From contig JACQYL010000045.1 of the NCBI GenBank assembly GCA_016208165.1, positions 1 to 64,000 on the forward strand: a DNA stretch of 64,000 bases, in the 5' to 3' direction. The notes under the pieces were generated by a model that saw only the letters and a list, made by a program, of their open reading frames with translations, did no database searches and had not been told where the DNA came from. The position numbers and the translations under genes are program-made. Below are positions 1 to 64,000 of the stretch, one piece after another. Within the stretch, counting starts at the first letter, position 1. The number at the start of each line of letters is the position of its first letter. Origin of the DNA: Deltaproteobacteria bacterium. GTDB taxonomy: Bacteria > Desulfobacterota > Desulfarculia > JACQYL01.

Positions 1-31
1 TCGTTCCCCCCGCCGGGGAACGATTTTTCTT
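1..31 (+). terminator. Rho-independent terminator of a gene left of the window
   Basis: A 9-bp perfect stem (positions 1-9 pairing with 15-23) closes a 5-base loop and is followed by five T residues on the plus strand. It would stop a plus-strand transcript entering from the left. Because lptE ends at 43 on the opposite strand, the hairpin may serve both converging genes, but any T-run for the minus strand lies outside the window. Confidence 0.8.
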
Positions 32-42
32 CGTTCAGCCCA

Positions 43-573
43 TCAGAAATCCCTGAACAGCATCTCGTTGACCTTCTCCGCCAGATTCGACAGGATCTTG
101 TTCAGCGCAACCTTCTGATTGGCATCCGTGGCCAGCGGGTCGTCCGGAACCACCTCGTATCCTTCTTGAAAACTCAAGCCGTTCACGTTTTCAACAGGTT
201 TGTCGCCATCCCGTTTCTCGAGTTGAAACCCCATGGTGAGCGTTACTCTGCGTTCAGACGCATGCTCGTTGGCGCCGTAGGATAAGGGAGAAACGTAGAT
301 ATCCTGAATCTCGCCTCGAAGAACCACATCCGCCCGATCTTCAGTCACCACTTTCAGCTCGGTCCTACGGTTGAATTCCTCGATGAAGATACGCGTGGCC
401 GTGGTTTCGAGTCCCGGCTCGTTGGTACGGTTCTGCATGACGGGAATGGCGATGGTGCGCATGTCTTCCGGAAGGCTGCCGTGCCGCCCTTTCAACTGAT
501 ATCCGCACCCTACAAGGAGCAGCCATACGGCCGTCAGGGCCGCAGTGCATCGACTCCATTTACGACACCACAA
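43..573 (-). CDS. lptE: LPS-assembly lipoprotein LptE
   Basis: LptE is an outer-membrane lipoprotein that plugs the LptD barrel and helps deliver lipopolysaccharide to the cell surface. The 176-residue product starts with a basic stretch and a hydrophobic segment ending in the lipobox LLVGC at about residues 19-23, followed by GYQLKG, typical of LptE. The length matches the family. The start is TTG, preceded by GGGAGG about 10 bases upstream, and overlaps the end of leuS by 14 bases, so the two are probably translationally coupled. The leuS-lptE order is common in Desulfobacterota. The family is poorly conserved in sequence, so the call rests on lipobox, length and position together. Confidence 0.85.
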
Positions 574-3145
574 TATTGACCAACCTCCCGGGAACCAGGA
601 TCACTTTGCGAACGGTCTTTCCTTCGGTCCACTTCTGAATTCGGGGATCGTCGAACGCCGCTCCCTTGATCGTTTCTGCGTCCGCCTCCCGGGCCACCAT
701 AACCTGGCTCCGGAGTTTTCCATTCACCTGGATGGCCAGTTCGATCTCGTCGGCCACCACGGAATCCGGATCGTAGGACGGCCACGGCCGATGCACCAGT
801 TCCGGTGTTTGACCGAGCCGTGACCACAGCTCCTCGGCTATATGTGGGACGAAAGGAAACAGCATGGTCAGGAGCGATTCGACGGCTTCCGAAACCACAC
901 TGAGCGCCGTCTTGTTCGAAGGATTTTCCGTATCGATGACCTTATAGATCTGATTGGTTAATTCCATCACGGCGGCTATGGCCGTATTAAAATGGAAGCG
1001 ATCATCGATATCTTCGGTAACTTTCTTGATGGTCTGGTGGGTCTTTCTGTGCAAATCTTGAAGAGCGCCCTCGAGGGGTGCTCCCCCCCGATACGGTCGG
1101 ACACCCTTCAAGGCCTCCGCATAATCGTTCACCAGCCGCCAAACCCGATTCAGGAACCGGTACGCCCCTTCAACTCCCTGCTCGCTCCACTCGAGATCCC
1201 GTTCGGGAGGCGACGCAAAGAGGCAAAACATCCGCACGGTATCCGCGCCGTAATGATTGATGAGCGTTTCGGGGTCCACCACATTCCGTTTGGATTTGCT
1301 CATCTTCACCTTCGGACCCGAAATAACGTCGCTGCCGCACTTCGAGCACTTCGAATCCCGCACCTCGTAAGGATACAAATACCCATGTTTGGGGCACTCG
1401 TAGGTTTCATGGCATACCATGCCCTGGGTGAGCAGGTTGGTAAACGGCTCGTCCGCGTCGATCATACCGTAGTCTCTCAGCACCTTGGTGTAGAAGCGGG
1501 AATACAACAGGTGCAAAATCGCATGTTCGATGCCTCCGATGTAGTGATTCACGGGCATCCAGTAGTCGGCCTTGCTCCGGTCCAACGGACCGCTTTCATA
1601 GTCCGGACAAGCAAAACGCGCGAAGTACCAGGACGACTCGACAAACGTGTCCATGGTGTCCGTTTCCCTCCGCCCCTCCCTGCCGCAGTTGGGACACGGC
1701 GCACGAACAAACGAATCCAAATACGGCAAAGGCGAACGGCCGTCGTCCTCGAGATTGGCGTCCTCGGGCAGCACCACGGGCAGGTCTTCTTCGGGCACCG
1801 GTACGATGCCGCATTGGTCGCAATAGATGATCGGAATCGGAGCGCCCCAGAAACGTTGTCTCGAGATGCCCCAGTCCCTGAGACGGTAGCTCACCGTTTT
1901 ATGCCCTATGCCCCGATCGTTCAGGTAATCGGCGATGCGATCGAGGGCCCGGAGGTTCTGAAGACCGTTGAAATCTCCGGAATTCACCAACACGCCTTCA
2001 TCCACATAGGCCTCCGTCATGGCGGCCGGGTCCAACGGTCGGCCTTCCGGCTGGATCACCACGACGATCGGGAGGTCGTACTTCTTCGCAAACTCGAAAT
2101 CGCGCTGATCGTGCGCCGGCACCGCCATAACGGCGCCCGTGCCGTACTCCGCGACCACAAAGTTGGCAATATAGATCGGCATCTTTCGGCCCGTCACCGG
2201 ATTGATGCAGTACCTGCCCGCGAAGACGCCCTCTTTCTCCATCTCGTCCGAGGTGCGTATATACGACTCGACTCGAAGCGTTTTTTCGATAAACGCGTTC
2301 ACCCCGGACACCTGATCCGTTCCCTGGGCGATTTCCCGCGATCGGGGCAGTTCCGGAGCCATGCACATGAAGGTGGCTCCGAACAAGGTGTCCTGCCGAG
2401 TAGTGAATACTTCTATGGGATCGCTTCCGTCTTCCATGGCGAATCGGATGATGGCGCCGCGGCTTTTTCCGATCCAGTTCCTCTGCATGGCCAGCACGCG
2501 TTCGGGCCAGCCCGTAAGCTTGTCCGTATATTCGAGCAGTTCCTCGGCATAGTCGGTAATCTTGAAAAACCACCCTTCCATTTCTTTCTGGATGACTTCC
2601 GTGTCCGAATGCCGCCAACAGCAGCCGTTCTCGACTTGCTCGTTGGCCAGAACGGTCTGGCATTTCGAGCACCAGTTCACCAGGGATCGCTTCTTGTAGG
2701 CCAGGCCGCGCTCGAACATCCGGATAAAGACCAACTGCTCCCAGCGGTAATACGAGGGATCGCACGTGGCAAATTCCCTGGACCAGTCGTAGCTGAAGCC
2801 CATCTTCTGCAATTGAGCCTTCATGGCCGCGATATTCCCTCGAGTCCAAACGCCGGGATGAACCTTGTTTTCGATGGCGGCGTTTTCCGCGGGCATGCCA
2901 AAGGCGTCCCAGCCCATGGGATGCAGGACATTGAAACCCTTCATCCTTTTGTAGCGCGCCACCACGTCTCCGATGGAGTAGTTGCGTGCGTGGCCCATGT
3001 GGATTTTGCCCGATGGATACGGAAACATCTCCAGCAGGTAAAACTTCGTTTTAGAGGGATCTTCCGAAACACGGTCATAACCCTTTTCCGCCCAGTATTT
3101 CTGCCACTTCTTCTCGATTTCCAGAGGGTTGTACGGTTGTTCCAT
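560..3145 (-). CDS. leuS: Leucyl-tRNA synthetase
   Basis: This class I aminoacyl-tRNA synthetase charges tRNA-Leu in the cytoplasm. The 861-residue length is normal. The HIGH-type motif reads HMGH at residues 49-52 and the KMSKS motif is present at about residue 614. Between them lie the zinc-site Cys pairs and the CP1 editing domain, which contains the threonine-rich and [11 protein letters not shown]-type editing motifs. The C-terminal anticodon-binding and small C-terminal domains are complete. It starts 7 bases after the end of nusB and is part of the long minus-strand operon. Confidence 0.98.
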
Positions 3146-3151
3146 GGTTGC

Positions 3152-3604
3152 TTATTCCCGATGAACCTGTTCGTCGTTGTTTTCCTTGTCAGGAGTTTGC
3201 TCTTGCATCGCCTTGTAAATGCTGTCCAGAATGCCGTTCACAAAGCCTCCGGACTCGTCCGTTCCAAACTTCTTGCTCAAGTCGATGGCTTCGTTGATGG
3301 ACACGATGGGCGGTATATCGTCTCTGAACAGAAGCTCATAAACCGCCATTCTTAGGATATTCCGATCGACCGCAGACATCCGTCCGAGGCGCCAGTTCTC
3401 GGCATGTTCCGTCACCATTCGATCCAGTTCGGCCAGATGATCCGCAATTCCAAGGACCTGCTCGCGCACGAAGTCGGACAAAATCCTGGGTGAACAGAAG
3501 TTGGATTCATACAGTTTGAGGGCTTCCAACGCCTGCACTCCGGCGGCATCCATCTGATAAAGAATCTGGACGATCTGTTCACGCGCCTTTCGGCGTTTTT
3601 CCAT
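3152..3604 (-). CDS. nusB: Transcription antitermination factor NusB
   Basis: NusB binds the boxA RNA element with NusE (S10) and supports antitermination on rRNA operons. The 150-residue all-helical protein has the typical start with basic residues followed by AREQIVQILYQMD, and the family motif AVYELLFRDDIPPIVSINEAIDLSKKFG (quoted here only in part: SINEAIDLSKKFG) near residues 100-120. It sits 6 bases downstream of ribH, the usual partner in bacteria, and directly upstream of leuS. No strong Shine-Dalgarno sequence is visible, which fits coupling to ribH translation. Confidence 0.96.
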   Translation of the reverse strand: MEKRRKAREQIVQILYQMDAAGVQALEALKLYESNFCSPRILSDFVREQVLGIADHLAELDRMVTEHAENWRLGRMSAVDRNILRMAVYELLFRDDIPPIVSINEAIDLSKKFGTDESGGFVNGILDSIYKAMQEQTPDKENNDEQVHRE

Positions 3605-3610
3605 GGTCTG

Positions 3611-4075
3611 TCAAATCTGTTTCAAAAGGTTCGCCATTTCGATGGCCGACACGGCGGCGCTCCAGCCTTTGTTACCGGACTTGGTTCCGGCGCGTTCAAC
3701 AGCCTGCTCGATGGTATCCGTTGTCAGCACGCCGAAGATGACGGGAACTCCGGTTTCGAGGCCGACCATGGCGACTCCCTTAGCCACCTCGGATGCAACA
3801 TAGTCAAAATGCGGCGTGGAGCCACGGATCACCGCTCCCAGGCAGATTACCGCATCGTAGGCTCCGCTCTGTGCGAGTTTACGACTCGCCAAAGGAATCT
3901 CGAAAGATCCCGGAACCTTGACGATGGTAATTTGGTGTTCGTCCGCACCATGCCGCACGAGCGCGTCCATAGCGCCCTCGAGCAATCGACCGGTGATGAA
4001 ATCATTGAAACGTCCGACCACAATCCCAAACTTGAGCTGCTCGGCGTTCAGGTGGCCTTCGAGCACAGTGGCCAT
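3611..4075 (-). CDS. ribH: 6,7-dimethyl-8-ribityllumazine synthase
   Basis: RibH condenses 5-amino-6-ribitylamino-uracil with 3,4-dihydroxy-2-butanone 4-phosphate to give lumazine, the step before riboflavin. The 154-residue product has the family motifs: GIVVGRFND near the N-terminus, the [10 protein letters not shown] stretch, [14 protein letters not shown] with the catalytic His, and [14 protein letters not shown] chose the ATG at 4075 over an ATG at 4090, because a GGAGGG Shine-Dalgarno lies 5-7 bases upstream of it. It lies between ribBA and nusB. Confidence 0.97.
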
Positions 4076-4115
4076 AAGAGCCCTCCACATTCAGTCGAAT
4101 GTTAACCCGTTTGTT

Positions 4116-5315
4116 CTATACCTTGATTAGATGCCCGAGTTTCGCGCACTTCGTGCGTAAGTATCTGAGGTTTTGGGGATTCGCCTCAATCTCGAGGGGC
4201 ACGCGTTCGACGACCGTAAGTCCATAGCCTTCCAGTCCGATGATTTTTCTCGGGTTGTTCGTCATGAGACGCATCTTACGCACACCGAGGTCGGCCAGGA
4301 TCTGGGCCCCTATTCCGTAGTCGCGGAGATCCGCCTCGAAGCCCAAAGCCAGATTTGCCTCGACCGTGTCCTTTCCCTGGTCCTGAAGCGCATAGGCTTT
4401 GAGTTTGTTAATCAGCCCGATCCCCCGACCCTCCTGGTGCATGTACAGAATCACGCCTTTGCCTTCTTCCTGCACTCTGATCAGGGCCGCGGCCAACTGG
4501 TCGCCGCAGTCGCAGCGTAAAGAATGCAACACGTCTCCCGTCAGACACTGGGAATGTACGCGAACCAGCACCTCGTCTCCGGGCTTGATCTCCCCTTTGA
4601 CCAACGCCAGATGCTGATGTTCGTCCACATCGTTCTCGTACGCGATGGCCTTAAAACGGCCGGCCGGCGTAGGCAACACGGCCGTGGCCGCTCTGCGCAC
4701 AAGGCGCTCGTTGACCATCCGGTATGCGATAAGATCGGCTATGGTCACGACTTTGAGTCCGTGGAGTTTTGCGAAACGTTCGAGGTCGGGCATACGGCTC
4801 ATGGTTCCGTCCTCGTTCATGATCTCGCAGATAACGCCTGCGGGCTTGAGCCCGGCCAAACGGGCCAGGTCCACCGAACCCTCGGTCTGCCCGGTACGGA
4901 CCAGAACCCCCCCCTTGCGGGCCCGAAGCGGAAATACATGTCCCGGCGAGACCAGGTCTTCGTCTCCCGCGTCGTCGGACGTCGCCTTTAGGATCGTGTG
5001 GGCGCGTCCTGCGGCGGATATGTCGGCGTACGGGTTGTTTCGGGCGTCGATGGACTGGGTAAAGGCCGTATTGAAAGGGGACGTATTGTCCCGGACCATC
5101 ATGGGTATCCTCAGCCGATCCAGACGTTCGGGGGTCATGGAAAGACAAATCAGACCACGCCCGTATTTGGCCATAAAATTGATGGCTTCAGGGGTCGTCT
5201 TCTCCGCGGCCATGGTCAGGTCGCCCTCGTTCTCCCGATCCTCATCATCCACCAGGATGACCATCCGGCCTTCCCGAATATCCTCGATTGCTTCTTCTAT
5301 GGTGCTCACAGGCAT
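4116..5315 (-). CDS. ribBA: Bifunctional DHBP synthase / GTP cyclohydrolase II
   Basis: This fusion enzyme makes both precursors of lumazine: the RibB half converts ribulose 5-phosphate to 3,4-dihydroxy-2-butanone 4-phosphate, and the RibA half opens GTP. The RibB half (about residues 1-200) carries DDEDRENEGD, the acidic metal and substrate loop. The RibA half (about 205-399) carries the zinc ligands in SQCLTGDVLHSLRCDCGDQL and the catalytic region YMHQEGRGIGL. Length (399) is normal for the fusion. It follows ribE after a 76-base gap and precedes ribH. Confidence 0.97.
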   Translation of the reverse strand: MPVSTIEEAIEDIREGRMVILVDDEDRENEGDLTMAAEKTTPEAINFMAKYGRGLICLSMTPERLDRLRIPMMVRDNTSPFNTAFTQSIDARNNPYADISAAGRAHTILKATSDDAGDEDLVSPGHVFPLRARKGGVLVRTGQTEGSVDLARLAGLKPAGVICEIMNEDGTMSRMPDLERFAKLHGLKVVTIADLIAYRMVNERLVRRAATAVLPTPAGRFKAIAYENDVDEHQHLALVKGEIKPGDEVLVRVHSQCLTGDVLHSLRCDCGDQLAAALIRVQEEGKGVILYMHQEGRGIGLINKLKAYALQDQGKDTVEANLALGFEADLRDYGIGAQILADLGVRKMRLMTNNPRKIIGLEGYGLTVVERVPLEIEANPQNLRYLRTKCAKLGHLIKV

Positions 5316-5391
5316 GAAAACAGCCCTTTTAACTGGTTGCAGCGGTTATGAATCGTTCTCTTTCAGCCTTGGACGGCCTTGGAATGGAAGC

Positions 5392-6045
5392 TCACAGAAA
5401 GCCGCTTCGCGCCAGGCTCTCGAGGGAAACCCCTTCGTTCTTCCGCTCCTGTTCATGACCCCGGCCGGCGAGCATCCGTTCGACGTACTTGCCGATCAGG
5501 TCCGTCTCGATGTTGACCTTGTCGCCCTCTTTTCTGAATTGCAGGGTCGTCATCTCGACCGTATGAGGGATCAGGTTTACTTCAAAGAAATTCGACTCGC
5601 ACTCGTTCACGGTCAGACTGATGCCGTCCACGGCCACGGATCCTTTCGGCGCCACATACCTGGACAACGATTCCGGGATCGAGACCCTGAGCCGAATCGA
5701 GGCCAGCCGCGGTCTTTTTATCAGGATCGCTCCCACCGCGTCAATATGGCCCGATACGAGGTGTCCTCCGAGCCGATCCGAAAGGCGCAACGCTCTTTCG
5801 AGGTTCACCAGGTCGCCTTGTTTCAGCACGCCCAGATTGCTGCGGCTAATGGTCTCCTCGGACACATCGAAATCGTACCGGTCCCCTTTCAGGGACGCGA
5901 CGGTCAGACATACGCCGTTAATGGAAATGCTTTCTCCCAACCTCACATCCGTGAAGCCGGGAGCATCGAGCACCAGTCTCGCGTCGCCGCCCTTGAGAAG
6001 CAGCCGGTTCACCCGACCCATGCATTCCACCAATCCGGTGAACAT
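5392..6045 (-). CDS. ribE: Riboflavin synthase, alpha subunit
   Basis: The enzyme dismutates two lumazine molecules into riboflavin and the pyrimidine that RibH reuses. The 217-residue protein begins MFTGLVE, the invariant N-terminal motif that carries substrate-binding residues, and contains the two tandem lumazine-binding barrel repeats (SINGVCLTV in the first, AVDGISLTVNE in the second). The C-terminal helix is present. It lies between ribD and ribBA; its upstream gap of 98 bases holds only an 18-codon frame overlapping the ribD stop. The gene is also called ribC in some bacteria. Confidence 0.96.
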   Translation of the reverse strand: MFTGLVECMGRVNRLLLKGGDARLVLDAPGFTDVRLGESISINGVCLTVASLKGDRYDFDVSEETISRSNLGVLKQGDLVNLERALRLSDRLGGHLVSGHIDAVGAILIKRPRLASIRLRVSIPESLSRYVAPKGSVAVDGISLTVNECESNFFEVNLIPHTVEMTTLQFRKEGDKVNIETDLIGKYVERMLAGRGHEQERKNEGVSLESLARSGFL

Positions 6046-6143
6046 GAAAATCGCGCCTCGCTATTCCTTCGACGACTCGCCGGCCCGTCAGGAACCGGTT
6101 AGGTCCATGTCGTAAAGGACATCAAACAGGCCGGGTTCTTCCA

Positions 6144-7262
6144 TCAAGCCGGCAATGGTTTCCGCAGATACCCTTCGAGCAGCAGATCATCCCCGAAGCG
6201 GCGGTGTTTGACGTTGTATACCTTCATACCATCCGCCATCCGCCGGATGCCGAGATCCCCGAACATACCCGGGGCGTCTTTTCCACCGATGATTTTTGGC
6301 GCATAGAAGAAGTAAATCTTGTCAGCCAATCCCGAACGCAGGGCCGATGCGGCCACCCGACTTCCTCCTTCAATCAGCACGGAGGTCACTTTGCGCCGGG
6401 CCAGCTCACTGATCACCTCGGGAAACGAAACCCAGTCGCCGTCGGCCGTCACCTGGATCACCTCCGAGCCGGCGGCCTCGATTTCGCGAATCTTTTCAGC
6501 GGCCGCCCCTTTTCGGGTGAACACGATCAATCCGGCCTCGGAATCCGCATTGAACACCTTCCGGTCGGACCGGATGTTCAATCCGCTGTCCAGAATCACC
6601 CGTATGGGATCGGATCCGTATTTGCGTCGGCACGTCAATTGCGGATCGTCGGCCATAACGGTGCCCCTTCCCACCATGATGGCGTCCGCTCCGGCCCGCA
6701 GCTTATGCACGAAATTTCGGGAGCGTTCGTTGGTGACCCATTTCGAGTCTCCCATAGAAGTGGCGATCTTCCCGTCCAAGGAAGCAGCCACTTTGATCGC
6801 CAAGAACGGCCGGCCCTGCGTTACGTAGGTGGTGAACGCCTCGTTCAGGTGCGCGCACTCGAGTTCCAGCACACCCGTCGTTACCTCGATCCCCCGCTCC
6901 CGCAACAACGGCGCGCCGCCACCCCGAACCGCCGGGTTGGGGTCCATCTGCCCTATAACCACCCTGCGGACACCACTGTCCAGGACCGCCTGCGTGCACG
7001 GAGGCGTTCTCCCGTAGTGATTGCAGGGCTCGAGGGTTACGTAGAGGGTCGCTCCACGCGCCGCTTCTCCCGCTTCCTCGAGTGCGATCCGCTCCGCATG
7101 CGGCTTCCCGGCTTTGGCATGGTAGCCACGGCCGACGATCGAATGCTCCCGGACCACCACGGCGCCCACCATGGGATTCGGAGAGGTGCGCCCCCATGCC
7201 TTTCTGGCGAGTTGCAGCGCCAGGCGCATGTACTCCTTATCCGTTTTCGGTATCCCAGTCAT
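6144..7262 (-). CDS. ribD: Bifunctional riboflavin deaminase/reductase RibD
   Basis: RibD deaminates the pyrimidinone product of GTP cyclohydrolase II and then reduces its ribosyl side chain with NADPH. The N-terminal deaminase domain (about residues 1-145) has the zinc motif HAE with the downstream [11 protein letters not shown]. The reductase domain (about 150-372) has the [10 protein letters not shown] and [16 protein letters not shown] motifs and a late IEGGSRVA glycine-rich motif. Length 372 is normal. The start overlaps the end of nrdR by 26 bases. No FMN riboswitch core could be recognised upstream of the cluster. Confidence 0.96.
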
Positions 7263-7728
7263 TGGTCTTTTTCTTCCGCTCCTTGATCAGCTCCTCGAGT
7301 TCGGACATAAACTCGTTGACGTCTGCAAACTGTCTGTAAACGGAAGCGAATCGGACATAGGCGACCTCGTCCCACTCTTTGAGTTTTGCGATGACCTTCT
7401 CCCCGATTTCCCGGCTGGGAACCTCCTTCTTCGAGCTTTCCTGATACCCTCTTTCGATCTCCTCGAGAAATGCCTCAATTTTTTCGACGCTCACGGGCCG
7501 CTTTTGAACCGCCTTCCTGATACCGTCGTAGATTTTGCTCCGGCTGAACGGCTCCCTGCGATTATCCTTCTTCACAACCATGGGCAGAATCTCTTCCACC
7601 CGTTCGTAGGTGGTGAACCTGCGGCCGCAACCGGCGCAATCTCGTCGCCTGCGGATCGCCGTTCCCTCCTTGCTCAGTCTGGAGTCGATGACTTTATTTT
7701 CTGTTCCGCCGCAATAGGGGCATTTCAC
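7237..7728 (-). CDS. nrdR: Transcriptional repressor NrdR
   Basis: NrdR is a nucleotide-sensing repressor of ribonucleotide reductase genes. It has an N-terminal zinc ribbon (CPYCGG at the very start, [12 protein letters not shown] about 30 residues later) followed by an ATP-cone domain. Family members start with M-K-C-P-Y-C, so I prefer the GTG at 7728, which has GGAG 10 bases upstream, to an ATG at 7758 that would add ten residues. The protein is then 163 residues. nrdR and ribD are neighbours in many Desulfobacterota. No NrdR box was found next to this gene. Confidence 0.94.
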
Positions 7729-7908
7729 GTTGGAGGTACTCCGTGGGATGGCAAGCAATCAGAAGGTGTCAGGTTATCGACCGTCTAAGATCTCCGGTGA
7801 GCGCCGACGGCGAAACGCGCGGACCGCCTAGCTATTTCCGTCGAAGCTCGCTGCCGGCCGGGTTTAAAGGAAAGCGCATTTTCCGGAACGAAGAAACGCC
7901 CGGGAAGT

Positions 7909-9156
7909 TCAGGTCCCCTCCGTTCCGGGTATGGGAAACTCGGCACAGAATTCCTTGACGTCATCAGCGGTTTTCTGAATTCGTCTTTCGTCCTCCGGAG
8001 AGGATAGCACATCCACAATACGGTCGGCTATCCATCTCATTTGGTCTTCTTTCATACCGCGCGTTGTAACCGCCGGTGTGCCGATGCGAATACCGCTGGT
8101 CTCGTTGGGGCTCCTCTGTTCAAATGGAATCACGTTCTTGTTGAGGGTAATACCGGCTCGATCCAGGACATCCTCCGCCACGGCGCCGGTCATCCCAACG
8201 TCGGACAGGTCCACCAGCATCAAATGACAGTCGGTGCCACCGGTGATGATTTTCAACCCCTTGCCCGCGAGAGCCTCGGCCAAGACCTTGGCGTTTCTGA
8301 CCACCTGAAGTGAATAGTCCGCAAAATCCGGCTGCATAGCTTCCTTGAAAGCCACGGCCTTGGCGGCGATGGTGTGCATCAAGGGGCCTCCCTGCATGCC
8401 GGGGAACATGTGGCGGTCCAATTTCTTGGCGTGCGCTTGACTGGAAAGGACGAAGCCACCCCTCGGCCCCCGGAGTGTTTTATGCGTCGTGGAGGTCACG
8501 AAATCGGCATGGGGTACGGGTGACGGAAAGACTCCTCCTGCGACCAGACCGGCGAAATGGGCCATATCCACCATAAACATGGCTCCCACCTCTTTGGCGA
8601 CACGAGCAAAGCCCTCGAAGTCGATGATCCTCGGATACGAGCTGCCTCCGGCGATGATGATTCTCGGCTGGTGTTCCCGAGCGACTTTTTCCACCTGGTC
8701 CATATCGATCCGATAGGTAACCGGATCCACTCCGTAGGAGACGACCTTGTACAGCCGTCCCGAGAAGCTGGCGGGACTGCCGTGGGTCAGGTGTCCGCCG
8801 TGACTCAGATCCATTCCCATGATCGTATCCCCGATTTTCAGAACGGAGAAGAAGACCGCCATGTTGGCCTGGGATCCTGCATGAGGCTGGACGTTGGCAT
8901 GGTCCGCATGAAAAAGCGTTTTGGCTCTTTCGATGGCCCAAGTCTCCACCATATCCACATATTCGCACCCGCCATAAAATCGGCGACCCGGATACCCTTC
9001 CGCATACTTGTTGGTCAGGAGGGAACTTTGCGCCTCGATTACGGCCCGACTGACATAGTTCTCGGATGCGATCAGGACGATCTTTTCGGACTGGCGCTTT
9101 ACTTCCATCTGGATAGCATGCGCAATTTCAGGATCGATCTGTTTCAAGTGCTCCAT
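7909..9156 (-). CDS. glyA: Serine hydroxymethyltransferase
   Basis: GlyA uses pyridoxal phosphate and tetrahydrofolate to interconvert serine and glycine and is the main source of one-carbon units. The PLP lysine lies in the motif [15 protein letters not shown], about residue 228, and the N-terminal IASENYVS motif is present. From the ATG at 9156 the product has 415 residues, the normal length. An upstream ATG at 9222 would add 22 residues with no homology, so it is less likely. The 150-base gap to nrdR suggests it could still share the operon. Confidence 0.96.
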
Positions 9157-9556
9157 CATCGAATTCCGCTTCTTATATTCATCCAGCCATGGACCACACG
9201 GCTTATTATCCATTGACAGCATTTCTCGCGCCCATCCGTAAAACCGGAACCTTAGGAAGTTTACTCATAAGCCCGTTTCCTCGAGATTCCGGAACGGATC
9301 TTGCTTCGGACCCGGACTCATGGGAACGCGAAACGCCGCTTACTTCCGGCGATCAAGGACTTTCGAATGCGCCGCGCTCCCCTCGAGCGAAACCGCCGGA
9401 CGGTATTCCAGCCCGGAAACTTCTCGGAGCGCGATCTTGGTACGGCAAAGCGGCATGTACGAAGCGGTATATACGTACCGCAGGACCCGACAGCCCAACC
9501 ATCGGGCTCAATAACACGCCCCTTAGAAGCGAACGATTGTTCTGTAAGGTTCCGGG
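9157..9556. other. Intergenic region upstream of glyA
   Basis: No convincing gene is visible in these 400 bases. The one structured element is an inverted repeat, GCGGTA at 9464-9469 and TACCGC at 9476-9481 with a 6-base spacer, which could be an operator for glyA, but no clear promoter hexamers were found around it. Confidence 0.4.
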
Positions 9557-10740
9557 CTAACCCTCCCACCGCTTAAATATCAGGCACGCATTGGTGCCCC
9601 CAAATCCGAACGAATTGCTCATAACCACATTCACGCGGGCTTTTCTAGCCTTATTGGGCACTACGTCGAGGACGATTTCGGGGTCCGGCTCGTCATAGTT
9701 GATAGTCGGGGGAATGATTTCTCTTTCCAGGGTCAGAACGCTGAATATAGCCTCCACACCCCCGGCGGCGCCGAGCAGGTGTCCTGTCATGGACTTCGTC
9801 GAACTGACCGGCATGGTCTGCGCGTGAGAGCCAAAAACCGCGTGTAGTCCACCATTTCCGGTGCCAGGGCGGCGGATTCAAGGGCCAGCCTCATACACCG
9901 GGCCGCTCCCTCGCCCTGTGGCGCCGGCGCCGTCATGTGATACGCATCGCTACCCAAACCGTAGCCGATCAATTCGGCCCCTATCCGGGCTCCCCGATTC
10001 CGAGCATGTTCCAGAGACTCGAGAATCACGACGCCGCTCCCCTCTGCCATGACAAATCCATCCCGGTTTTTCTCAAAGGGACGGGACGCCTTTTCCGGCT
10101 CATCGTTCCGCTCGGAAATCGCGCGCATGGCGCAAAATCCACCCAGCGCCAACGGCGTGATCACGGCCTCGCTTCCGCCGCAAATCATGACATCCGCCAG
10201 CCCGGCCTGGATAAGCTTGTAGGATTCGCCTATGGCATGGGAGCCTGCCGCACATGCCGTGGAAACGCTCAGATTTGGTCCTTTGGTTCCGAACATGATC
10301 GAGATCTGTCCCGGAGCCATATTGCCTATGAGCATAGGAATGAAGAACGGGCTGATTTTCTGAGGCCCCTTTTCCTGCAGCACCGTGTGGAAGTATTCGA
10401 GGGACTGCAACCCTCCGAGTCCGGTACCGATGTAGGTGCCTATCCGTTCAGGGTTGTTCTTGCCGATCTCGAGGCCGGAATGATCGAGGGCCATCCGCGC
10501 CGCAGCGATGGCAAAGTGGATGAACCGGTCCACACGCCGGACGGACTTCTTGTCCATGAAGTCCTCCGGGTTGAACCCTCTGACTTCCGCGGCGATCTTT
10601 GTTCGAAAAGCACTAGCGTCGAACAGCGTGATAGGCCCGACGCCGCTGGATCCTTTGCACAGATGATCCCAGGTTTCCTCGACCCCGATGCCCAAAGGCG
10701 ACACCAGCCCATATCCTGTAACGACGACTCGCTTGCCCAC
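9557..10740 (-). pseudogene. fabF: 3-oxoacyl-ACP synthase II (FabF), internal deletion and frameshift
   Basis: FabF elongates acyl-ACP with malonyl-ACP. The N-terminal part, about 290 recognisable residues, contains the active-site Cys in VSTACAAGSHAIG. The final 85-90 residues lie in another frame and contain [13 protein letters not shown] with the second catalytic His and the ending [14 protein letters not shown]. Around 9836-9846 the reading passes from MVDY straight to [11 protein letters not shown]. By comparison with the family, about 20 residues are missing, including the NAHGT motif with the first catalytic His, and the frame shifts. The gene as written cannot make active enzyme. The likely start is GTG at 10740, with AAGGA upstream. 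It sits directly after acpP, so this is the normal operon copy. An assembly fault is possible. Confidence 0.88.
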
Positions 10741-10769
10741 AAACAACTTCCTTTCAGGGACTCCCCAGG

Positions 10770-11006
10770 TTAGGACTTGTGTCCCTCGATGTAGGCCACG
10801 GCATCTTTCACCGTACGGATTTTTTCGGCTTCCTCGTCGGCGATTTCTACGTCGAACGCTTCTTCCATCGCCATGATCAGTTCCACCAGATCCAGGGAGT
10901 CGGCGCCCAGGTCGTCCACAAATGAAGCGTCGTCCACTACGTCCGCCGCATCCACGCCCAATTGTTCACAAATGATGTCTTTTACTTGCTTTGCAATGGA
11001 AGACAT
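10770..11006 (-). CDS. acpP: Acyl carrier protein
   Basis: This 78-residue acidic protein carries growing acyl chains on a 4'-phosphopantetheine arm attached to Ser37 in the motif [10 protein letters not shown]. Helix II after this Ser contains the acidic recognition residues for fatty-acid enzymes. Length and sequence are typical. It lies between fabG and fabF, as in most bacterial fab clusters, with an 88-base gap upstream and about 30 bases downstream. Confidence 0.98.
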
Positions 11007-11094
11007 TGCATTTCCCTCCGAATTAGGATTAATTTCCTGTCTCTAACAAACCCGACCGAAGCGGGGAATTCCCACCGGCTCAGGTACGGGCCGA

Positions 11095-11838
11095 TTAGTA
11101 CAGGCCGCCGTTTACATGGATAATCTGACCCGTGATATACTTTGATCTATCCGAACAAAGAAATTCCACAAGGTCGGCTACCTCTTCCGGGGACCCCATA
11201 CGGCCCATGGGAATGGACTCCAGGAAGGCCTGTTTGGCTTTTTCCGGCAAATTCGCCGTCATTTCCGTATCGATAAAGCCGGGAGCCACGGCGTTTACGT
11301 TGATGTTCCTCCCGGCCAGTTCCTTGGCAATCGTCTTCGTGAACCCCATGATCCCGGCTTTCGAAGCAGCGTAGTTGGCTTGGCCGACATTACCTATAGC
11401 GCCCACAACGGATGCGATGTTCACGATCTTACCTTGTCGCTGCTTCATCATAGCGCGACCTACCGCCTTGCTGCAGTTGAACACGCCTTTGAGGTTCACA
11501 TCGATCACTAAATCCCACTGTTCCTCCTTCATCCGCACGAAGAGGGAATCCATGGTGATTCCGGCGTTGTTCACCAGCACATCGATGCGGCCGAACGCCT
11601 CGATCATTTCTCCCACGTAGCGATCCACTTCTTCCGCATTCGCGACGCTGAAAAAATACACGTACGCCTTGGCGCCGAGATGTTCAACCTCGGAGGCCGT
11701 AACCCGGGCAGCTTCGTCGTCTTTGTCGTAATGGTTGATCAGTAAGGTATCCCCGGACCCGGCCAGTTTCAACGCTATGGCCCGCCCGATACCTCTCGAT
11801 CCACCCGTAACAAGAATGACTCGACCTTTACTCTCCAA
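11095..11838 (-). CDS. fabG: 3-oxoacyl-ACP reductase FabG
   Basis: FabG reduces 3-oxoacyl-ACP with NADPH in each elongation cycle. The short-chain dehydrogenase fold shows the cofactor motif TGGSRGIG, the NNAG motif, and the catalytic Ser, Tyr and Lys (the latter two in NYAASKAG). I prefer a TTG start at 11838, because AGGAG lies 6 bases upstream and the product then begins LESKGRVILVTGG; the alternative TTG at 11859 would place this ribosome site inside the gene. Length is then 247 residues, normal for FabG. It is followed by acpP. Confidence 0.94.
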   Translation of the reverse strand: MESKGRVILVTGGSRGIGRAIALKLAGSGDTLLINHYDKDDEAARVTASEVEHLGAKAYVYFFSVANAEEVDRYVGEMIEAFGRIDVLVNNAGITMDSLFVRMKEEQWDLVIDVNLKGVFNCSKAVGRAMMKQRQGKIVNIASVVGAIGNVGQANYAASKAGIMGFTKTIAKELAGRNINVNAVAPGFIDTEMTANLPEKAKQAFLESIPMGRMGSPEEVADLVEFLCSDRSKYITGQIIHVNGGLY

Positions 11839-11946
11839 ACCGGAACTCCTCTCACACAACGCTGCTGACGGTTACGCTCCGCCTCGCGGAGGTTTCTCTC
11901 ATCCGCCGCTGACCGAACTTCCCGCTCGGCGAACGGAACACCTCGT

Positions 11947-13140
11947 TCACTGCCCCAGTTCTCTCTTGATCTGATCGATTATCTCGGGCACGATCTCGAA
12001 CAAATCGCCCACAATGCCATAGTCCGCCACTCGAAAGATCGGAGCCTCGGGATCCTTATTGATGGCTACGATTACATCGGATGACTGCATCCCCACCAGA
12101 TGTTGTACGGCTCCCGAAACGCCGCAAGCGATATACAGTTTGGGACATACGGTCCTTCCGGTTTGCCCTACCTGGTGCGCGTACCCGATCCATCCCGAGT
12201 CCACGGCGCCCCGTGTCGCACCCACGGCCCCGTTCAGGAGTTCCGCCAACTCCCTAAGCAGATCGAAATTCTTAGCCTCCCGAAGCCCGCGTCCCCCCGT
12301 GACAATGACATCCGCCTCGGACAAGTTGATGCGATCATCCAGGTCTTTGACAACTTGGAGAACGCGGATGAGACCACCATGGCCGGCCGGTATCCCATCA
12401 ACCGGTACAATCTCTCCCCGACGTCCTTCTTCCCTGGTCGCACGTTTCATCACTTTGGGTCGAACGGTAGCCATTTGGGGCCGCCGGTCGGCGCACACGA
12501 TGGTGGCCATGATGTTTCCACCGAAAGCCGGGCGGGTCTGGAGAAGCGCCCTATCTTCGGCGCGAATGTCAAGGCCGGTGCAATCCGCGGTCAAGCCGGT
12601 TTCGAGCATGGTCGCCAGCCGGGGAGCCAGGGAGCGACCGATGGCGGTGGCTCCCAGGAGCAGTACGGACGGCCGGTGCTCGAGCACCAGATCGGCGATC
12701 GATCGAGCGTAGGTATCCTCGTGATAGTGAAGGAGATCGGCATGGTTCATCAGGTACACACGATCCGCGCCGTATCGGATCATTTCCTGCGCGGCGGACT
12801 CCATGTCGTTGCCCAACAGCACGGCGCACAGATCTTCATTCAACTTCTCGGCGAGTTTGCGGCCTTCCCCCAGCAACTCGAAAGACACACCCGCTACCTG
12901 CCCGTCGCGCTGTTCGCCGACGACCCACACCCCTCGATACGCTTCGGTCCCACGCTCGGTACGGGTCTTGTGAAGGATCGTTATCGCCTCGAAGGCGCAG
13001 GCCTCTTCACATGCGCCACAGAGGTTGCACCCGTCGCCGACCACGGCGGTTCCGTCCACGATCTCAATCACGCCGAAAGGACATGCTTCTACGCAGCTCT
13101 CGCAGGCCGTGCATTTTTCCTGATCGATCGATATACTCAT
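11947..13140 (-). CDS. etfA: Electron-transfer flavoprotein alpha subunit with N-terminal ferredoxin domain
   Basis: EtfA binds FAD and, with EtfB, passes electrons to or from acyl-CoA dehydrogenases. The first 55 residues form a 2[4Fe-4S] ferredoxin domain with Cys10, 13, 16, 20 and Cys38, 41, 44, 48. The EtfA N-domain and the C-terminal FAD domain (motifs VVTGGRGL and GQTGRTVCPKLYIACGVSG, the second given in part) follow. Ferredoxin-fused EtfA proteins are known from anaerobes, including the caffeyl-CoA reductase complex, where Etf bifurcates electrons. That makes a link to ferredoxin likely, but bifurcation here is inference. It precedes fabG and follows etfB after a 139-base gap. Confidence 0.95.
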   Translation of the reverse strand: MSISIDQEKCTACESCVEACPFGVIEIVDGTAVVGDGCNLCGACEEACAFEAITILHKTRTERGTEAYRGVWVVGEQRDGQVAGVSFELLGEGRKLAEKLNEDLCAVLLGNDMESAAQEMIRYGADRVYLMNHADLLHYHEDTYARSIADLVLEHRPSVLLLGATAIGRSLAPRLATMLETGLTADCTGLDIRAEDRALLQTRPAFGGNIMATIVCADRRPQMATVRPKVMKRATREEGRRGEIVPVDGIPAGHGGLIRVLQVVKDLDDRINLSEADVIVTGGRGLREAKNFDLLRELAELLNGAVGATRGAVDSGWIGYAHQVGQTGRTVCPKLYIACGVSGAVQHLVGMQSSDVIVAINKDPEAPIFRVADYGIVGDLFEIVPEIIDQIKRELGQ

Positions 13141-13279
13141 TGCGTTAGGTCAATGGTCCGTTCAAGTGCTCTTTTGGGGTAGTTTGGGACGGTCTTTTAC
13201 ATTCCGGAGAGCCCGGTGTCAACCCATCCACTGCGGTCAAAGCGGATTCAGGCGGTTTGTCAGTGTCTGTCGCGTCCGG

Positions 13280-14074
13280 CTATGAGAGCTTGATCACCTG
13301 ATCTTCTTTCAAACGTCGGATCAGATGGGCTACCTGAACCTCCGGTTCCCCTTCAAGAAGTTCCCGGCCGCCACGCGGTTCCGGTGCGAAAATGCGTTCG
13401 ACCCAGGTAGGCGATCCCGCAAGGCCCACCACGGTTTCGGCAAGCCCGATGTCCTCGCATCCCCAGATCGGAATCTCGATCTTCTTGGCGCGCATTTTTG
13501 CTTTGAAGGAAGGCACCCTGGGCTCTCCGATTTCCTTCACTACGGTAATCAAGGCAGGCAGCCGTATTTCCACCACATCATACCCGTCGTCCATCATCCG
13601 GTGGATAACCATCCTGCCGTTTTCGATCCCCTGAATCTTCTTCACGAAAGCCGCATGAGGCACCTTCAGGTTCTGCGCCAAACCCGGCCCCACCTGGGCC
13701 GTGTCTCCGTCGATGGCTTGTTTTCCACAAATCACGAGATCAAAGAGACCCATTTTCGTGATACCGGCCGCCAGGGTTCTCGATGTGGCGAGTGTGTCGG
13801 CGCCCGCAAATCTCCGGTCGCTCAAAAGGACGGCTTCGTCCGCACCATAGGATATCGCTTCTCTCAGGGCGCTTTCCGCTTGAGGAGGCCCCATCGAAAT
13901 CACTGAAACCTTGCCATCGAGTTCGTCTTTGATCCGAAGCGCGGTTTCCAGCGCATACAGGTCGAAAGGGTTGACGATGCTCTCCACCCCTTGGCGTTGC
14001 AGCGTGTTCGTGACCGGATCGATCTGGATGTTTTTGCTGTCAGGCACCTGTTTCAGGCAGACGATCACGTTCAT
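13280..14074 (-). CDS. etfB: Electron-transfer flavoprotein beta subunit
   Basis: EtfB pairs with EtfA and holds AMP or, in bifurcating types, a second FAD. The 264-residue product contains the motif GKQAIDGDTAQVGP, the form found in Etf proteins of anaerobes; the classical mitochondrial type reads DDDCNQTG at this place. This favours a NAD-linked or bifurcating Etf but does not prove it. The gene starts 9 bases after the acyl-CoA dehydrogenase stop, so the two are in one transcript and probably work together. Confidence 0.95.
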   Translation of the reverse strand: MNVIVCLKQVPDSKNIQIDPVTNTLQRQGVESIVNPFDLYALETALRIKDELDGKVSVISMGPPQAESALREAISYGADEAVLLSDRRFAGADTLATSRTLAAGITKMGLFDLVICGKQAIDGDTAQVGPGLAQNLKVPHAAFVKKIQGIENGRMVIHRMMDDGYDVVEIRLPALITVVKEIGEPRVPSFKAKMRAKKIEIPIWGCEDIGLAETVVGLAGSPTWVERIFAPEPRGGRELLEGEPEVQVAHLIRRLKEDQVIKLS

Positions 14075-14083
14075 GGATCTTAC

Positions 14084-15241
14084 CTATTTCTTCCGCGTAT
14101 ATTCTTTGTTCAGGGCCTGCCCGATGATGTTCCGTTGGATCTGGTTCGTGCCTTCATAAATCTGCAGTATCTTGGCGTCCCGCATCATCTTCTCAACGGG
14201 ATATTCCCGCATGTACCCGCTGCCTCCCAGTACCTGCACCGCGTCGGTGGCCACCTTCATGGCCACATCGGTGGGAAACACTTTCGCCATGGCGCTCTCT
14301 TTGGACACGTCCTTCGGATCACTGTCCACGTAACGCGCAACACTGTAGACCAGAGCCCGCGCCGCTTCCACGGAAATCGCCATATCGGCCAACATGTGCT
14401 GAACCGCTTGAAAACTGATGATGGGGACTTCGAACTGGACTCGAGTCTTGGCGTATTTCACCGCCTCGTCCAGAGCGCCTTGAGCGAGGCCCACCGCCTG
14501 GGCTCCCACACCGGGGCGCGAATGATCGAAGGTCCTCATGGTGACGAGAAACCCGGCGCCGGGCTTGCGGATGACCCGATCCTTAGGAATGCGGCAGTCC
14601 TCGAAGATGAGCTCCCGCGTGGTCGAAGCCCGGATCCCCATCTTCCGTTCTTTCTTCCCAAAACCAAATCCCGGATCCCCCTTTTCAACGATGAACGCCG
14701 TAGCCCCACGGGGTCCCTTGGATTTGTCCGTGACCGCGACCACCGTATAAATCTCGGCTTCTCCCCCGTTCGTAATCCATTGCTTGGTGCCGTTGATTAC
14801 GTATTCGTCCCCATCCAACACCGCGGTAGTCTGTATGCCGCCCACGTCGCTGCCCGCGTTGGACTCGGTGAGACCGAAAGCGGCCAGGGATTGGCCGGAA
14901 GCGACGCGGGGGAGATAGGTCCGTTTCTGTTCTTCGGATCCGCTCAGCAAAATGGGGTAGGCCCCGAGTCCGCTTGCAGCAAATGTAGTCGCCACACCGC
15001 AGCAGGCCCTGCTAAGCTCTTCCACGGCAAGACAGTTTTCCAGGCACCCCATGCCAAGTCCGCCATATTCTTCCGGAATTACTATTCCGAACAAATCCGA
15101 CTGGGCGAGATCTTTCATGATGTCATGCGGAAAAATCTCATGTTCGTCCAGTTCGGCTCTCACCGGAATCACTTTGGTCTCGGCGATCTGTCGGGCGAGA
15201 TCTCGAATCATCTGCTGTTCTTCAGTAAGAAAATAGTCCAT
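14084..15241 (-). CDS. Acyl-CoA dehydrogenase
   Basis: This FAD enzyme introduces a 2,3-double bond into an acyl-CoA thioester or, with a bifurcating Etf, can run in the reductive direction. The 385-residue length is typical. The catalytic base is Glu363 in QIYEGTNQIQRN, the position used by short- and medium-chain enzymes. FAD-site motifs FGLTESNAGSD and WITNG are present. Substrate cannot be read from sequence; short-chain, glutaryl- or cyclic acyl-CoA are all possible. It is followed by etfB and etfA, so its electron partner is encoded next to it. Confidence 0.95.
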   Translation of the reverse strand: MDYFLTEEQQMIRDLARQIAETKVIPVRAELDEHEIFPHDIMKDLAQSDLFGIVIPEEYGGLGMGCLENCLAVEELSRACCGVATTFAASGLGAYPILLSGSEEQKRTYLPRVASGQSLAAFGLTESNAGSDVGGIQTTAVLDGDEYVINGTKQWITNGGEAEIYTVVAVTDKSKGPRGATAFIVEKGDPGFGFGKKERKMGIRASTTRELIFEDCRIPKDRVIRKPGAGFLVTMRTFDHSRPGVGAQAVGLAQGALDEAVKYAKTRVQFEVPIISFQAVQHMLADMAISVEAARALVYSVARYVDSDPKDVSKESAMAKVFPTDVAMKVATDAVQVLGGSGYMREYPVEKMMRDAKILQIYEGTNQIQRNIIGQALNKEYTRKK

Positions 15242-15250
15242 CCGACGCTC

Positions 15251-16255
15251 CTACGAAACCCCTTCCCCTTTTTCGGGCTGAGAACTCATCTCCTCTTGGG
15301 AAAACCGGGCGAGTCCCCTCGCCAGATGCTCGTTTACCCGGTTCTGAACGACTTCCCTGGCCGCTCGTACGGCATTCTTGATCGCTTTAGCCGGAGAAGA
15401 GCCGTGACATACGATACCCGCTCCGTTGACGCCCCTGGCGAAGAAGAATCCCAACCGGCTCATCCATTCTTTCTTGGCCTCTTCCACCAGCATGATCTTA
15501 AACACCTGTCCGAGACCTTCGGTGAGCTTCAAGCAAACATTGCCCACAAAACCGTCGCAGATGATGACCTGTGCTTTACCCGAAAAGATGTCTCGTCCTT
15601 CTACGTTTCCGATAAAATTCAGGTTGGTGTTTCGCAGCAGCTCATGGACGTGCTTGACCAGTTCGTTCCCCTTGGAACTCTCTTCCCCGATACTGAGCAG
15701 CCCTACTTGCGGGTTCTCGATGTGCAGAACGCTCCTCGCGTAGATGTCTCCCATTATGGCGAATTGGAAAAGATGCCGCGGCTTGCAATTCACATTGGCG
15801 CCCACATCGATGACCACAATGGGACCCGAAAGGGATGGAAAAACACCCGCGATAGCAGGACGATCCACGCCGACGGTTCGACCCAGCACCAAAGCCGCAC
15901 CCGTCATGATGGCGCCGGAATTGCCCGCACTCACTACTCCGTGTACTTTGCCCTCTTTGACCAGGTTGAAAGCCACCCGTATGGAGGAGCCCTTCTTTTT
16001 CTTAAAAGCGGCTGCAGCGGGCTCATCCATCTCAATGAATTCCGGGGCGTCGCATATTTCGATGAGCTCGGCGGGGACGTCCTCCACCTCGCTCAGCGCA
16101 TGGCGGATGGCCGCCTCTTGTCCCACCAGGACCACGGGACAGCCAAACTCCCGGGCAGCCCAGACCGCCCCGTGAACCGGAGCCTGTGGCGCAAGGTCAC
16201 CGCCCATGGCGTCTACGGCAATTCGGATGTCGTCCCGACTCGTTGAATCGCTCAC
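15251..16255 (-). CDS. plsX: Phosphate acyltransferase PlsX
   Basis: PlsX makes acyl-phosphate from acyl-ACP, the first step of phospholipid synthesis together with PlsY. The 334-residue protein begins with the family motif IRIAVDAMGGDLAP (close form here) and has the conserved SAGNSGA and ICDGFVGNV segments. The start is GTG at 16255. It follows rpmF after 35 bases, the classical rpmF-plsX order. In many bacteria fabH comes next, but here an acyl-CoA dehydrogenase does. Confidence 0.96.
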   Translation of the reverse strand: MSDSTSRDDIRIAVDAMGGDLAPQAPVHGAVWAAREFGCPVVLVGQEAAIRHALSEVEDVPAELIEICDAPEFIEMDEPAAAAFKKKKGSSIRVAFNLVKEGKVHGVVSAGNSGAIMTGAALVLGRTVGVDRPAIAGVFPSLSGPIVVIDVGANVNCKPRHLFQFAIMGDIYARSVLHIENPQVGLLSIGEESSKGNELVKHVHELLRNTNLNFIGNVEGRDIFSGKAQVIICDGFVGNVCLKLTEGLGQVFKIMLVEEAKKEWMSRLGFFFARGVNGAGIVCHGSSPAKAIKNAVRAAREVVQNRVNEHLARGLARFSQEEMSSQPEKGEGVS

Positions 16256-16290
16256 GATCTCACCCGGCGGAGATAAGGCTCAGATTCAGC

Positions 16291-16470
16291 TTAGTCTTCC
16301 GTCTCGATATAAGTCCGCCCCCGGTAAGTGCCGCAACTCGGACACGCCCGGTGGGGCATTTTGGGCTCCGCACACTGAGCGCACAAAGACAGTGAAGGTG
16401 AGGATAGCTTATCGTGGGAACGGCGCATATTCTTGCGCGATTTGGACTTTCTGTGTTTAGGTACGGCCAT
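16291..16470 (-). CDS. rpmF: 50S ribosomal protein L32
   Basis: This 59-residue basic protein is a component of the large ribosomal subunit. It starts MAVPKHRKSKSRKN, the standard L32 beginning, and carries a zinc ribbon with Cys30, Cys33, Cys43 and Cys46 (CAQC and CPSC), followed by the conserved GTYRGR segment. It lies between yceD and plsX, the position it occupies in most bacteria. The gene is short enough to be missed by length cut-offs. Confidence 0.97.
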   Translation of the reverse strand: MAVPKHRKSKSRKNMRRSHDKLSSPSLSLCAQCAEPKMPHRACPSCGTYRGRTYIETED

Positions 16471-16489
16471 GATCAGCCTCCGAAATTTG

Positions 16490-16927
16490 CTAGATCTTCA
16501 ATTTCTTCAAAACGGAAAACGGACTCTCCGGACCGTTATCCGAACACTGACAGGGCGTCCGGTTACGGTTGGCTCCGCATTTCGGACAGATCCCCAGGCA
16601 TTCTTCGCCACACACGTGTCTTAGCGGGAGCGAAAGTATGATCTGTTCCTGAACGATGGGCTCCAGATCAAACTCTTCCCCCTCGTAGGAGGTAATGTCC
16701 AGATCCTGAGAAGTAAGTTCAACGGACTCCGCACCCGCTTCCCGCAAGAGGTCCGCCGAAACCAGGACGGCGTAAATTTGCGCATGCACGGGCTGCGAAT
16801 AGTTCTCCAAACACCGGTCGCATGCCAAAGTCACCGTGGTTTCCATTTCACCCCGAACCACAAAATAGTCGCCGGACCGTTCAACCCGGACACGACCCGT
16901 CCGCGATTGGCTTGTAACTCCGGTCAC
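16490..16927 (-). CDS. YceD/DUF177 family protein, short at the N-terminus
   Basis: YceD (DUF177) proteins are linked to 23S rRNA accumulation and nearly always precede rpmF. The protein has the family hallmarks: CDRC in the middle, the acidic EFDLEPIVQEQIILSLP stretch, and the C-terminal CGEECLGICPKCGANRN with its Cys cluster. From a GTG at 16927 it has 145 residues, about 35-40 fewer at the N-terminus than related proteins in Desulfobacterota. An in-frame TGA four codons upstream blocks extension, and no family-like N-terminus was found in other frames. It may be naturally short or may have lost its front. Confidence 0.85.
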   Translation of the reverse strand: MTGVTSQSRTGRVRVERSGDYFVVRGEMETTVTLACDRCLENYSQPVHAQIYAVLVSADLLREAGAESVELTSQDLDITSYEGEEFDLEPIVQEQIILSLPLRHVCGEECLGICPKCGANRNRTPCQCSDNGPESPFSVLKKLKI

Positions 16928-16952
16928 GCACCCTTTTCACGTACAAAATCAC

Positions 16953-16981
16953 TTGACCTCCGGGGAATCGTTGTCCATAAT
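16953..16981 (+). promoter_or_regulatory. Sigma-70-type promoter for the tolC-like gene
   Basis: TTGACC at 16953-16958 and CATAAT at 16976-16981 are separated by exactly 17 bases, close to the ideal housekeeping promoter. Transcription would start near 16988 and give an untranslated leader of about 155 bases before the ATG at 17144. It lies back to back with the yceD start on the other strand. Confidence 0.65.
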
Positions 16982-17143
16982 CTGGACGTCGGAAAAGGGC
17001 TCCTTACTTGTGGTTTTTTCAATAGAAATGGACCCGAACAGGACTTGGAGCCGGACAGATTTCCCGTTTGCCTGCACCTCAATGTGACTGAAATAGCCGC
17101 TCAGCGGAGATCATCGAAGAAAACGGAAAGAGGCGATAGGATC

Positions 17144-18499
17144 ATGTTACCCAAAATAAAACGGCTGTGGCCGGCGATGATGTCGGTTGCATTTCTGGTA
17201 TTGGTGAGTAGTGCTTTCGGACAGGAGACCGAGAAAACCGGACCCGCGAACGAGCCACTTTCGTTGGAGGATTGTATCCGGATCGTTCTCGACAAAAATT
17301 CCGACATACTTATCGCAAGAGACGAGATTAACGCCGCCGTCGAGCGAAAGAACCAGGCTCGATCGGAATTCCTGTTCAAAGCCAATACGACTTACAGCTA
17401 CACCCGACTGAACGAAGCACCGGAGCTTCAAAGTATCCGCTTTCCGGGCATACCCCAGAATCTTGAAATTGGCACCGTCAACAACTGGGATTGGAAGACT
17501 GAATTCAACCAACCCGTGTTCGCCGGATTCGCACTAGTGACTTCCTACGAATTAGCCAAACTGGGCATCGATGTCGCGCACGTGGACCTGGAAACCACCA
17601 AACTGAATCTGATCGTACAGACCAAGGTCGCTTATTTCAATCTGCTCCTGGCGGAGAAGGGAACCATCGTCGCCGAGGACGCGGTCGTGGGCTTCGAGGC
17701 CCAGGCCAAGGTGGCCAAGGACTTTTTCGATGTCGGAATGACTCCGAAAAACGACTACCTCAAGGCGCAAGTCGAGGCGGCCAATGCCCGCCAGAACTTG
17801 ATTCGAGCGAAAAACCTCGTTGAAATCCGGCGGGCGGAGCTGAACAACCTACTCCGGTACCCTGTTGATATGAACACCCAGGTGGTAGACGTCATGAACT
17901 ACGCACCCGTACCCTACACGCTGGATTACGCTTTTGAACAGGCGTACCAAAATCGACCCGAGCTGAAGGCCGCCCGCTTCAACACGGAATCCGCTCAAAA
18001 AAACGTCAAGTTGGCTCAATCTGAATACTATCCTAACCTCGGATTGACCTTTGCGTACGAAAAAATGGGGGACACGTGGAAAGTCAGTGGCTCGGAATTC
18101 GAGGTTCAGGAGGTTTGGTCGCTAACTGCAGGAGTGGATTGGACCTTTTGGGAATGGGGAAGGACCTTTCATTCCGTATCCGAAAACCGGGTTAGGGTCA
18201 GACAAACCGAGGAGGCAGAACGACAACTACGAGAACTCATCGCTCTTCGGGTCAAAGAAGCTTTTTTGAATCTGCGCGAGTCCGAGAAAAATGTGCCGGT
18301 GGCGCAAACCTCGATCGAGCAGGCTGAAGAAAACCATCGCATGAGCGTGGAGAGATACAAAGAGCAGGTCACTACGAACACGGAAGTTTTGGATGCTCAA
18401 ACGCTCCTCTCTCAAGCCAAAGACAATTACTACGGTGCGTTGTATCGCTACAACGTAGCCTTAGCGCAATTACGTGTGGCCATGGGACTACTGGATTGA
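17144..18499 (+). CDS. TolC-family outer-membrane efflux protein
   Basis: Proteins of this family form trimeric channels through the outer membrane and periplasm for efflux pumps or type I secretion. The 451-residue product has a clear signal peptide at the start (MLPKIKRLWPAMMSVAFLVL, cleavage near SSAFG-Q). Two related halves of long helices follow, each ending in repeats rich in Ala, Gln and Glu, as in outer membrane efflux proteins. The ATG at 17144 was chosen because it gives the signal peptide; a longer frame opens upstream without one. No pump or adaptor gene is adjacent, so its partner is unknown. Confidence 0.93.
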   Translation: MLPKIKRLWPAMMSVAFLVLVSSAFGQETEKTGPANEPLSLEDCIRIVLDKNSDILIARDEINAAVERKNQARSEFLFKANTTYSYTRLNEAPELQSIRFPGIPQNLEIGTVNNWDWKTEFNQPVFAGFALVTSYELAKLGIDVAHVDLETTKLNLIVQTKVAYFNLLLAEKGTIVAEDAVVGFEAQAKVAKDFFDVGMTPKNDYLKAQVEAANARQNLIRAKNLVEIRRAELNNLLRYPVDMNTQVVDVMNYAPVPYTLDYAFEQAYQNRPELKAARFNTESAQKNVKLAQSEYYPNLGLTFAYEKMGDTWKVSGSEFEVQEVWSLTAGVDWTFWEWGRTFHSVSENRVRVRQTEEAERQLRELIALRVKEAFLNLRESEKNVPVAQTSIEQAEENHRMSVERYKEQVTTNTEVLDAQTLLSQAKDNYYGALYRYNVALAQLRVAMGLLD

Positions 18500-18654
18500 G
18501 GAATCCGGGATAACGGCGGATCCTTCCTCCGGTCGGGATCCCGGTCCCCGGCGACGCTAACGGGGTCCCTGTCCGCGTCTATCTAAAGAACCGCGTTCCT
18601 CCTGATTACGGGAGTCCGCATTCTCATTATAAATAGAAAGGTGCGAAAACAACC

Positions 18655-20049
18655 ATGAATTCGAAGAACTATTGGAAACTGATTGCGCCGCTGGCGGTAG
18701 CCATTGCAGCCATTCTCCTTTCCTTCACTCTCCAGCCGCTGCCCGTTTCAAATGCCGGCTCGGACGCCACCTACGAAAAGCTCAAAGTTTTCACCTCCGT
18801 CCTCAACGAAATCGAAAACAAGTACGTGGAAGAGGAAAACTCGGAAAAGCTGATCTATGGCGCCATTCGGGGCATGGTGAAGGTATTGGACCCTCATTCC
18901 GCCTTTCTTGCTCCGGAAGAGTACAAGGAGCTGCGCATTGAAACCAAGGGTGAATTTGGCGGCATAGGTATCGAGATTACATTGCGGGAAGGCATCTTGA
19001 CCGTGGTATCTCCCATCGAAGATACTCCGGCCTACCGCGCCGGAGTCAAAGCGGGTGACAGGATCATCAAGATCAATGGAAAAGTGACCAAAGACATGAG
19101 CCTGCTGGACGCGGTCAAGCTGATTCGAGGTCCCAAGGGAGAAAAAGTGTTGCTCACCATCCTGAGGGAAGGCGAGACCAGACTGCTCGACATTCCCGTG
19201 GAACGCGACATTATCCAGATCCAGAGTGTGAAATGGAAACCGATTGGCGAGGATATAGCTTATGTTCGGGTTTTGGCTTTTCAGGATCGGACGATCGAAA
19301 AAATGAAGGAAGCATTGCAGTCACTATCCGTCGGGGAAAAACCCTACAAAGGACTGATCCTCGACCTGCGAAACAATCCGGGAGGCCTTTTGGATCAGGC
19401 CGTAAAAGTCAGCGACGCCTTCCTTTCCGAAGGCCTGATTGTTTTCACCAAAGGCCGGATGCAAAACCAGAATATGCGTTTTTACGCCGACGAGGATATC
19501 TTCGTTCCCAAGGATCTGCCGATGATCGCTCTGGTCAACGAGGGAAGCGCCAGTGCTTCCGAGATTGTCGCCGGCGCCCTGCAAGACCATCGGAGGGCCA
19601 TTATCCTGGGTACTCAGACGTTCGGCAAAGGATCCGTTCAGACCATCATTCCTCTGGAGGACGATTCGGGCCTCCGACTGACCACCGCTCTGTACTATAC
19701 GCCCAGCGAGCGCTCGATCCAGGCGAAGGGCATTACGCCGGACGTAACGGTGGAAATGGCGCCGCGCCCCCAAGAGAAAGAGGAGGAGACGGAAAAGGAA
19801 AAGGAAAAACGTTTCCTAAGGGAAAAGGATCTGTTTCACCATCTTGAAAATTCAGAAGAACCCATGATTCAGCAAGACACTCAGACAGCGCCCGAGGAAC
19901 CCCTGCAGGAGGAAGTTCCCCAAGAAGAGATGAAGGAAACACCGGAACCGGAGAAAGAGAGTCAAGATACCCAGCTCAACCGGGCCGTCGAACTACTCCG
20001 GACGTGGAATATTTTCAGCAAACTCAAACCGCAAGCCGCCGCTGAATGA
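18655..20049 (+). CDS. C-terminal processing peptidase (S41 family)
   Basis: S41 peptidases such as CtpA cleave envelope proteins near their C-termini. The 464-residue product has an N-terminal membrane anchor or signal (about residues 8-27), a PDZ domain around residues 95-185, and the protease core with the Ser/Lys pair: Ser300 in GSASASEI and Lys325 in FGKGSVQ, 25 residues apart as in known family members. After about residue 365 there is a highly charged tail rich in Glu and Lys with no recognised domain. It follows the TolC-like gene after 155 bases. Confidence 0.95.
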   Translation: MNSKNYWKLIAPLAVAIAAILLSFTLQPLPVSNAGSDATYEKLKVFTSVLNEIENKYVEEENSEKLIYGAIRGMVKVLDPHSAFLAPEEYKELRIETKGEFGGIGIEITLREGILTVVSPIEDTPAYRAGVKAGDRIIKINGKVTKDMSLLDAVKLIRGPKGEKVLLTILREGETRLLDIPVERDIIQIQSVKWKPIGEDIAYVRVLAFQDRTIEKMKEALQSLSVGEKPYKGLILDLRNNPGGLLDQAVKVSDAFLSEGLIVFTKGRMQNQNMRFYADEDIFVPKDLPMIALVNEGSASASEIVAGALQDHRRAIILGTQTFGKGSVQTIIPLEDDSGLRLTTALYYTPSERSIQAKGITPDVTVEMAPRPQEKEEETEKEKEKRFLREKDLFHHLENSEEPMIQQDTQTAPEEPLQEEVPQEEMKETPEPEKESQDTQLNRAVELLRTWNIFSKLKPQAAAE

Positions 20050-20053
20050 CATC

Positions 20054-20087
20054 GTGGGGGAACTCCCAACTGAAGGAGTTCCCCCAC
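20054..20087 (+). terminator. Strong hairpin after the S41 peptidase gene
   Basis: A perfect 13-bp stem (20054-20066 with 20075-20087) encloses an 8-base loop five bases after the stop codon region. No T-run follows on either strand, so it is an imperfect rho-independent terminator; it may protect the 3' end of the message or slow transcription. Confidence 0.6.
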
Positions 20088-20337
20088 CCCGCCTTCGTAT
20101 CGGATTCCGGCCCCGGCGAACTCCCTAAAATCGGCCGCATAGTTCAATTTCCATAGAGCCTCGCCCGCCCCAACTCAAGCGTTTGTTCGGAATTGGTCGT
20201 TTCGTGGTTCCTATTCCGGGATACCCGAACCTCCGATTCCCAAAAGAACGATACTACCCGTGCACGAAAAAGGGTATACTACGAGACTCTCTTTGCAGCG
20301 GCGTCACCACAGGCGCACCTTTTGGGGGGGCAGAAAC

Positions 20338-21894
20338 ATGCATATGAGAAAAGCACGGCTCCTGTTCATAAGCAATGCCATGTTCTTCGGGAATTTCGTG
20401 GCCAATCTGGCGGGTTGGGGCGCCGTGGAGCTTGTCACCAGTGCGGCGTTACCCCAGGGCGCAAGGGATGCCGTCCCGGCTCTTCGCATGATGGGAATGG
20501 TGTTCCCGTTTTTCGCCTTCCTGTTCGGCGCCCTGGGCACCTTCTGGTACGAACTCCCCTACCGCCGGTATCTCAAGGCCATGTACGAACAGCGGGAAGT
20601 CCCATCCGAGGAACAGCTCGCAGCTCGCCGGAGGTTGCTGAACGAGCCCTATTTCGCGGTGGTTCTTGACTTTGCTATCTGGTGTGTCGCCGCTCTCGTC
20701 TTCTCAACGTCGGCCTGGACCCATCCCGCGGCCAGACATATGGTGTATGGCATTGCCTTCAGATCCATCGTCACGGCTTTAATCACCGTCACGTTTGCCT
20801 TCTTCCTCATCGAGCACATTCTGCAGCACAGAGTGACGCCTCTTTTCTTTCCGGCCGGGGATCTGCACTCGACTCCGGGCGTGCTTCGTATCCGGATCGG
20901 CACCCGTCTAGCGGCTCTCATCTTCGCCTGCAGCATCGTTCCCTTGAGCGCCATTCATCTGACCATTCATTTCTCACACCGCATGGCGGTCAGCGGGAGG
21001 ATCGCGCCCGAGGAAATCCTGCAGGCGTCTCAGTCGATCATATGGATCGAAACACTCGTCTTCCTGCTTTTTTCCGTTGCGTTAGCGTTCTTCCTCACCA
21101 TCAACATCACCCGACCTCTCTCGGAAATCACCAAAGCTCTCGAAGAGGTCAAGCAAGGTGTATTCGATCGAAAAGTGCGTGTGACGTCCAACGACGAGAT
21201 AGGCTACACCGCCGACATGATCAATCGCATGACGGAAGGGCTGAGGGAACGGGACTTCATCAAGGAGACCTTCGGCAAGTACGTCACCAGGGAAATCAGG
21301 GATGAAATCCTCGAGGGTCGCATTCCATTGGACGGCGAACTGAGGGAAGCCACGGTCCTTTTCTCCGACATCAGGGGCTTTACAGGATTTGTCGAGGCTA
21401 CGCCTCCCCGGGAAGTGGTCAGGATCATCAATGGCTACTTCGGGGAAATGGCCGAGGCCATACGGCAACATGGGGGACTCATTCTGCAGTTTATCGGGGA
21501 CGAAATCGAAGCGGTTTTCGGCGCTCCCATCGCCAGGCAGGATCATCAGCAGTTGGCGGTCAAGGCAGCCCTGGAAATGCGGAGAAGGTTGACGCTATTC
21601 AATTCGGAACTGAATCAGCGCGGACACCGGGGGATCAATCACGGCATAGGCGTTCATACGGGAAGAGTTCTGGCCGCCAATATTGGAAGTCCCGAACGTC
21701 TTTCCTATGCCCTCGTGGGCGACACGGTCAACGTGGCCTCCCGTATACAGGGACTCAACAAGCAGTTTGACACGGATATTCTCGTCAGCGCCGCCACGCG
21801 GGCGGGATTGAATGAAGAGTTTGACCTGAAGAAACTGCCCTCCACGATGGTTCGAGGCAAAACCGAACCCTTGGAGATCTTTCGATTGTTTTGA
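20338..21894 (+). CDS. Membrane-bound class III adenylate/guanylate cyclase with HAMP domain
   Basis: The 518-residue protein has about six predicted membrane helices in the first 250 residues, a HAMP linker (about 255-310) and a class III cyclase domain (about 335-518). Metal-binding Asp344 (FSDIRGFT) and Asp388 (FIGDEIEAVFG) are both present, so catalysis is plausible. The position that usually carries the adenine-recognising Lys just before the second motif is Gln384, and the residue before the later GDTVNVASR motif is Val in YALVGD, without the usual Thr. Substrate is therefore uncertain. The start at 20338 follows a G-rich ribosome site; an earlier ATG at 20260 would add a hydrophilic stretch. 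Confidence 0.92.
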   Translation: MHMRKARLLFISNAMFFGNFVANLAGWGAVELVTSAALPQGARDAVPALRMMGMVFPFFAFLFGALGTFWYELPYRRYLKAMYEQREVPSEEQLAARRRLLNEPYFAVVLDFAIWCVAALVFSTSAWTHPAARHMVYGIAFRSIVTALITVTFAFFLIEHILQHRVTPLFFPAGDLHSTPGVLRIRIGTRLAALIFACSIVPLSAIHLTIHFSHRMAVSGRIAPEEILQASQSIIWIETLVFLLFSVALAFFLTINITRPLSEITKALEEVKQGVFDRKVRVTSNDEIGYTADMINRMTEGLRERDFIKETFGKYVTREIRDEILEGRIPLDGELREATVLFSDIRGFTGFVEATPPREVVRIINGYFGEMAEAIRQHGGLILQFIGDEIEAVFGAPIARQDHQQLAVKAALEMRRRLTLFNSELNQRGHRGINHGIGVHTGRVLAANIGSPERLSYALVGDTVNVASRIQGLNKQFDTDILVSAATRAGLNEEFDLKKLPSTMVRGKTEPLEIFRLF

Positions 21895-21903
21895 TGCCTC
21901 ACG

Positions 21904-21925
21904 CACCTAGCCCTCGGCTAGGGTG
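21904..21925. terminator. Hairpin between converging genes
   Basis: An inverted repeat CACCTAGCC / GGCTAGGGTG with one bulged base lies between the end of the cyclase gene and the end of the TPR gene, overlapping the last codons of the latter. No clear T-run follows, so a role as bidirectional terminator is only tentative. Confidence 0.4.
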
Positions 21926-22835
21926 TCCTTCCTCCGGCCTTTTCGAAGTAGGCGTTGGCTTTTTCCATATCCATGATATTTTCTTCGCAGATCTGTCCCA
22001 ATTGGCGATAGACGTCCTTATTCTTCGGCTCGATCTTCGAGCACGTTTCAAATGTGGTCAGGGCTTCCGGGTACCGTTTGCCCTGTTTCAACAAAACGCC
22101 CAGGTTGTAGCAGGCATCGAAATAGTCCGGACGCAGAGCCAATGCCTCGTGAAACCGATTGATGGCATCGGTTTGATTTCCCCGACCGTGGGCAATAACA
22201 CCCAGACAATAGGAATCCGGGGCTTCCCGAGGTTCCGTTCGGGCCAGATCCAGAAACAAGGGCTCGGCTTTTTCATATTCCTTCCGGTTGAAATACAGCG
22301 TGGCGAGCGTTCGAACGAGCGTTTTGGATTGGACCGTTTTGACGGCTTTTTCCAGAGTGTGCATGGCCTCGTTTTCCTCGTTGCTCCGAAGCAGGAGGTC
22401 GGTCAGACGCTGCCAGAGTTCGGCGTCGTTCGGCTCCGTGCCGAGCAGTTCGAGATAGATCTTCCGCGCCGACTGGGGATCATTCGTCCGCTCGTATAAG
22501 TAGGCCATCCGGCGCCGCGTATTGGGCCATCCGGGGTAGAGCCGCTCCACCTGGTTGTAGGCTTCCAGCGCCTTTTGGTGCTTACCCGTTCTCTGATACA
22601 CTTCAGCAAGCAGGTTCCAGGCCAGCAAATCGTTCGGATAATCCTCGAGGGAAGCGGTAAGATGTGATTCCGCTTTGGCCAGTTGACCCTGGTTGTAGGC
22701 GTCCACGGCCTTCGAGTATTCCTTGAAAAAAGGCGCAGCCGTAAGATCCTCGCCTTGCGCCCCCGATGAAAGGAGCAGCACGACGCCTAGCACAAGCAGT
22801 GAGCATATGAGAGACTCTGTCCGGAACAAGCGCAT
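21918..22835 (-). CDS. Secreted TPR-repeat protein
   Basis: The 305-residue product has a signal peptide or single N-terminal membrane helix (about residues 8-28) and then consists almost wholly of tetratricopeptide repeats, at least seven 34-residue units, for example KAVDAYNQGQLAKAESHLT and EALTTFETCSKIEPKNKDVY. Such proteins usually act as protein-binding scaffolds in the periplasm. It has no obvious operon partner: the cyclase converges on it, and the ABC genes lie 370 bases further on. No specific function can be assigned. Confidence 0.88.
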   Translation of the reverse strand: MRLFRTESLICSLLVLGVVLLLSSGAQGEDLTAAPFFKEYSKAVDAYNQGQLAKAESHLTASLEDYPNDLLAWNLLAEVYQRTGKHQKALEAYNQVERLYPGWPNTRRRMAYLYERTNDPQSARKIYLELLGTEPNDAELWQRLTDLLLRSNEENEAMHTLEKAVKTVQSKTLVRTLATLYFNRKEYEKAEPLFLDLARTEPREAPDSYCLGVIAHGRGNQTDAINRFHEALALRPDYFDACYNLGVLLKQGKRYPEALTTFETCSKIEPKNKDVYRQLGQICEENIMDMEKANAYFEKAGGRTP

Positions 22836-23208
22836 CCGTCTTCCTCTACGAATTGCTTATATCTGTCGCATGGGCTCGAACATGCTCCTCGCGACCCAAT
22901 CTCTGTCTACGATCATCGTTCGCGTGGTTCGAACGTTTCAGGAGTAACTGAAGACGGCAGGAACAAAGCACGAATCAGCCCCGTTCGTCAAGTTGTCCAT
23001 GTCGGAGGCCTCGCCCTTTCATCGGTCCATGGAAAAAGCGTAAGGCCGCTTTCTTCGTTCGCTTTGTCCCAAAGCAACCCAAACGGAATGGGAATGGAAC
23101 AGGGGGATTCCGTTATAGCTGTATCCCCCCTGTTGATTAAGAAACCATGTCCGGCCTTTAGATGAGTCCTCATCCAGCCGCCAGGGCCGGAGGAGGACAA
23201 ACATACGT
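22836..23208. other. Intergenic region between the TPR gene and the ABC operon
   Basis: No gene is supported. Short open frames exist on the minus strand between about 23000 and 23210, but they have no recognisable protein features. The region holds an imperfect hairpin (see the separate entry at 23098-23134). Confidence 0.4.
23098..23134. terminator. Hairpin downstream of the ABC transporter operon
   Basis: AACAGGGGGAT (23098-23108) pairs with ATCCCCCCTGTT (23123-23134) with one bulged C and a 14-base loop. It lies about 75 bases beyond the stop of the ABC ATPase gene and could end that transcript, though no T-run follows on the minus strand. Confidence 0.35.
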
Positions 23209-23961
23209 TCAAAGGCGCGCGAACCGCGCCATTGGTTTGTGCTCCGGAAATGGATCTTGTCCCGTGATCTCGTACGTTTTCACGTGACGTTCGTCTTCTG
23301 TCAGCCGGCCATCGGAGATCCTGAGAAAGCGATCCGCATACTCCGCCGCATCGTGACTGTGCGTAACCATAATGATGGTTACTCCGTCGCGGTTGAGACC
23401 CTGGAACAGCCGCATGATTTCCCGGCCGGTTTTTGTATCCAGATTGCCAGTGGGTTCGTCCGCGAGCAAGAGGGGAGGCTCGTTGACAATCGCTCTCGCA
23501 ATGGCCGCCCGCTCCTGTTCTCCTCCGGAAATCTGGTTTGGCAATCGTTTTGCCTTGTCCGCCAGCCCTACTCGATCGAGCGCCGTTTCGGCCATGGCGC
23601 GTTTTTGCCTGGCGCTCATTCGGATCGTGGCCACGGGCAGCATCACGTTTTCGATCAAGGACAAATACGGGATCAGGTGAAAGCTCTGGAATACGAATCC
23701 TAAGAACTCCCTTCTGAACTCCGCCCTTTGTTCCGAACCCAGGGCGTATACGTCGATGTCGTCCACCAGGTAACGTCCTTCGGTGGGTGTATTCAGAGCG
23801 CCCAGCATGCTCAAAAGGGTTGACTTGCCGGAACCGGATTCACCCATAATCGCGATGAATTCGCCTTCTTCCATGCCGAAGTTGATTCCTCTTACAGCCG
23901 TAACCGCCGTTTCCCCGACACCGTACCGCTTGACGAGATTCTCCGCTTGCATAGTATTCAT
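23209..23961 (-). CDS. ABC transporter ATP-binding protein (MacB/LolD type)
   Basis: The 250-residue ATPase drives a FtsX-fold permease. Walker A is GESGSGKST near residue 40, the signature motif reads ISGGEQERAAIARAI, and Walker B is LLLADEPTGNLD with the switch His in VTHSHD. The GNLD after Walker B is characteristic of the MacB/LolD/FtsE group. It follows the permease gene after 10 bases and has a GGAG ribosome site. Together with the permease and the DUF2318 gene it forms a three-gene unit similar in content to the Campylobacter Cj1660-Cj1663 iron-uptake region. Confidence 0.95.
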   Translation of the reverse strand: MNTMQAENLVKRYGVGETAVTAVRGINFGMEEGEFIAIMGESGSGKSTLLSMLGALNTPTEGRYLVDDIDVYALGSEQRAEFRREFLGFVFQSFHLIPYLSLIENVMLPVATIRMSARQKRAMAETALDRVGLADKAKRLPNQISGGEQERAAIARAIVNEPPLLLADEPTGNLDTKTGREIMRLFQGLNRDGVTIIMVTHSHDAAEYADRFLRISDGRLTEDERHVKTYEITGQDPFPEHKPMARFARL

Positions 23962-23971
23962 AGTTCTTCTC

Positions 23972-25129
23972 CTACAATGCTCTCAGGGCTTCGTTGGGAT
24001 CCATCCGAGCGGCTTGAAGCGCCGGATAGGTGCTCGAAACGAGGCCCAGAACCAGCGACAGCGACAGAACTCCCCCGGCCAATACCGGATCGAAATGCAG
24101 CGCTACGTGCTGACTTTCCGTAAAGAACGGTATGGCGAACCGAGTACCGGCGAGGCCCAGGATATACCCCAGCACGCCTGCCAATACGGAAATGATCGCC
24201 GCCTCGAACAGAACGATCTGCATCACCTGGCTCTTCTTGTAACCAATGGCGCGAAAGATGCCGAACTCGGAAGTACGTTCCCTCACGCTGCCCATCATGG
24301 TCACCAGGACAACAAGAGCTCCCACGGCCATGACGAGACCCGAAAGCCCGTACACGACTTTTCGAAGATGACCCAGTGTTTCCATGCGACCTTTCACAAC
24401 TTGCTTGATGGCCATCACCTTGGCGCCGGGAAGGACACCGGAAATCTGTTTCACCATTTCCTCAATAGGGCATCCCGCGCACAGGGCGGCCACTTCGGCC
24501 ATGGAAATCTTCCCCTCTTTGCCCAACATCGACTGGGCCATGCTCAGCGGCGCGAAGAGGATCTGATCGTCCTGCGATCCAGTAGGTTCCAGGATTCCCG
24601 TAACGATCAGTTCCCGGCCATCGATCTCGAACCGGTCTCCCTGGCGAATTTCAAGGATCCGAGCCGCTTCCGAGCCTGCCAGCACGCCTTGTCCCACCGG
24701 CATTTCACCATGTACGTTCCACCAGGGTCTCAGATACGACACTACCTCGAAATCCACTCCTGCCAGAAGCACGTTCTGACCGCGTATTTGGAGCGGACCC
24801 AATACCATTGGTCCGACCGCGGCCACGTTCCCGGCATTTTTGATCGTTACAATTTTCCCCAGGTCCTCTTGCCGGAGCTCTTGCATGTCAAACGAAAACC
24901 CTCCTATAGAGAGACCTCCATACGTGAGGGAGAGGTTCTCGGTTTTCGGGAGCACCAGAATGTTGGCCCCGTATTTTTCCAGTTTGTGGTTGATGTCCAT
25001 GGTCAGGGTGTCCACCAGGCTGACAAACGCCACCACGGAGGAAACACCGACCAGGAGCCCTACCAGCACAAACGCTGCTCTTGCTTTACGGCGTTTGAGG
25101 TTGCACAGCGCGATGGTTCTCAACGTCAT
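23972..25129 (-). CDS. ABC transporter permease (FtsX/MacB type)
   Basis: The 385-residue protein has an N-terminal membrane helix (about residues 15-38), a large periplasmic MacB-like domain (about 40-250), and three C-terminal membrane helices that form the FtsX domain. The final residues ARMDPNEALR are the usual ending of MacB-type permeases. Such transporters move mechanical signals or envelope substrates and do not act as classical importers. A short Cys-containing loop (ALCAGCP) lies in the periplasmic domain. The start is 2 bases from the DUF2318 stop, so the genes are translated together. Confidence 0.93.
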   Translation of the reverse strand: MTLRTIALCNLKRRKARAAFVLVGLLVGVSSVVAFVSLVDTLTMDINHKLEKYGANILVLPKTENLSLTYGGLSIGGFSFDMQELRQEDLGKIVTIKNAGNVAAVGPMVLGPLQIRGQNVLLAGVDFEVVSYLRPWWNVHGEMPVGQGVLAGSEAARILEIRQGDRFEIDGRELIVTGILEPTGSQDDQILFAPLSMAQSMLGKEGKISMAEVAALCAGCPIEEMVKQISGVLPGAKVMAIKQVVKGRMETLGHLRKVVYGLSGLVMAVGALVVLVTMMGSVRERTSEFGIFRAIGYKKSQVMQIVLFEAAIISVLAGVLGYILGLAGTRFAIPFFTESQHVALHFDPVLAGGVLSLSLVLGLVSSTYPALQAARMDPNEALRAL

Positions 25130-25131
25130 AA

Positions 25132-25740
25132 TCAGCCCCTATCGGCGAAATCGAAATATTGTTTTCCCTCGAGGATGTCCGCCGCCTTGATCACCAGATT
25201 GTCCCCCACAATCTGCCGGTGAAGCGGCGCCGGATTGCATCCGCCTTTGACTTCGTTGATCAAGACGGAAGCAAAGCGTCTTCCGCAATTGCGGCAGATC
25301 ATCTCGTCACCCTGCTGAACGTACCCTTTTCCAGCCGGCCAGCAGACGTCGCACGCATCAAAAGCGGCGCGGATAACCCCGTCGGAGCTTTTGAGGATGA
25401 AGTATTTTATGTTGTATGCGCCGTGCTGATACGAGAAATGCTTGACCTCCCCGTTTTCGAACATCTGAACCGGATAGGCCACCTCCTGCTCGGAAACGGG
25501 CTCCCCGGATGCGGTCTGTGTTTGAGCCGCCGTCTGGGCCACCGGTGAAATCGCGACAGGTTTTCGATCGCCCGCTCCAGTGAAAAAGGCGGCTCCGGCG
25601 CCAAGAGCTATTGCGGCCAGAACGACGAGGGGCAACAAGCGAAAGGACTTGGATTTATTGTTTCCCAGGACGGCGGCCTTTTTTGCGGCGCGTTTATCCC
25701 GGGCATCTATATGGTTTCCACAGCAGCTTTTCTTAGACAT
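25132..25740 (-). CDS. DUF2318-domain membrane-anchored protein
   Basis: The 202-residue product has a Cys- and Lys-rich cytoplasmic start (MSKKSCCGNH), one membrane helix (about residues 35-58) and a periplasmic DUF2318 domain. The domain shows FDACDVCWPAGKGY, MICRNCGRRF and GGCNPAPL, a five-Cys pattern expected to bind metal or a cofactor. In Campylobacter the homologous protein sits with a P19/FtrI-type iron system and an ABC transporter of the same kind. The ATG at 25740 was chosen for its GGGAG site 6 bases upstream; an earlier ATG at 25773 lacks one. Function in iron or other metal handling is inferred from the locus. Confidence 0.85.
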   Translation of the reverse strand: MSKKSCCGNHIDARDKRAAKKAAVLGNNKSKSFRLLPLVVLAAIALGAGAAFFTGAGDRKPVAISPVAQTAAQTQTASGEPVSEQEVAYPVQMFENGEVKHFSYQHGAYNIKYFILKSSDGVIRAAFDACDVCWPAGKGYVQQGDEMICRNCGRRFASVLINEVKGGCNPAPLHRQIVGDNLVIKAADILEGKQYFDFADRG

Positions 25741-25924
25741 AAGTATCTCCCAAATTAGTATGTTCAAACGCAATCATCGTTTGCAGTTCTTGATAGATCA
25801 GATCGTCGTTTTTTCCGACTCGATGGAGAAACAGCTCACGAACTCGTTCTTGGGATGCAAGGAGCAATGGCCATGGCGCTCTTCGCAACCGTTGAACGGA
25901 AGCGATATCCACGAAGCCCGTCAA
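25733..25924 (-). CDS. Possible 63-residue protein upstream of the DUF2318 gene
   Basis: This frame lies on the same strand as its neighbours and its stop overlaps the DUF2318 start by 8 bases, as in coupled genes. It has no signal peptide and no recognised motif; the middle part is rich in charged residues (QERVRELFLHRVGKNDDLIY). Evidence for translation is only its position, so it may be spurious. Confidence 0.2.
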   Translation of the reverse strand: MTGFVDIASVQRLRRAPWPLLLASQERVRELFLHRVGKNDDLIYQELQTMIAFEHTNLGDTYV

Positions 25925-26008
25925 TCTGTTACGTAAGTGAAGCGAGAAAAAAGGCGCGCGTATCCGTTTCCGGCCGAAATTCGAGGCCGGATCCGGAACC
26001 GTGGAAGC

Positions 26009-26416
26009 TCAAATGAGGAGTGAGAGGTTCAGGAGGAACACGGGAACGGGGCCGGCTCTGGGACCCTCCCGACAGGATGAGGCGAATGCCGATTCAACTA
26101 CCATGTCGAGATCCGAATCGGCCGCCGCGATCATTGCCGCCGTAACGGGCGAATCAATTAGCCGCGCGGCATGAATAGCCATCGACTGCCGTGCTTCCTC
26201 GGGCCTGTCTTCCATATGGCAGCCAAACATCGCACCCGTGTTCGCGCAGCACCCCTGGCGTTCGAAGCGCGACGCACCGGCATGGGGATCGACCATACCT
26301 TCCGGCATCCCGCAACACCCCGCAGGGCAAGCGGCGCTCGCAGGAGCCACTCCTGCGATCAGAAAAAGCACGGCGATCGCCAATCCCACCGTTTTATGAA
26401 AGCGTCTCCGTATCAC
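26009..26416 (-). CDS. Cys-rich secreted protein of unknown function
   Basis: The 135-residue product has a clear signal peptide with cleavage after APASA (about residue 28). The mature part begins ACPAGCCGMP, then has a GCC pair and a C-H-M-E-D segment, so six Cys fall in the first 45 mature residues, with one more near residue 115. This composition suggests metal binding or disulfides. It uses a GTG start with AAAGG upstream. The promoter and palindrome at 26436-26476 lie directly before it, and the DUF2318-ABC genes follow on the same strand, so it may be the first gene of a metal-responsive unit. Confidence 0.7.
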   Translation of the reverse strand: MIRRRFHKTVGLAIAVLFLIAGVAPASAACPAGCCGMPEGMVDPHAGASRFERQGCCANTGAMFGCHMEDRPEEARQSMAIHAARLIDSPVTAAMIAAADSDLDMVVESAFASSCREGPRAGPVPVFLLNLSLLI

Positions 26417-26733
26417 GGCAGCCTTTCAGTCAAAAGTTAGTACTAACAAAATAACGCCATACCTATGGCTTGTCAATCGATGAACCGTCTTGTTCAGCAC
26501 AAAGGACCAACGGCCCGGCCCACATCCCGTCTATTGTCAATCAGAGCAAAAACTCTTTCCACCCGTCTCCCGGAACAGGATCGTCCGATCGTATCGCCGG
26601 GAAGCGCCGCTCCACGCGCCTGGTCGATGAAACATCCGTTTTCCCTCACCGGCTCCGGGTCGATGAATACAGGCCCAAGACTGTTGCACGCCTCGGTCCG
26701 CGGCCCGATACGCCATTGAGCGGGCGAGCTTCA
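26417..26733. other. Intergenic region with promoter
   Basis: Apart from the promoter and palindrome at 26436-26476, nothing is recognised in this stretch between the Cys-rich gene and the end of the REC-CheW fusion gene. Confidence 0.4.
26436..26476 (-). promoter_or_regulatory. Promoter with adjoining 12-bp palindromic operator
   Basis: Read on the minus strand, TTGACA (26476-26471) is a perfect -35 box, followed after exactly 17 bases by TATTTT (26453-26448). Directly after this comes the perfect 12-bp palindrome GTTAGTACTAAC (26447-26436), which would cover the transcription start. A repressor bound there would block initiation. The palindrome lies 19 bases before the GTG start of the Cys-rich gene. 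Its TTAG/CTAA halves recall metal-dependent DtxR-class operators, but this similarity is only suggestive. Confidence 0.7.
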
Positions 26734-28683
26734 TCATGCCACGGCGGCCAGGCCTCGGGACTCCGTATCACTGAACAGCCGATCGGTATCCAGCATTATC
26801 TTCACCCCCCCGTCCACTTTAGCCATCGAAAGAATGTAGCTCGTATCGATGCCGACTCCGAACATGGGCGCTTCCTCCGTATCCTCCGCTTTGATGCTTA
26901 ATACGTCGGAGACCGAGTCCACGATGATTCCCGAATGGATGGTCCCGGATCGGCCATTTATCTCGATCACAATGATACAGGTACGTTCATTGTATCCGAG
27001 TTCCGCCAATCCGAATTTGAGCCGCAGATCCAAAACGGGGATCACTTTTCCGCGGAGATTGATGACGCCCTTAACAAAGGAAGGCGTTTTGGGTATCGTC
27101 GTTATCGGCATCACGCCAATGATTTCCTTCACGGACAGGATCCCGAGGCCGTATTCCTGGGAGTCCAACTTGAACGTCAGATATTTCCCCTCGATGCCCA
27201 GCATGGCCTTGCCCGAACGTTCCTCCTTTGTCCGGGTCGAGAGATTGGCGATGATCGACGAAACGTCATGAAGCATCGATCTCTGCAAAGACCCTCCACA
27301 GGCAGCCTCCGCGAATCTCAGGTCCACGAATTTCTCGAGGTTTATCCTGGAGCCGACGCCGATTTCGTTCACCATGTAGTCTTGAATCCGATCGAGATCT
27401 TCGACAACGGGAAACAGATCATCGGTTCGGATGCCTTGCGCTTCTTTGAGGACATTTCTAAGGATCGGTACTTTCAGTCCCAGCAGTCCCTTGGGATCCA
27501 GAAAAGAGACGCCGATTTCCGCCGCGGTTTCCGGTTTCTGAGCGATGAAACGACCCGCTTCCACCAGGGCGCCGACAAATTCCTGTACAGCCGTCGGGTG
27601 AGAGGCGATGACTTCGTCCCTCATGGCCACCACGCAACAGGGATGATTCGACCAGAGCTCGCCGGACAGAAAGAGTTGTTGGGCGCTGCCTTCGGCAATG
27701 GCTTTCGTGCCCAGAGGCTCGGCCACCATAAACCCGCAGGCGTCCGGATTGGTTCCCAGAAACTCGGGCATCTTCACAGGCGGCACCACCTCGAAAAACA
27801 CGTCGAAATCGCCCCGTCCGACGGAGCCCGGGCTCAAGCCTATGGCGCGAAGAAACATGTGAGAAAGCATGTGGTGAATGGACAATTCATGCGGTATATA
27901 GAACGTCTTCTGCTTGAACCCTTCCTTCAGCGCCGCCTGACCGCCTGCCGCTCCTTTTTTCCCTTGCACCGCGATACTGCCGTTTTTGTGGGCCAGAAGA
28001 ATCAATTTCAGGGGTACGCCATATGCGAAAAGATCCATTGCAATAGGAGCCAGAACGAACGCAGCGTCCACTTCACCTTTCTCCAGCGCGCGCTGAACGG
28101 GGTTCCAACTCGGCATGCACACGGTTTCGAGTTCAAAAGAATCCGAACGCAGCTTCTCTGTCTGAATCAGGTGCTTAAGGACGCCGAGTGTCAGGTGATC
28201 GGTGATCTGAATGTGGGCTACATTGAGCATCAGCTTTCCGGAAGCGGCTATGCGTACTTCCCTTCGGCCGACACCCGCTTCGGCCTCGCGGCCATCCTTC
28301 GGAGCAAAAACGGATTCTATAACGGCTTTCAGCTCGGGCGGACTGAACGGTTTGGTGAGGAAGTCGCTGACACCGGCTTGTACCGCTGTTTCCGATTGCT
28401 TCTTTTCTCCACGCGCCGTAGCCATGATGAAAGGGATATTTTTAAAGTTCTCGCTGCCGCGTACCCACACCAGCAGCTCATAGCCGTCCATATTGGGCAT
28501 GTTCCAGTCGCTGATGATCAAACCGACATCCGGCTGGACTTTCAACCTTTCAACAGCGTCCAGTCCGTCATCCGCTTCCGCTACGTTGTCAAAGCCCACC
28601 TCCTTCAGCGCCTTGACTTCCATTTTACGCGTAATCTTTGAATCTTCGACCACAAGGATCTTGATGTTGGGATCGACTGCCAT
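26734..28683 (-). CDS. Chemotaxis-like fusion: receiver domain, substrate-binding domain, CheW domain
   Basis: The 649-residue protein has three parts. Residues 1-125 are a response-regulator receiver with acidic pocket ED at 13-14, phospho-acceptor Asp59 in ISDWNMPNMDG, and the Lys in LTKPFSPPE. About 145-470 resemble NrtA/SsuA/THI5-type substrate-binding proteins (NVAHIQITDHLTLGVLKHL, ALEKGEVDAAFVLAPIA). About 500-640 form a CheW domain (FVKGVINLRGKVIPVLDLR). There is no signal peptide and no membrane helix, so the binding domain would be cytoplasmic. A CheV protein is CheW plus receiver; here the order is reversed and a ligand-binding module is inserted. No other chemotaxis gene is in the window. 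A GGGAG site lies 7 bases before the start. Confidence 0.85.
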   Translation of the reverse strand: MAVDPNIKILVVEDSKITRKMEVKALKEVGFDNVAEADDGLDAVERLKVQPDVGLIISDWNMPNMDGYELLVWVRGSENFKNIPFIMATARGEKKQSETAVQAGVSDFLTKPFSPPELKAVIESVFAPKDGREAEAGVGRREVRIAASGKLMLNVAHIQITDHLTLGVLKHLIQTEKLRSDSFELETVCMPSWNPVQRALEKGEVDAAFVLAPIAMDLFAYGVPLKLILLAHKNGSIAVQGKKGAAGGQAALKEGFKQKTFYIPHELSIHHMLSHMFLRAIGLSPGSVGRGDFDVFFEVVPPVKMPEFLGTNPDACGFMVAEPLGTKAIAEGSAQQLFLSGELWSNHPCCVVAMRDEVIASHPTAVQEFVGALVEAGRFIAQKPETAAEIGVSFLDPKGLLGLKVPILRNVLKEAQGIRTDDLFPVVEDLDRIQDYMVNEIGVGSRINLEKFVDLRFAEAACGGSLQRSMLHDVSSIIANLSTRTKEERSGKAMLGIEGKYLTFKLDSQEYGLGILSVKEIIGVMPITTIPKTPSFVKGVINLRGKVIPVLDLRLKFGLAELGYNERTCIIVIEINGRSGTIHSGIIVDSVSDVLSIKAEDTEEAPMFGVGIDTSYILSMAKVDGGVKIMLDTDRLFSDTESRGLAAVA

Positions 28684-28839
28684 AACGATTGGCTCCCTTC
28701 TAGTAGGCTTATATTACGACCATGATCAGGTCCGTACCGTCCCTAAAGCAAGACGATGACACTAGGGAAATCGACGGAAACGAATGCTTGTACCCACTTC
28801 GAACCGATGGAAAGCTCTCGAGACGGATGTCCTCTGCTG

Positions 28840-30780
28840 TTAGGACCCATGCGTCCACAGAGCGTCCCGCAAGCCCGAAACCCTCTCTATCCGCCTCGAG
28901 GACGCGGAGCAAAACACGTCGCGCGCTCCCCAGATCTCCACATGCTTCCGTGCACGAGTAATTCCCGTATACAGCAATTCACGGCTTAAAACCGGGGCGT
29001 CCCTGTCAGGCAGGAGCATTAGAATCCGATCAAACTCCGATCCTTGGCTCTTGTGTACGGTCATGGCGAAAACGGTTTCATGCTCCGTCAGTCGAGCCGG
29101 CGCGAAGGCCCTTACACCTTCTTCCTGATGAGAAAACCAGGCTGTCAGGCCCGGGCCGGCTTTCGGGTTTTCCAAAACAACACCCACGTCTCCATTGAAC
29201 AGATGATTTCTGTAGTCGTTTCTTGTGATCAGAATCGGTTTTCCTGAATACCATCTTCCCTTCGGGTCAATTACACCGTCCTCGGAGAGAAATTTCTCGG
29301 ACAGTCTGTTCAGGTTATTTACTCCAAACCGGCCCTCTCGAAGGGAGCAGAGGATCCGAAACCGGTCCAATGCCTCGAACGTCTTCCGAACCAGTTCATC
29401 CGAAATCCCGTTTCGCCGAATCGATCCTAAGGCCTCTCGATACAACGAGTAGCCTTCCAGTATGGAAGGCTTCAGTTCCCTCTCGAATGCGGCATACGAA
29501 GGCAAGTCCCGCCATCGGAAGTCATCAAAGCCGCCCCCGGCCAGGGTCCGTACCAGCTCTTCACCGCGTCCTTCGTTCACGGATGCACCGGCCCCGGCAA
29601 TCCCGCCTCCACTGTCAAAACGGTAATTCTTCTTCAAGTGCACAATACAATCCTGAAGGCCGGAAGGTCTGTCCTCCATGTCAGAGGCGTCGACGTGTAT
29701 ATCCGCCAAGGTTTCGAGGCATTCCGAGAATTCCCTGGAGAAACGATGACTCCGGTCGTTCGAGCAAATGTCGCCCAATACGGCGCCCGCTTCCACGGAT
29801 GCAAGCTGGTCTTTGTCACCCAGCAGAATCACACGCCCTTTGGCCGGCAGCGCACGAAAAAGCTTGGCCATGAGCGGAAGATCGACCATGGATGCTTCGT
29901 CTACGATCACGAGATCGGCGGTCAGGGGTCTTTTCTCGTCATGCTTGAAATCGGGGGAGCCCGGGATGGCGCCCAGCAGGCGATGAACAGTTGACGCGTG
30001 TTCCGGAATGGCCTCCAGCACTTCGTCTTTGCAGGGCAGCTTCCTTTTGGTTTCAGCTATGGCGTCCTGGAGGCGAGCAGCCGCCTTGCCCGTGGGCGCC
30101 GCCAGGACAATCCGCAAGGGAGAACCGACGGCCGGCTCCTGCAACAAAGCCATGATTCTTGCCACGGTGGTGGTCTTTCCCGTGCCGGGCCCCCCGGATA
30201 TGACGCAAAAGCGCTTCATCGCGGCCGTTGCCGCGGCCACCTTCTGCCAATCCGTGCCGTGTTCCGCTCTTTCGGGGAAAAGGCGGGAAAGCGAGCCGCG
30301 CAGGGCTGAAGGGTTCAAGCACTCGAGGGGAGCTGAAACCCGCGACAGGATCGCTTTCACCAGACTCCTCTCGTATTCCCAGTAACGGCACATATAGAGT
30401 CTCGACCGTTCATCCAGGATCAGAGGTGTGAAACCTCCCGGTTCTCCCACTACCGGATTCGCGCGGAGCGCTTGTTCCCATGTGGACCTGTCCGGACACA
30501 ACACAGCGACTCCTTCCGCCTCGTCCGCGGGCCATGGCTTTCCGGCCAACGCATCCAGATGGATGCAAATGTGTCCGTTCCTCGTATAAGCGCTCAGCAG
30601 CGCGGCCGCAAGGGCTACTTCGAAATGCGCGGTCCTGCATCTGCCCGCCGAAAACCGGGCGAAATGGAGATCGATATCTTCCAGTCGGCCTTCGCTCCGG
30701 AGCCGTTCGAGTCCTTCATAATTCGAGGTCAACTCGATTCTCCACTTGGAAGCAGCGTTGAACACGCTTCGTGAACCCAT
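28840..30780 (-). CDS. recD: Exodeoxyribonuclease V alpha subunit (RecD)
   Basis: RecD is the fast 5'-3' helicase motor of RecBCD, which processes double-strand breaks and degrades linear foreign DNA. Walker A is ISGGPGTGKTTT near residue 200, Walker B is DLVIVDEASMVDLPLM, and the late helicase motifs FAMTVHKSQGSEFD and LYTGITRARKHV are present. The 646-residue length is slightly above normal; the annotated start overlaps recB by 52 bases and the true start may lie a little later, but no other ATG occurs in the first 100 codons. It is the last gene of the recC-recB-recD operon. Confidence 0.95.
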   Translation of the reverse strand: MGSRSVFNAASKWRIELTSNYEGLERLRSEGRLEDIDLHFARFSAGRCRTAHFEVALAAALLSAYTRNGHICIHLDALAGKPWPADEAEGVAVLCPDRSTWEQALRANPVVGEPGGFTPLILDERSRLYMCRYWEYERSLVKAILSRVSAPLECLNPSALRGSLSRLFPERAEHGTDWQKVAAATAAMKRFCVISGGPGTGKTTTVARIMALLQEPAVGSPLRIVLAAPTGKAAARLQDAIAETKRKLPCKDEVLEAIPEHASTVHRLLGAIPGSPDFKHDEKRPLTADLVIVDEASMVDLPLMAKLFRALPAKGRVILLGDKDQLASVEAGAVLGDICSNDRSHRFSREFSECLETLADIHVDASDMEDRPSGLQDCIVHLKKNYRFDSGGGIAGAGASVNEGRGEELVRTLAGGGFDDFRWRDLPSYAAFERELKPSILEGYSLYREALGSIRRNGISDELVRKTFEALDRFRILCSLREGRFGVNNLNRLSEKFLSEDGVIDPKGRWYSGKPILITRNDYRNHLFNGDVGVVLENPKAGPGLTAWFSHQEEGVRAFAPARLTEHETVFAMTVHKSQGSEFDRILMLLPDRDAPVLSRELLYTGITRARKHVEIWGARDVFCSASSRRIERVSGLRDALWTHGS

Positions 30781-33700
30781 TCGGAAGAGGGCCTTCCATG
30801 GTAAATCCCGAATTCAGGACCCCGTTTCATATCTATACCGCGGACGAACAGGTAGAATACCCCGCCGAAATGATCCTCGTAACTGTAGTCCGGAACGCGC
30901 AGGCTCAGGTACCGATCAAGGGCTACCGTATAGATCAGGTACTGCAGCACGTAGTATTCGGCGTTCATAACCGACTCGAGGGCTCGCCGGTGATAATCTT
31001 CAACCCTGCCGCCGAGAAAATTGCTTTTCCAATCCACCAGATAGTACTGGCCGCCAAATCGGAATATCAGATCGATGAATCCCTTCATGAACCCTCTGGC
31101 GGGCCTGAAATCAAGGCGCGCCAGGTGCAGCGCGGCCTCATCCGTAACGAGGTCCTCCGTTCCGGATCTGAACAGATCCTTCAGTGTATCCGCCGATACG
31201 GGATTCAGCGGATAATAGAACTCCATTTCGTTGATTCGATCCCTCGGCCCTACTCGCGAGAGTGATAATTCCGGGCGTTCCGGATCCAGATTCACCTCGA
31301 GAACGTTCCGAATCATAGCGCATACGGGCTCACACCACTTCACATCGAATTCGTATTCGGAAAGCTTCCTCCTCACCAGTTCACTTCTCAGGGCTTCATC
31401 CGGGTTCGCGTAATCCACCTGCTCAAGAATCTCGTGAATGCAGCTTCCCGCTTCCGCGCCCCTGGGGAATTGAAACATGTTCGGATCGCTCCGGGTGTCC
31501 GACGTTTCCGAATAGACCCCTTCCACAACTTTGACGCCGCCCTCCGAGCCGGCATCATGATCGGGAAACTCGGACCGGACGGCTATGTCCGAGATCAGAG
31601 AGGAAAAGCTCGAGATTCGCCAGTCCGTATGGATGCGTCCTCTGAACGTCGAACACGCCAACGGCTTTTCTAACCGATCGCGCGGTTCATATTCCGTTTC
31701 CGCCTGCAAAGGTATGGGCGCACATGCGATGCTACCCCCGGCTTTGTCCGCAAGACTCGTGATTTGCCGGACGAGTTCCTGGTCCTGCAATCGCTTGAAC
31801 TTCTCCCCCAGATCTTTCACGAGGCATTCCGGGTCCAGCGCCTCCGGCCGGTGAAACAGATAGGCAGGCGCCGAGGTTTCAGCACCGTTGAACCGTCCCC
31901 ATACCAGATAACAACGGTTTATGGCCCGCGTCAGGCCGACGTACAACAGTCTGAGGTTTTCGGCCAGAAGTTCGGTGGAGGCCGACGCCCGACTCAGGTC
32001 CATCTTGTCTGATCCCATGTCCAGAACGACGTCAAAGGAATCGTCCCGCTTTTCGTGAAACAGGACCTCGGAACCTCCGCTCTCGGAACCCATCCAGGCA
32101 AAGGGGCAGAACACGATGGGAAATTGAAGCCCTTTGCTTTTGTGCATCGTCAGCAGGCGCACCGCGTCTTCGTCGCTCTCGAGCCGAAGCTCATGTTCGT
32201 CCTGAGGTGTCCCTTCCTCCCGAAACTCAGCGAACCGTTTCAGCAGGTTCCTCATTCCCAGGTTGCGGGCCGAAGCCTCCCTCTGCAACAGTTCCGCCAG
32301 ATGCAGCACGTTCGTCAGCCGCCGCTCGCCGTCCCGGTAGGACAGCAGGCGTTTTCGAACGCCTTCGCCCTGGATCAGCCCACGAAACATCTTCATGAAT
32401 CCGCCTTCCATCCATGATTCATGATAGGTTTCGAACCGTGAAGCCCAGTGCTGCCAAGTAGGTCTCTCCGAATCGGCATCCACTAGTTCTTCACCCCGCA
32501 CACCGATCAGGTCCGTCACCAGGGCGGATTTGAGCAATCTCGGTTCGCTCGGCTCGGAGACCGCCACCAGCACACGCCACAGTTCCTCCGCTTCCCGGGA
32601 TTCGAACACATTTCCCGTGCTCAGCATAACGGTCCGGACTCCAAGCTCGTTCAGTGCGGTCTGGATCAGACCTGCTTCCGTATGTTTTCGGACCAGCACG
32701 GCAATGTCGCTCTCCCGCAGCGGACGATCGCCCAGAAGCGCCCTCTTCCGCCGCCCGGATTCCAGCAAACGGGCGATCTCGCCGGCCACGGCTCTGCTTA
32801 TGACTTCACCAGCCAGACCTTTTGAAATCACTTTCCGTTCAGAAGAGACCCGCTCGGGATCCGCGTACCAGATCCAAAACGGAGGCTCTCTTCGACCGCC
32901 GACCGTCAGAAACGCGTGAACTCTTCCTTCCGGCGGACGAACGGGATGAAAGGGAATCTCGTCGTACACGAACGGAGCGGAAGCGTTGGAGAAAACGCCG
33001 TTTACAGCTTCAATCAGCCCCGGCTCCGACCGCCAGTTCTCGGTCATCGTGTATCGGGTCGCCACGTGCGACGCCGCCTTCATATAGGCGAACAGATCGG
33101 CTCCCCGGAAACTGTAAATAGCCTGTTTGGGATCTCCGATGAGAAACAGAATCGAATCCCTCGTACCGAAAACGGAGTCAAAGATGGCATATTGGATCGG
33201 ATCCGTATCCTGAAACTCATCGATCAGCGCTGCCTTGTATTTCTTCCTGAGAGATCCCGCGAGTCGTGAATCGCCCTCCCGGTTCAACGCAGCCCGGACC
33301 TTGAGCAACAAATCGTCAAAATGTTGGACGTTTCGTTTCTCTTTTCTTGTCGGCAACTCGGCTTTGAGATAGCGTAAGAAAGCGCTTTTCAAGAACATCA
33401 AATAGCGATCCAGGGTTGCCTCGGCCTGCTTGACCAACGCCTCGTGCCGATCGCACTGCACGAAGAACCGGTGGTCGGGTGACCGCCCCTTTTGCTTCGT
33501 GGCTCTCTTCAGGGTATCGGTGGTGAACTTGGAAAAAGATTCGATCGAGGCCGACGGCATCGGGCCCTTCTGTTCCAGATAAGAATCCAAATCGGCCAGG
33601 TATCTGGAAACTTGAGTCTCATTATAGCTTCGAGCACTCAGGTCCGAGTTCCGGAGTTGCCGTTCGATTTCGCCCTTTTCCGATAGCCATGTCCGCCTCA

Positions 33701-34376
33701 GGCTCCCATGGCTTTCTCGAACGCCGGAGAGCAATTCCGACATGCTATGTATTGGGGGCGGAGTCACGTCGGGGATGACCCTCAAATCCGGACACCCTAT
33801 GGAAGTGTGGCCGAGTTTCAGGAACGTGTCCGCGGATATCCCTTTTCCCATAAAATATCGGACCAGTTCGACGGGTGCATCGTAGAAGTGCTTCCGCCAG
33901 AAGTCCTCGGCGATTTGTCTTTTAAGAGTCTCCTGGTCCAGGATCATTTCCGCATCGAACAGGCTGCCGCTTTCAAACGCATTCTCTCGAAGTATCCTCT
34001 GGCACAGCCCGTGAATGGTGAAAATCGCCGATTCATCGAAGTCGTTGATCGCGCCGGTCAGTCGGTGGATGACATCATCCACATTTCCGAGATGGTTTTC
34101 CGTCAGCTTACGCAGAAGCTCGTCCTCTCCCTCCCCGATTTGAAACGCTTTCCTGGCCTCGATCAGCCTCCTACGGATTCTACCCCGAAGTTCCTCCGTC
34201 GCCGCCACGGTGAACGTGACCACAAGAATCTGGTGGACTGAAAGTCGTTTTTCGATGATCAGCCGGAGAAAAAGCCCCTCGATGGCAAAAGTCTTGCCCG
34301 TGCCCGCGCTGGCTTCGATCAGGTTGGTCCCTGATAGCGGTACGCCCATCAAGTCGAAATTTCTAACGTTTCCCAT
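30729..34376 (-). CDS. recB: Exodeoxyribonuclease V beta subunit (RecB)
   Basis: RecB is the 3'-5' helicase and the only nuclease of RecBCD. The 1215-residue product has a superfamily 1A helicase core with Walker A in IEASAGTGKTFAIEG at about residues 22-36, Walker B in ALIDEFQDTDPIQY, and motif VRLLTMHKSKGLQFPIV. The C-terminal nuclease domain shows GFIDLIFRFGGQYYLVDWKS with the Asp and Asp-x-Lys metal residues (quoted in part: IFRFGGQYYLVDWKS). Length is normal. Its start overlaps the recC stop by 28 bases. Confidence 0.96.
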   Translation of the reverse strand: MGNVRNFDLMGVPLSGTNLIEASAGTGKTFAIEGLFLRLIIEKRLSVHQILVVTFTVAATEELRGRIRRRLIEARKAFQIGEGEDELLRKLTENHLGNVDDVIHRLTGAINDFDESAIFTIHGLCQRILRENAFESGSLFDAEMILDQETLKRQIAEDFWRKHFYDAPVELVRYFMGKGISADTFLKLGHTSIGCPDLRVIPDVTPPPIHSMSELLSGVRESHGSLRRTWLSEKGEIERQLRNSDLSARSYNETQVSRYLADLDSYLEQKGPMPSASIESFSKFTTDTLKRATKQKGRSPDHRFFVQCDRHEALVKQAEATLDRYLMFLKSAFLRYLKAELPTRKEKRNVQHFDDLLLKVRAALNREGDSRLAGSLRKKYKAALIDEFQDTDPIQYAIFDSVFGTRDSILFLIGDPKQAIYSFRGADLFAYMKAASHVATRYTMTENWRSEPGLIEAVNGVFSNASAPFVYDEIPFHPVRPPEGRVHAFLTVGGRREPPFWIWYADPERVSSERKVISKGLAGEVISRAVAGEIARLLESGRRKRALLGDRPLRESDIAVLVRKHTEAGLIQTALNELGVRTVMLSTGNVFESREAEELWRVLVAVSEPSEPRLLKSALVTDLIGVRGEELVDADSERPTWQHWASRFETYHESWMEGGFMKMFRGLIQGEGVRKRLLSYRDGERRLTNVLHLAELLQREASARNLGMRNLLKRFAEFREEGTPQDEHELRLESDEDAVRLLTMHKSKGLQFPIVFCPFAWMGSESGGSEVLFHEKRDDSFDVVLDMGSDKMDLSRASASTELLAENLRLLYVGLTRAINRCYLVWGRFNGAETSAPAYLFHRPEALDPECLVKDLGEKFKRLQDQELVRQITSLADKAGGSIACAPIPLQAETEYEPRDRLEKPLACSTFRGRIHTDWRISSFSSLISDIAVRSEFPDHDAGSEGGVKVVEGVYSETSDTRSDPNMFQFPRGAEAGSCIHEILEQVDYANPDEALRSELVRRKLSEYEFDVKWCEPVCAMIRNVLEVNLDPERPELSLSRVGPRDRINEMEFYYPLNPVSADTLKDLFRSGTEDLVTDEAALHLARLDFRPARGFMKGFIDLIFRFGGQYYLVDWKSNFLGGRVEDYHRRALESVMNAEYYVLQYLIYTVALDRYLSLRVPDYSYEDHFGGVFYLFVRGIDMKRGPEFGIYHGRPSSEWVHEACSTLLPSGESS

Positions 34377-37300
34377 AGACTGTGTTCTTCCTGACGTTCC
34401 AGCAAGGGGCCGAAAAGTTCCTGGGACAACTGCTCGAACTCGTTGTCAAGAGGAGTGGAATCGCGGAGGCATAGCTCGTAATATCGGTCGGCGGCCTCAG
34501 GACGCCATGGAGCGTCCCAGACCCTCCGAGCGGCCTTCAAGGCATTTTCCCCCATTTTCCCATCTTTCGCCGCGGCTCCGGCAAAGGCGAGGGAGGCCTC
34601 AGGAAAAAAATGGATGGGCCTGCAAAGTCCTTCCCAATACCTTAAGAGCAGGGTCTCCAGAATCCGCTCGGGTTGATTTGGAGGCCGATAAACAAACGTC
34701 TTGTCCTCCCCTATCAGAATCCCCTTCCGGGACGAATCGAAGTGAGCGGAGGAGCCTAGCGCCAAATAATGAATCCAGATACGCAGCCGGTCTTGTGCTT
34801 TGATCTTTGCGCATCGTGCGTGGAGCAGCGCTCCGGGGTAGAGATGATCAATCCGGGCTGTAAGCCGGAATCCCGCCAAGGGTACATTCACTTCAACTGG
34901 AGCCAGGGCGCCGAGTTCCACGATCGGTCTCAGTCTTTCCGAAAATCGGGACGCGGCATTCTCCACCCGATCGTACTCACAGATTCCGGCCGCCCCGTGA
35001 GGGAGACGCCCCGAAGCCCGGGCCCTGGCAAAAAACGCCTCTGCGTCCGCACCCGAAATCAGCTCCTCGTTTAGTTCCTGCTTCAGGACATACTCCTCGA
35101 GGCGGTCCAGAGCGAAAAGCTCACGGTCGTCCAGCAAGGCGGGTTCTTCATCCAAGGCCACTCCCAAACGCTGCTTCAACAGGAATCTGCAGGGATTGGC
35201 GTAGAAGGAACACAACTGCTCCACATCCACGACGCGCCATTCCTCTCCCGGATCGTCCAAGCGCGAAGCAATGAAGCGAAAAGGCTGCGGGACATGCGCT
35301 CTCAGACTTCGAGCCGCGCCGCAATTTTCCTCCGAATAACTGAGCAGGTCCCCGTCCGGATCGAAATACATGGAATTGAACGCCTGAAGGGAATGTTCGC
35401 ACACCCACCGGCTCGGCGCCTCTCTTCCGGGGGCCTGGAATCCCTGCCTGACGTAATCCAACAGTTCACTGACCACTACGGACGGCGGGATCTTACTGTT
35501 GTCTCGAATGCTCTGACCCACATAACTGATATAGAGTTTCTCTCGTGCGGAGAGGATCGCCTCCAAGAACAGATAGCGGTCATCCTCCCTGCGGGAACGA
35601 TCTCCTTTCCTGGGAGCCTTGGCCATAAGATCGAAGCCGAGCACGCTCGATTTCCTTGGAAAGGAGTCATCGTTCATGCCCAAGAGACAGACCACTCTGA
35701 AAGGAATGCTGCGCATGGGCAGCATGGAGCAGAACGTGACGCCTCCGGCCAGGAACCCCAGGCCGAAGCCCTCGCGTTCGAAAGCCCGCTTCAGATAGGA
35801 TCGTACGACTTCAACCGCGACCGTCCCGGAGAAGCCGGATCGATCCTCCATTTCAGTGAGGCTCGAGATGAGGCGTCGAAGCATCCGCATCTCGAATTCG
35901 TTTTCGTCTCGGGGTTCAAAAAAATCGTCCAGAATCCCTTCAAGCATCTCCGCCCATTCGCTGAGGTTATGCGGGTTTCCCAGCGCCATCCGCCATTGGA
36001 ATATCCGATCCATGAATTCTACGAAAGAACCCAAAACGATGGCCTCACCGCCTTCGATGCCGTCAAAGGGAAGAATGCCGTCAAACATCCGCCGGCCTTC
36101 TCCGCGCATGGCGTACCCTAGTAGTAAGCGATCCAGCCCGGCGGACCAGGTGTTCTCCGGAATTGCAGGCAGCCCCATTCCGGCTCGTTCCGAAGCACTC
36201 ACGCCCCATTTTATGTGCGTTTCCTCTATCCAACGTTGGATCAGGTCTACATCCAATTCGGATAGACCGAACGTTCGCCGGACCGCAGGAGCTTCAAGAA
36301 TGGAAAGCACATCCGTTGCTCCGAGCCGGCCGGCGGCCAGATCGAGGATGGAAAGGAAGGGTTCCGCCAGGAGCCCTTCCTTTCGAAGACTCTGATCGGC
36401 TATTCGAAATGGTATTCGCAAAGACTCGTTTTCCGGAGCCCCGAAAACGGCCCGTACGAATGGGGCATAGACCTCTACGTCCGGGGTCATTACCATGATG
36501 TGGTGGGGTTCCAGCGTGGGCTTCTCGTCAAACATCCCGAGCAGGTGGTCGTGAAGGACCTCTACCTCGCGCATAGTGCCGTGGCAAGAGTGAAACTCGA
36601 TCGAACGGTCCGATTCCACGTCAAACGAAAGCCGGCATTGCTCATAGTAGCGGTTGCGGAGGTGGAGAATATCGGATTGAACGCACGCGAGTATGCTTCG
36701 CTCCCCCGGATCCTCAAAATCTTCCAGTTCCGTTGAATCTTCGAGTTCGGAAACCAGCGAGAAGAACGCTCTCCCGCGCCGGCCTAACGACGCAAGGAGA
36801 CTATTTCCCTCTTCCAGATGCAACGGGCCGGATTCGGAAGGGAAAACGGTATATTGACGCATCTCGCGTTCGGATACGATGTCTCCCCAGTATTCTCCGG
36901 TCGGGTTCATAAGAAACAGGTTCACTTGAACCGTTGACGCAAGTCCACGCAAGATATCGAGATGAAAAGGCGGCAGGTAGGAGATGCCGAAAACGGAAAT
37001 CCGTTCAGGAAGCGACCCGGGAATGAATTCCCGGCTGTGGAGATGTTGAAAGAACCGGTTCCTCTGCGTTGCGCGATGGGACCTGTCCGTACCCGCGGCC
37101 ACTTCTCTCCACAAAACCGCCTGCCAATGGCGTTCACTTCCATTGTCCCACCTGAGGATCATCTCCGGTCGAAACAGCAGGTACTGGTCAAAGAGATCCG
37201 CAATGCGAATCGACATCTGCAGTTGTTTCAGTCCGGTTTCGTCATCAGAGAGGTACGAGTCCAGATCCGGAAATTGTCGTCTCCGAAGCGGATCGCTCAG

Positions 37301-37597
37301 GACTTCCATGATTCTCCAGGTCATGACCTCGGGCTCGAAGGGAGATCCTTCGGCCGGGTCTGCGAGAAAAACACGGAAGACGACCTCGATCAGAGCGTTT
37401 GGAAACGGGAAACTCAGGTTTGCAGCGACACGATGACGTTTGGCGAGTTCCAAAGACACCCATCGTTCCATGCCTTTGCTCTGGACAACAATCATTTCTG
37501 TTCGCAGCGGAGACGGCAAGGGAACGCGCAGTGTCTCAGCCAGGGCGGACACCAGGTTCTCCAGGCGATTACTCAGAAAAACGTTCAGGCCCGGCAT
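34349..37597 (-). CDS. recC: Exodeoxyribonuclease V gamma subunit (RecC)
   Basis: RecC holds RecB and RecD together and scans the single strand for Chi sequences; it is a helicase-like protein without working ATPase motifs. The product starts MPGLNVFLSNRLENLV, the classical RecC N-terminus, and from the ATG at 37597 has 1082 residues, near the family length. A longer frame to 37771 exists but adds 58 residues with no homology. Typical segments include VQSKGMERWVSLELA near residue 40 and HIMVMTPDVEVYAPFV further on. It is the first gene of the recCBD operon. Confidence 0.95.
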   Translation of the reverse strand: MPGLNVFLSNRLENLVSALAETLRVPLPSPLRTEMIVVQSKGMERWVSLELAKRHRVAANLSFPFPNALIEVVFRVFLADPAEGSPFEPEVMTWRIMEVLSDPLRRRQFPDLDSYLSDDETGLKQLQMSIRIADLFDQYLLFRPEMILRWDNGSERHWQAVLWREVAAGTDRSHRATQRNRFFQHLHSREFIPGSLPERISVFGISYLPPFHLDILRGLASTVQVNLFLMNPTGEYWGDIVSEREMRQYTVFPSESGPLHLEEGNSLLASLGRRGRAFFSLVSELEDSTELEDFEDPGERSILACVQSDILHLRNRYYEQCRLSFDVESDRSIEFHSCHGTMREVEVLHDHLLGMFDEKPTLEPHHIMVMTPDVEVYAPFVRAVFGAPENESLRIPFRIADQSLRKEGLLAEPFLSILDLAAGRLGATDVLSILEAPAVRRTFGLSELDVDLIQRWIEETHIKWGVSASERAGMGLPAIPENTWSAGLDRLLLGYAMRGEGRRMFDGILPFDGIEGGEAIVLGSFVEFMDRIFQWRMALGNPHNLSEWAEMLEGILDDFFEPRDENEFEMRMLRRLISSLTEMEDRSGFSGTVAVEVVRSYLKRAFEREGFGLGFLAGGVTFCSMLPMRSIPFRVVCLLGMNDDSFPRKSSVLGFDLMAKAPRKGDRSRREDDRYLFLEAILSAREKLYISYVGQSIRDNSKIPPSVVVSELLDYVRQGFQAPGREAPSRWVCEHSLQAFNSMYFDPDGDLLSYSEENCGAARSLRAHVPQPFRFIASRLDDPGEEWRVVDVEQLCSFYANPCRFLLKQRLGVALDEEPALLDDRELFALDRLEEYVLKQELNEELISGADAEAFFARARASGRLPHGAAGICEYDRVENAASRFSERLRPIVELGALAPVEVNVPLAGFRLTARIDHLYPGALLHARCAKIKAQDRLRIWIHYLALGSSAHFDSSRKGILIGEDKTFVYRPPNQPERILETLLLRYWEGLCRPIHFFPEASLAFAGAAAKDGKMGENALKAARRVWDAPWRPEAADRYYELCLRDSTPLDNEFEQLSQELFGPLLERQEEHSLWETLEIST

Positions 37598-37803
37598 GGA
37601 ATTGTTTTGACACGCTTGGTTCGACCTTGTTGCCCCCCGGCGCCCTTCCAAATCCGGGTTCCCTGAGTGTCTTGAAGAGAAAATAGCCCGGCCGAGGGCG
37701 GCCGAGGTCCCGTTCTTGATCGAAGATCGACCATCCGAGGCGCCGGTCGCCGCGACAAACGGGCTCAGCACTCCTGCCGATCGGGAACATCCGGAATGGC
37801 TCT

Positions 37804-39624
37804 CTACTGGCCCTGTTGCCGCCGATAGGCGGCCACGGTGGCTCCTTTGTTGCGAGGAGTTGCATTTGCCGCCGATGTAATCAGGTACAGTGAATTATCG
37901 TGAATCACGCCCAGCGCATTGTTGGATACCAGGTAATTCAACAAGTCCCCCATGCCGGCTTCGGTCCCGTGAAGGTGAAACGAAACACCCGTCCGGTTAT
38001 GCTCTTCCAGCCAGTTCTCGAGGCCAAAAGCCGCAACTTGTTTCCCGGTGGTTAGAGTAAGGAATTCCGCGGCAGAATCGATTTCCTTCGTCCCCCCGAT
38101 AAACGAAACCGTGAATCGCAGAGGTATCGGAGCAACCTGACCCATGAGAGCAGCGTACCGGGTTCTAGCTTCTTTAGGAAATGGCTTTACGGGAAACAGC
38201 CGGGCGTGCTCCCGCGTATTGCTCACAAGCCAGGAATTCTTTTCTCCTGCCAGCACTTCCTCCAGAATCACGCTCGCCGACACTCGAGCGCCTGCCATCC
38301 AGTAGGCTCCGGGAGGGTATTCAAAGATGGGATTCAACAGGGTGGGACGAGGCCTCTCGCTGGTTTTCGAATAGTTGGTTCGTTTCTGACGATCCGGAGC
38401 GTCATAGTACAAGCTTTGCATTTCCAATGGCGAGGGAAGCCTCCAGTTCTTGTAGCCTTGCACGCTGAAGACCTTCTCGGCGTAACCCATGGCGTCATTC
38501 CTGGTGTACCTCGCATCCGTCTTCGACCTCTTGCACCATATCAATCCGAGGCGGTAATCATATACCAGATCGCCGTCAACATGGAATCTTCCCGCAACCA
38601 AATCGGAAGGAGTTACCTCGGGAACCTGCGCTTGCCGTTGGAATGTATGATCTTTCTTAGCGATATACCGGGCGAACTCACCCCCGCCCGTAATGAGACC
38701 GACGGCGTTATCCGTAATCAGGTTGGCGAGACTCTGCTCATTGACTCCGGTTAAACAGCAACCTTCAGGGCCTTCAATCGGCCCCAGGCTCATACATTTT
38801 TTGGTCTCCTCGATTTCGCAAGCACCGCTGGAGCGTCTGAGACAATGAGAAAGGGTAGCCATGTAGACCTTCCCACATTGGTCCAGTCGGACCTCCAACC
38901 CTTCGGCGGCTCGATATTGCTCCAGAGACGCGCAGAGAGAACTCGCGGCTTTTACGCCGGCCGAAGACTCGGCCTCTGTTAACATCCGCACGTTCGAGAA
39001 GCCCATAGCCGCGAGCGCGCTCGCCACTCCGTCCGAAACCTGACGCGCCGGCAGATCGAATCCGGAACCTGTATCCACCGGCAGGAGCAAAAGCGAAGAG
39101 GAGAGTGAACCCCTCAGTTTGGCCAACCGATCGTTGCCCATGGTTTCAAGTACGTTTTCTTTCACGAAATTGAGCGGGTCATAATCCGGACTACGTTCGA
39201 TGCATCTCCGCGGATCCACGATATAGTCGTCAATGACAATATTCCGATCCAGCGAGTCTGGAGTGTCCTGGTTGCCGGTGTAATGCTCCATCATAAGATG
39301 GTAGCAGATACCGCTCTTGTAGAGTTTCCAACCCACAACATGGTCCACGTGCGTCTCCCGAAGAACGCAGCCGAGGTCCTCTTCGGCGCACTTTGTCTCC
39401 CTGGGTTTGACAATGTCGAACCGTTGAAGATTCGCCAATGCATACTGAATACTTCGGTTCAGACTATCGTGGAATCCGGGGGCGAGATTGGACCCACCGG
39501 CCAATGGGACCACCAGCAGCTTGGGTTTCTTGGATGCAGGAGGCAGCGCTTCTCGTTTTTCACACCCCGTCAGCAAGGCGAACAAAGCATACGTGAGCAG
39601 GATGAAAATGAGTTTCGCTTTCAT
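37804..39624 (-). CDS. Multidomain lipoprotein with C-terminal DUF1566-like and STN-like parts
   Basis: The 606-residue product has a lipoprotein signal (LLTGC at about residue 21) and should be membrane-anchored. Residues about 35-130 and 175-290 look like two related alpha/beta units of the kind found in TolB-N or penicillin-binding-protein-activator-like lipoproteins (KLLVVPLAGGSNLAPGFHD and LLLLPVDTGSGFDLPARQ at their starts). A DUF1566-type region follows (LIWCKRS, GYKNWRLPSPLEM), then a final 90 residues resembling the short N-terminal domain of secretins and TonB receptors. The ATG at 39624 is preceded by AAAGGAG at ideal spacing. Function unknown. Confidence 0.75.
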   Translation of the reverse strand: MKAKLIFILLTYALFALLTGCEKREALPPASKKPKLLVVPLAGGSNLAPGFHDSLNRSIQYALANLQRFDIVKPRETKCAEEDLGCVLRETHVDHVVGWKLYKSGICYHLMMEHYTGNQDTPDSLDRNIVIDDYIVDPRRCIERSPDYDPLNFVKENVLETMGNDRLAKLRGSLSSSLLLLPVDTGSGFDLPARQVSDGVASALAAMGFSNVRMLTEAESSAGVKAASSLCASLEQYRAAEGLEVRLDQCGKVYMATLSHCLRRSSGACEIEETKKCMSLGPIEGPEGCCLTGVNEQSLANLITDNAVGLITGGGEFARYIAKKDHTFQRQAQVPEVTPSDLVAGRFHVDGDLVYDYRLGLIWCKRSKTDARYTRNDAMGYAEKVFSVQGYKNWRLPSPLEMQSLYYDAPDRQKRTNYSKTSERPRPTLLNPIFEYPPGAYWMAGARVSASVILEEVLAGEKNSWLVSNTREHARLFPVKPFPKEARTRYAALMGQVAPIPLRFTVSFIGGTKEIDSAAEFLTLTTGKQVAAFGLENWLEEHNRTGVSFHLHGTEAGMGDLLNYLVSNNALGVIHDNSLYLITSAANATPRNKGATVAAYRRQQGQ

Positions 39625-39684
39625 CGGGGTACTCCTTTGGCGCAGTGGACTCGGCTGAAAGGCTTCAACTTTATAAAAGAACAT

Positions 39685-40888
39685 TTAAAATTTCTTTAAA
39701 CACTCCTGGGCCGCGATATGAAGAGGGTCCCAGGACGGCGAAAACGGAGGCGCATAGCACAAATCCATGAGCGCCAGTTCTTCGAGCGGAGTGGGGCGAT
39801 GCAGACATGCGGCGACCACATTGGTGCGGCCTACCGCTCCCTCTTTCCCCACCATCTGTGCGCCCAGCAACCTGCCGGTGGGGCGATCCGCTACCAGCCG
39901 GATGTGAATCGGACTGGCTCCCGGATAGGCCGTGGCCCTGGATTGTACGGTCACAAACCCGCTGACGGGGTGAAATCCCGCCCTGCGTGCTTCAACCTCG
40001 TTCAGACCCGTATAAGCCACTTCCAGCTCGAAGAACTTGAAGCACCAGGATCCTACCACGCCTGGAAATTCGGATGCTTCTCCGCCGATATTTGCTCCGG
40101 CCACCCGGCCCTGTTTGTTCGCCACGTCTCCAAGAGGAACAAACTCCGGTTGCCGCGACACCAGGGTGAACACCCAGCGCAGCCAGCACCATATCAGCGG
40201 AAAAGACGCCGTCCTTGGTTTCGACCCGCAGCCGGTCGGCTTCTTCCACGATAGCCGCCGGCTCGACACCGGGAACGAATCGCACGCCGTTTGCTTTCAT
40301 TTCGTCGAGAACGATCTTGGATAGCTCTTCACCCATTCGCTTCGCGGGCAGATTACCCCGATACAACACCGTGGTATCCAGCCCCCGAAGCCGGAACGCC
40401 TCGCACATCTCCAGGGCTATAAAACCTGCCCCGAGAATAATAACCGACTTCGGCTTACGAGTTTCAATGAAAGTCTTTATTCGGATGGCGTCCTGGAGGC
40501 TTTTCAGGGCGAAGATCCTTCCCGAATGCGCCCCCGGAATATCGGGGAGGATGGATGAGGCGCCGGCCGCGTATACCAACTTGTCGAAAGACCACCTTTT
40601 TCCTCTGGAGTCCAGGGCCGTTCCTTGATTGAAATCCAATTCTTCGACGGCCGTGTTCAGATGAACATGTATACCCGACTTTTCGAACTCCTCCGGCGTT
40701 CGGGCGATGATCTCTTCCGGCGTAGCGATCATATCCGCGATGTAGTAGGGGGTCGGGCACGCCGCATAGGAAACGTGGGGTCCCGCCTCGATGATATGGA
40801 TATCGAGGTCCGGCTTTAGTCGTTTTGCCTTGGCTGCGGCGCTCGGACCGCCTGCCCCCCCGCCGACCACAACGACTCGTTCTGCCAT
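39685..40888 (-). pseudogene. CoA-disulfide reductase / NADH oxidase-type flavoenzyme, internal deletion
   Basis: The N-terminal part has the FAD motif VVVVGGGAGGPSAAAKA, the redox Cys in VSYAACPTPYYI and the NAD motif SVIILGAGFIALEMCEAF. The C-terminal part, in another frame, has FVPLGDVANKQGRVAG and the dimerisation domain ending APPFSPSWDPLHIAAQE. Between them, near 40159-40169, reading passes from LGVHP to LVSRQPEF. In relatives about 43 residues stand there, including the second FAD motif YAAGDCAE. The gene is therefore broken by an internal deletion and frameshift. The ATG at 40888 has AGGAG 6 bases upstream. Intact family members reduce CoA disulfides, polysulfide or oxygen. Confidence 0.85.
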
Positions 40889-41743
40889 GGTGTTCTCCTG
40901 GGTGGTTCTTTTGTCCGGTGTTTCTATGGTGCGTTGTTCTTCTTGAGTCTTGACGAAGTTCATCGGATTCGAACGGTGTTCGTATCGCGCGTGGTTTCCC
41001 GGACCGCGACCCGGCCAGGGGATGTTCTGAAACGGATGCGCCCGGTTCCGGTTGGTGCTCCTCGGCCGCGGCTTGGGGCCGCAGGGGCCGGATTCCAGCC
41101 GCGTTTTACGCCGAGGAAGAACCTCACGCGCCAAGACTAAAACGTCAACACTGTATCCTTGTTTCCGGAGATATGCAATAGTCACGACAGGCTTTCGTAT
41201 GACGGCGGATCGTCAGGCTCGCCAGGCGAGTAGCATTCCCGGAGCCCGATTGAGCCGCTGACAAAACGGCAGGTTCCTCGGGCGGACTCGGGAAAGAGTT
41301 CAGGCGTATTGTAGTCAGCACGAGACCGGAGTGGGGAGGCGCCGCGCAGGCCGGACGAGCCGGAGAAATCGCATCCTTCGCCAAGCGGATTCATGGTTCG
41401 GCTAGTTGTCGAGAGCGTTCCCGAAGCCAATGCCGTTATGGCTCAATACTTAGATATCATGGGCGTTCGTGCGTAATAGGGGAAGATATCGCGACTGATT
41501 TCGGACGGCGTCCGCGTGCAACTTTGTTCAAGGCGCGAAAGGACTGAACACGGATTCAATCGGTATCTTGAGACCTCTGTTACCGGCTCCGAGTAACAAG
41601 GGAGATGTTTTAAGAAATCTAGATATTGAATTACATCACAATACATTTTTCGTTGGACAACGATTCCGACTCACTATATACTTACTTCGTTCGGGGCGCT
41701 AAGCTAGGCGGTTTTTTCATTCTTCGATATTGGGAGACCGTCG
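40889..41743. other. Long intergenic region
   Basis: These 855 bases hold no gene I can support. A minus-strand frame continues upstream of the flavoenzyme start for about 100 codons but has no protein features. The right end contains a promoter (41653-41682) for the small broken gene that follows. Confidence 0.45.
41653..41682 (+). promoter_or_regulatory. Promoter of the small Cys-rich gene
   Basis: TTGGAC at 41653-41658 and TATACT at 41677-41682 are separated by 18 bases, giving a plausible housekeeping promoter. Transcription would start near 41689, about 55 bases before the ATG at 41744. Confidence 0.5.
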
Positions 41744-42041
41744 ATGTCCGGATGTGCCAATCCTCAGGCATCCCCTGAAGGAAGAGGGGTACGCAATGTG
41801 GTATGCCCCTATTACGAGCGGTGTTTGGATGCGGTGTTTGGATCAAGCCTGTCAGAGCAATTGGCGGGGTTGGACGTGCATAGAATGCGGACACGTGAAC
41901 TCCAGGGAAGAGATTCCCGCTGTGGTGGAAACCTTCGGTTGCAAACTCATCATCGGACTGATTTTCAAACCCTCCCTCTTCAGCCGGTACTTGTACACCC
42001 CTTCGCGAAACAGGCTATACAGTAGCACCACAAGCGATTAG
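41744..42041 (+). pseudogene. Small Cys-rich protein gene broken by a 13-bp tandem duplication
   Basis: The frame opens with ATG at 41744 (GGGAG upstream) and encodes RNVVCPYYERCLD before running into unrelated sequence. A second frame from about 41830 encodes RCLDQACQSNWRGWTCIECG. The two overlap in RCLD because GCGGTGTTTGGAT occurs twice in perfect tandem, at 41818-41830 and 41831-41843. Removing one copy joins the frames into a 94-residue protein with the Cys pattern CPYYERC...C...CIEC, expected to bind zinc or a metal centre. The type is not one I can name. Start, ribosome site and promoter are intact. Confidence 0.75.
41818..41843 (+). repeat. Perfect 13-bp tandem duplication
   Basis: Two adjacent identical copies of GCGGTGTTTGGAT lie inside the small Cys-rich gene and shift its frame by one base. 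Slippage between the copies could restore or destroy the frame. Confidence 0.95.
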
Positions 42042-42441
42042 GTGATTTCGAAGGTCACCGGCAGCCGAAATGGGGGCGCTCGGTTTGCGCCCTCGACGCC
42101 CATCCGCTTCGGGTTTTCCCCCACGCCATACCCGTGCGGCGAGCTGCTTGGGAAGCACTCCACGCACGATAGAAGATGTTCTTCTTTCCGGACTCCCCGA
42201 ACCGAGCGGCAGCACGCCGATCGCCTCCCTATGGCCTCTGCCCGACACGCCGTCTCTCCCCCAACGATCCAGGAACAGTTCGAGGTTCCCTTTTCATCGT
42301 TCTTACTGTATGATAGAAGATATTTTGTAATCACGGTTCAACCCTTCGACTTCGACTGTTGTTCTCAATCAAAGCGATAAAAAGACGTTTCGGTGAGTAA
42401 GCTCACTCATGCACGATGACCCATTGAGGAGGAGAGCGTTT
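42042..42441. other. Intergenic region upstream of the Lon-related gene
   Basis: No gene is supported in these 400 bases. A short inverted repeat GTGAG/CTCAC lies near 42393-42406, about 40 bases before the Lon start. No well-spaced promoter hexamers were identified with confidence. Confidence 0.4.
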
Positions 42442-44928
42442 ATGGCCCGAGGAAGATCATATAAAGAAATACCGGTCGAGGAACTGCGGTGGCGACTGGA
42501 CCCGAGTACATTGCCTTTTGAGACTACGGAGGAACTCGAACCCACGTCGGATCTCATCGGCCAGAAGAGAGCCTTGGAGGCCTTCCGATTTGGCGTCGAG
42601 ATGGAAAAAAGCGGGTATAACATCTTTGTGACGGGAATGACCGGCTCTGAAAAGAATCACGCCATCGAGCGGTTGCTCAAACAGATGATAATGAAAGACC
42701 GGATACCCGACGACCTCTGCTACGTCAATAACTTCGGAAAGATTGAAGCGCCTCAGCTGATTCGCCTTCCAGCCGGCACCGGAGGCGAATTCAAATCCGA
42801 CTCCGATGCGCTCCTGGAACAACTCAAGGTCAATGTGCCCATGCTCTTCGAGAGCGAAGACTATTTGAACATGAAAAAGGACATCCTCGAAAAGTATGAG
42901 GAGCAGGGCAAGAAATTTTTCAAAGAAATCGGGAACAAAGTAAAGGACGAGGGGTTCGCTCTTGTCGAAATGCAGATCGGTCCGATAAAGCGGCCGGTGG
43001 TCATGCCGATGATAGAGGACAAACCCGTTCATATCGACCAGATAGAAGCCATGGTGGAGGCCGGCAACTTTCCCAAAGAAAAATTCGACAAGATGAAGCG
43101 CAAACAGGCCGAACTCACGGACCAGATTGACCGTGTGTTTCTCGAAATGCGCGACATGGATCGCGAGGTCAAGAAGAAACTCGAGGAAATGGACCGCTAC
43201 CTCTTTCTCAAAAGCGTAGCGGATCCGATCAATGCCCTGAAAGCCAAGTACAAGATCAAGACTGTAACTCACTTTTTGGACAGCATGATCGAAGACATGG
43301 CGTCCAACCTCGATATTTTCAAACAAAAACAACAGTATATGCCTGGTATACCTATTCCGCAGGCCGTAGAATCGGACCCCTTTCAACCCTACCAGGTGAA
43401 TCTGTTTGTTGACAATTCGGAATGTAAGACGCCTCCCATCATTATCGAAAGCTATCCGACATACCGGAATCTTTTTGGCTCCATCGAACGGATTGTGGAC
43501 CGGACGGGAGTGTGGCGTACGGATTTCAGCCGGATCAAGGCCGGATCGTTTATTCAGGCGAACGGGGGCTATTTGATCTTGAACCTGATGGATGCCATTC
43601 TGGAGCCGGGAGTGTGGCCCTCGCTAAAAAGGGCGCTAAAAACGGACCGTTATGAACTTCAATCCTATGACCCGTTCTTCTTGTTCACAACCACGGGCCT
43701 CAAACCGGAGCCCATTGAAATCGACGTAAAGGTCATCATGGTAGGAGACTTGCGATCGTACAACATCCTATACCACTATGACCCGGACGTTCCTAGAATT
43801 TTCAAGGTTCGAGCGGACTTCGACCCGGTCATGGACCGGAAAGACGAAGCCATCAGCCAATACTCGGGCTTCATACGGAGGAAGGTCGAGGAGGAAAAGT
43901 TGCTTCCGTTTCACAGGACGGCGGTCGCTGCCATTGTCGAGCATTCCGTGCGTCTCGCCGGCCGGAAAGATAAGTTATCGACCCATTTCCACCAGATTAC
44001 CGATTTGATGCTCGAAGCCGACCTGTTGGCCAAACGTGAAAACGCCGAGACGGTCCGCGATGCTCACGTCGAAGCAGCGATCGAAGCGCGCATCTACCGA
44101 TCCAACATGATCGAAGAAAAGATCCAGGCAATGATCGATAGAGGCACGTTGATGATCGACACCGATGGCGCAGTCGTAGGTCAGGTGAACGGTCTGTCCG
44201 TGTACGATCTCGGAGATTACGCCTTTGGAAAACCTACCCGAATCACGGCAACCACAAGCATGGGCCGCGCAGGCATTATCAACATAGAACGGGAGGCGGA
44301 CCTGTCCGGCAGCACACACAACAAGGGCATGCTCATCCTGGGAGGTTATCTCAGAGAGAAATACGCACAAGATAAGCCGCTTTCCGTCAGCGCCAGCATT
44401 GCGTTCGAGCAATCGTATTCGGGTGTCGACGGCGACAGTGCGTCTTCAACCGAGATTTACGCCTTGCTGAGCAGTCTGGCCGAAGTGCCCATTCGGCAAG
44501 ACCTCGCAGTGACCGGCTCCGTAAACCAGCACGGTGAAATCCAGCCCATCGGCGGGGTAAACTGGAAAGTTGAAGGCTTTTTTGAATGCTGCAAGGCGAA
44601 GGGTTTGACAGGCAAGCAGGGAGTTCTGATCCCCCATCGCAACACCGAAGATCTCCAGCTCAAGCAAGACGTAATCGAGGCCGTCAAAGAAAAGAAATTC
44701 CATCTTTATCCGGTCGAAACCATCGACCAGGGGATCGAAATCCTGACCGGCATGAGCGCGGGAAACCGCGACGCCAAAGGCGCTTATCCGAAAGGCAGCA
44801 TTAACGATCTAGTGAACCGAAAATTGGAGAGCCTCGCCAAGGGCTTGGCCGAATTCGGGAAAGAAGCGGAAAACAAGGCCGCAGGCAAAAAACGAACCGC
44901 CCGGAAGAAGCCCGAAGACAAAGAATAG
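42442..44928 (+). CDS. Lon-related ATP-dependent protease (AAA_32/LonB-like, YcbZ family)
   Basis: This 828-residue protein belongs to the Lon-like family of E. coli YcbZ. The N-terminal AAA module has a divergent Walker A, GMTGSEKN, with Lys71 but Glu before it where Gly is usual. A coiled-coil insertion rich in Glu and Lys spans about residues 140-270. The C-terminal protease domain has the Ser/Lys dyad Ser666 (GVDGDSASSTE) and Lys709 (GGVNWKVEG), 43 residues apart as in Lon. The ATG at 42442 follows GAGGAGGAG; an ATG at 42409 is less likely. It leads a stretch of protein quality-control genes. Confidence 0.93.
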   Translation: MARGRSYKEIPVEELRWRLDPSTLPFETTEELEPTSDLIGQKRALEAFRFGVEMEKSGYNIFVTGMTGSEKNHAIERLLKQMIMKDRIPDDLCYVNNFGKIEAPQLIRLPAGTGGEFKSDSDALLEQLKVNVPMLFESEDYLNMKKDILEKYEEQGKKFFKEIGNKVKDEGFALVEMQIGPIKRPVVMPMIEDKPVHIDQIEAMVEAGNFPKEKFDKMKRKQAELTDQIDRVFLEMRDMDREVKKKLEEMDRYLFLKSVADPINALKAKYKIKTVTHFLDSMIEDMASNLDIFKQKQQYMPGIPIPQAVESDPFQPYQVNLFVDNSECKTPPIIIESYPTYRNLFGSIERIVDRTGVWRTDFSRIKAGSFIQANGGYLILNLMDAILEPGVWPSLKRALKTDRYELQSYDPFFLFTTTGLKPEPIEIDVKVIMVGDLRSYNILYHYDPDVPRIFKVRADFDPVMDRKDEAISQYSGFIRRKVEEEKLLPFHRTAVAAIVEHSVRLAGRKDKLSTHFHQITDLMLEADLLAKRENAETVRDAHVEAAIEARIYRSNMIEEKIQAMIDRGTLMIDTDGAVVGQVNGLSVYDLGDYAFGKPTRITATTSMGRAGIINIEREADLSGSTHNKGMLILGGYLREKYAQDKPLSVSASIAFEQSYSGVDGDSASSTEIYALLSSLAEVPIRQDLAVTGSVNQHGEIQPIGGVNWKVEGFFECCKAKGLTGKQGVLIPHRNTEDLQLKQDVIEAVKEKKFHLYPVETIDQGIEILTGMSAGNRDAKGAYPKGSINDLVNRKLESLAKGLAEFGKEAENKAAGKKRTARKKPEDKE

Positions 44929-45166
44929 GAACCGTTCGTGGCTGAATGCCTCCCCGGAAACACAAGGACTTTCAATGTCATCGATTCTCCGGAGGGAAGG
45001 CGACGGATCGAATAGAGCTTGCTTCGGATCATGCGGGATTGAGAGCCACGGGCCGGCTCGACGGTAGGCTTCCATTACCCTCGAACGCAGCCCGAGGGGA
45101 CTCTTTGCACACACACGGCGGGAGGGCGTCCCTCCGCTTTTCAAGTTGCGGAACACATGGTTTCAT

Positions 45167-46342
45167 ATGGGAAAAAACGCAGATTACTATAAAATATTGG
45201 GTGTCTCGAAGAGCGCCACGCAGGAGGAAATAAAAAAGGCCTATCGAAAGCTGGCCCGAAAGTGGCACCCGGATATCAACCCAGGGAATTCAGAGTCTGA
45301 AGAGAGGTTTAAGGACATCTCTATGGCATTCGACACCTTGGGCAATCCCGAGCGGCGTAAACTGTATGATGAATTCGGCGAAGAAGGTCTCGCCCAGGGA
45401 TTTGACGCAGAGAAGGCGCGCCAATATAAGGCGTGGCAATCCTCGACCCGTGCAGGCTCCGGAGGTTTCCGGGCGTCGGCGGGCGGCTTCGGATTTGATG
45501 ACCTGTTCGGGAAGCGCCAGTACGGACAATACCATCAATATGAAGACGTATTTCAAGACCTGTTCACTGGAGGGAAGCAAGGATTCGCCCAGCGTCCCAG
45601 GTCCAGGGGCCGGGACATCGAGCACACCATGGAAGTCGATTTCATGTCCTCATTGCGAGGCATCGAGACCCTTCTTTCCATGGAGAAGTTGGAAACTTGT
45701 CCCAATTGTGGCGGTTCGGGCTCCGATCCCAACGTCGAACTGAAAATATGCCCTTCTTGCAAAGGTTCCGGCCGCATCTCCGTTGCAGAGGGCCCCATTC
45801 CTTTTTCACGCCCCTGCCCCGAATGCCAGGGACAAGGCCGAGTAGGCCGCCCCTGCCCCGTATGTTACGGAGAAGGCCGTAAACAGGTCACGGCCACCAT
45901 TAAAGTGTCCATTCCTAGAGGTGTCCGAGACGGCTTTCGCGTTCGAGTTGCCGGAAAAGGAGAGCCCGGCTCTTCCGGTGGGCCGCCGGGCGATCTCTAT
46001 CTCATCATTCGAGTGAAACCGCATCCATTGCTGACCCGAAAAGGCGACGATCTCATATATGGGCTTCCGGTAACCGTTGAGGAGACGCTTGCGGGAGGGT
46101 CTATTGTCGTCCCCACTCCTGACGGTTCCGTAAGCCTCAAGATCCCGCCGGGAAGTCAAAGCGGCAAGCTGCTCCGTCTAAAGGGGAAAGGGGCCGAGAA
46201 TCCCAAAACGAAGAAATCGGGAGACCTCTTGGTTAAATTGGACGTCCGGGTCCCGGAAACAAGCGATCAAGAAGCCGTGGAGGCCGCCAAAGTGCTCTCT
46301 CGGTTTTATAGCGAAAACCCAAGGGCGAACTTGAGGTTCTAA
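45167..46342 (+). CDS. DnaJ-type co-chaperone with zinc-finger domain
   Basis: J-proteins stimulate DnaK ATPase and hand over substrates. The 391-residue product has a J domain with HPD at residues 34-36, a Gly/Phe-rich linker (about 75-130), a zinc domain with four CxxC motifs (CPNCGGSG, CPSCKGSG, CPECQGQG, CPVCYGEG), and two C-terminal substrate-binding domains. It is therefore a full DnaJ type, although its partner, a CbpM-like gene, usually accompanies zinc-less CbpA. The ATG at 45167 has no strong ribosome site; a TTG at 45146 is the alternative. Confidence 0.95.
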   Translation: MGKNADYYKILGVSKSATQEEIKKAYRKLARKWHPDINPGNSESEERFKDISMAFDTLGNPERRKLYDEFGEEGLAQGFDAEKARQYKAWQSSTRAGSGGFRASAGGFGFDDLFGKRQYGQYHQYEDVFQDLFTGGKQGFAQRPRSRGRDIEHTMEVDFMSSLRGIETLLSMEKLETCPNCGGSGSDPNVELKICPSCKGSGRISVAEGPIPFSRPCPECQGQGRVGRPCPVCYGEGRKQVTATIKVSIPRGVRDGFRVRVAGKGEPGSSGGPPGDLYLIIRVKPHPLLTRKGDDLIYGLPVTVEETLAGGSIVVPTPDGSVSLKIPPGSQSGKLLRLKGKGAENPKTKKSGDLLVKLDVRVPETSDQEAVEAAKVLSRFYSENPRANLRF

Positions 46343-46656
46343 TGGCGACTAAAGAACACCTCACCTTCACTGAGATAAAGGAACTGCTGCAGATAAGCGA
46401 ACAGTTCCTGGAGGAACTCGAGGCCGAAGAGATCGTCCGATCCATTTGCGAGCCCGGCCAGGAAAGACGTTACCTGCCCCGCGAAGCTGAAAAGGTTCGG
46501 GTCGCTCGCGTCCTGGTGAACGATATGGGAGTGAATCTGGAGGGAGTGGAAGTCATCCTCAGGATGCGTGAAACAATGTTCGACATGCGGGCCCAGATGG
46601 ACCGAATCCTCGAATGCATCCTTGCTGACATCAAGAAGGAATTCGTGGAAAAGTGA
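46342..46656 (+). CDS. CbpM-like chaperone-modulator (MerR-related)
   Basis: CbpM proteins bind the J domain of CbpA and restrain it. The 104-residue product starts with a small helix-turn-helix-like part (FTEIKELLQISEQFLEELEAE, quoted here only as EIKELLQISEQFLEEL) and a helical tail. Its ATG overlaps the dnaJ stop by one base (TAATG), so translation is coupled and one-to-one production is likely. A HspR-type repressor is an alternative, since both have MerR-like folds. Confidence 0.85.
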   Translation: MATKEHLTFTEIKELLQISEQFLEELEAEEIVRSICEPGQERRYLPREAEKVRVARVLVNDMGVNLEGVEVILRMRETMFDMRAQMDRILECILADIKKEFVEK

Positions 46657-46762
46657 ACCGCGGGAGCGTGAGGATCCCGTCCGGGGATTGTCCTTGTCGC
46701 CCCCTTCCTATCCGGTCAACAGGCGCACCCGATTGCTTTTTGCCGTCGGTTTCCGCCGGCAT

Positions 46763-48437
46763 TCATGAAGGCAAGACTGCGTGTTGATCCTCCGGCGGTA
46801 ATATCGGATCCGCGTGTCGGGATTCCGGCCAGAGGCGGCGTTCGATTTCCCGAGTGAGCGGGAGCAGCGTTTCTTCATCAAGGGCGGATATGCTTAGAGC
46901 GTGGTTGCGAGCGCTTTCTTGCGCCGCAACCACCGGAGAGACCCGATCCTCCTTATTGAAGACCATTATTCTGGGGCAAATCACCTAGAATTCTCTCCAC
47001 AACCTCGATATGCCGATCGAACATTGCATTGCTCACATCCACAAGATGCAGCAATAGATGCGCATCCTCCAACTGCTCGAGGGTCGCTCTGAAAGCTTCG
47101 ATCAGGTCTTTAGGCAGGTCATGAATGAATCCCACCGTATCCGTTAGGACGATTTCACGTTCTTTCGGGAACTTCAGGCGGCGACTTGTGGGATCCAAGG
47201 TTGCAAACAGCCGATTCTCGACAAATACATGGCTCTTGGTCAGGGTGTTCAATAAGGTCGATTTCCCTGCATTCGTATACCCGATGATGGCGACGATGGG
47301 CACTTCCCTGTCTTGTCGCAGCTTCCGCTGGGTTTTGCGTCGGAGGCGAACCTTTTCAAGTTCGGACTGAAGCCGGTCTATACGCTCCCTGGCGCGCCTT
47401 CGGTTGATCTCGAGCTTGGTTTCACCGGGACCTCTACCTCCTATCCCACCCGTCAAACGGCTCATCGCCGTGTTTTTCGTGACCAGGCGGGGCAACATAT
47501 ATTTCAATTGAGCCAGTTCAACCTGGATTTTGCCCTCACGGGACTGAGCCCGCTGAGCGAAAATGTCCAGGATGAGCTGTGTCCGATCGATAATTTTCAG
47601 CTCGGTGGCGTCGGTGAGACTTCTTACTTGTGATGGGTTCAGGTCATGGTCGAAAATCAGTAAATCGGCGCCCCTCTGGAGGGCCTGGATCACGATTTCA
47701 CTGAGCTTCCCCTTCCCTAACAACGTTGCCGATCCTTGGCGTTTTGCAGACTGGACTATCCTGCCCACGACTCGAAGGCCGGAGGATTGGGCCAGTTCAG
47801 CCAACTCGTCCAGGCGTTCACTGACCAGGACCTTGGGAAGCGTGCTCACACTGACCAACATAGCCCGCTCCTCGTCACCTCCGGTATCGTGCAAGTGCTG
47901 GAAGGTGGCAAACTCCTCTTCCAAGGATTGAATCAGATCCACGAAATCCACCTCTTCGGCGGACCGTGAAAACGGAATGGGACCAATCCGCTCGATGTTG
48001 GCGCCGTCCTTCGGCATCGGCAGAAGATGGGCCGCTTCGACACGAACCGGCTCTCCCCCCACGTCCCTTTCCAGTCCGATAACCGCATCGAGCCTCAACA
48101 GAGCCAGATCAGCCATATCGTCGATGTTCAACCTTTCGCCCGGACGAAGCGTATGAACCAGGCGAAGCCCCTTCAAACGACCCAAACCGTAACGCAAACG
48201 TTCCAGGTTGGGAATCAATAGCCGGCTCGGCTCTCCGACGATAACGAATTCAACCGTTCCCTTGCGATCTATGAGCAGGCCAATGCGCCTTCCGATTTCG
48301 TCGGATAGGACAGAGATTTCTCGCCCCACAGCAAGGGAAATCATTTCATGAGGGGAGATTCGTCGCTGGAAAATACGTGTCAGACGACGGCTGTGATCCG
48401 CCTTCAGCCCTTGAATGTTTCCGGATAAATTGCTTAT
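46763..48437 (-). pseudogene. hflX: GTPase HflX, frameshifted and without a normal start codon
   Basis: HflX rescues stalled ribosomes by splitting them. Homology begins at LSGNIQGLKADHSRRLTRIF, upstream of the first in-frame ATG (48344). The only codon at proper distance (8 bases) from the Shine-Dalgarno AAAGGA is ATA at 48437, suggesting ATG to ATA change. G1 (GYTNAGKST) and G3 (LTDTVGF) are intact. In a run of four C (GGGG at 46973-46976 on the plus strand) one extra base shifts the frame; without it the reading continues DLPRIMVFNKEDRVSP with the G4 motif NKED and the normal C-terminus to 46763. As written the protein lacks G4 and G5. Confidence 0.85.
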
Positions 48438-48606
48438 AGGTTTTGTCCTTTCGTATACTGTTGCGACTTTGAATGAACTCTACTTTTATTGTAAGTCTAC
48501 ATCGAAGTCGAATCAATCCCTATCATCCGAATCATCCCGGCGTTCACGAGCCCGAAGAGCCTGAACCGCCTGAGTCGGACACATTCCATGAAAGGGGGCA
48601 TTTGAT

Positions 48607-49107
48607 ATGGTTGAAATCAACGACGGCGGACATGGGCGTTTTATCGGATCGACCAGACAACTCTTGCACATCGGCGCGCGGAGCGTGGGAGGGTGGCTCG
48701 CCCTTCTCGTCATACTGACGCTGATCCCGCTTGCGGGGGGACCTGCAGCCGCGCAAAACACCGATTCGACAATGCCAAGCATCAGCGACGAACCGAGCGA
48801 CCGGGCCCAGGCGCATTACGAACGAGCCCAACTCCTCGAATCGTGGGGAATGTGGGAAAAAGCCCTGGAGGAATACCGAAGGGTTCTCGAACTTACCGAC
48901 TATGGGCCACATCGGTCCAGCTCTCACTACGAGATCGGCTTCTGTCTGTTCAAACTCGAAAGATACCAGGAGGCCCTGGATGCTTTGAATCAGATTAAGC
49001 CGGAGGATTTACCGGATCCTTCCCTGCAGGAGAGGATCGAAAGCGCTCGGGAAAAAATACTGAAAGCCATGCGCGAACACTCGCAAGGAACCCAGGATCG
49101 ACCCTAA
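48607..49107 (+). CDS. Small secreted or membrane-anchored TPR protein
   Basis: The 166-residue product has a hydrophobic segment at about residues 28-50 that can be a signal peptide or membrane anchor, followed by two or three tetratricopeptide-like repeats (AHYERAQLLESWGMWEKALE and SSHYEIGFCLFKLERYQEAL). It ends in a charged tail. The ATG at 48607 follows GAAAGGGGG. The gene lies divergent from hflX and 108 bases before hsp20. No specific function can be inferred; periplasmic protein binding is most likely. Confidence 0.8.
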   Translation: MVEINDGGHGRFIGSTRQLLHIGARSVGGWLALLVILTLIPLAGGPAAAQNTDSTMPSISDEPSDRAQAHYERAQLLESWGMWEKALEEYRRVLELTDYGPHRSSSHYEIGFCLFKLERYQEALDALNQIKPEDLPDPSLQERIESAREKILKAMREHSQGTQDRP

Positions 49108-49111
49108 CCAC

Positions 49112-49139
49112 TTGACTTTATAAAGATCCTGGTTAATTT
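49112..49139 (+). promoter_or_regulatory. Possible promoter of hsp20
   Basis: TTGACT at 49112-49117 and TAATTT at 49134-49139 are separated by 16 bases. The match to a housekeeping promoter is fair. No inverted repeat of the CIRCE type and no clear heat-shock sigma-32 pattern were recognised. Confidence 0.4.
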
Positions 49140-49215
49140 GCTATCGAAAGCAAGAGGCCGGTAGAACGGCCGAAGGTCGAATATATGAAGATTTGGCAGT
49201 GAAGGAGGTGTGATT

Positions 49216-49674
49216 ATGTTCGATCTGATTCCTTTTCGAAAAAGAACTCTCTTTCCTACGATGTGGGGAAGAACGGATGATGTGTTCGAGCGCTTCTTCG
49301 AAGATTTTCCGGTCTTGAGAGGCGGAGTGGATCTTTCAAGTGATGCTTTCCTGCCGTCAGTGGATGTCAGCGAAACGGAGAAGGACGTAGTAGTTCGAGT
49401 GGAAGCTCCGGGAATGGAAGCCAAGAACTTCGATCTCTCGCTGAAGGACAATGTGCTGTGTATTAGTGGAGAGAAGAAGGAAGAGACGGAGAAGACCGAG
49501 GGACGTTATCACACGCGGGAGAGTCGCTATGGCAGCTTCAGACGGAACGTTTGCATGCCTGGCGAGGTAGACGAAACCAACGTGGATGCTGCATACGAAG
49601 GCGGCGTACTGAAGGTCACTCTCCACAAGACTGAAGAAGCAAAAGAACACGTAAAGAAAATTGAAGTCCATTAA
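49216..49674 (+). CDS. Small heat-shock protein (Hsp20 family)
   Basis: Hsp20 proteins hold unfolding proteins in oligomers without ATP. The 152-residue product has an N-terminal arm (MFDLIPFRKRTLFP), an alpha-crystallin domain starting at about residue 45 (LPSVDVSETEKDVVVRVEAP), and the conserved region ending in GVLKVTLHK. A C-terminal I-x-V-type tail (KIEVH) follows. The ATG at 49216 has AAGGAGG 7 bases upstream; a GTG two codons earlier is less likely. A rho-independent terminator follows. Confidence 0.96.
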   Translation: MFDLIPFRKRTLFPTMWGRTDDVFERFFEDFPVLRGGVDLSSDAFLPSVDVSETEKDVVVRVEAPGMEAKNFDLSLKDNVLCISGEKKEETEKTEGRYHTRESRYGSFRRNVCMPGEVDETNVDAAYEGGVLKVTLHKTEEAKEHVKKIEVH

Positions 49675-49694
49675 CCCTGAAAACACGGGTGTAT

Positions 49695-49734
49695 AATGCC
49701 GGAAGGGCCGGAGCGTCTTTCCGGCATTCTTTTA
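49695..49734 (+). terminator. Rho-independent terminator of hsp20
   Basis: A 10-bp stem AATGCCGGAA / TTCCGGCATT with a 14-base loop is followed by CTTTTA, about 20 bases after the hsp20 stop codon. It is the clearest terminator in the window. Confidence 0.85.
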
Positions 49735-49981
49735 TCCGTTACAGAGCAGGAGGAGTGCCCGGCGCCTTGTGGGCGGACGAGGAAGCATCAAAAGAACGGA
49801 AGACCGACCTGCCCATTCCGTGGGTGCGTCCGAGACGGACCTTGCGTCCCACGCGTCTCCGGGAAGTTTGCACGGGACTCGGATAATCTGGGGTGTGAGG
49901 CTTTTTTTCAACGTTCGAATATGCTAAGAAAGGTAACAGCCGGGAATTTACCCGTACCGCCCGGGGGAAACAACCTTCAAC

Positions 49982-51388
49982 ATGGCTACGCAGGTGATTC
50001 GATTGGGTAGGCAACCCACACTAGCTCCGGACGAAGATCGCATTTTCGTCATCCAGAAGCGCATCAACGAAAAGATTGACGATTACGAACAGTATTCGTT
50101 CAGTCCTGTCCAGGACTGCGCACTCAAGACCTTCTTTGATCTGGCTCAGGAATTCGATAGCCGCTGGGACTTCTATTGCATTTGCGTCATGATCTCGAAG
50201 ATCTTCTACGATCTCGAGAGCATTCTGTATGTAGCGGATAGTCCGAACTCGTTAAGACTGGTCTGTCGTTCGGAATATCTCTGCAAAGAACCTCCTGAAG
50301 TTGCCCCCATAATGCCATCTTTATACAAAGAACCGACAGTAGAGGATGACTCCTTCTTTGTTCCCATCAAAGGTAATTTAAAGCTTCTGTCCGAGCTGAG
50401 GGAGGTTCCTGAAGGAGGCGTTATCGGGATATTACAGATCTGTAAGGGCTCGGATCTTTCGGATCACATGAAACTGTTTTTCGAGAAATTCGCAAACCGC
50501 ATCGGCTTTCAACTTCATAACCGGTTCATAAGAGAAAAGAACGTTGAACACCTTCGATTCATTCAAAATTTGGTGAATGATATTGGGCATAACGTGATCG
50601 TACCCAATATGTATTTCAAGTTATTTTATAAGAGGCTCAAAGGGAAGATAGACCGGGCGCAGGAAATATCCGGTGACTTGAAGAGACAACTGGACAAGGC
50701 TATAGAAGCGCGCGGAGCTCAGGCCATTGCGCAGATTAGACCGCTCCAGGAGGAATTGAACTATATCAATGAATCGATGGAGGAACTGTTTCAACAGATC
50801 ATCTCTCACTACGAGCAGACGAGTCTGTTCCTGGAAACCTTGCTGAGAAGATCCCATTTCGAGCAAGGAAGATATGTCCTCGAGCCTACCCGAGTCAATT
50901 TCAAGGAAAAGATCATACGCCCTCAATTGAACCGATACCTGCATCGTCTCGAAGAGAGGGGCATTGCCGTGGACGACCGTCTCATCGGAATCCCGGATGA
51001 CGAAATCACGGTTGTGGCGGATGCCGGATTGATTTCTCAGGTGTACGCGAATTTATTCACCAACGCGGTGAAATATACCAGGGAAGCGTCGGACCCGTAC
51101 GGAAACCGTCACAAGTTCATCGCGTTGGGACTTGAGATCCTCCGAAGCTATTTCGGGGAAGGCAAGGACGGGATCAAGTTCAACCTGTTCAGCACGGGAC
51201 CCCATATCCCCGATGAAGACGTGCTCCGATTGTTCAGCGAAGGGTATCGCGGCAAAAACGTTGGGGATGAATACGGCACCGGGCACGGGTTGAACTTCAT
51301 CAAAGAAGTAATAGAGTTGCACGGTGGAAAAGCCGGTTACGAACCCACGCCTATGGGCAACAACTTCTATTTCATTTTGCCCAAGTAA
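49982..51388 (+). CDS. Soluble sensor histidine-kinase-like protein
   Basis: The 468-residue protein has no membrane helix. Residues about 40-185 look like a GAF-type sensor domain. The dimerisation region contains FIQNLVNDIGHNVIVPNMYF, where the His of IGHN stands at the place of the phosphorylated His, in a sequence unlike the standard H-box. A long helical insert (about 205-275) is rich in Glu and Gln. The C-terminal HATPase domain has the N-box ANLFTNAVKYT, a D-x-G-like region and the G-box YGTGHGLNFIKEVIELHGG. No response regulator is adjacent. The start has no close ribosome site. Confidence 0.85.
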   Translation: MATQVIRLGRQPTLAPDEDRIFVIQKRINEKIDDYEQYSFSPVQDCALKTFFDLAQEFDSRWDFYCICVMISKIFYDLESILYVADSPNSLRLVCRSEYLCKEPPEVAPIMPSLYKEPTVEDDSFFVPIKGNLKLLSELREVPEGGVIGILQICKGSDLSDHMKLFFEKFANRIGFQLHNRFIREKNVEHLRFIQNLVNDIGHNVIVPNMYFKLFYKRLKGKIDRAQEISGDLKRQLDKAIEARGAQAIAQIRPLQEELNYINESMEELFQQIISHYEQTSLFLETLLRRSHFEQGRYVLEPTRVNFKEKIIRPQLNRYLHRLEERGIAVDDRLIGIPDDEITVVADAGLISQVYANLFTNAVKYTREASDPYGNRHKFIALGLEILRSYFGEGKDGIKFNLFSTGPHIPDEDVLRLFSEGYRGKNVGDEYGTGHGLNFIKEVIELHGGKAGYEPTPMGNNFYFILPK

Positions 51389-51741
51389 TCGAATTCTCTC
51401 ACGAGGCAACCGGGAAATCCCCCACCGTGTCGGCGGCTGAACCGCGTGGTCCGTTCCGTTTGATGCCGCATCGGGACGCGGGAGTCGCGCTTGAAGAGTT
51501 TCTGGATGTGCAAGGTGCGGGATCGTTGGACGGAAGGTCCGGCGTTCGCCAAAAGAGTTCTCCGGGAGCCGATTCTTCTTCCCATGCACGTCCCTCGAAG
51601 ATCCGTTCGGGATAAAGCGGATTCCTCTCGTTCGGGGGACGGCGGAGTCTCCCTTCCCGGCAATCGCCTCGCCGCGCGGGAAGGGCAAATGGGGGCGGAT
51701 CGTTCTCGTTCTCACGGTTTCCGAAGGTCTGTTTTGACACT

Positions 51742-53937
51742 ATGAAGAATTACAAAGCTCTGTTCCTGGTCGCCGTCGGCCTCGCCTCTCTGATCGCTTT
51801 CTTGTGGGCCTTTAAGGAGCGCACGGACTTAGAGAGGTATCGGCAGCTGCTCATTCGGGAAGTCGAGACGGCTACCGGGGCCAGACCCACTATCGGGCGA
51901 TTGAGTCTGTCCCTGTACCCCAAGATCACGGTCCACGGCTACGATCTTTCCCTCTCCGGATTGCGCGGGTTCGCCTCCCGGACCAGCGTGTCCGTCCCCC
52001 ACATCGAGATGCGAATAAGGTTCCTTTCTTTCCTGCGAAAGAGCTTGAAACCCTATCGGATCATCCTGAACGCTCCCGTATTTACAGTACAGCGACTTTC
52101 CTCTCAAACCGGAGGAGGAAGGGAAAAGGCCGAAGACCGGCCCGACCCGCCCGGCGCAGGCGCGCCGAAACCCGCTAACGGGGAGTCTATTCCGGCTCTT
52201 ACGAAAACCTTGGCTTTGAATGGATACACTTGGTCCGGTTTGGAAAGCGTGGAACTCCGGATGTCCGACGGTTCCCTGTTCTTGTCCTCCAGGGAAGGAG
52301 AACCTCCCGTGAGGGTGGATCACATCACTCTGAACTCGGTCTTTGAGTCCCGGAAGCGCCCGGCGCCGTTCAAAGGACATTTCCGACTGTATGGTTCCGA
52401 GGTAACGTTATCGGGAACCGTGGGACCCCTCTCTGAACAACCGATCCTCTCTTTCCCAGCCTTTCGCGCGATTTTGAAAAGCGCCGACTTCCGACCGGCG
52501 CTTGTATTGCCCAACTTCGGCTGGCCGCGGATCGCTGTTCTCGATCATCGACCCGTGTCGCTGACACTCGATCTGTCCGGGTCTCCGGGAAATCCGATTT
52601 CGTTGGAGGCCGGGGCCGAATGGACAAGCGACGCTTCACCCTTTCTGCGTCTGATCGAGGCGCGCTGCCGAGCCGACTATGATCCTCTGAAGGATGTGCT
52701 GCTGCTAAAAGAGGTCACCGTGCAGCCCAAGGTCGGTCCCGGCCGGATTAAAGCGGACGGAGAACTCCGAAACGTGACCCGATCTCCGGATATCGATCTG
52801 CGTATCGCTATTCCCGGGTTCCGTGCTTACGAACTACTCGTCCGCGCGGGAATGGTTTCCGGACCCGCCGATGTCCGTTACAAAGCCTTCGATCAGGTGC
52901 GTCTGGACGCGGACATCTCCGGATCGGCCAATGATTTGAAGGTCAAGAACGGCCTTTTTCAGATAGACCACACCTCCTGCCGGTTCAGCGCACAGTTGCG
53001 CCTCAACGCCGCACGGAGTATCAACTTCGATCTCCACGTGACCGGGTTGGACATGGACCGTTACCTCTTCCTCCCATGGAAGCGTTCGCCGTCCACCCTT
53101 GGCTTCAAACGCGCGGAAGCGTTCGCGGCGCTGCGAAACGGCCCGGATTCAGAGAGCGGAATCCGTGTATCGGGCAGGGTCTTCTTGGAAGAAGGCCTCG
53201 TTGGAGGCTTTCGGTTTTCGGCCTTGAAGACCACCCTGAATGGGGAAAGCGGCCGGTACGAACTAGATCCCTTCGGCTTTCAGTGTTATGGCGGTTCCGC
53301 CCGTGCCAAGGCGACTATGGAGACCAGTCCGGACGTCCGGCGATTGGAAATGGACGGCACGCTGCTTGGAATTCGGACGAGCGATCTGTCACGGGATCTG
53401 ACCGGCATCGAGCAGATTCAAGGCCTGGCGAGGATGGGCATACAACTGACCGGCGTAGCGCCCCGCTTCGAGGATCTCGTCAACCGAATCGAGGGACGGG
53501 CCTGGGTTCGAATGAAACATGGCGCCCTGGTCGGACCGGATCTGCTGGCCGGCGTACGGTTCGTCGAACATCAGATCCTCGGAAGCAATACCGCACCTCG
53601 AATGAAGATTCCTTTCAGCAGGCTGGAAGGCTCGTTTCGCATCCTCAACGGTCGATTTCACAGCGAAGATCTGTTCATGGAGGGGCCGGTGCTCACCGTA
53701 GCGGGCAAGGGCTCTTTCGGGCTGGATCAGACACTGGATATGACGATCACGCCCACCTTATTGGCGTCCGCGCGCGATGCGGATTCGACGTCGAAGGATT
53801 TCAGCCTGCCGCTTCGAGTCACTGGGACCTTCACGGATGCCACGATCATGCCGGACTTCGGCAGGCTCAATTTTGGAGACGCGATGCGTATGCTGAAACA
53901 ATTTTTCGTGGGGCCCGGTCCGGCTTCCGTGCAATAG
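51742..53937 (+). CDS. AsmA-like envelope protein
   Basis: AsmA-family proteins are anchored in the inner membrane and reach across the periplasm, where they move or organise phospholipids. The 731-residue product has one N-terminal membrane helix (residues 5-22), then a repetitive beta-rich body with segments such as SLYPKITVHGYDLSLSGLRG. Near the C-terminus it has the AsmA-typical stretch EGPVLTVAGKGSFGLDQTLD and MTITPTLLAS. Length is within the family range. It is preceded by a long gap and converges with the methyltransferase gene 48 bases downstream. Confidence 0.88.
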   Translation: MKNYKALFLVAVGLASLIAFLWAFKERTDLERYRQLLIREVETATGARPTIGRLSLSLYPKITVHGYDLSLSGLRGFASRTSVSVPHIEMRIRFLSFLRKSLKPYRIILNAPVFTVQRLSSQTGGGREKAEDRPDPPGAGAPKPANGESIPALTKTLALNGYTWSGLESVELRMSDGSLFLSSREGEPPVRVDHITLNSVFESRKRPAPFKGHFRLYGSEVTLSGTVGPLSEQPILSFPAFRAILKSADFRPALVLPNFGWPRIAVLDHRPVSLTLDLSGSPGNPISLEAGAEWTSDASPFLRLIEARCRADYDPLKDVLLLKEVTVQPKVGPGRIKADGELRNVTRSPDIDLRIAIPGFRAYELLVRAGMVSGPADVRYKAFDQVRLDADISGSANDLKVKNGLFQIDHTSCRFSAQLRLNAARSINFDLHVTGLDMDRYLFLPWKRSPSTLGFKRAEAFAALRNGPDSESGIRVSGRVFLEEGLVGGFRFSALKTTLNGESGRYELDPFGFQCYGGSARAKATMETSPDVRRLEMDGTLLGIRTSDLSRDLTGIEQIQGLARMGIQLTGVAPRFEDLVNRIEGRAWVRMKHGALVGPDLLAGVRFVEHQILGSNTAPRMKIPFSRLEGSFRILNGRFHSEDLFMEGPVLTVAGKGSFGLDQTLDMTITPTLLASARDADSTSKDFSLPLRVTGTFTDATIMPDFGRLNFGDAMRMLKQFFVGPGPASVQ

Positions 53938-53985
53938 AAATAGTACCGCTCTTGCGATACACATATTCTGACTTGAGCGGACGAA

Positions 53986-54795
53986 TTATGATTTCTTCCG
54001 AGCTGACGCCTTGAAAAACGTGTAGCAAAAGACGCCGTCGGGTTCCGTGGTTCGGTAGAGGTCCCTTATCCCTTTGTCGAAGGTCGCCGGATCGATCAAA
54101 GCGGCCTCGAGGGCGGACTCGCGAATACCCTCGATCATGGCTGTGAACGTCTTCCGGGTGAATCCGTCGACCAGTTCCGGCCTGCTGGTATCCACATAGA
54201 CCATGCGGGGGGAAACGGAGACGTTCTCGAACCCGGCTCTGTCGAGCAGAGGATACAGCTCGCGACCGATCAAGGCGTTGCCCCCGGAGGCCGCCTGAAG
54301 TTCGATTTGACATTGGATGGCTCTCCGGGCGCAATCACTGTCCGGAAAGAAATAGGCGGACCCGTGATCCCCTTCAATTACTGTGATGGAGCCGCCGGGT
54401 TGGAGAAGGGCTTTCAGATGGATCAACGCGTCCACCGGCTCGGATAGATGTTCGAGGACAAAACAGACGAAAATGTGGTGAAACGTCTCGACCCTGAACG
54501 GCAAATGGAAAATATCGCCCTGTAAGAAAGTGACATTCCCTGAACCGGCAGACAACACGGCCCGACGGGCTTCGACCACCGAAGCGTTGGATATGTCAAG
54601 CGAGGTAATCCGAGCGTCTGGGCTGCTCCGTGCAAGAGTGACGGTCTGGGCGCCCACTCCGCAGCCTGCTTCAAGAACGAGACTCCCCGCGGGAAATGCG
54701 GTGTCCGCATGCAGAAGTTCGACCAACGTGGATGCCTGGTCCTGCAGCCGGACGGTCTCTTTCCGGTCATAGCCGTGAACGTAGATGTTGCTCAT
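53986..54795 (-). CDS. SAM-dependent methyltransferase
   Basis: The 269-residue product is a class I methyltransferase. Motif I is LEAGCGVGAQT at about residues 38-48, followed by the acidic residue of SLDIS, the motif around GDIFHLPF, and FVCFVLEHL. The substrate cannot be read from sequence; the pattern fits small-molecule or menaquinone-type methyltransferases. The ATG at 54795 has GGGGGA 4-5 bases upstream, and an alternative ATG lies six codons earlier. It is divergently placed from the ATPase pair, so the 697-base region between may regulate both. Confidence 0.9.
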   Translation of the reverse strand: MSNIYVHGYDRKETVRLQDQASTLVELLHADTAFPAGSLVLEAGCGVGAQTVTLARSSPDARITSLDISNASVVEARRAVLSAGSGNVTFLQGDIFHLPFRVETFHHIFVCFVLEHLSEPVDALIHLKALLQPGGSITVIEGDHGSAYFFPDSDCARRAIQCQIELQAASGGNALIGRELYPLLDRAGFENVSVSPRMVYVDTSRPELVDGFTRKTFTAMIEGIRESALEAALIDPATFDKGIRDLYRTTEPDGVFCYTFFKASARKKS

Positions 54796-55301
54796 TCTTA
54801 TCCCCCGAGGCATGACGCCTCTTCAAAACCCGGCGCAACGTCAACCCCGTATCGATCCCGACGCGCCCATCAAGGAGGGAGCCGAAGGTTGGGTTGAAGA
54901 GCCAAGCCCAATACATACGGAAGTTCTTATCGGGTTCCACTGGATTCGCTCGCCGGTCCATAAACACTCTCCCGGAAAGCTTACTCTGCGGCAGGGACGA
55001 TACACGGCCCCATTCCTCCACTTTATCCGGAAGTCGAGATATACGCCCCTTGAATGAACAGAGGATGTTGCATATCAGTATACCTTCACAGTGGAATATC
55101 CGTGGCTGTTTGCGCCGCGTTCGAGCAGGCAATGCATTTTAGAGAATTGGGGAGAAAGGATCAAGGCTTGTACCTGAAAGAATTCCAGGCCATGGATATC
55201 CAATTTATTTCACAATAAAATAAGTAACTTATAAAGTGGTTGACCTAAACGGGAAGGCACCCACGCTCCGGTGTCGCTGTTCACAGGTTAAGCGTTAATA
55301 T

Positions 55302-55315
55302 CGTATGACCATACG
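55302..55315. promoter_or_regulatory. 14-bp palindrome upstream of the ATPase pair
   Basis: CGTATG and CATACG form an inverted repeat with a two-base spacer, about 90 bases before the -35 box. It has the look of a dimeric regulator site, but no regulator is identified. Confidence 0.35.
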
Positions 55316-55403
55316 GTCGGACATCGACTCTTTCTCACCCGCGAGAAGTGCGACGATTACTCGAAATTCTAAATGGAGATAGCGAGGTGGGCCATTTACG
55401 GGG

Positions 55404-55431
55404 TTGACAGCCGGCAGAGAAAAGGTAATAT
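55404..55431 (+). promoter_or_regulatory. Strong sigma-70-type promoter of the ATPase pair
   Basis: A perfect -35 box TTGACA (55404-55409) and a near-perfect -10 box TAATAT (55426-55431) are 16 bases apart. Transcription would start near 55438, giving a leader of about 55 bases. Direct repeats begin immediately after the -10 box. Confidence 0.75.
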
Positions 55432-55475
55432 ACACCAATAGAGACGTACATCAATAGTAACGTACATCAACAACG
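55432..55475. repeat. Iteron-like direct repeats over the transcription start
   Basis: ACGTACATCAA occurs at 55444-55454 and 55460-55470, with a 16-base period, and a weaker copy (TACACCAATAG) stands one period earlier. The array covers the predicted transcription start, the usual place for a repressor site. Confidence 0.55.
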
Positions 55476-55492
55476 GCGTAGAAGGGGGCGAA

Positions 55493-56686
55493 ATGAGACC
55501 AGTTGTCGGAGGATATGTACCGCCTGACCGGGTCGTGGGACGAGACGACGACATTCGAAGAATATGGAACGCCCTTGAAAATCAAAGTGTTGTGCTGGTT
55601 TCAGAGCGCAGGATCGGCAAGACGTCCGTTATACGCAAAATGGGAAAAGAGCCCATCGACGGTTGGTACCCGGTCTACCTGGTCATCGAAGGCGTCCGAT
55701 CTCCCTCCGAATTCATCTCAAAAATCGTTGAAGCCGTATCCCCTATATTGAGCAAGAAAGGTCGCGCTTTAACCAAGTTCAGGCAAATGTGTGTGGAACT
55801 CGGCGGTGGAAGCATCGGCAGTTGGACCCTGCCCCAATTCAAGGAGAATTGGAAGCGATTGCTTCAAACGACTCTCAACGATATCCGAGACAACTTCGAC
55901 GAAACGGTTCTCTTTCTTTGGGACGAGCTGCCCCTCATGATCTCCAATATCAAAGACGACCTCGGAGTCAAAACGGCGATGGAACTCCTAGATATCCTCA
56001 GGGACCACCGCATAGCCGATGATTCGGGAAAACTGCGAATGATCTACACCGGTTCCGTTGGGCTTCATCTGGTCATCTCGGAACTCTACCACGCCGGCTA
56101 CCGGAACGATCCTACCAACGACATGGCCACGTTTGCTTTGGAAGGTCTTGGCCCTCGATATGCAGGGGAACTCGCATGTCAGGGATTGCAGGAACTGATG
56201 GATGACGGCGAAATAGAACTTCGAGATTCTCTCGATGGTGTTGGGCGAACCATCGCCGCGGCGACGGACGGTCTGCCTTTTTATATCAACTACGCAGTGG
56301 AGACTTTATCCGAATTCAGACAGCCCATCGGATGCGAAGACGCGGTATCGGCAATCGACGGGCTGCTGTTGGATCCCGAAGACAAAGCTCATTTCGGTCA
56401 CTATGCGGAACGCATCCAAGCCTATTATCCCTCACGGTTTCAGCAGAGAGATATCGCCTTCGAGATTCTGAAGAGCCTCTGCCGCTCTGATGAGTCACTC
56501 GGTGAAGACGACATTTTGAATCATGTTGCCGCGCAAATGGTAGTTACGGACCGGAATCTTTTCCAAAGGGTCCTCGGCTTGTTGGTCAAGGACCACTATT
56601 TGCGCCGAGACCATGACGAGAAAAACAGGTTGTACCAATTCAAGTACGACATCATCAGGAGATGGTGGCTCAAGAATAGAGGGTAA
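55493..56686 (+). CDS. P-loop ATPase with C-terminal winged helix (first of a pair)
   Basis: The 397-residue protein resembles the AAA/STAND ATPases sometimes called archaeal-type ATPases. Walker A is SERRIGKTS with Lys43, and Walker B is FLWDELP with Asp144 and Glu145. A sensor-like segment (LRMIYTGSVGLHLV) follows. The last 80 residues look like a winged helix (FQRVLGLLVKDHYLRR) followed by the YQFKYDIIRRWW ending typical of this group. No nuclease, protease or TIR domain is visible. The next gene begins one base after its stop. Role unknown; defence, regulation or assembly are all possible. Confidence 0.85.
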   Translation: MRPVVGGYVPPDRVVGRDDDIRRIWNALENQSVVLVSERRIGKTSVIRKMGKEPIDGWYPVYLVIEGVRSPSEFISKIVEAVSPILSKKGRALTKFRQMCVELGGGSIGSWTLPQFKENWKRLLQTTLNDIRDNFDETVLFLWDELPLMISNIKDDLGVKTAMELLDILRDHRIADDSGKLRMIYTGSVGLHLVISELYHAGYRNDPTNDMATFALEGLGPRYAGELACQGLQELMDDGEIELRDSLDGVGRTIAAATDGLPFYINYAVETLSEFRQPIGCEDAVSAIDGLLLDPEDKAHFGHYAERIQAYYPSRFQQRDIAFEILKSLCRSDESLGEDDILNHVAAQMVVTDRNLFQRVLGLLVKDHYLRRDHDEKNRLYQFKYDIIRRWWLKNRG

Positions 56687-56687
56687 C

Positions 56688-59501
56688 ATGCCGACAAAGA
56701 TGGACACCGTCTCGCTGTTCAGTCCGGGAAACTGCACGCCAGGGCTGTTGGAATCCATGCTCGTTGGCCAACACCACCTCGTCGATACACTCGAAAAAGC
56801 CGTCCTGGACAGCATTCGGACCGGGGTCGGACACAACTGGCTCCTAATAGGCCCCCGGGGAACGGGAAAGACGCACCTGCTGGCTGTCCTCTACAACCGG
56901 ATCGACGCCAATCCGGACTTCCGGGACCGCTTGGCCATCGCCTATATGAAGGAAGAAGAACGCGGCGTAGCTACCTTTCTCGACTGGCTCGTGCGAATCC
57001 TTAGAGCTCTGGAGCGACGCCAAGAGACCCCTGCCCAGTCCAAAAAAGACGTGTCGCTTGAAGATGAATTGATTCGACTCACCCGGATGCCGATAGAAGA
57101 CGCCCAAATCATGGCGGAGCGAATCCTGCTCGATTTCGTGGGTGACCGGAGGCTATTGCTGATTGCGGAAAACCTTGGCGAGATTTTTTCGGACACCAAA
57201 GGCATGGGCAAAGATGGGCAGCGCAGATTCAGGGACCTGGTCCAGCAGCATCCTTTCTGGATTATCATGGCGTCAACGCAATCACTCTTTAAAGACATTC
57301 AGACCCAGCAGGCCCCGTTTTATGGGTTTTTTCGAATTCAACACCTCCGGACATTCACGTTCGAGGAAGCGGTCGAGCTGCTGGAAAAGCTGGCGGAATC
57401 CGAGGAACGCGCGCACCTCGGGAAGTCCTTTCGATCGGAGGCGGGTCGGGGCCGGATCCGCGCAATTCACGAGATCACCGGGGGCAATCCGCGACTCCTG
57501 GTGATTTTCTATCAGTTTATAGATCGGGAATCCGTCCAGGATCTGGCGCGATCTTTTCTGGAAATGGTGGACAGCCTCACGACGTACTACCAGGAACAGA
57601 TGCAGCCGCTCCCGGCGCTTCAGCAGAAGATCGTGGAATTCCTCTCCGAACGCCGCGTACCTCAAAGCGTCAAGGAGATCGCCCAATCCTGTTTCATTAC
57701 CCATCAGGTAGCTTCCGGCCAGCTCAAGCGCTTGAAGGACCGCAGATTCGTCAAGGCCACCCCGGTCGGTCGAAAGACATACTATGAGCTGCAAGAACCT
57801 CTTTTCAGGATCTGTTTCGAGGTGAAAGAAGACAGGGGGTATCCCATCCGTCTATTCATTGATTTTCTGGGCCGATTCTACACTATGGAAGAGCTCAAAA
57901 GGAAGCACAGGGCTGCCGAAGTTCTGGTGTCGATCTACAGGTCCGGAGGCATGCTGCGAGAAGCGAGAAGACATCAGATGGAACTCACCCATATCGATGC
58001 AGCCCTCTCCAACTATCATCCCGTAGTACTCGCCGAACCCGACTTCCACTATGGCCGCGCCGATGTTCTTGACATCCGGAACAGATCGTCCATCATCGAC
58101 CAACTCCTCGCCTCGGAGGACTACACGGAGGCCGTGCGACTGGCTGATGCCGCTTTTGAACTGAAGATGGGAGGGCCCGAATTTCTGCTCAAGAGCGCCA
58201 GGGGCCGGCGACGGCTGGGAGACAAACAGAGCGCCTTGGAGAAACTCAGAGGTCTAGGTGCGCTTTCCTCTGAGGATCCCGAGGTCTGGGCGGAAAAGGG
58301 TGCTTTGGAGGAAGAGTGCGAAGACGACGATGCAGCCGAAAGGAGCTATCTCCGCGCCTTGGAGCTGGACGGTGCGAACGTTGAGGCTCTCTTGGGGCTC
58401 GGACGGATTTACTGGAACAGACGAGACCACGCCCTTGCGCTAAAGTACTTCCTTGATGCCACCAAGTGCGCTCCGGGGCAATCGGAAGGATGGCGGCTTC
58501 TAGGTCTAGCCCAAGAGCAAACCGGGGATATCCAGGGCGCCAGAGCCAGTTATAAGAAGGCCACGGATCTCGACTCGCTGGACTTTGACGCATGGCTACT
58601 CCGGGGCAGGTTCGAGTTCAATCAGGGTGCGCACGCCACGGCGCTCGAGTGCTTCACTCATGCGATCAGGCTCCAACCTGACAAGCCCGAGGCTTGGCAA
58701 CTGCTGGGCGTGGCCCGGGAACGAGCCGGAGATATCGAGGGCGCAAAAGCGAGCTATGAGAAGGCCACGAATCTCGACCCACATGATCCAATTACATGGC
58801 TTTTCCGAGGCAGGTTCGAGGGGGGACAAGACAACCATGCAGCGGCGCTGGAGTATCTGAACAAAGCCGAATCCTTGGGGCTGACCTCCGCCTATCTGCA
58901 GAACACTATCGGTGAAGAACTAAGGAAAACAGGATCCCACAAAGAAGCCATAGACCGCTACCGTCAAGCTGTTGAGCTGGATCCCGATGATTGTTTTCCA
59001 CGTTTCAACATCGCCCTCGCCCTCTTCCAGTCGGGGGATCTGCAAGGATGCATGGAACAAATCGCTCGAACTCTGGAGGCCGGAGCGGACAGGGACTGGG
59101 CCGAACCCGCGCAAGTATGTATCGATGAGATGAATTTCGAACTACTGAGACACGGTCTCTTTGAAGGACTGCCGGATCTGATAAAAGAACAGTGGGATCT
59201 CTTCAAGGACGGGCCGTTCCGGGAATCCTTCGCTGAAGGGTTCACCGGTGCGCTGACGGAGTTGCTAAAGCGACATCGGGAAATCCCCTTGGAACGCCTC
59301 GTTTACCTGCGGGACCGCGTTGTCTCCGAACTGTCTCAAGAAGCCTCATTCAGCGTGATTTGCCGCCTCTTCAGCATCGGAGTTCGTTACTTACAAACCA
59401 AGAACTTAGAGGTGCTGCTCGAATTGCCGTTGGAGGAACGATCCCTATTGGAATCCATCCTCGAGGAAGAGGAAGAGAGCGGAACACATTCCCCCAGTTA
59501 A
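56688..59501 (+). CDS. P-loop ATPase with winged helix and TPR repeats (second of a pair)
   Basis: The 937-residue protein has three parts. The ATPase (about residues 20-300) has Walker A GPRGTGKTH with Lys61; Walker B reads LLLIAENLGE, keeping the Glu at about 161 but with Ala where Asp is usual. About residues 310-390 form a winged helix-turn-helix (VPQSVKEIAQSCFITHQVAS). About 440-790 are tetratricopeptide repeats, followed by a helical tail ending in a Glu-rich stretch. This is the layout of STAND sensors, with repeats as ligand-sensing part, but no effector domain is visible. It starts one base after the first ATPase and is surely co-translated. Confidence 0.85.
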   Translation: MPTKMDTVSLFSPGNCTPGLLESMLVGQHHLVDTLEKAVLDSIRTGVGHNWLLIGPRGTGKTHLLAVLYNRIDANPDFRDRLAIAYMKEEERGVATFLDWLVRILRALERRQETPAQSKKDVSLEDELIRLTRMPIEDAQIMAERILLDFVGDRRLLLIAENLGEIFSDTKGMGKDGQRRFRDLVQQHPFWIIMASTQSLFKDIQTQQAPFYGFFRIQHLRTFTFEEAVELLEKLAESEERAHLGKSFRSEAGRGRIRAIHEITGGNPRLLVIFYQFIDRESVQDLARSFLEMVDSLTTYYQEQMQPLPALQQKIVEFLSERRVPQSVKEIAQSCFITHQVASGQLKRLKDRRFVKATPVGRKTYYELQEPLFRICFEVKEDRGYPIRLFIDFLGRFYTMEELKRKHRAAEVLVSIYRSGGMLREARRHQMELTHIDAALSNYHPVVLAEPDFHYGRADVLDIRNRSSIIDQLLASEDYTEAVRLADAAFELKMGGPEFLLKSARGRRRLGDKQSALEKLRGLGALSSEDPEVWAEKGALEEECEDDDAAERSYLRALELDGANVEALLGLGRIYWNRRDHALALKYFLDATKCAPGQSEGWRLLGLAQEQTGDIQGARASYKKATDLDSLDFDAWLLRGRFEFNQGAHATALECFTHAIRLQPDKPEAWQLLGVARERAGDIEGAKASYEKATNLDPHDPITWLFRGRFEGGQDNHAAALEYLNKAESLGLTSAYLQNTIGEELRKTGSHKEAIDRYRQAVELDPDDCFPRFNIALALFQSGDLQGCMEQIARTLEAGADRDWAEPAQVCIDEMNFELLRHGLFEGLPDLIKEQWDLFKDGPFRESFAEGFTGALTELLKRHREIPLERLVYLRDRVVSELSQEASFSVICRLFSIGVRYLQTKNLEVLLELPLEERSLLESILEEEEESGTHSPS

Positions 59502-59743
59502 GAATATTCGGGGTCACCTCGAGCCGGTCAATGCCCATGCAGAAAGAACAGCCGGACGGCGACCTTTACCGGAAGGGACGCCGGAACGAACAGGGCGCCG
59601 AGCGGCACGATTTTTCTTGAGACTCAAAGGGTATTCAGTCAGAGGCGGGCGTTCCCGGCTTCATGTAACCTCAGTGGCAGGGAATGTGTTCCCGAATGCT
59701 TTTATGCGTCGCCGGATTCGAGAATCTACATTGGATCCGGTTA

Positions 59744-60823
59744 TCACCCTCCCCCGCCACCACCGTATCGGAGGATGTTGTTCAGTTTGAACAGGGCTTC
59801 GCCCAAGGGCACGGCCATATTGGCTCTGTGGTTGGCGACAAAGCCGTTGAGATCCCCGTTGAGAATGATCCAGGGATCGAGCACCGCCGCCACGTTCAAG
59901 GCCGTCACAACCTGGGACAGCAGTTTGGTGCCTTTGATGAGCGTCACCTCTTCTTTGAAATCATGGAGCGTGGCTTCCAGAATCTGACTCATGGCCAAGG
60001 CAACGCCCTTGGCGTAATAGAAATAGTCGTCCGATACGAACGTGGACACGAGGCTTCCATCCCCTTCCACCTCTTTGACCAGATTATAGTGACAATTCCC
60101 TAAAAGCTCTTTGCAACTGAAAATCAGCGCTTCAAAATTGTCCGAGCGCGGGTAAAAATGCACAACGCCCTTTTCGAGGTCTCTCTGGTACTGATCCAGT
60201 TGCTTCAGGGCATCCCGGTACTGATCGTCCGCTGCGGGGAACCAGAACTGGTTCGCGCTGATCATCAAGAGGTTTAGCGAATGCTCGATTCTGGGGTCAA
60301 AGGCGTCGGAATCTCCAAAACGGCTGATCTTTTCTTTCAGTACCAAGCCCACTACGCGCACGGTTTCCAGCACACCCAGTTGAAGATTATTGATATTGTC
60401 CGTGAGGTGCATCTTGCCGAAAAGAAAAGAATTGGGCCTCCAGCCGAAACGGCGCTCTTCGAGTTCATACTCCATGGAACGAATCAAAGCCCGCGTGAAG
60501 CGGACACCCTCCAGCTCGGGTTTGGATGGCGCTTCAGCCTTCTGATCTCCGGGTTCGGCCGATTCAACGGGCTGCGGCTTAAATGCGGACTCGGATTGAG
60601 CGCCCGTCTTCCCGGCAACGGGAGCGGTTTCCGAAGTGTGATCGAAGATCCCCAGGAATCTTAGACCCATGTACACGCCGATCAGTACCAAGATCAATAT
60701 GAGCAGTCGAAACAGGACGCCTTTCCGTTTCAAAAAAGCGAACCGATGGCTCCGCTCTTCTACAGTGCCGCTTTCCATTTCTCCTTCCGCCAACGTGCCC
60801 TTAACGTCCTTCTTTTCAACCAT
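59744..60823 (-). CDS. DUF2333 family membrane protein
   Basis: The 359-residue product has a charged cytoplasmic start, one membrane helix (about residues 37-58), a low-complexity linker rich in Pro, Ala and Glu, and a large periplasmic domain. The domain contains RFGWRPNSFLFG, YPRSDNF and a DPWIILNG segment, which fit the DUF2333 family of proteobacteria. It ends in a Gly run. No function is established for the family. It stands alone on this strand, converging with the ATPase pair 240 bases away. Confidence 0.8.
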   Translation of the reverse strand: MVEKKDVKGTLAEGEMESGTVEERSHRFAFLKRKGVLFRLLILILVLIGVYMGLRFLGIFDHTSETAPVAGKTGAQSESAFKPQPVESAEPGDQKAEAPSKPELEGVRFTRALIRSMEYELEERRFGWRPNSFLFGKMHLTDNINNLQLGVLETVRVVGLVLKEKISRFGDSDAFDPRIEHSLNLLMISANQFWFPAADDQYRDALKQLDQYQRDLEKGVVHFYPRSDNFEALIFSCKELLGNCHYNLVKEVEGDGSLVSTFVSDDYFYYAKGVALAMSQILEATLHDFKEEVTLIKGTKLLSQVVTALNVAAVLDPWIILNGDLNGFVANHRANMAVPLGEALFKLNNILRYGGGGGG

Positions 60824-61288
60824 GAAATAACACTCCTACCATACGCAGATGCGTTTTAACACAAGCCTTTCCAACCGGTCAATGCATAAGGTGTTCGCTT
60901 TAGGCTCCAACCTCCGCCCAGACCCCGGGAATCGGTCGTGGCTATGCAACGCGGGATCCAAGCAGGCGAATTCCCGGTGAATCCGCACAGTGTTGCACAC
61001 GGGTCGCCGGCGCCATCCGGGTGAAAACCGAAATAGTGGTTGTATTTCAGATAGATGTGTCGTAAGTTCTATTCGGATGAAGACGTTTCCTTGAACGCCG
61101 GAAACGGATTGCCACCGGGATGTGCGAGATAAACCGGATGGGCCTCCCTCATCCGCAGAACGGCTGAATCGCCTCTGTGGGCTTCGAACCCGAATGCGAA
61201 ATTGCTTCGCTCAGGCCCGAATCCGCAGGAAGGATTAATCCCGGACCTCGGCTGAATTCGGACCTCCGCCGAAGTGAAAGAGATCGTC
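60824..61288. other. Intergenic region between divergent genes
   Basis: These 465 bases separate the DUF2333 gene from the PilZ gene. I recognise no gene, promoter pair, repeat or RNA structure in it. Confidence 0.4.
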
Positions 61289-61843
61289 ATGACAGCAACC
61301 ATTCACATCACATGTCCGGGATGCAAGAAGCAGGGCTTCATGCGTGTGGACCCGAAGAGAACAGGAAAGATCAAAGTCAATTGTCCCAATTGTGGGACCA
61401 AATTTGAACATACGATCGATAGGCGCTCTTACTATAGAAGGTCGCCTCTTCCACTTATCCGTTTCGGTCGGCTGGACTTTGATTTCAGAGATCTTTCCCA
61501 TCGCGGAGAGCTGATGGACATATCTGCAACAGGCTGTCGCATCAGGGTTGCTGAAGATCCGCCACGAAAAGGGGATCAGCTCGGCCTTTACTTTCGCCTT
61601 CCGTCAGCGGAACCTCCCGCAGGATTGGGCGGCCAAACGCCCTCTTTCGACTCTTCCATGAACGAGTCCCTCTCCCTGGATCATAATCCCGATGTTCGGG
61701 TGGGCGGGGAAGTGGTCTGGGTGCGGAAGTCAACGGATGCAGGCTACGAATTTGGGGTTCGATTCATATTCGAGGAAGAGCATGCCAAGAAGACCATTGG
61801 TTTTTACCTGTTTCCCTACCACGAACCTCTGGAGCGCAAGTGA
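61289..61843 (+). CDS. PilZ-domain protein with N-terminal zinc ribbon
   Basis: PilZ domains bind cyclic di-GMP. The 184-residue protein begins with a zinc ribbon (Cys9, Cys12, Cys32, Cys35 in CPGC and CPNC), then has the PilZ elements: the Arg motif RSYYR at residues 46-50 and the D-x-S-x-x-G motif in LMDISATGCRI, about 30 residues later. The C-terminal beta strands (VVWVRKSTDAGYEFGVRF) are complete. The ligand-binding residues are therefore intact. A GTG at 61274 could add five residues. Target of the signal is unknown; no motility or polysaccharide gene is nearby. Confidence 0.9.
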   Translation: MTATIHITCPGCKKQGFMRVDPKRTGKIKVNCPNCGTKFEHTIDRRSYYRRSPLPLIRFGRLDFDFRDLSHRGELMDISATGCRIRVAEDPPRKGDQLGLYFRLPSAEPPAGLGGQTPSFDSSMNESLSLDHNPDVRVGGEVVWVRKSTDAGYEFGVRFIFEEEHAKKTIGFYLFPYHEPLERK

Positions 61844-61900
61844 AGCCGCGGACGGTTTTCCGAGCTTCAAGCCGCACGATGACACTCATAGGAGACTCGC

Positions 61901-62413
61901 ATGGATTCATATCACGAAGAAGTTCTAAAGGGACTTCGAACCGCCATGGAAGCCGAAATGACCGGACATGCGTTCTACAAGAACGCAGCGGACAGCACGG
62001 CGGATCCCAAAGGGAAGGAAACGTTCCTGCGCCTTGCGCAAGAAGAAATGGGCCATTTCAAGTACTTGAAAACACAGTACAAGTCGATCCTGGAAAAGGG
62101 CGGGTATGATTTTACCCAACATCCGACCGATGAAGCTCACAAGCATGCATCAGGCCCCATCTTCAGCGCGGACTTTAAGAAAAGGCTGAAAGAAAGCCAT
62201 TTTGAAATCAGTGTGCTCTCTATCGGCATGAAACTCGAACTGGACGCCATTGCCTTTTACCGCTCGTGCGCCGAAAAAGCACGGGAAGAGAAGGCCAAGG
62301 AACTCTACCTGCAGTTGGCTGAGTGGGAACAGGGCCATTACGATGCGTTCGCCCGCGAACTGGATAACCTGAAGGAGGAATACTGGCGCGTCAACAACTT
62401 CGTCCCGATGTAG
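61901..62413 (+). CDS. Rubrerythrin-like diiron protein
   Basis: The 170-residue protein is a ferritin-fold member without the rubredoxin domain of full rubrerythrins. Iron ligands are visible in two halves: Glu19 in EAEMTGHAFY and EEMGHF, then LELDAIAFYRSC and the WEQGHYDAF pair. Such proteins detoxify peroxide or act as rubrerythrin partners in anaerobes. A GGAG site lies 8 bases before the ATG. It follows the PilZ gene after 57 bases. Confidence 0.9.
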   Translation: MDSYHEEVLKGLRTAMEAEMTGHAFYKNAADSTADPKGKETFLRLAQEEMGHFKYLKTQYKSILEKGGYDFTQHPTDEAHKHASGPIFSADFKKRLKESHFEISVLSIGMKLELDAIAFYRSCAEKAREEKAKELYLQLAEWEQGHYDAFARELDNLKEEYWRVNNFVPM

Positions 62414-62861
62414 AGCCCGACTAGGGCCGGAACGGCGGATGAACCAGTGACGGAAGGACGGGGTTGGAATGCATTGAAGTCGCTGGAGACCAAGGGCCGG
62501 GGGCCGCTTTTGCCGGGCTTCCGAGCAGCGAGGGCCTGCGGCTTTCCGGCAGGAGGACCTCTCGAGGGACGCCTGCCCCGGCCGATGCGGATATCCTAAA
62601 CAATGCCGGCCTACTTGCCTTTTCACCTTTTCGGGCTCGGTACAAATCCACCGCCAAGGTGTTTTTGTTCGTCGGCAACGCCTTGAAGAGGCAATTGACC
62701 TCCTTGACATCTCGTTCCCTTCCAAGAAATGTGCCAGTGTCCGCCTGATCGCACGGCGTCGCCCGTTGCTGCCGGTCGAGCCTTGGACCTCCCCCCGGAA
62801 ATCCCCCGTCGAGTATCCAACCGATACCCTCAGCCGGACTTCCAGCCAAGCCCTTCAAAAA

Positions 62862-62901
62862 AACAGTTGACGCAAAATCAACTGTTAAGTATGCTATACT
62901 T
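62862..62901 (+). promoter_or_regulatory. Promoter with overlapping palindromes before the TetR gene
   Basis: TTGACG (62867-62872) and TATGCT (62890-62895), 17 bases apart, form a good promoter. AACAGTTGA and TCAACTGTT (62862-62886, 7-base spacer) form a 9-bp inverted repeat that covers the -35 box. AAGTAT and ATACTT (62887-62901, 3-base spacer) form a second that covers the -10 box. Two operators on one promoter point to tight control, perhaps by the TetR protein downstream. Confidence 0.65.
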
Positions 62902-62946
62902 ACTTTCGTAAAAACTCCATAAAATACCTTATAGTAAAGTAAGTAT
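62896..62946. repeat. 11-bp inverted repeat in the TetR leader
   Basis: ATACTTACTTT (62896-62906) and AAAGTAAGTAT (62936-62946) are perfect reverse complements separated by 29 bases. A copy of TAAGTATGC stands at 62886-62894 and again at 62940-62948. They may be further binding sites or form an RNA stem. Confidence 0.6.
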
Positions 62947-63237
62947 GCCTGACGTACCCGAGAATAAACGGGGCTTTTCTTCCAACAGGTATGGCTATAA
63001 CGGCTCTGAAAAAGTACTCTCACTCAATCAACTCGGGGCAAGACCCGCGGAAACGCATCCACTTTAGCTGCGGAGGGGGGCCTCGGCAATCGCGTTCCAG
63101 GTCCGTATCGGAAAGACGCGGAACCGTTCGACCCTGAGACTGTTGAAGTCACTCGCGCGGATTCCGGAACCGTTGTGCCACTCGCGCCGATGCGACGAAA
63201 TCAGACCTCTTTCTCGAAGCTTGAAAAGGACTATCCG

Positions 63238-63867
63238 GTGAAACAAACGGTAACTGAGGCCGAACAAACAGGCAGGGTTGCCCCTTATCCCGCGGGATAC
63301 GTTAAGGTGATGGAAGCGCTAAGGCTTCTTTTACGGGAAAAGGACTTCAATGCCGTTACCTGGGCGGAGATTGCCCAAACCGCGGGCGTGAATGAAGCTC
63401 TCATATATAAATACTTCAAAGATAAAAGAGGTCTACTCCATAAAGTACTTCACGACTATTTGGAGGATTTTCTGGCTGGTTTGGACTATGCCCTCAAAGG
63501 AATAAAGGGATCTTTTAACAAACTTCGAAAAATAGCCTGGTTTCAAATCGATCTATATAATAAAGAGCGCGTATTTTCTAGGATTCTACTGCTTGAAGTT
63601 CGTAATTATACCGCCTATTTTCAAAGTGAAACCTATGATAGCGTAAGAACGTTTAGTAATATAATATTGGACGTTATTGAAGAAGGGATTCACGACGGGG
63701 AGATAAGAGACGATATTCCGGTAAAACACATAAGACAGATATTTCTGGGAGCCATAGAACATATGTGTCTGCCGGGCGTAATCTACGACAAAGACTTAGC
63801 TCCGGACGCTGCAACGGAAAGCATTTGCGAAGTACTGTTTCCCGGACTCCAAAAGAAGGCTGGTTAG
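63238..63867 (+). CDS. TetR-family transcriptional regulator
   Basis: The 209-residue protein has an N-terminal helix-turn-helix (TWAEIAQTAGVNEALIYKYF, residues about 38-57) typical of TetR regulators, and a helical ligand domain. The GTG at 63238 is favoured because AAAAGGA lies 7 bases upstream; the frame remains open to an ATG at 63175 that adds 21 residues. A thiolase gene follows 32 bases later, so regulation of acyl-CoA metabolism is likely, as in FadR-type TetR proteins. The palindromes at 62862-62946 are the obvious candidates for its binding sites. Base composition is more AT-rich than the neighbours. Confidence 0.9.
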   Translation: MKQTVTEAEQTGRVAPYPAGYVKVMEALRLLLREKDFNAVTWAEIAQTAGVNEALIYKYFKDKRGLLHKVLHDYLEDFLAGLDYALKGIKGSFNKLRKIAWFQIDLYNKERVFSRILLLEVRNYTAYFQSETYDSVRTFSNIILDVIEEGIHDGEIRDDIPVKHIRQIFLGAIEHMCLPGVIYDKDLAPDAATESICEVLFPGLQKKAG

Positions 63868-63899
63868 AGGAAGGTCGCCAAAATTCCAGGGAGGAAGAA

Positions 63900-64000
63900 A
63901 TGGGAGAGCACGAAGTAGTCATCGTTGGCGCGGTCAGGACCCCTTTCAGCCGATTTGACGGCGCCATGCGTGATATTCCAAGCGTGCAGTTAGGCGCCAT
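63900..64000 (+). CDS. Thiolase (acetyl-CoA acetyltransferase), N-terminal fragment
   Basis: The window ends inside this gene. The visible 33 residues read MGEHEVVIVGAVRTPFSRFD and continue with a LGA motif, the classical thiolase N-terminus (AVRTPFG-type). Thiolases cleave or form beta-ketoacyl-CoA. A GGAGG site lies 5 bases before the ATG. It is probably in one transcript with the TetR gene. Confidence 0.85.
   Translation, partial: MGEHEVVIVGAVRTPFSRFDGAMRDIPSVQLGA

Follow-up and report, generated by a model that had tools for sequence, protein, structure and literature searches.

What might be the function of a soluble protein that carries a receiver, a binding-type domain and a chemotaxis coupling domain in a single chain? 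This question is raised by a gene in the 64-kb stretch of DNA analysed here (the window), whose product had been predicted to combine these domains in reverse order relative to CheV, with the binding-type domain in between.

Domain architecture and genomic setting

Pfam searches confirmed the predicted layout, and all three domains of the protein lie far above the gathering cut-offs (Table 1). The middle region comprises approximately 315 residues, close to the 320 or so first estimated. With a receiver that starts near residue 7, there is no space for a signal peptide, as had also been expected. Moreover, the most hydrophobic stretch of 19 residues has a mean of only 1.7 (Kyte-Doolittle). With neither N-terminal space nor a hydrophobic stretch of membrane-helix grade, the protein is expected to be soluble and to stay in the cytosol.

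Table 1. Positions of the fusion gene, its domains and adjoining features in the window.
Feature	Position	Strand	Details
REC-NMT1_2-CheW gene	26734..28683	-	649 aa; ATG start; ORF 28683->26734 without internal stop
Receiver domain, CheY type	28318..28659	-	residues 9-122; Pfam PF00072 Response_reg, 2e-25
Phospho-acceptor D59 of receiver	28507-28509	-	
SBP-type binding domain	27289..28239	-	residues about 149-465; Pfam NMT1_2 core 153-390, 1.8e-29
CheW domain	26764..27186	-	residues 500-640; Pfam PF01584, 4.4e-33
Shine-Dalgarno-like GAAGGGAG	28693..28700	-	9 nt 5' of ATG; read from sequence
recC-recB-recD	28840..37771	-	upstream of fusion gene; 156 bp gap

The receiver has the complete CheY-type set of an acidic pair, a phospho-accepting Asp, a Thr/Ser and a Lys. 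None of these residues (E13, D14, D59, T89 and K111) varies among the 28 full-length copies, in agreement with the original prediction that all acidic residues and the phospho-acceptor Asp59 are present, and the receiver fold matches CheY (TM 0.94 by target length). In the CheW domain, E520 and R544 map to E38 and R62 of E. coli CheW, a pair whose role has been described (PMC3828127), and were likewise invariant in 28/28 full-length copies. The match to PF01584 above the cut-off, together with this conserved pair, identifies the C-terminal region as a CheW coupling domain.

Like CheV, the fusion unites a CheW docking domain and a receiver, here putatively phosphorylatable, in one soluble protein, and both are often encoded by orphan genes. 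In CheV, however, CheW is followed by a C-terminal receiver, whereas the fusion has its receiver at the N-terminus and the binding domain in between. The fusion receivers cluster as a single clade (97/100) close to CheY, and the fusion CheW domain groups with stand-alone CheW, while the four CheV sequences compared are distant from the fusion in both domains. Domain order and trees hence led us to reject a reordered CheV.

The recCBD neighbours are not thought to be related to the function of the fusion gene. As predicted, a search of the 64-kb window with a threshold of E<=1e-9 found no other MCP or Che genes, although relatives differ in this respect and some lie in che operons. No importer genes adjoin the fusion gene; the nearest ABC genes (23209-25129) are of the MacB/FtsX type. 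They belong to an ordinary transport-type cluster on one strand (23209-25773), with an FtrD-like Fe-S protein, a MacB/FtsX-type permease and an ABC ATPase.

Distribution of the family and links to chemotaxis genes

The protein had been regarded as a single unusual case. In contrast, our searches revealed a widespread family: 49 of the 60 fetched loci have the order REC-NMT1-CheW, in ten no CheW was detected after REC-NMT1 (a C-terminal TPR region is present in at least two of these), and one carries two REC-NMT1 units in tandem with a weak CheW. An assembly artefact or chance fusion was rejected, since the same domain order recurs at 49 loci in dozens of genomes. Relatives share 45-57% identity with the window protein over the full length. 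The fusion occurs across many Desulfobacterota families, and thus in numerous bacteria of the sulfate-reducer type, and in three gammaproteobacterial genomes, with full-length relatives in MAGs assigned to Syntrophobacterales, Desulfobacteraceae, Desulfobacterales, a 'Deltaproteobacteria' and a 'Thiotrichales' MAG. The 395 genomes sampled from the host's phylum, which is Desulfobacterota to judge from the named relatives, gave 24 matches; three of these proved to be exported binding proteins, leaving 21 genomes with the fusion, including the host. In the gammaproteobacterial class to which the 'Thiotrichales' MAG belongs, three of 274 genomes contained the fusion. In the class of genome G258, REC-linked or stand-alone matches turned up in 32 of 243 genomes. 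A tree with a midpoint root gathers every REC-linked NMT1 domain into a single clade (100/100), to which stand-alone cytosolic NMT1 proteins are closest, followed by exported binding proteins.

Several loci deviate from the common architecture. The genes at L250:3001-4905 and L222:2318-4231 have a coiled-coil-like and TPR region in place of CheW. Genome G743 has five REC-NMT1 genes (L217, L218, L219, L243 and L251), four of which lack CheW, as well as a stand-alone NMT1 (L223).

Most fusion copies, including that of the window, are orphan genes outside che loci. In two genomes (G258 and G941), however, the fusion lies within an MCP-CheR-CheB-CheA operon. The second copy of G258, a genome in a single contig, is located at L173:6057-8240 in a same-strand run of MCP, MCP, REC-NMT1-CheW, MCP, CheR, CheB and CheA; this cluster also has CheD and a separate CheW (L178:8632-9162). 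In G941 (L232:8226-10361) the order is fusion-MCP-CheR-CheB-CheA-CheD. Furthermore, a REC-NMT1 gene without CheW in G743 (L217) adjoins CheR-CheB-CheW-MCP. An MCP gene lies immediately 5' of the gene at L029, L031, L250 and L251, and CheY does so at L109, while CheX lies immediately 3' at L112 and L170. In total, nine of the 60 loci have an MCP, CheR or CheX neighbour on the same strand within 300 bp, although several are close kin and the independent cases are fewer. CheA was present in 21/21 fusion genomes, as against 290/395 in the phylum sample overall (hypergeometric p 0.0012, kinship ignored).

In the genome from which the window derives, a flagellar cluster contains CheA, CheR, CheB and CheX, and a second cluster contains CheY; this genome also has 13 MCPs, and three stand-alone CheW genes that are 50-62% identical to the fusion CheW domain. 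A short CheW fragment (101-aa frame) lies between MCP genes in the same genome (L119, about 6947-7075; G000 contig C105), and is perhaps a frameshifted CheW. At L114:4239-12660, a CheR-CheW-MCP-CheA cluster includes an exported NMT1_2 binding protein, its gene flanked by a double-CheW gene on one side and an MCP gene on the other; this protein is a possible periplasmic counterpart of the fusion.

The operon copies differ from the family in their CheW module. In G258, the CheW domain of the operon copy shares 83% identity with the operon's own CheW but only 46% with the CheW domain of the orphan paralogue, whereas its NMT1 (65%) and REC (56%) domains remain with the fusion family. The CheW domain of the G941 copy is 84% identical to that of L173 and 79% to the CheW of the G258 operon; a comparison of L232 with L233 was left out, as only 37 residues aligned. 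Both che-operon copies thus carry a CheW module that resembles the operon's CheW rather than the family's. These identities are most simply explained by a replacement of the docking module to suit a particular array. Such a swap would be expected only if docking matters. Together with the relatives in che operons, this match to the local array supports the original suggestion that the CheW part can link to a kinase array.

The middle domain, its proposed role and alternatives

AlphaFold2 predicted the whole window protein with a pLDDT of 82, and the middle domain alone with a pLDDT of 90 and a pTM of 0.89. The domain is therefore confidently predicted to adopt the full fold of a type-II binding protein, a check that had been set beforehand. 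The profile match and the predicted two-lobed fold assign it to the type II SBPs (NMT1_2, PF13379). The best solved match in Foldseek was 3un6 (TM 0.92 by target length), a zinc-bound structure of an ABC-importer binding protein from S. aureus. The CmpC regulatory domain (9uai), which is cytosolic, came next, ahead of NrtA (2g29), TauA and SsuA. The middle domain shares with 3un6 a Cys-Cys motif near HPCC, but 3un6 is an exported transporter component. Invariant positions of the middle domain (H157, D162, H163, W193, P213, H232, G235, S236, P264, H265, S268, H270, M305, E322, P323, W344, H347, C349 and C350) fall at strand ends and in loops typical of the cleft, according to conservation and predicted secondary structure. 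Many of them, pocket-type residues included, are common to exported binding-protein relatives.

Operon linkage, the exchange of the CheW module, the intact residues and the co-occurrence with CheA led us to propose an array sensor. We consider it reasonably likely that the fusion is a cytosolic, ligand-sensing, phosphorylatable coupling protein of the chemotaxis array. Its C-terminal CheW domain would occupy the position of CheW or CheV in the CheA-receptor array, while the middle domain, a binding protein that is no longer exported, would close around a small intracellular molecule. The ligand-bound state would then alter the coupling of CheW to CheA or receptors, and with it the kinase output. 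The N-terminal receiver would be phosphorylated by CheA at D59, and this phosphorylation may tune or reset the response, as in CheV; phospho-mimetic CheV binds one particular receptor, which unphosphorylated CheV does not (PMC12691637). The best explanation is that the fusion works like a cross of CheV and the SAM sensor CheWS, yet is neither. Speaking against this model, the majority of copies are orphans, and operon-linked ones are known from few lineages. CheW-less or TPR-bearing REC-NMT1 relatives also exist, so chemotaxis may not be the sole output of REC-NMT1 proteins.

One could argue that the fusion acts as an adaptor of the CheV kind or as a phosphate sink, with a middle domain that has lost ligand binding and is a mere structural spacer, since REC and CheW suffice for a CheV-type function (PMC4742279, PMC12691637) and the majority of fusion copies are orphan genes. 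A spacer would not, however, be expected to keep so many invariant positions at strand-helix junctions, where SBPs have their ligand sites, or to share many of these with exported binding proteins. In addition, neither REC nor CheW is of the CheV type, as judged against the four CheV sequences compared. We therefore regard a spacer as unlikely.

Somewhat less likely still is a switch of the NasS/NasT type, in which the binding domain would control its own receiver or a non-chemotaxis partner, and CheW would only position the protein at the pole or array. NasS is NrtA-like, lacks an export signal and controls a cytosolic response-regulator partner (PMC3795266). NasS/NasT and the C-terminal regulatory domains of NrtC and CmpC thus resemble the fusion in using an NrtA-type binding domain as an intracellular sensor. 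Such a switch would also fit with REC-NMT1 proteins that lack CheW, occur in tandem or carry TPR, and with the position of the fusion after an oxidoreductase-like gene pair in two genomes (see below). Yet NasS and NasT are a separate sensor and a REC-ANTAR partner whose output is RNA binding, and NrtC and CmpC act on a transporter, all without CheW. In contrast, the fusion is a single polypeptide without an ANTAR or DNA-binding output and without the full set of nitrate-coordinating residues. Moreover, CheW is present in 49/60 loci, and some CheW-less forms still adjoin MCP or CheR. These features speak against such a switch.

Does this sensor respond to nitrate? The nitrate ligands of NrtA, which we take to be W102, Q155 and K269, align to W193, S236 and C350 of the window protein in a profile alignment with a consistent numbering offset. 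Hence, the Trp is kept, while two of the three positions are changed (Q to S236 and K to C350). In 28/28 fusion copies, Cys replaces the Lys that the CmpC domain retains, which makes nitrate or bicarbonate unlikely as a ligand. The predicted resemblance to NrtA thus held for the fold and failed for the nitrate-coordinating residues. NrtA also differs in having an export signal and an ABC-transporter context, whereas the fusion starts with a receiver. A nitrate (or bicarbonate) sensor, as could be surmised from the resemblance to NrtA and CmpA and from the regulatory domains of NrtC and CmpC that rank with NrtA among the closest solved sequences and folds, is therefore rejected as highly improbable on its pocket residues, and the top fold match is 3un6, not NrtA.

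Gene neighbours vary among the fetched loci, and no single conserved neighbour that points to the ligand was found: recCBD adjoins the fusion in the window, 2-oxoacid oxidoreductase-like genes in two f42 genomes, and DUF169 genes in others. DUF169 genes lie upstream of the fusion in G002 and in gammaproteobacterial copies; in G029, DUF169 adjoins a stand-alone NMT1 gene. In the gammaproteobacterial MAGs (L038:3586-5929, L227 and L228), a DsrC-like/cysteine-desulfurase fusion sits between DUF169 and the fusion gene; this combination is a weak hint at sulfur chemistry. A DUF169 gene adjoins a TauE-type permease in a Desulfovibrio cluster with nitrate-resistant mutants (PMC4001038).

Other neighbourhoods were observed as well. 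In the two f42 genomes (L164:6583-11113 and L166:4184-8723) the fusion directly follows a gene pair resembling 2-oxoacid:ferredoxin oxidoreductase, as assigned by eye. At L112:6316-7769 and L170:8262-9812, a stand-alone cytosolic NMT1 gene lies by the CheX directly 3' of the fusion, followed by a ferredoxin-type protein of 439 aa. A gene for a Tat-type exported NMT1_2 binding protein adjoins a prismane/CO-dehydrogenase-family gene and ABC-transporter genes at L175:7001-9924. The hints from DUF169, the DsrC fusion, CO-dehydrogenase and the che cluster disagree on a single ligand.

Relation to CheW-fused sensors

The input of chemotaxis arrays is usually thought to come from receptors. The fusion, in contrast, is best classed among CheW-fused sensors and adaptors, and is probably an internal sensor that feeds the chemotaxis machinery. 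Its closest precedent is CheWS of Treponema denticola, a CheW with a CheR-like SAM sensor, which is reported to be the first sensor of the CheW-fused kind to have been characterised; anchored in arrays, its cytosolic domain can feed a metabolite signal into the array (PMC10653840). Both proteins have a cytosolic small-molecule domain fused to CheW, and a separate normal CheW exists alongside CheWS, as in the G258 operon. CheWS differs in its sensor fold, the position of the sensor C-terminal to CheW, the absence of a receiver, its phylum and its known ligand, and Pfam found no CheR match in the window protein.

No published description of the REC-NMT1_2-CheW layout was found in the literature searched, Fig. 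S10 of PMC10653840 aside, and within that scope the claim that no such protein has been described is supported. The figure, from Muok et al. 2023, covers about 30 undescribed CheW architectures, among which REC-NMT1_2-CheW may be listed.

A broader reading, which we find possible and put forward tentatively, is that REC-NMT1 may be a portable cytosolic sensor cassette derived from an exported binding protein. It would plug into different arrays by way of an exchangeable CheW and form a third class of array adaptor beside CheV and CheWS, with an intracellular, perhaps sulfur-related, metabolite as its signal. If the proposed function is true, the fusion would represent a second, unrelated family of CheW-fused sensors, with another fold, a built-in phosphorylation site and a CheW module that varies to suit its array, in many anaerobes. 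Adaptor-borne sensing of the cell interior would then be a general principle, for which the fusion family offers proteins for testing.

Follow-up and report, generated by a model that had tools for sequence, protein, structure and literature searches.

A two-gene unit of a Desulfarculia bacterium (Desulfobacterota) appears to encode an undescribed molecular switch under its own control, made of two ATPases, here referred to as P1 and P2. The unit lies in a 64,000-nucleotide stretch of contig JACQYL010000045.1 (assembly GCA_016208165.1), referred to here as the window, and P1 and P2 are the only genes behind a repeat-bearing promoter (Table 1). The pairing is conserved and the two genes are co-inherited, both proteins have STAND-like folds, their Walker B motifs are asymmetric, and the repeat array is kept at several P2 genes that occur alone. 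STAND switch ATPases are related to the switches that govern immunity and cell death in plants and animals. We favor, at slightly better than even odds (roughly 0.55), an autoregulated two-protein STAND switch in which P2 is the sensor and regulator and P1 its partner ATPase. Searches of the literature and of family libraries found nothing describing the P1-P2 pair.

Table 1. Features of the P1-P2 unit; coordinates are positions in the window.
Feature	Coordinates	Strand	Description	Basis
Promoter-like site	55404..55431	+	TTGACA-16-TAATAT, predicted	Consensus scan, 10/12 matches
Operator-like array	55431..55478	+	Three direct repeats of 16 bp that closely follow the -10 element and cover the expected start site	
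P1	55493..56686	+	397-aa STAND/ORC-like ATPase, C-terminal winged helix	AlphaFold2 (pLDDT 91), Foldseek, profile
P1 Walker A region	55601..55627	+	SERRIGKTS, residues 37-45	Alignment of 55 sequences
P1 Walker B	55910..55927	+	LFLWDE, residues 140-145	Alignment
P2	56688..59501	+	937-aa STAND-like ATPase: winged helix, TPR array, C-terminal helices	AlphaFold2 (pLDDT 86)
P2 Walker A	56850..56873	+	GPRGTGKT, residues 55-62	Alignment
P2 Walker B	57153..57173	+	LLLIAEN, residues 156-162 (Glu-Asn)	Alignment
P2 GxP-like motif	57477..57497	+	TGGNPRL, residues 264-270, STAND-like	Conserved alignment columns
P2 winged helix	57615..57791	+	Residues 310-368, proposed repeat reader	MarR_2 match, AlphaFold2 secondary structure, recognition-helix table
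P2 TPR superhelix	58080..59078	+	About residues 465-797	Family matches, AlphaFold2
P2 C-terminal helical region	59091..59480	+	About residues 802-931, without family match	AlphaFold2 model

Domain Architecture of P1 and P2

Both proteins look like STAND NTPases, i.e., switch-type ATPases: each has a P-loop nucleotide-binding domain (NBD) with Walker A and Walker B, a GxP motif, and a winged helix after a helical domain, and P2 alone carries a repeat sensor. The GxP motif is represented in P1 by the conserved Pro262, and TGGNPRL of P2 was read as its counterpart by the pattern described for STAND proteins (PMC6468293). In domain searches P1 gave a weak AAA_22 match and nothing else. The best Foldseek match to its fold was 2qen, followed by NLR resistosomes, ORC/Cdc6, Apaf-1 and CED-4, and a profile comparison matched it with 2fna (SSO1545). 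In family searches the ATPase domain of P2 was of the AAA_16/ATPase_2 type and its winged helix was MarR-like; a TPR array was matched as well, and is seen in the AlphaFold2 model as TPR-like helix pairs. A PDB sequence search with P2 returned generic AAA and HTH matches only, the matches to full-length P2 in Foldseek were swamped by TPR structures, and P2 had no sequence match to PH0952.

A first-pass annotation of this DNA had described a winged helix in each ATPase, a long TPR array in P2 and an intact Walker A in both. The AlphaFold2 models agree on the first two, as do family matches on the TPR array, and the alignments bear out the third, with R39, R40, G42 and K43 invariant in the 55 aligned P1 sequences. 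Its report of Ala for Asp in the P2 Walker B was a misalignment: Glu161 supplies the acid, with Asn162 directly after it, and the Ala occupies the variable hydrophobic position preceding the acid. Since [E/D]N is found in 67/67 aligned P2 sequences, it is a feature of the family, and its interpretation as a lesion is ruled out. The corresponding residues of P1, D144 and E145, are invariant and form a complete DE.

Family searches of both proteins matched no effector domain, and nuclease, TIR, protease and membrane families were absent from the matches, as had been annotated. An effector domain is usual, though not universal, in STAND proteins, and for this reason the pair is classed here as STAND-like.

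Conserved Pairing and Patchy Distribution

A single base, C, separates the P1 stop codon from the P2 ATG, in keeping with the annotated spacing. A locus scan that selected for P2 only, with P1 not a criterion, gave 65 evaluable P2 loci, drawn from archaea and many bacterial phyla; in 60 of them the gene immediately upstream was P1. The P1 and P2 trees agreed (distance r = 0.909; the highest value under permutation was 0.154). The conserved pairing and the agreeing trees make joint production and joint function likely, as the first-pass annotation had proposed for production; the outcome it had named as speaking against its reading, homologs that mostly occur alone, was not what these loci showed. 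P1 and P2 probably form a complex. The pair was observed in archaea, cyanobacteria and proteobacteria, among others. Its occurrence is patchy (within the phylum, 8 of 395 genomes), and no relatives were found in viral contigs or phage genomes. The possibility of a linked third gene, also raised in the annotation, was addressed by an all-against-all comparison of 762 neighboring ORFs, in which no constant one was present.

A two-gene operon with patchy spread, no constant third gene and a promoter overlaid by repeats could also be a toxin-antitoxin-like module, with P2 as autorepressor and antidote and P1 as the harmful partner. We regard this as improbable, given that both proteins are large STAND-like ATPases, that P1 is the first gene of the pair and has no known toxin domain, and that P2 is found alone at some loci and P1 persists without P2 at one (L040).

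A 16-bp Repeat Array Over the Promoter

The promoter had been called near-consensus, which is true of the site overall and of its perfect -35 element; the -10 element matches at just 4/6 positions. The direct repeats noted over the start site were recovered as three 16-bp units. Their pattern gave 3 matches in the window, compared with 0.06 expected in shuffled sequences, and exact copies in the window's genome occur at this promoter only. Across the family, the repeat sequence is clade-specific and the 16-bp period is general: upstream of P1 it had a mean score of 8.1, compared with about 4 for other periods and for 429 control regions (p = 1.7e-14, with related loci not independent). Because the period recurs upstream of P1 family-wide and the exact copies are found genome-wide only here, the repeats of the window exceed chance. 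A promoter was recognizable at 17 loci, and at 14 of these the repeats overlap its core; the pair of repeats with the best score at L037 and L038 is located upstream of the -35 element. These observations support the repeat-bearing promoter as part of the P1-P2 system.

Loci at which the pair is broken bear on which protein reads the array. Of the lone P2 genes, L100 and L124-L128 keep the repeats or the motif, and L102, L107 and L123 are without an array. The repeats are absent at L040, the sole P1 without P2 that was available. With the repeats persisting at several lone P2 genes and not at the P2-less P1, it is probably the winged helix of P2 that binds them, so that P2 would control the operon to which it belongs; the winged helix of P1 is a less likely reader. 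Binding of the 16-bp array by P2 is judged highly likely; repression of its own operon by P2 is reasonably likely.

Proposed Mechanism

In the autoregulated switch that we favor, the winged helix of P2 would bind the array over the promoter of its operon, and array-bound P2 would hold expression of the operon low while the switch is at rest. A signal, either a protein or a small ligand, would be received by the TPR superhelix of P2. P1, with its complete Asp-Glu Walker B, would assemble with P2 and may drive or execute the response after P2 switches. P2 itself, in which the Walker B acid precedes an Asn, probably acts as a slow nucleotide switch.

Genomic Context and Possible Outputs

The close neighbors of the pair are mostly housekeeping genes and chromosomal, and no plasmid, integrase or replication genes were found alongside it. 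This setting, together with the position of the repeats over a promoter, makes it very improbable that P1 and P2 are an initiator-like pair, AAA+ winged-helix proteins of the ORC/Cdc6 type that would act on iterons at the origin of an integrated element, as the ORC/Cdc6-like fold of P1 and the 16-bp repeats adjoining the gene might suggest.

An undescribed switch or defense system had been proposed for this locus. Both proteins do look like STAND-type switches; for defense, the housekeeping neighborhood and the weak matches to PADLOC-DB profiles (best 2.8e-4) are unfavorable. Defense genes were not enriched among 130 close neighbors, where matches were isolated. The defense-like links that we observed are in relatives only. 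RelA/SpoT-like genes lie upstream of P1 at L103, L110 and L040, at L103 within the operon, and a search for further RelA-type P1 in the phylum returned the known case only. Pycsar genes adjoin lone P2 homologs on two conjugative plasmids (cyclases at L124, a cyclase and an effector at L125); Pycsar cyclase and effector genes are absent from the window.

An anti-phage function is plausible, and immunity or stress defense as the output of the switch is judged somewhat less likely than not. A stand-alone, abortive anti-phage system, in which the TPRs of P2 sense a phage component as Avs/NLR-type proteins do, P1-P2 oligomers stop growth by an unrecognized activity, and the repeats merely silence a costly system, appears rather unlikely. 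The STAND/NLR-like fold of P1, the patchy spread and the RelA/SpoT-like and Pycsar associations are consistent with it; however, it has to accommodate the lack of a known effector domain, of a convincing PADLOC match, of defense gene enrichment and of phage or viral relatives, and the few defense links are confined to distant relatives.

Comparison With Known STAND Systems

The STAND transcription factors MalT of E. coli and PH0952 of P. horikoshii sense through TPRs (PMC6468293). They have in common with P2 the NBD, the helical domain, the winged helix, the TPR sensor and a known or predicted action at promoters. In contrast, MalT and PH0952 carry their DNA-binding domain separately, at a terminus, and lack an obligate ATPase partner, whereas P2, whose AlphaFold2 model shows a single winged helix at the NOD position, seems to use that helix and is paired with P1. 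P1 itself matches the archaeal Walker ATPases SSO1545 (2fna) and PABY2304 (2qen) by profile and fold. Mycobacterial IniR, with an ATPase domain resembling SSO1545, regulates a stress operon (PMC5760070); IniR consists of one protein that includes a DNA-binding domain, whereas P1 lacks a sensor and has a dedicated partner. These likenesses, and the lone P2 homologs with the motif that sit among metabolic genes (L126-L128), could point to a non-immune transcriptional or stress regulator like MalT or IniR, with the pair responding to a metabolite or protein by tuning its own level and some cellular process. We consider this unlikely: the exact repeats are confined to the pair's own promoter, and nothing over background suggested a regulon with the same repeats elsewhere in the window's genome; a separate DNA-binding effector domain is missing, and a core regulator would not usually be distributed so patchily.

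With NLR/Avs-type STAND sensors, P1 shares a fold (plant resistosomes, Apaf-1, CED-4) and P2 a repeat sensor; the known systems have an effector domain, whereas in P1-P2 none was found and a STAND pair is combined with one operator array. Small regulators that act at promoter-proximal direct repeats offer a further parallel, in that a possible immune operon would be controlled locally, although the proposed reader here is a large STAND ATPase and itself a member of the operon.

The P1-P2 pair offers a compact case of a probable STAND hetero-pair with one complete and one altered Walker B, in which a STAND winged helix probably still reads DNA, as in ORC/Cdc6. As a broader and tentative reading, P1-P2 and its 16-bp array may be an undescribed regulatory core, i.e., a horizontally spreading unit of two STAND proteins, one of them the array reader, that in some branches is coupled to nucleotide-messenger immunity, with RelA/SpoT-like synthetases in one and Pycsar cyclases in another. 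Given such different partners in different branches, one kind of switch may work alone or as the front end of various defense outputs, and the links in relatives provide a lead on how nucleotide-messenger immunity may be controlled.

Conservation of the ATPase Pair

In the window, the genes for P1, a STAND/ORC-like ATPase with a C-terminal winged helix, and P2, a STAND-like ATPase with a winged helix and TPR array, form a two-gene unit, since their nearest annotated-looking neighbors lie on the opposite strand and the wider window is housekeeping. The coordinates bear out the one-base gap from P1 stop to P2 start that the first-pass annotation described.

Features of the window and of related loci
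Feature	Locus	Coordinates	Strand	Details
P1	window	55493-56686	+	397 aa
P2	window	56688-59501	+	937 aa
Promoter-like TTGACA-16-TAATAT	window	upstream of P1		sigma-70 consensus scan
Three 16-bp direct repeats	window	55431-55478		upstream of P1
Methyltransferase gene	window	53989-54813	-	
Methyltransferase gene	L036	10739-11566		
P1 and TPR-less second ATPase	L031	9926-11973		Segatella copri plasmid
P1 remnant fused to P2	L104	9656-11890		
RelA/SpoT-like gene, extended P1	L103	451-2628		candidate division WOR-3
RelA/SpoT-like gene, extended P1	L110	7579-9954		Solibacteraceae
RelA/SpoT-like gene, extended P1	L040	6995-9248		
P2 homolog, Pycsar genes	L124	4175-12084		Agrobacterium
P2 homolog, Pycsar genes	L125	1-5413		Sphingobium
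Distant lone P2	L126	6493-9102		
Distant lone P2	L127	4599-7217		
Distant lone P2	L128	5223-8372		
TPR-less P2	L095	128-1600		490 aa
TPR-less P2	L102	9980-11452		490 aa
TPR-less P2	L107	3882-5354		490 aa

Searches of 395 Desulfobacterota genomes with P1 and with a P2 profile agreed on eight genomes, the window's included, in which P1 adjoins P2, and the P2 profile added three distant lone P2 genes (P2 homologs without P1 directly upstream). Species genomes of bacteria and archaea were also scanned with the P2 alignment, a search independent of P1 that gives prevalence as a lower bound and recovered at least 62 loci; the matches listed span Cyanobacteria, Planctomycetes, Proteobacteria, Acidobacteria, Bipolaricaulota, Neomarinimicrobiota, archaea and others. 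Among all collected P2 loci that have 250 nt or more of upstream DNA (the scan contributing the matches listed), P1 was immediately upstream in 60/65, with a gap of -17 to +14 nt in 53 of those 60. A complete P1 was missing upstream at L094, L100, L102, L107 and L104, and fragmented metagenome assemblies may split pairs artificially. At L104, only the winged-helix end of P1 is left, fused in frame to P2 with the P1 ATPase domain missing, which could be either decay or a true fusion. Distances in the P1 and P2 trees were correlated (0.909; permuted maximum 0.154), and the trees have 33 of 51 splits in common. Given the pairing and the agreeing trees, the objection that homologs might usually occur alone therefore fails, and P1-P2 is a real, conserved pair.

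Domain Architecture and Walker B Motifs

NCBIfam and PADLOC searches of P1 and P2 gave no convincing name, and the pair matched none of the PADLOC systems. Pfam recognized an AAA_16/ATPase_2 domain, a MarR-like winged helix and TPRs in P2, and a weak AAA_22 match alone in P1. Single-chain AlphaFold2 models were confident for P1 (pLDDT 91) and good for P2 (pLDDT 86), though the TPR region is poorly aligned. The top structural matches of P1 were the archaeal Walker ATPase 2qen, plant NLR resistosomes, ORC/Cdc6, Apaf-1 and CED-4, with a profile match to 2fna (SSO1545) at 2.5e-9, while the P2 model runs from a nucleotide-binding domain through a helical domain, a winged helix (310-368) and a TPR superhelix (~465-797) to a C-terminal helical region. 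Both proteins have Walker A and a GxP-like motif, which reads TGGNPRL in P2 and is represented in P1 by a conserved Pro; as judged from these motifs, both are placed with STAND-like NTPases.

Walker B motifs of STAND proteins vary at the Asn position. Asp-Glu is kept in every P1 sequence with that region present, and all 67 aligned P2 sequences read Glu-Asn (61) or Asp-Asn (6); the Ala for Asp previously reported in P2 was an alignment slip. The Asn may slow hydrolysis. In L031, the gene after P1 encodes a short second ATPase that lacks TPRs and has Asp-Glu, and 16-bp repeats are still found upstream. Asn is thus a mark of the main P2 family, not of all second ATPases in this layout.

Direct Repeats and Their Proposed Reader

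Of all the features of the system, the repeat array proves the most informative. Repeats had been noted at the start site, and throughout the family direct repeats with a period of 16 bp (15 bp for the L036-L039 clade) indeed recur ahead of P1. The mean best repeat score upstream of P1 was 8.1 at period 16, versus ~4 at all other periods and ~4 in 429 control upstream regions (Mann-Whitney p = 1.7e-14, related loci not being independent). Repeat-bearing sites occur in many phyla with clade-specific sequence. By eye, a unit typically joins a 10-bp palindrome to an A/T stretch (AACGTACGTT+AAATTT, GTTGTACAAC+AAATTT and GTTATATAAC+AAATTT are examples; the period-15 variant is GTTGCCAAC), and the closest relative, L050, has kept ACGTAC-type repeats amid otherwise unlike upstream DNA. 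Seventeen loci have a promoter recognizable by the sigma-70 consensus, which may be unsuited to archaea and some phyla; in 14 of them the repeats overlap -35 to +20, the usual repressor site. Within the window's genome, the pattern has exact copies at this promoter and nowhere else, and control through the array thus appears local to its own operon.

Several lone P2 genes keep repeats: a clear pair with 16-bp spacing at L100, an array at L124 inside the 160 bp separating P2 from a divergent cyclase operon, and the same motif class just upstream at L125-L128. The motif CCAACAAWWTTGTT, allowing one mismatch, was found at nine loci, only within ~500 bp upstream of a P1 or P2 gene, and nowhere in 147 kb of shuffled sequence. 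An upstream search at L040, which has P1 without P2, found no such array, and the MarR/ArsR-type recognition helix of the P2 winged helix differs among repeat classes. We propose P2 as the reader of the repeats, with a probability of roughly 0.8 that it binds them; that it represses its own operon is probable, at somewhat lower confidence. No array was found at the shorter lone P2 genes L102, L107 and L123, so the retention of repeats by lone P2 is not absolute.

The distant lone P2 genes of L126-L128, with the motif upstream, share a common metabolic neighborhood. The TPR-less P2 genes of L095, L102 and L107 precede metal ABC transporter-like genes in a conserved setting; no P1 was found at L102 and L107, and L095 ends at the contig edge.

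Proposed Mechanism

Pairing, co-inheritance, motifs, folds, repeats and the persistence of repeats at several lone P2 genes are the observed basis of the mechanism that we propose. P2 on the array would keep the operon low, a signal received by the TPR superhelix would change its nucleotide state, and P2 and P1 would then assemble and act. Among the closest working analogs are MalT and PH0952, STAND proteins with a TPR sensor (PMC6468293), and IniR (PMC5760070); for the operator, the closest is the direct-repeat repressor RptR (PMC12255303). The MalT/PH0952 type is marked by a separate DNA-binding domain; a search for one in P2 found none, and P2 was therefore not assigned to that type.

Neighboring Genes and Nucleotide Messengers

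Among 762 neighboring ORFs compared with one another, no third gene was constant, and two associations, with RelA_SpoT and Pycsar genes at a few relatives, are informative. Close neighbors are mainly metabolic. A divergent methyltransferase gene lies upstream of P1-P2 in both the window and L036 (71% identical), despite P1 proteins just ~21-23% identical, which could mean that both pairs sit at a common insertion site or that the genes are functionally linked.

In L103, L110 and L040, the last from the window's own phylum, P1 is extended at its N terminus and immediately preceded by a gene with a RelA_SpoT domain (PF04607). In L103, a triple 16-bp array directly precedes the RelA/SpoT gene, which would thus belong to the controlled operon. 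Pycsar genes adjoin a P2 homolog that has no P1 on each of two conjugative plasmids: L124 carries an E1-E2 gene along with two PycC cyclases, and L125 a PycTM effector along with PycC genes. These RelA/SpoT and Pycsar neighbors tie related loci to nucleotide-messenger immunity, although the cases are few and far removed from the P1-P2 of the window.
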